Below, one piece after another: positions 1-13,159 of a stretch of DNA of 13,159 nucleotides (position 1 is the first letter of the stretch; each line of letters starts with the position of its first letter). Made by a program: the position numbers and the translations under genes. The notes under the pieces were generated by a model. The model was not told the DNA's origin. It saw only the letters and a program-made list of their open reading frames with translations, and searched no databases. This DNA is from Gammaproteobacteria bacterium (GTDB lineage: Bacteria; Pseudomonadota; Gammaproteobacteria; PS1; Pseudothioglobaceae): positions 1 through 13,159 of the forward strand of contig JAJRPY010000045.1 of the NCBI GenBank assembly GCA_024280535.1, written 5' to 3'.

Positions 1-12
1 TCAATCAAAAAA

Positions 13-783
13 ATGTTAGAAAGCACACCCTTGTATAAAATTTCTAAACACTTTCGTAACAAAAGATTAATCCAACAGCGGACAGTGCATGATCAAAAAA
101 TGCTAGATTTTTATTCACAATTTGTTGCCCCTGACAAGCTTGTTTTTGATGTAGGTGCCAATATTGGGAATAGGGTAAAGATTCTTCTCAAACTAGGGGC
201 AGACGTCATCGCGATTGAGCCACAAGATGAATGTGTCAATGCCCTTAACTCATGTTTCGGCAAGAACAAACGCCTGACAATTATACAAAAGGTACTTGGT
301 TCATCAGTAGGTGAAGCAAAACTCATGATTAGCAATGCAAACACTATCTCATCCATGTCATCGGATTGGATTAAAGCAGTGCAATCAAGCGGCAGATTTT
401 CTGACCATTCTTGGGAAGGCGAACAAACTGTTTCAATGACCACACTTGACCAATTAATTGAACGTTATGGCACGCCAACTTTCATAAAAATTGATGTTGA
501 AGGCTTTGAGCACGAAGTTATCTCAGGTTTATCAAAACCTGTCCCCCATATTTCATTAGAATTTACGCCAGAATTTATTCATTCAACCTTTAAATGCATC
601 GAACACCTAGAATCACTTGGTGACGTTGTATTCAATTACTCACTAGGTGAAAGCATGCAGTTTGAATTAAAAGAGTATGTCACCTCTGAAGTGATGAAAG
701 ATATTCTTAATGGTTATGAGAATAGCAATGTTTTCGGAGATGTATATTGTCAATTCACAGAATTAACCAAGTCTAAACAATAA
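13..783 (+). CDS. FkbM family SAM-dependent methyltransferase
   Basis: The protein has the Rossmann-type fold signature of an S-adenosylmethionine-dependent methyltransferase of the FkbM family, which usually O-methylates sugars or secondary metabolites. The SAM-binding glycine motif FDVGANIG lies at residues 45-52. An acidic strand end, IEPQ, is at 68-71 and probably contacts the SAM ribose. The FkbM hallmark IKIDVEGFE is at about 158-166. The 256-residue length is normal for the family. No Shine-Dalgarno sequence precedes the ATG at 13, and the frame stays open to base 1, so the true start may lie outside the window. It is convergent with the kinase at 872-1816. A role in surface polysaccharide modification is plausible but the sequence does not show the substrate. 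Confidence 0.82.
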   Translation: MLESTPLYKISKHFRNKRLIQQRTVHDQKMLDFYSQFVAPDKLVFDVGANIGNRVKILLKLGADVIAIEPQDECVNALNSCFGKNKRLTIIQKVLGSSVGEAKLMISNANTISSMSSDWIKAVQSSGRFSDHSWEGEQTVSMTTLDQLIERYGTPTFIKIDVEGFEHEVISGLSKPVPHISLEFTPEFIHSTFKCIEHLESLGDVVFNYSLGESMQFELKEYVTSEVMKDILNGYENSNVFGDVYCQFTELTKSKQ

Positions 784-826
784 AACCACACTCAGCATTA
801 TTGGCAAAACCTAAAAACTACCTTAC

Positions 827-855
827 AAAAGATGCAAATCTTGCTGGCATCTTTT
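827..855. terminator. Hairpin between convergent genes, probable bidirectional terminator
   Basis: A perfect 9-base inverted repeat pairs AAAAGATGC (827-835) with GCATCTTTT (847-855) around an 11-base loop. The A/T ends of the stem give a short U-run on either strand. It lies between the stop of the methyltransferase (783) and the stop of the minus-strand kinase (872), the right place to end both transcripts. The U-tract is only four bases on each side, so strength is uncertain. Confidence 0.65.
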
Positions 856-871
856 GTTGTTATTTAACGGA

Positions 872-1816
872 TTAGCGTATTAAAGGTTCGTTGTAATTTT
901 GTTGGTATAGGCGTTCAATCTCGGCAAAATCAAACTGGTGATTTTGTGTGCCAAGGTGGGCGATTTTAATGGCGCCCAAAAGGCCTGCTAGTTGACCCGT
1001 GGTTTGCCAATCCATATGATTCATCAATCCGTATAGTAAACCAGCACGATACGCATCACCGCAACCAGTTGGATCTTGGGTTGATTGTGTTGTTGCTGGA
1101 GCAATGTTAATTACCTTGCCTTGTGTGTGAATTTCGCTACCTTGGGCGCCTTTGGTGATAATGAAGGCATCCAACATCGAAGCAATGGTGGTTAAATCCA
1201 AACCCGTTTTGTCTTGTAGCAATTGTGATTCATAATCATTAACTGCCACAAATGTCGCCTGCTCAATAAAGGCAATCAACTCTTGACCTGAAAACATAGG
1301 CATACCTTGACCTGGATCGAAAATAAAAGGAATTTTCGCATCACTAAATTGCTGGGCGTGCTGAATCATACCCTCTCGCCCATCCGGTGAGACAATGCCA
1401 ATATCGGCTATGGGCGCATCGCTGACCTGATTCTCATGAGAATTACTCATCGCACCAGGATGAAATGCAGTAATTTGATTATCATCCATATCTGTGGTGA
1501 TAAACGCCTGACCTGTATAAGCCCCTTTGATGGTTTTAATATGCGTGGTGTGCATGTGATGGGACTTCATCCAACTCATATAAGGTGCAAAATCCTCGCC
1601 CACCGTTGCCATAGGGACGGCGTTGGCACCCAATAAATGTAAATTATAGGCAATATTACCACCACAACCACCAAACTCTTTGCGCATAGTTGGCACCAAA
1701 AATGAGACATTGAGCATATGCACCTTGTCTGGCAAAATGTGATTTTTGAATTGGTCTTGAAAAACCATAATAGAATCAAAGGCGTATGATCCGCAAATTA
1801 GCGCTGTTTTCGACAT
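872..1816 (-). CDS. PfkB-family nucleoside/carbohydrate kinase
   Basis: This 314-residue protein is a ribokinase-like (PfkB) kinase that transfers phosphate from ATP to a sugar or nucleoside hydroxyl. The N-terminal glycine signature GGCGGN is at residues 49-54. The C-terminal signature DPTGCGDAYRAG starts at residue 248; D254 should be the catalytic base and the preceding residues form the anion hole. The GCGD form, and the segments ICGS near the start and FLVPTMR near residue 39, resemble from memory the broad-specificity nucleoside kinase of Burkholderia thailandensis. A nucleoside is therefore a better substrate guess than a free sugar. An AAGGA ribosome-binding site (1826-1830, complement) lies 9 bases before the ATG. 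It is the last gene of the minus-strand run, 20 bases after ispH, and probably shares its transcript. Confidence 0.85.
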   Translation of the reverse strand: MSKTALICGSYAFDSIMVFQDQFKNHILPDKVHMLNVSFLVPTMRKEFGGCGGNIAYNLHLLGANAVPMATVGEDFAPYMSWMKSHHMHTTHIKTIKGAYTGQAFITTDMDDNQITAFHPGAMSNSHENQVSDAPIADIGIVSPDGREGMIQHAQQFSDAKIPFIFDPGQGMPMFSGQELIAFIEQATFVAVNDYESQLLQDKTGLDLTTIASMLDAFIITKGAQGSEIHTQGKVINIAPATTQSTQDPTGCGDAYRAGLLYGLMNHMDWQTTGQLAGLLGAIKIAHLGTQNHQFDFAEIERLYQQNYNEPLIR

Positions 1817-1836
1817 GTTATTTTTTCCTTTTGTTG

Positions 1837-2763
1837 TTATCTTAATGCTTCTGGCACGGGAAAATGTACATTTTCCTCTGTGCCTTTAATTTCTTCTACC
1901 GTGCTTGCGCCTTGGTCGTATAAATAATTAACCACCGCTTGCACCAATATTTCTGGTGCTGATGCGCCCGCTGTCACGCCAATGGTTTTGACACCACTAA
2001 GCCACGCTGGATTAATTTCATCCGCGCCATCAATTAAATACGCAGGAATATTCAATTTTTCCGCAATTTCTCGCAATCGATTTGAATTTGAAGAGTTGCT
2101 AGAACCTAGCACCAACAACACTTCTGATGATTGTATCAATGTTTTAATAGCATCCTGACGATTTTGGGTGGCGTAACAAATATCGTCTTTTTTGGGTGCC
2201 TGAATATTGGGAAATTTTTGCTTGAGTTGATTAACCAAATGGTGTGTATCATCAACGGATAGCGTGGTTTGCGTGGTATAAGCAATATCAACCTGATTAG
2301 CAATTTCCAATTTCTCAATATCCGCGGCATTTTCAACCAATGCCACCGCTACACCTGCTTGGCTCTGACCCAGCGTGCCTTCCACCTCTGGATGCCCCTT
2401 GTGACCAATCAAAATAACCTGCGTATTTTGTTTTTGCCTGCGCGCCACCTCTTGATGCACTTTGGTCACCAATGGACAAGTGGCATCATAGACAATCGCA
2501 TCCAGCGCTTTGGCTTGTTTTCTAACCAATTGAGAGACACCATGTGCGCTAAAAATAACCACTTGATGATTAGGCACCTCGTCCATTTCCTTAACAAAAA
2601 TAGCACCCTTAGCACTAAGATTACGCACCACAAATTTATTATGCACCACCTCATTACGCACATAAACTGGACTGCCGTGTTTGGTTAATGCGCGTTCAAC
2701 AATTTCAATAGCGCGATCAACACCTGCGCAAAAACCGCGTGGATTGGCGAGTAATATTTTCAC
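1837..2763 (-). CDS. ispH: 4-hydroxy-3-methylbut-2-enyl diphosphate reductase
   Basis: IspH (LytB) performs the last step of the MEP isoprenoid pathway, reducing HMBPP to IPP and DMAPP with a [4Fe-4S] cluster. The three cluster cysteines are C12 (in RGFCAG), C96 (in DATCP) and C196 (in ICYATQ). Substrate-binding H41, H74 (AHG) and H124, and catalytic E126 (in GHPEVEGT), are all present. Length is 308 residues, against about 316 in E. coli. The start is GTG at 2763-2761, inside a GTGA overlap with the fkpB stop, and no separate ribosome-binding site is visible, so translation is probably coupled to fkpB. The fkpB-ispH pairing is conserved in gammaproteobacteria. Confidence 0.97.
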
Positions 2764-3170
2764 AGCGTTATGGCTAAAATATGCACTTGAAACGCCACAT
2801 CAGCACCTGCCAATGGATGGTTAAAATTCACCCTAATTTTCTCACCCTCAATGCTATCAATACAACCCACATAGGCATCCCCCGTGGGAGTGGTAAATTC
2901 TACGGCTGCATCTACTGCTAATGTCATATCACTTGGAAACTCACCCCGTTGCATCACTTGAAAGGCCTCATCATCGCTATCACCAAAGGCCTCAGCAGCA
3001 CTCAATAAAAAAGTTTGTAATTGACCCAATTTGGCCTCAAGCACACAACGCTCCAAACAAGGGTCAAGTTGTCCATCGCCGATTTCAAATAATAATGACT
3101 CATCCCACGCCTCATCAACCAAAGCGCCATTTGCATGGCTTAATTTATAGTGAATTTCGTAACTAGCCAT
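2760..3170 (-). CDS. fkpB: FKBP-type peptidyl-prolyl isomerase (SlpA type)
   Basis: A short cytoplasmic FKBP-type proline isomerase and chaperone of the SlpA/FkpB group, 136 residues against 149 in E. coli. The motif FNHPLAG near residue 116 is the hallmark of SlpD/SlpA-type FKBPs. The middle of the protein fits the insert-in-flap chaperone domain. There is no signal peptide. The ATG at 3170 lies inside the end of accD, an 8-base overlap in a different frame. Its own TGA overlaps the GTG of ispH by four bases. No Shine-Dalgarno is visible, which fits translational coupling from accD through to ispH. Confidence 0.92.
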
Positions 3171-4011
3171 TATTAAACGTGCAAGCTGTTAATATGGTAT
3201 GCACTTGCTGGCGTAAATCATGGCGATGAACAATCATATCAATCGCACCTTTTTCAAGCAAAAATTCACTGCGCTGAAAGCCTTCAGGTAACTCTTCACG
3301 CACCGTTTGCTCAACAACACGAGGGCCGGCAAAGCCAATTAACGCATTAGGCTCAGCGATATGCACATCACCCAACATAGCAAAACTGGCTGAAACACCG
3401 CCCATGGTCGGGTCTGTCAAAATAGAAATAAATGGAATTTTTTTATCACTTAATAATTTAAGTATGAGTGATGTTTTGCTCATTTGCATCAGCGAAAATA
3501 AGCCTTCTTGCATACGTGCCCCTCCTGATGCTGAAAAACAAATCAACGGCGCGCCCGTTTTGAGGCTATATTGAGCTGCACGCACAAATTTTTCGCCCAC
3601 AACTGAGCCCATAGAACCGCCCATAAATTTAAACTCAAACGCTGCCACAACGACCTTCATCCCAGTTAATGTCCCCGTTTTGACGACCATTGCCTCTTTT
3701 TCACCCGTGGCTTTTTGTGCTTGAATATATCGGTCTTTATATTTTTTTTGGTCTCTAAATTTAAGCGGATCGACCGCCTCCAAATTAGCTGCTATTTCTG
3801 CCTGACCCGTCTCATCTAAAAAACTCTCAATCCGCACTCTTGCAGAAATACGCATATGATAATCACACTTAGGGCAAACATACGTTGCGCTTTTTAATTC
3901 TTCGGTGTAAATCGTCGCTTCACACTTTGGGCACTTACTCCACAAGCCTTCTGGAATATTTTTTTTAACCACATTGGTGATCGAGGGTAAGATTTTTTCT
4001 AGCCAACTCAT
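3163..4011 (-). CDS. accD: Acetyl-CoA carboxylase carboxyltransferase subunit beta
   Basis: AccD forms the carboxyltransferase with AccA and moves CO2 from carboxybiotin to acetyl-CoA, making malonyl-CoA for fatty acid synthesis. The N-terminal zinc ribbon has its four cysteines at 27, 30, 46 and 49, the same numbering as E. coli AccD. The crotonase-like core follows, with the oxyanion-hole and CoA-binding segments [11 protein letters not shown] near residue 160 and [13 protein letters not shown] near 199. At 282 residues it is slightly shorter than the 304 of E. coli, mostly at the C terminus. An AAGGA site (4019-4023, complement) stands 7 bases before the ATG. The trpA-accD order, 15 bases apart, is common in gammaproteobacteria. 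Confidence 0.97.
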
Positions 4012-4026
4012 CTCTAAATCCTTATT

Positions 4027-4830
4027 TTAATTATTAATTGCTGAGGAAATTTGCTTTGCCAAACTCCCAACACTTGCCAACATTTTAGCCTTATCTTGGG
4101 CATATTGCTCAATAAATGCAACCAAAGACGAACCCACAATCACTGCATCGGCATTATTAGACACCAATTTTGCCGTTGCCGCATCTTTAATACCAAAACC
4201 CACGCCAACTGGCAAATCAATATAACGGCGAATCCTACCCAAATGATACGTCACTGAATCAATGTCTAAATGCCCTGCCCCCGTCACCCCTTTTAGCGAC
4301 ACAAAATACACAAAGCCTGAAGCAATAGTGGCTAAAAACTCAATACGCGCATCCGTAGTCGTCGGCGCCACCAAAAAAATAAAATCAACATACTGATTAT
4401 CCAGCGCTTGCTTTAACTCATGCGCCTCCTCTGGCGGCATATCCACCACCAACACCCCATCCACCCCACTATTGCCCGCCGCCTCAGCAAACGCCTGATA
4501 GCCAAACACTTCAATCGGATTCAAATATCCCATCAACACAATAGCAGTCGTATTATTGCCTTGTCGAAATTGTCTAACCAACGCCAACACATCACGTAAA
4601 CTCACCCCAGCTGCCACTGCCCGTTCATGCGATTTGGCAATCACCGGCCCATCCGCCATCGGATCTGAAAACGCCACCCCAAGTTCAATCACATCTGCGC
4701 CATTTTCAACCAACACTTGCATTAACTCAAGGGTATTATCCAACCCGCTATCACCTGCGGTGATAAAGGGGATGAAGGCTTTTTTATTGCCTTTTTTTAA
4801 AGTCTCAAATACTTTTTTTATTCTACTCAT
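4027..4830 (-). CDS. trpA: Tryptophan synthase alpha chain
   Basis: TrpA cleaves indole-3-glycerol phosphate to indole and glyceraldehyde-3-phosphate and passes indole through a tunnel to TrpB. Catalytic E49 and D60 fall at exactly the E. coli positions. The phosphate-binding loops GVGFG and IVGSS are present in the C-terminal half. Length is 267 residues, against 268 in E. coli. The signature reads LGVAFSDPMADGP, with alanine at position 53 where proline is usual. The expected partner trpB does not precede it. Instead the ATG overlaps the stop of a small TOPRIM gene by four bases (ATGA), and no ribosome-binding site is visible, so trpA appears translationally coupled to that gene. Confidence 0.97.
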   Translation of the reverse strand: MSRIKKVFETLKKGNKKAFIPFITAGDSGLDNTLELMQVLVENGADVIELGVAFSDPMADGPVIAKSHERAVAAGVSLRDVLALVRQFRQGNNTTAIVLMGYLNPIEVFGYQAFAEAAGNSGVDGVLVVDMPPEEAHELKQALDNQYVDFIFLVAPTTTDARIEFLATIASGFVYFVSLKGVTGAGHLDIDSVTYHLGRIRRYIDLPVGVGFGIKDAATAKLVSNNADAVIVGSSLVAFIEQYAQDKAKMLASVGSLAKQISSAINN

Positions 4831-5363
4831 TGGAATAAAACCGTTAATTTTTGTTTTAGTTCATCAAAATCTGAATGTTTAAAATCGTATGGCGCTTGTG
4901 GATAAAGCTTTCTATAAATACAAGTTGAAATCTTTTTATTCCTGTTTCTGTCTGTAATATCAAGGCACTGATCAAACTCTTTAAAGCATTGTTTTTTATC
5001 CAGTGTGCCAATAATAAAATCATCAAGATTATTCTTAAAAATATAATAATCAGTTGGGATATTCCAATTTAATCCCTTTGTTAAATTATTTATTGCCTTT
5101 ATACTCTTATCCATGCCACCAATTTTGGCATCATTTTGTTCAAAATCAGCATCAAAAATAAACAAGACTTTTTTGATTGTCTTGCCAATTAATTTAGATT
5201 CTTTAGTATAGCTGTTAGTTTTCAATAATAAACTTTTACCATCTGTTGGGAAAATATATTGACCGTATTCAGGCTTTGATGTTATTTTTCCATTTTCTTT
5301 TAAGTGCTGTAAGATTTTAATAATAAATCTTTTATCATCTTCACCTTCACAAAAAATCCTCAC
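4827..5363 (-). CDS. Small TOPRIM-domain protein (DUF3226-like), partner of the upstream ATPase
   Basis: A 178-residue hypothetical protein with TOPRIM-fold hallmarks. The N terminus reads FCEGEDD (residues 4-10), the EGxxD motif that supplies the metal-binding glutamate (E6). The hydrophobic strand VLFIF then leads into D71-A-D73, the DxD metal site. A later NNLDDF (111-116) and a C-terminal KHSDFDELKQ segment resemble DUF3226 proteins as I remember them. Divalent-metal nuclease activity is inferred, not shown. The start is GTG at 5363 in a GTGA overlap with the ATPase stop, and the TGA overlaps the trpA ATG. The gene is very AT-rich (14/60 GC at 5041-5100, 12/60 at 5281-5340). Alternative: a non-catalytic partner of the ATPase. 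Confidence 0.78.
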   Translation of the reverse strand: MRIFCEGEDDKRFIIKILQHLKENGKITSKPEYGQYIFPTDGKSLLLKTNSYTKESKLIGKTIKKVLFIFDADFEQNDAKIGGMDKSIKAINNLTKGLNWNIPTDYYIFKNNLDDFIIGTLDKKQCFKEFDQCLDITDRNRNKKISTCIYRKLYPQAPYDFKHSDFDELKQKLTVLFQ

Positions 5364-6412
5364 TCCCAGCCCCTAACTTCCATACCATTATCTATCTCAC
5401 TAATAATTTCTTCATAATTTAGGACGACGCTTTCTATTTTTTCATCCACTTTTCCAAGTTCAATCAGGGCAATATCCTCATCAGCCAATTTCTTGGCAAC
5501 TCTAGCATAAGATTCCAAACATTCTTTAGAGTGAGTTGTTGCAAAAACTTGGATATTTTGCTTCTTTGAGATGGTTAAAACTATACCCCACAACTTATCA
5601 AAATTTTTATAATGAATGCCGTTTTCTATTTCATCCAAATAAATGGTTGTATCTTTATGCGACAATAAAACAATAATTATTTTGATAAAGTGCCTTATTC
5701 CATCTCCAAACTCTGACAGATTAATAAATTTTTCACCTGCTCTTTTCAGCATAATCGTATTTTTAATAATATCCAATTCTTGAATATTAAACATCTCTAT
5801 TAATGAATCATTGAGTTGTTTGATTTCGCTATTGATTTTTAAATCATCAATAAGATCATTGAGCTGCTGGCTGTCATTACACATTGAAACAAAAATATAA
5901 TGTTTGAAAGTTGGTAAATGATTTTTTGTATAAATTTCCCCATACCTCTTATGATTTCTAAAATTTACAACATTAACCTCTTCCCGATGCCCCCAATTTC
6001 CCCACGCTTGAGTGCCAAAATGTTCTGAACCTATGAAACTATCATACAAAACTAATTTAAATTTTTCATTCATTGCAATATTGAAGTTATCAGTATTTAT
6101 CTTTGACTCTTCTTTTAACCAGGCTAGAATAAAATCAGATTTTTCTCTATTTTGTTGCACTTCCAACAATAATTTTATTAATTCAAACTCAAACCAAACT
6201 CTATCAATCTTAGCCCCTGTATTTTTATTATAATTGTGTTCTTTAAAAATATTGAACGCACTAGACAGTAAAAAACAAGCCTCCATAAAGGCTGTTTTGC
6301 CGACATTATTTTCGCCAGTAATTAAATTAACCCGCTCAAAACCCTCAGCCTTAAAATTATCAAAGCACTTGAATTTTTCAATTTCTATATTTTTAATAAA
6401 ATGTTCGCTCAT
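5360..6412 (-). CDS. SMC/ABC-like AAA ATPase (AAA_15/AAA_21, OLD-type)
   Basis: A 350-residue soluble ATPase of the kind found in OLD nucleases and many anti-phage systems. It starts with an RecF-like strand (IEIEKFKCF) and Walker A GENNVGKT at residues 33-40. It has an ABC-signature-like SEFGDGIR near 233-240, Walker B TIYLDEIENG near 256-265 (D260, E261) and an H-loop ATTHS ending near 295. About 190 residues separate Walker A from the signature, too short for a long coiled coil, and there is no C-terminal TOPRIM domain; that activity seems to sit in the next gene. I chose the ATG at 6412; a GTG directly before it at 6415 is the alternative. The stop overlaps the TOPRIM gene by four bases, and hemE ends 8 bases upstream of the ATG. 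It is AT-richer than hemE and trpA. Confidence 0.85.
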   Translation of the reverse strand: MSEHFIKNIEIEKFKCFDNFKAEGFERVNLITGENNVGKTAFMEACFLLSSAFNIFKEHNYNKNTGAKIDRVWFEFELIKLLLEVQQNREKSDFILAWLKEESKINTDNFNIAMNEKFKLVLYDSFIGSEHFGTQAWGNWGHREEVNVVNFRNHKRYGEIYTKNHLPTFKHYIFVSMCNDSQQLNDLIDDLKINSEIKQLNDSLIEMFNIQELDIIKNTIMLKRAGEKFINLSEFGDGIRHFIKIIIVLLSHKDTTIYLDEIENGIHYKNFDKLWGIVLTISKKQNIQVFATTHSKECLESYARVAKKLADEDIALIELGKVDEKIESVVLNYEEIISEIDNGMEVRGWE

Positions 6413-6420
6413 CACAACGC

Positions 6421-7452
6421 CTACTTTGCCCCAAATTTGTGCACTGCTTCAACCAAAACTTGCATATTCTCAGGGTCAACATCAGGGGTGATGCCGTGAC
6501 CAAGGTTAAAAATATGCCCTGTATTGCCTTTGAATTGTGCCAATACTTTTTTGACTTCTTGTTCAATGACGGCGGGTGAGGCATACAAAACGGCAGGGTC
6601 AAGATTGCCTTGAATGGCAACTTGGCTGCCAATCTGGCGCTCAACCTCACCCAGCTCAACTGTCCAATCAATGCCAACGCCATCACAGCCTGTATTGGCA
6701 ATTTCATTAAGTTGTTTGCCGCCATTTTTACTAAATAAGGTGATTGGGGTGTTTGGGTGTTGTGCCTTTACTTTTGTAATGATTTTTGCCATATAATCCA
6801 GTGAAAAATCTAGGTAGTTTTGCTTGGATAAAACCCCGCCCCAAGTGTCAAATATCATTACACTATCGGCACCCGATAAGATTTGTTGGTTAAGATAATA
6901 AATCACACTATCGGCTAATTTACTCAATAATAAATGCAGTGCTTTTGGCTCATTAAATAACATCGCCTTTGTTTTGGCGAAGGTTTTACTACTGCCGCCT
7001 TCAATCATATAGGTGGCTAGCGTCCAAGGGCTGCCGCTAAACCCAATCAACGGCACCCGGTTATTAAGTGCTTTTTTAATAGTTGCAACGCCATCAAAAA
7101 CATAGGTTAAATCGTCGTTTAAATTGCTGGGTAGATTTTGGATGTCTTTTAAGTTTTGGATAGGGTGTTTAAATTTTGGCCCTTCGCCCTCTGAAAAATA
7201 CAGCCCCAAACCCATCGCATCAGGAATGGTTAAAATGTCTGAAAATAAAATCGCGGCATCTAAATCAAACCTGTCAATCGGTTGCATGGTTACTTCACAG
7301 GCCAATTCTGGATTTTTACATAGAGATAAAAAATCCCCTGCTTTTTTGCGAGTGGCGCGATATTCTGGCAAATAACGACCTGCTTGGCGCATTACCCAGA
7401 TTGGGGTGCGAGAAACGGGCTTTTTTTGCAGGGCGTTTATATAATCAGACAT
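6421..7452 (-). CDS. hemE: Uroporphyrinogen decarboxylase
   Basis: HemE removes four carboxyl groups from uroporphyrinogen III to give coproporphyrinogen III in cytosolic haem synthesis. Signature 1, [15 protein letters not shown], is at residues 17-31 with substrate-binding R22 and R26. The catalytic aspartate is D72 in LFSDIL. Signature 2, [17 protein letters not shown], covers about 137-153. FDTWGG (201-206) and a conserved NLGHGI near residue 320 complete the active site. Length is 343 residues, a little under the 354 of E. coli. No good Shine-Dalgarno precedes the ATG. A TATAAT lies about 32 bases upstream, after the rpmE terminator, so hemE probably heads the minus-strand transcript that runs on through the ATPase cassette. 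Confidence 0.97.
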
Positions 7453-7483
7453 AATTCTGGATAGATGGATTAATTAGTGTGTA

Positions 7484-7489
7484 ATTATA
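7484..7489 (-). promoter_or_regulatory. Putative -10 box for the hemE transcript
   Basis: The minus strand reads TATAAT at 7489-7484, between the rpmE terminator (ending at 7514 on this strand) and the hemE ATG at 7452. Transcription would start near 7477 and leave a leader of about 25 bases. No TTGACA-like -35 box is visible at 16-18 bases upstream, so the call rests on the perfect -10 and its position. Confidence 0.45.
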
Positions 7490-7513
7490 GCGATTTTGCT
7501 TAGCATTCGGGCG

Positions 7514-7543
7514 AAAAAAAAGCCACATAATGGTGGCTTTTTT
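7514..7543 (-). terminator. Rho-independent terminator after rpmE
   Basis: GCCAC (7522-7526) pairs with GTGGC (7533-7537) around a 6-base loop, and flanking A and T runs extend the stem to as many as 11 pairs. On the minus strand the stem is followed by a run of eight T (complement of 7514-7521), the classic intrinsic terminator form. It begins 16 bases after the rpmE stop and separates rpmE from hemE. Confidence 0.85.
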
Positions 7544-7558
7544 GTCAATTGATCAGGT

Positions 7559-7771
7559 TTATCGTTTAAATGTGCCAAAACGTGATTTAAATTTCTCAAC
7601 ACGACCAGCACTATCCATAATTTTTTGCTTACCAGTATAAAAAGGATGGCAACTTGAGCAAACATCAAGATGCAATTCTTCTTTGCCAATGGTTGAGCGT
7701 GTTTCAAATTTATTGCCGCAAGAGCAAGCTACTTTAACGGTGTCGTAATTAGGGTGAATATCTGTTTTCAT
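7559..7771 (-). CDS. rpmE: 50S ribosomal protein L31, zinc-binding type
   Basis: A 70-residue L31 of the large ribosomal subunit, at the intersubunit bridge. It begins MKTDIHP and carries four zinc-ligand cysteines at 16, 18, 38 and 41, so this is the C+ form rather than the zinc-independent paralogue. The conserved [10 protein letters not shown] follows, then the basic tail GRVEKF. The cysteine pattern implies zinc-replete expression; no Zur site was recognised upstream. It appears monocistronic: a TATAAT at 7813-7808 (minus strand) lies 37 bases before the ATG, and the terminator at 7514-7543 follows. Confidence 0.96.
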
Positions 7772-7807
7772 GGGCTTAAAATAAAGTTAAATCTCGAAAG
7801 AGGACAA

Positions 7808-7813
7808 ATTATA
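7808..7813 (-). promoter_or_regulatory. Putative -10 box of rpmE
   Basis: The minus strand reads TATAAT here, in the 63-base gap between the copper ATPase stop and the rpmE ATG. A leader of about 30 bases would result. The leader contains a small CTC-GAAA-GAG hairpin with a GNRA-type loop, near 7793-7802. The -35 region falls inside the end of the ATPase gene and is weak. Confidence 0.4.
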
Positions 7814-7834
7814 CACGACCTACGCCCCAGTATT

Positions 7835-10228
7835 TTATTTATTTCTAAGTCGCGTAGCATTGCCAATAACAATCAGTGAGCTAATCGGCATCACAATCGC
7901 AGCAAACAGCGGTGTTACAATAGCCATCATTGCCAGCGGCACCATAAACATATTGTATATTAACGCAAAAGCAATGTTTTGTTTAATAACTCGATTGGTG
8001 CGTTTGGCCAGATTAATCATAGCAATAATCGGCAATAAACTGGATGTCAACAACACCACATCCGAATGATTAACCGACACATCACTGCCCGACCCAATTG
8101 CCATACTGGTATCTGCCTGTACTAGTGCTGGCGCATCATTCACCCCATCGCCAATCATCAGCACGCGATATTTTTCTTGTAATTGCTGAATATAATCTGC
8201 CTTATCTGCTGGCAATGCTTGGGCAACCACCTGTTTAATATTTAAATAATCAGCCACTTTTTGAGTCACCGCTTGGCTATCGCCACTCAAAATACTCACT
8301 TGCTTGCCTAACGCTTGTAGTTGTTTGACTACTGCCCGTGCATCTGTTTTTATTTGATCTGACAACGCCACAAAACCCAAAATCCCTTGCGAGTTGGCAC
8401 ACCAAATACAACTCGCTCCTTGGCACTCAATGTGCTGAGATTTTTCCAGCATTTGCTGATCTACTGGGTGCGTATCCTCTACAAATGACAAACGACCAAC
8501 CCGATACGATTGCCCCTCGATAGTAGCACTCACGCCCTGACCTGGCACGGAATTAAACGCGGAAACTGGCAAAAATGTATCCCTATTTTTTGCCACAATT
8601 GCCTGTGCCAATGGATGTTCAGAACGCTTTTCAATACTCGCCATAATTTGAATCAAATTGTCACACTTGGCTTCTATCTGAGTAATTTCAAACTCACCCA
8701 GCGTCAATGTACCCGTTTTGTCAAACACCACCCAATCCACTTGATCTAGCACCTCAAAAACATTACTAGTTTTAATCAACATATTGTCTTTAATGGCCGC
8801 ACCACTTGCCACGGCTATACTCATCGGTGTTGCCAAACCAAAGGCACAAGGGCAGGTAATAATCAGCACGCTGGTGGCACTGAGTAACGCCAAATCCACC
8901 CCTTGCGGATACCAATAAATAAACGTAGCCGTTGCCAACAATAGCGTTATGGCCACAAAATACGGGATAATTTTGTCAATACTGCAAACAATGGCACTTT
9001 TATTGTGTTGCGTGTTTTCTACCAGGCTAACGATTTTGCCCAGTGCGGATTGTTTTAATGTCTTTTCAGCCAATATTTCTAACCCGCCCTGGCCATTAAC
9101 AGAACCGGCAAATACCTCATCACCCAAACCTTTGACAATCGGCCGAGCCTCCCCTGTGAGCAATGATTCATCCGCCTCACTCACACCGAATACCACACGC
9201 CCATCAACTGGAATACGCTCACCTGGTTTAATCAAAATTCGGTCATTGATATTGATGGCACTGATTGGGGTGATGATTTCTTCATCGGCTTTTATCACCA
9301 AGGCTACTTTTGGCTGCAATTGTTGCAACGAGCTGGCCACAGAAATAGAGGATTTTTTAGCCGAACTTTCCAAATAACGACCAATCAAAATCACAAAAAT
9401 AAAATTCACCACCGTATCGAAATACACCTCCCCTTTGGCAGAAAATCCAAACAACACATAAACTGAATAAAAATAAGTCGTTAAAGCGCCAATACTAATC
9501 GGCACATCCATATTCATAACGCCATTTTTAAGACCGTTATAGGCATTAGTCAAAAATCCTAGCCCCGAATAAAACAAAGTCGGCGTTGCCAATGCCAATC
9601 CCAGCCATTGAAAATAATGATAATACTTGCCATCACTTGCTCCCGTATATATGGCAATGGAAATCCACAATAAATTCATCATGGTAAATGCGGCAAATCC
9701 AATTTTATACAGCATGGCTTTGTTAGACCGATTGGCTATTTGTTCGGCAATATTTTGCTCGTACGGCATGGCACTATAGCCCAAATCAGCCAAGCGCTGC
9801 ATAATGGCTGATAATTGAATAGCCTGTGCCTGCCAGCTGATGCGAATGCGTTTATCCGTCAAACTGGCTCTAACCCAATTGATGCCTGACATCGAGCCAA
9901 GCGATTTTTCAATCAACCAAACACAAGCAGCGCAATGAATAGTGTCACTAATCAAGGTAATGATTTTCTCATCCGCATCAGTAACCTCTAAAAAAGGCTG
10001 CTGAAAAACGGCTGCATCATAAAATTCAAGCGGATATTCAAGATCTACGGCAGGTAAAATTGAACCCGTTTGCTGCTGATAAAAAGCACCTAAGCCACTT
10101 TGATAAATCGTTTGGCACACGCTCGCACAGCCTGCACAACAAAAATCATGGAGTGACTGGTCAATATTCGCCTGAATGCGATGACGGCTTGTGACTTCTA
10201 GTCCGCAGTGAAAACAAGAATTACTCAT
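7835..10228 (-). CDS. ccoI: Copper-translocating P1B-type ATPase, CcoI/FixI type
   Basis: An inner-membrane heavy-metal P-type ATPase, probably the slow copper exporter that supplies copper for cbb3-type cytochrome oxidase assembly. The N terminus has the Cys-rich putative metal-binding region of FixI/CcoI proteins (C5, C8, C30, C31, C34), then an HMA domain with HCAAC (C99, C102). The membrane core carries CPC at 459-461, the mark of Cu+ transporters. The phosphorylation site DKTGT has D503, and GDGVND lies at 693-698. Length is 797 residues from the ATG at 10228; an in-frame TTG at 10237 adds three. CcoS or cbb3 genes are not adjacent, so CopA-type detoxification cannot be excluded, though the N-terminal domain favours CcoI. 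Confidence 0.9.
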   Translation of the reverse strand: MSNSCFHCGLEVTSRHRIQANIDQSLHDFCCAGCASVCQTIYQSGLGAFYQQQTGSILPAVDLEYPLEFYDAAVFQQPFLEVTDADEKIITLISDTIHCAACVWLIEKSLGSMSGINWVRASLTDKRIRISWQAQAIQLSAIMQRLADLGYSAMPYEQNIAEQIANRSNKAMLYKIGFAAFTMMNLLWISIAIYTGASDGKYYHYFQWLGLALATPTLFYSGLGFLTNAYNGLKNGVMNMDVPISIGALTTYFYSVYVLFGFSAKGEVYFDTVVNFIFVILIGRYLESSAKKSSISVASSLQQLQPKVALVIKADEEIITPISAININDRILIKPGERIPVDGRVVFGVSEADESLLTGEARPIVKGLGDEVFAGSVNGQGGLEILAEKTLKQSALGKIVSLVENTQHNKSAIVCSIDKIIPYFVAITLLLATATFIYWYPQGVDLALLSATSVLIITCPCAFGLATPMSIAVASGAAIKDNMLIKTSNVFEVLDQVDWVVFDKTGTLTLGEFEITQIEAKCDNLIQIMASIEKRSEHPLAQAIVAKNRDTFLPVSAFNSVPGQGVSATIEGQSYRVGRLSFVEDTHPVDQQMLEKSQHIECQGASCIWCANSQGILGFVALSDQIKTDARAVVKQLQALGKQVSILSGDSQAVTQKVADYLNIKQVVAQALPADKADYIQQLQEKYRVLMIGDGVNDAPALVQADTSMAIGSGSDVSVNHSDVVLLTSSLLPIIAMINLAKRTNRVIKQNIAFALIYNMFMVPLAMMAIVTPLFAAIVMPISSLIVIGNATRLRNK

Positions 10229-10241
10229 AGCGGACAATTTT

Positions 10242-10270
10242 ATTATATTTAAGGCGTTATGCGTTTACAA
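10242..10270 (-). promoter_or_regulatory. Putative sigma-70 promoter of the copper ATPase
   Basis: On the minus strand, TTGTAA (10270-10265) and TATAAT (10247-10242) are spaced by 17 bases. Transcription would begin near 10235, only about 7 bases before the ATG at 10228, giving a nearly leaderless message. This agrees with the absence of a Shine-Dalgarno sequence before either start codon. Confidence 0.45.
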
Positions 10271-10286
10271 TATGAGCCAAGTTAAT

Positions 10287-10315
10287 TTGAATTTTTTTTA
10301 TACAACATTTACTAT
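10287..10315 (+). promoter_or_regulatory. Putative promoter of glmU
   Basis: TTGAAT (10287-10292) and TACTAT (10310-10315) have a 17-base spacer. Each box matches 4 of 6 consensus bases, so this is a weak call. TATTAT at 10313-10318 is a better -10 box but leaves a 20-base spacer. The divergent gap also holds an inverted repeat ACATTT (10305-10310) and AAATGT (10321-10326). Confidence 0.3.
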
Positions 10316-10366
10316 TATACAAATGTATTATTTTTACCAAAAACACACGCCCTGGAAGGCTTTTAA

Positions 10367-11722
10367 ATGAACATTCACACCATTATTCTGGCTGCGGGCA
10401 AAGGCACGCGCATGCACTCATCAAAACCAAAGGTATTACAAACCTTATCCAGCCACACTCTGCTAGAGCACGTGCTAATTCAGGCCAAGGCCATTAGCCA
10501 AAAAGTGCATATAGTCTATGGCTTCGGTGGCAATCAGGTCAAACAAGCCATTAACGATAATTCAATCAACTGGGTTGAGCAGGCTCAGCAATTAGGCACC
10601 GGACATGCGGTAGCACAAGCCATGCCACAGATTGAAGATGACTCAATCTCGCTTATATTGTATGGCGACGTGCCACTAATTCGCTCTCAAACCCTAAAAC
10701 GCCTTATTCAGGTTGCACAAGATACTGATATTGCCCTGCTATCTGTTATGTTAAACAACCCCACTGGCTATGGTCGTATCGTTCGTCAAAATCATATTAT
10801 TCAGGCCATTGTTGAGCAAAAAGATGCTGATACAACGCAGCTAGCCATTAAGGAAGTGAATACGGGCATTATGGCAGTCAATACACAACTGCTGAAAAAA
10901 TACTTGGCTGGCTTAACTGCCAATAATGCGCAAAATGAGCTATATTTAACCGATATTGTCAAGTCCGCTGTTAATGATAAAAAAACAGTTGGCTCTATCC
11001 TTGCCACTGATGAATTTGAAGTGGCAGGGGTTAATGACAAAGTGCAACTGGCCACGTTGGAGCGGGTTTTTCAGAAAAATCAGGCAATTGGTTTTATGCA
11101 ACAAGGGTTGACGCTAAAAGATCCTGCGCGGTTTGATTGTCGTGGCACATTGCGTTTTGGACAAGATTGTGATATTGACATCAACACGCTAATAATCGGC
11201 GAAGTAACCTTGGGCAATAATGTCACTATTGCGGCTAATTGCAGTATAAAAAACGCTAAAATCGGCGATAATGTAACGATACTCGCCAATTGTGTTATTG
11301 AAGAGGCAGTGATTAATCAGGGCGCTTGTATCGGCCCATTTGCCCGCATTCGTCCACAAGCCAACATTGGTGAGGACGCCAAAATCGGCAATTTTGTTGA
11401 AATCAAAAAATCTACCATCGGCAAAGGCTCAAAAGTCTCACATCTAAGTTATATTGGCGATACTACCATGGGGGATGCGGTAAATGTCGGTGCCGGCGTT
11501 ATCACCTGTAATTATGATGGGGTTAATAAATACCAAACCATTATTGGCAATGGCGCTTTTATTGGCTCTGACTCCCAATTAATTGCCCCTATTAACATTG
11601 GGGAAAATGCCACTATTGGCGCTGGATCTACTATCACAAAAGCCTCTCCAGAAGGCCAACTAACCTTAAGCAGAGCCAAGCAAATCACAATGAAAAACTG
11701 GCAACGCCCCACTAAAGATTAA
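10367..11722 (+). CDS. glmU: Bifunctional UDP-GlcNAc pyrophosphorylase / glucosamine-1-phosphate acetyltransferase
   Basis: GlmU acetylates glucosamine-1-phosphate and then uridylates it to UDP-GlcNAc, the precursor of peptidoglycan and lipopolysaccharide. The N-terminal uridyltransferase has LAAGKGTRM at residues 8-16, the PKVL loop, and YGDVPLI with metal-binding D101. The C-terminal half is a left-handed beta helix of hexapeptide repeats ending in the acetyltransferase site, with catalytic H359 in KVSHLSYIGD. At 451 residues it is close to the 456 of E. coli. AAGG at 10356-10359 sits 7 bases before the ATG. It is divergent from the copper ATPase and probably drives the MFS gene 33 bases downstream; glmS is not adjacent. 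Confidence 0.97.
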   Translation: MNIHTIILAAGKGTRMHSSKPKVLQTLSSHTLLEHVLIQAKAISQKVHIVYGFGGNQVKQAINDNSINWVEQAQQLGTGHAVAQAMPQIEDDSISLILYGDVPLIRSQTLKRLIQVAQDTDIALLSVMLNNPTGYGRIVRQNHIIQAIVEQKDADTTQLAIKEVNTGIMAVNTQLLKKYLAGLTANNAQNELYLTDIVKSAVNDKKTVGSILATDEFEVAGVNDKVQLATLERVFQKNQAIGFMQQGLTLKDPARFDCRGTLRFGQDCDIDINTLIIGEVTLGNNVTIAANCSIKNAKIGDNVTILANCVIEEAVINQGACIGPFARIRPQANIGEDAKIGNFVEIKKSTIGKGSKVSHLSYIGDTTMGDAVNVGAGVITCNYDGVNKYQTIIGNGAFIGSDSQLIAPINIGENATIGAGSTITKASPEGQLTLSRAKQITMKNWQRPTKD

Positions 11723-11755
11723 TTTTTTTTCACCCTTAACCCACCCAGAACCCTT

Positions 11756-12922
11756 ATGTTAAAACTGCCTAGAAATGTCTGGATATTAACAGCCAGCCTG
11801 TCACTGTTTATGTCACTTAGTATATTTATCATTTTCCTAGGCGGCATTATCGGCGAATCTTTATCACCCATCAAAACCTTGTCAACCCTACCTGTCGCCT
11901 TATTAGTAGTTGGCACTGCTAGCAGCATCCTACCGATTGGCAAATTGATGATACGATTTGGTCGCCGTTCTGTTTTTTTAAGCGTTTGCCTCTACACATT
12001 AATCATCATCTCACTGGCAATCATAGCACTGCAAATTGAATCATTCGCCTTATTTTGCTTAACCACTTTTCTATTCGGCATCACCACTGCCACCATGAAC
12101 CAATTTAGATTTGCCGCATTAGAAAGTGTGGATAAAGCCCTCAGTGCCACCGCAGTTTCAGCCGTTTTGGTGGGTGGCTTGGTGTCTGCTTTTTTAGGTC
12201 CTGAATTGGCAACACTCGGACAACATTTATTAGCCACGGAATTTGTTGGGTCGTTTGTCTTATTAACGGGCTGCTTCGTGTTGGCTTTTGCCCTATTATG
12301 GCATTACCAAGCACCAAAAATAACCCAACACGAACAACAAACCTCCAGCAGAAGTCTAACAACCATCATCAAACAGAGGGTGTTTATTATTGCTATGTCC
12401 AGTGCTACAGTGGGCTATATTGTTATGAGTTACCTAATGACTGCCACCCCAATAAGCCTGCATGTGATTGATGGATTTTCACTAGAACAAACCAAATTTG
12501 TCATTCAATCGCACGTAATCGCTATGTTTTTACCCTCGTTATTCACCCCGCTAATAGTCAAATTATTAGGCGTTAGTCGTATGATGATCACCGGCGTTTT
12601 ACTCTACTTCATCTGCATTGGCATCGCACTGGCTGGCCACACCATTGATCACTACTGGATAGCGCTGATTTTGTTAGGACTTGGCTGGAACTTTTTATTC
12701 ATTGGCGGCACCAGCCTATTACCAAGGTCATACCACAACAATGAAAAATACAAGGTTCAAGCTCTGAATGATTTTTTAATATTCAGCCTACAAGCCACCG
12801 CCTCACTTTCTGCGGGCTGGTTTGTGTTTAATTTTGGCTGGGAGGGTGTGTTGCTATCAGTGATACCACTGTTAATCGTACAACTCATTCTACTACTTTG
12901 GTGGCTAAAAGCCAAGGTGTAG
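11756..12922 (+). CDS. MFS transporter, 12 transmembrane helices, substrate unknown
   Basis: An inner-membrane major facilitator superfamily protein of 388 residues. Twelve hydrophobic segments can be placed, beginning at about residue 8 and ending in the last 25 residues, with a polar loop in the middle (roughly residues 185-205) between the two six-helix halves. The loop after helix 2 has the MFS motif A variant GKLMIRFGRR, which marks the cytoplasmic loop 2-3. No motif reveals the substrate; efflux of a small molecule is a default guess. The ATG at 11756 has no clear ribosome-binding site and lies 33 bases after glmU with no terminator between them, so it is probably co-transcribed with glmU. 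Confidence 0.85.
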   Translation: MLKLPRNVWILTASLSLFMSLSIFIIFLGGIIGESLSPIKTLSTLPVALLVVGTASSILPIGKLMIRFGRRSVFLSVCLYTLIIISLAIIALQIESFALFCLTTFLFGITTATMNQFRFAALESVDKALSATAVSAVLVGGLVSAFLGPELATLGQHLLATEFVGSFVLLTGCFVLAFALLWHYQAPKITQHEQQTSSRSLTTIIKQRVFIIAMSSATVGYIVMSYLMTATPISLHVIDGFSLEQTKFVIQSHVIAMFLPSLFTPLIVKLLGVSRMMITGVLLYFICIGIALAGHTIDHYWIALILLGLGWNFLFIGGTSLLPRSYHNNEKYKVQALNDFLIFSLQATASLSAGWFVFNFGWEGVLLSVIPLLIVQLILLLWWLKAKV

Positions 12923-13159
12923 TTGTTCAAGTGTTTTATGCTCTAAGTGCAACCTTACCCCTAAAAAACGCAAACGAGCCAATATTAACCAGCACAAAGA
13001 TACTGTACTGGGCACATCAAAGGCACTTCTTCTAATTCCAATAACTTGAGACCTTTGCATAAATCAACCCAAATTACACAAATCCAGTAAAATAACAACC
13101 ATCTAAATAGTCAACCCTTAAAAACCACCCAACCACTTGATTTATAACAATAAACATAA
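12923..13159. other. Intergenic tail without a supported gene
   Basis: No convincing coding sequence, RNA gene or terminator was found in these 237 bases. Several frames are open for 35-50 codons on both strands, but none has a ribosome-binding site or a recognisable motif. The stretch could hold the remains of a decayed gene. The last 110 bases are AT-rich and may belong to an insertion sequence. Confidence 0.6.
13048..13064. repeat. Possible terminal inverted repeat of an IS5-like insertion sequence
   Basis: The 17 bases GAGACCTTTGCATAAAT resemble the termini of some IS5-family elements (GAGACCTTTGCA form), recognised from memory. If so, the element would extend to the right, out of the window. 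No transposase reading frame is visible in the remaining 95 bases and the other end cannot be seen, so this stays a candidate. Confidence 0.3.

Follow-up and report, generated by a model that had tools for sequence, protein, structure and literature searches.

Related two-gene systems

OLD proteins combine an ABC ATPase with a TOPRIM domain and are divided into classes, with PARIS as the split class 4 in the available sections of two papers (PMC10568477, PMC12796447). In OLD classes 1 to 3, in the Gabija protein GajA, and in retron-associated OLD, the ATPase and TOPRIM parts are fused in a single chain. PARIS is composed of AriA and AriB. The accessible part of one study describes AriB as a TOPRIM tRNase that is sequestered by an AriA hexamer and has an RNase M5-like site (PMC12409363). 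AbiL of Lactococcus, composed of AbiLi and AbiLii, has the same two-gene design of an ATPase and a TOPRIM_OLD protein, and AbiLii is RloB-like (PMC10440598, in part). In Fusobacterium, AbiLii is toxic and its own AbiLi did not neutralize it, as given in an excerpt of PMC3985639. Toxicity neutralization assays have examined pairs of AAA and TOPRIM_OLD proteins of other bacteria as toxin-antitoxin systems; the same excerpt reports that a coliphage screen gave no hits for a pair of an AAA protein and a different toxin (PMC10440598). Septu and retron PtuA has an HNH-type partner, PtuB (PMC12409363, PMC10440598, both in part).

PADLOC catalogues a candidate system, PDC-M38, composed of PDC-M38A and PDC-M38B. 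In the portion of PMC12988326 available, most PDCs are described as lacking experimental validation. A search of the main texts of openly licensed papers found no paper with the name PDC-M38 or DUF3226.

The cassette and its surroundings

The window is the whole 13,159-nucleotide stretch of DNA analyzed here, and it comes from an incomplete draft genome of 1.27 Mb (83% complete). Near protein matches are named uncultured Candidatus Thioglobus, Candidatus Thiodubiliella, and Bathymodiolus symbiont, and these names suggest kinship to the SUP05/Candidatus Thioglobus group. Members of this group are largely uncultivated sulfur-oxidizing bacteria with small genomes, and the cassette would place a compact split OLD-like pair among them. 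The features of the locus, all on the minus strand, are as follows.

6421 to 7452, minus strand: hemE, uroporphyrinogen decarboxylase, the host gene upstream of the insertion site
6413 to 6420, minus strand: gap of 8 nt between the hemE stop codon (6421 to 6423) and the ATPase ATG, the upstream edge of the cassette
5360 to 6412, minus strand: ABC/SMC-type (AAA_21/AAA_15) ATPase of 350 aa, predicted sensor or regulator; nearest PADLOC profiles AbiLi and PDC-M38A
5360 to 5363, minus strand: 4-nt overlap of the ATPase stop and the TOPRIM GTG start
4827 to 5363, minus strand: small TOPRIM-type protein (DUF3226/PDC-M38B type) of 178 aa, predicted metal-dependent nuclease effector
4827 to 4830, minus strand: 4-nt overlap (ATGA) of the TOPRIM stop and the trpA start, the downstream edge of the cassette
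4027 to 4830, minus strand: trpA, tryptophan synthase alpha chain, the host gene downstream of the insertion site

The ATPase-TOPRIM cassette is real and intact, with both open reading frames (ORFs) at full length and every motif in place. The ATPase starts with the ATG at 6412, with an in-frame GTG also at 6415, and has a Walker A motif (GENNVGKT) from residue 33, a Walker B motif (IYLDEIENG) from residue 257, and ATTHS from residue 291. The TOPRIM protein starts with GTG and has EGEDD at residues 6 to 10 and DAD at 71 to 73, so that the acidic residues E6, D10, D71, and D73 are all intact. The 4-nt overlap of the two genes probably couples their translation. These motifs and the overlap agree with the initial annotation, which had read the locus as a split OLD-like ATPase and TOPRIM pair.

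The GC content of the cassette is 28-31%, compared with 37-49% in 500-base windows located largely or entirely beyond its edges. This fits acquired DNA, and the cassette was probably acquired. A scan of its edges for repeats gave no convincing mobile-element signature. A target duplication, with ATGAG at both cassette ends, was considered and rejected because cassette-free trpA starts read ATGTC in most of the sequences listed. In the window, no Rfam family reached its gathering score, no tRNA was found, and promoter-like sites were at background (16 compared with 13.0, sd 3.6). No helicase or reverse transcriptase was found among the neighbors identified in the window.

Family of the ATPase

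The ATPase matches the Pfam families AAA_21 (1.2e-16) and AAA_15 (4.4e-13). Its best single PADLOC profile is AbiLi (PDLC02336), with an E value of 4.3e-52 over residues 5-347, and PDC-M38A (PDLC04611) matches at 9.1e-40 over residues 6-347 of 350. AriA (1.5e-21) ranks after one AbiLi and five PDC-M38A profiles, and mad3 matches weakly (3.4e-9). Among the aligned family ATPases, 36 of 36 match both AbiLi and PDC-M38A at 1e-20. In a structural comparison, PtuA heads of Septu and retrons match the window ATPase equally well; searching solved structures by sequence brought no useful matches. Conservation is uneven along the protein: the mean pairwise identity is 0.78 at residues 26-50 and 0.75 at 276-300, and 0.34-0.54 across residues 51-250 (25-residue bins).

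The TOPRIM partner

The window TOPRIM protein scores 26.8 bits against DUF3226 (curated cut-off 27), 16.6 bits against DUF4435 (cut-off 27), and 15.1 bits against Toprim (cut-off 23.1). DUF3226 is matched at E <= 0.01 by 53 of 56 family partners, the window protein included. The protein had been likened to DUF3226 rather than DUF4435 at the outset, and these scores bear that out. In PADLOC, it matches only PDC-M38B profiles, the best of which (PDLC04623) gives a modest 3.8e-5 confined to residues 4-104; one PDC-M38B profile is matched by 53 of the 56 partners at <= 0.01. Other profiles are matched by few partners: two AbiLii profiles weakly, PDLC02337 by 8/56 (best 3.1e-4) and PDLC02338 by 7/56 (best 3.8e-5), mad4 by 8/56 at <= 0.01, and AriB weakly by 2/56 at 0.01. 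The window protein itself has no match to the AriB profile, and none to the AbiLii profiles even at E <= 10, a setting at which most matches of such weakness are already removed by the HMMER filters.

TOPRIM domains have an alternating beta/alpha fold with a glutamate after strand 1 and a DxD motif after the third core strand. In the fold predicted for the window protein, E6 follows a strand at residues 2-5, and a strand at 66-71 ends in D71, followed by D73. As modeled, the protein has the motif and strand pattern of the TOPRIM superfamily, and its predicted fold is compatible with TOPRIM. The predicted structure also resembles the C-terminal region of an OLD protein. Chains of AriB, GajA, and AbiLii are absent from the 50 structural matches listed, an absence that does not speak against those chains. 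Across 81 partner ORFs, the acidic residues are mostly intact: E6 is present in all, D10 in 72 (otherwise 7 E, 1 A, and 1 gap), D71 in 75 (6 gaps), and D73 in 71 (otherwise 2 N, 2 E, and 6 gaps).

Classification

With the ATPase matching PDC-M38A and the partner matching PDC-M38B, and with the two genes adjacent on the same strand and overlapping by 4 nt, profile matches and adjacency assign the cassette to the catalogued PADLOC candidate PDC-M38, which is split OLD-like. In design, the profile comparisons make it a sister to AbiL and PARIS. AbiLi is the best profile of the ATPase, but the window partner is DUF3226-like and lacks the AbiLii match. An ABC ATPase and a TOPRIM effector are likewise split in PARIS, but the window ATPase is nearer to AbiLi than to AriA, and the partner has no AriB match and a DUF4435 score below the cut-off. 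The fused OLD proteins share the combination of an ABC ATPase and a TOPRIM domain, whereas the cassette encodes two separate chains. MADS is also related through mad3 and mad4, though these matches are far weaker than those to AbiLi and PDC-M38. Unlike PtuB, the window partner is TOPRIM-type. The initial annotation had known of no functional description of this pairing. Taking the pairing to be unnamed is too strong, given the PADLOC entries for PDC-M38A and PDC-M38B, the closeness of the ATPase to AbiLi, and the neutralization tests of AAA and TOPRIM_OLD pairs from elsewhere, as excerpted above.

Pairing and distribution among relatives

When species genomes were scanned with an alignment of the ATPase, at least 464 relatives were found among 588 stretches, and the best 80 loci were examined. 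Their record titles place them in Campylobacterota, Gammaproteobacteria, Cyanobacteria, Chloroflexota, Bacteroidota, and other groups. Within the best 80 loci, a TOPRIM ORF adjoins 82 of the 88 ATPase ORFs (plus-strand, above 40 bits). A close-homologue profile by itself identified 35 of these partners; the other 47 required an iterated profile that had been trained on some of them, and fragmented partners are counted. At least one ATPase-TOPRIM pair is found in 75/80 loci. Of the six remaining ATPase ORFs, two lie at a contig edge and four have no adjoining TOPRIM ORF. In L016, the next ORF starts TOPRIM-like and then runs into LptE-like sequence; in L032, the ATPase is split, and the ORF is its front portion, with a partner present beside the rear portion; and L018 and L042 have ATPase ORFs with no TOPRIM ORF next door. 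A conserved pairing, acidic residues left intact, and differing genomic positions had all been expected of the family. The loci examined agree with this, with the residues mostly intact: nearly all ATPase homologues there have the partner, and the cassettes lie between hemE and trpA, in hisH-hisA type intervals, and after a gatA-like gene.

The cassette is rare and patchily distributed in relatives of the window. The TOPRIM gene is found in 4/95 related genomes (the source genome, G051, G043, and G038, where the match is 119 residues long and contains stops) and in 0/11 genomes of the same genus. The ATPase is found in 4/83 family genomes (the source genome, G352, G051, and G043) and in 2/274 genomes of the class sample (the source genome and G091). 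Three stretches of viral contigs matched a pattern, and none encodes a relative. Distant ATPase matches occur in 147 plasmid records, most of those listed being 34.7% identical across one third of the query, and in two phage records (25%). No plasmid record had a TOPRIM match.

The interval between hemE and trpA

A trpA match is present in 80/83 family genomes, and the interval was examined at the best 30 loci. It is empty, defined as a last aligned hemE residue within 25 nt of the trpA start, in 20/30, eight of which are same-genus genomes. A PDC-M38-like cassette occupies it in 2/30, the window and G051 (whose contig begins inside the ATPase). Other sequence is present in 7/30, and one locus ends at a contig edge.

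At least 6/30 loci have another ATPase insert in this interval. An ATPase-type ORF of 454-479 aa lies between hemE and trpA in five of the seven loci with other sequence (G014, G043, G022, G031, and G059) and, besides these, in G047, with two more ORFs between hemE and the ATPase in G059. G351, also one of the seven, has a shorter ATPase-type ORF of 223 aa at this place, and the ORFs beside it look, by eye, like transposase. Between the ATPase and trpA, an ORF of 171-172 aa was called in G014 and G059, and G043 and G022 have open frames at the same place; at the last of the seven, G035, the contig ends at a similar frame of 169 aa. The G014 pair, the sole insert scanned, matches the PADLOC candidate HEC-02 (A, 5.5e-33; B, 3.3e-4). 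Outside the 30 loci, G352 has the order hemE, a broken ATPase of the 454-479-aa kind, a 172-aa ORF, a PDC-M38-like cassette, and trpA, so that its cassette also adjoins trpA. The hemE-trpA interval is thus a recurrent one for two kinds of candidate defense pair, and this is the best contextual support for a role in defense. The junction also occurs naturally as three alleles, which are empty, HEC-02-like, and PDC-M38-like.

Other insertion sites

In G043, the PDC-M38-like cassette lies elsewhere, 8 nt after a gene that reads from its sequence as gatA. At 13/80 loci (L007, L008, L012, L013, L014, L017, L025, L026, L027, L028, L030, L031, and L039), the cassette abuts a homologue of the L026 class-I glutamine amidotransferase gene (upstream), of the L026 His_biosynth gene (downstream), or of both. 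The family scan covered the flanking genes of L026, which are probably hisH-like and hisA-like, respectively; the other 12 loci were recognized by homology to L026. In a sample at the level of a taxonomic order, the ATPase was found at 1e-30 in 16/248 genomes, and in at least five of the 16 (G354, G357, G440, G564, and G581) it lies 0.5-0.7 kb upstream of a hisA-like gene.

Flush embedding in operons as a general property was rejected, because the edges showed no enrichment over background. With a rough ORF caller, and with 26 loci sorted by hand as Campylobacterota, same-strand gaps of <= 30 nt were found in that group at 16/23 downstream and 10/24 upstream edges, compared with 117/220 background pairs. 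At the other loci, the counts were 10/44 downstream and 8/49 upstream, compared with 88/420. It is particular intervals alone that are notable, not operon embedding in general.

Proposed mechanism and alternatives

We consider it probable that the cassette is of the PDC-M38 type and encodes a TOPRIM effector that is restrained by the ATPase and acts in defense. By analogy, it most likely works like AbiL or PARIS, through abortive infection. After acquisition of the cassette into the hemE-trpA interval, the SMC/Rad50/PtuA-like ATPase would oligomerize, bind the TOPRIM protein, and restrain it. The variable region that separates Walker A from Walker B would be the main reader of a signal made by the phage, and an ATP-driven rearrangement would release or activate the nuclease. 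The nuclease would then cleave some essential nucleic acid, with tRNA or another RNA a likelier target than DNA, and the infection would abort.

The substrate is the less certain part, with RNA favored by analogy over DNA by a modest degree. A DNA-targeting OLD-type nuclease, acting in direct restriction or DNA processing, differs from this mechanism in substrate only, and the probabilities of the two readings therefore overlap. We judge it somewhat unlikely, since AriB, the split partner of known mechanism, cuts tRNA in the accessible part of PMC12409363. The equally good match of PtuA heads to the ATPase also speaks against it, and the patchy distribution argues against core repair.

A chromosomal toxin-antitoxin module would need no phage trigger: the ATPase would neutralize a TOPRIM toxin, and the pair would stabilize itself inside an essential operon. 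The overlap of the TOPRIM stop with the trpA start and the relatives in biosynthetic operons of the hisH-hisA type are in line with such addiction, as are the neutralization assays of AAA and TOPRIM_OLD pairs (PMC10440598, as excerpted). We nevertheless regard it as improbable, because the variable stretch of the ATPase is more in keeping with a sensor than with a simple antitoxin, the best profiles stem from defense systems, a HEC-02-like pair occupies the same interval in G014, and the pair is absent from most sampled relatives. Silent passenger genes, an acquired remnant with no current activity, would account for the low GC content and the lack of a copy in the 11 same-genus genomes, and broken relatives do occur (the stops in G038, the split ATPase in L032, a fragmented partner in L034, and a partner match over a short ORF only in L049). 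That both window ORFs are full length with intact motifs, and that active-site residues are conserved across loci of several phyla, makes this reading very improbable.

Tandem arrays in relatives

Some relatives carry more than one copy of the pair: two ATPase-TOPRIM pairs each in L007, L013, and L031, and four in L010. The source genome of L010, G356, has 21 matching stretches, some of which are parts of one gene. In three of its regions, the head-to-tail pairs number four (L138), three and one apart (L139), and four (L140, which by its length is the contig of L010 itself). The genomes with arrays are drafts, and assembly error may contribute to the array patterns.

Over 15 pairwise comparisons within arrays, the ATPases are 80-100% identical as far as Walker A; identity falls to 21-48% in the middle and is 43-62% in the C-terminal part. 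Ungapped DNA of L139 units 2 and 3 is 99% identical (third positions 98%) over the block that spans the start and Walker A and 30% immediately after it, and that of L138 units 3 and 4 is 98% (third positions 95%) and then 58%. For these two pairs, the sequences indicate recent recombination, or duplication with exchange. In the other 13 pairs, third-position identity in the 5' block is 0.63-0.84, little different from the between-array mean (0.67). Their resemblance may therefore date further back or reflect selection on the protein, and the signs of recombination in these pairs are suggestive.

It is possible, though we hold the idea only tentatively, that the PDC-M38-like family forms a recombining immune repertoire, in which pairs are stacked head to tail, the sensor segment and the effector are swapped as modules through homology at Walker B and in a conserved 5' end that runs through Walker A and is near-identical in some neighbors, and units are inserted seamlessly at fixed operon intervals (hisH-hisA type and hemE-trpA). 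The window would then be a single-unit version. If the arrays are a shuffled sensor repertoire, the stretch from Walker A to Walker B would give direct access to the signals that these ATPases detect, and this would matter for AbiL- and PARIS-like systems generally. The arrays and the recurrent intervals are of greatest value to specialists.

Blocks of ~120-220 nt recur at the 5' ends of the ATPase genes, and others lie near Walker B. In L007, L013, and L031, the 5'-end blocks measure 123-138 nt at 89-92% identity. Some shared blocks are longer, up to 352 nt (93%) and 901 nt (85%).

Arrangement and distribution of the ATPase-TOPRIM pair

The genome G356 carries three regions (L138, L139 and L140), each with three to four ATPase-TOPRIM pairs arranged head-to-tail. 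The 5' ends of the ATPase genes are conserved across the array units and are near-identical in two pairs of neighbouring units, and the middle regions are divergent. Repeated blocks of about 120-220 nt are found at the unit starts. In L139, a gene with a strong profile match to HEC-02A (2.3e-78) and its 170-aa partner, which matches PDC-M29B weakly, lie at 4022-5640, ~1.9 kb upstream of the array.

In the relative's locus L013 (8001-11737), a 235-aa gene occupies the hisA position, with one ATPase-TOPRIM pair before it and one after. Because the pairs flank this gene on both sides, the arrangement suggests two adjacent insertion points within one operon.

The hemE|trpA interval of several relatives is filled by a different ATPase pair:

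L131:6907-8770, the other ATPase pair, HEC-02-like by profile scan (the one locus scanned)
L136:6649-8509, the other ATPase pair
L130:3627-5491, broken copy of an other-type ATPase

In G351 (L135), the ATPase in this interval is truncated and, as judged by eye, adjoins transposase-like ORFs.

Two ATPase relatives, L018:7911-9023 and L042:7956-9047, have no recognisable TOPRIM gene downstream, with ample flanking sequence in both. Among the plasmid matches listed, a distant ATPase (34.7% identity, residues 232-347) is carried on small plasmids of about 3.8-4.2 kb, nearly all from Klebsiella.
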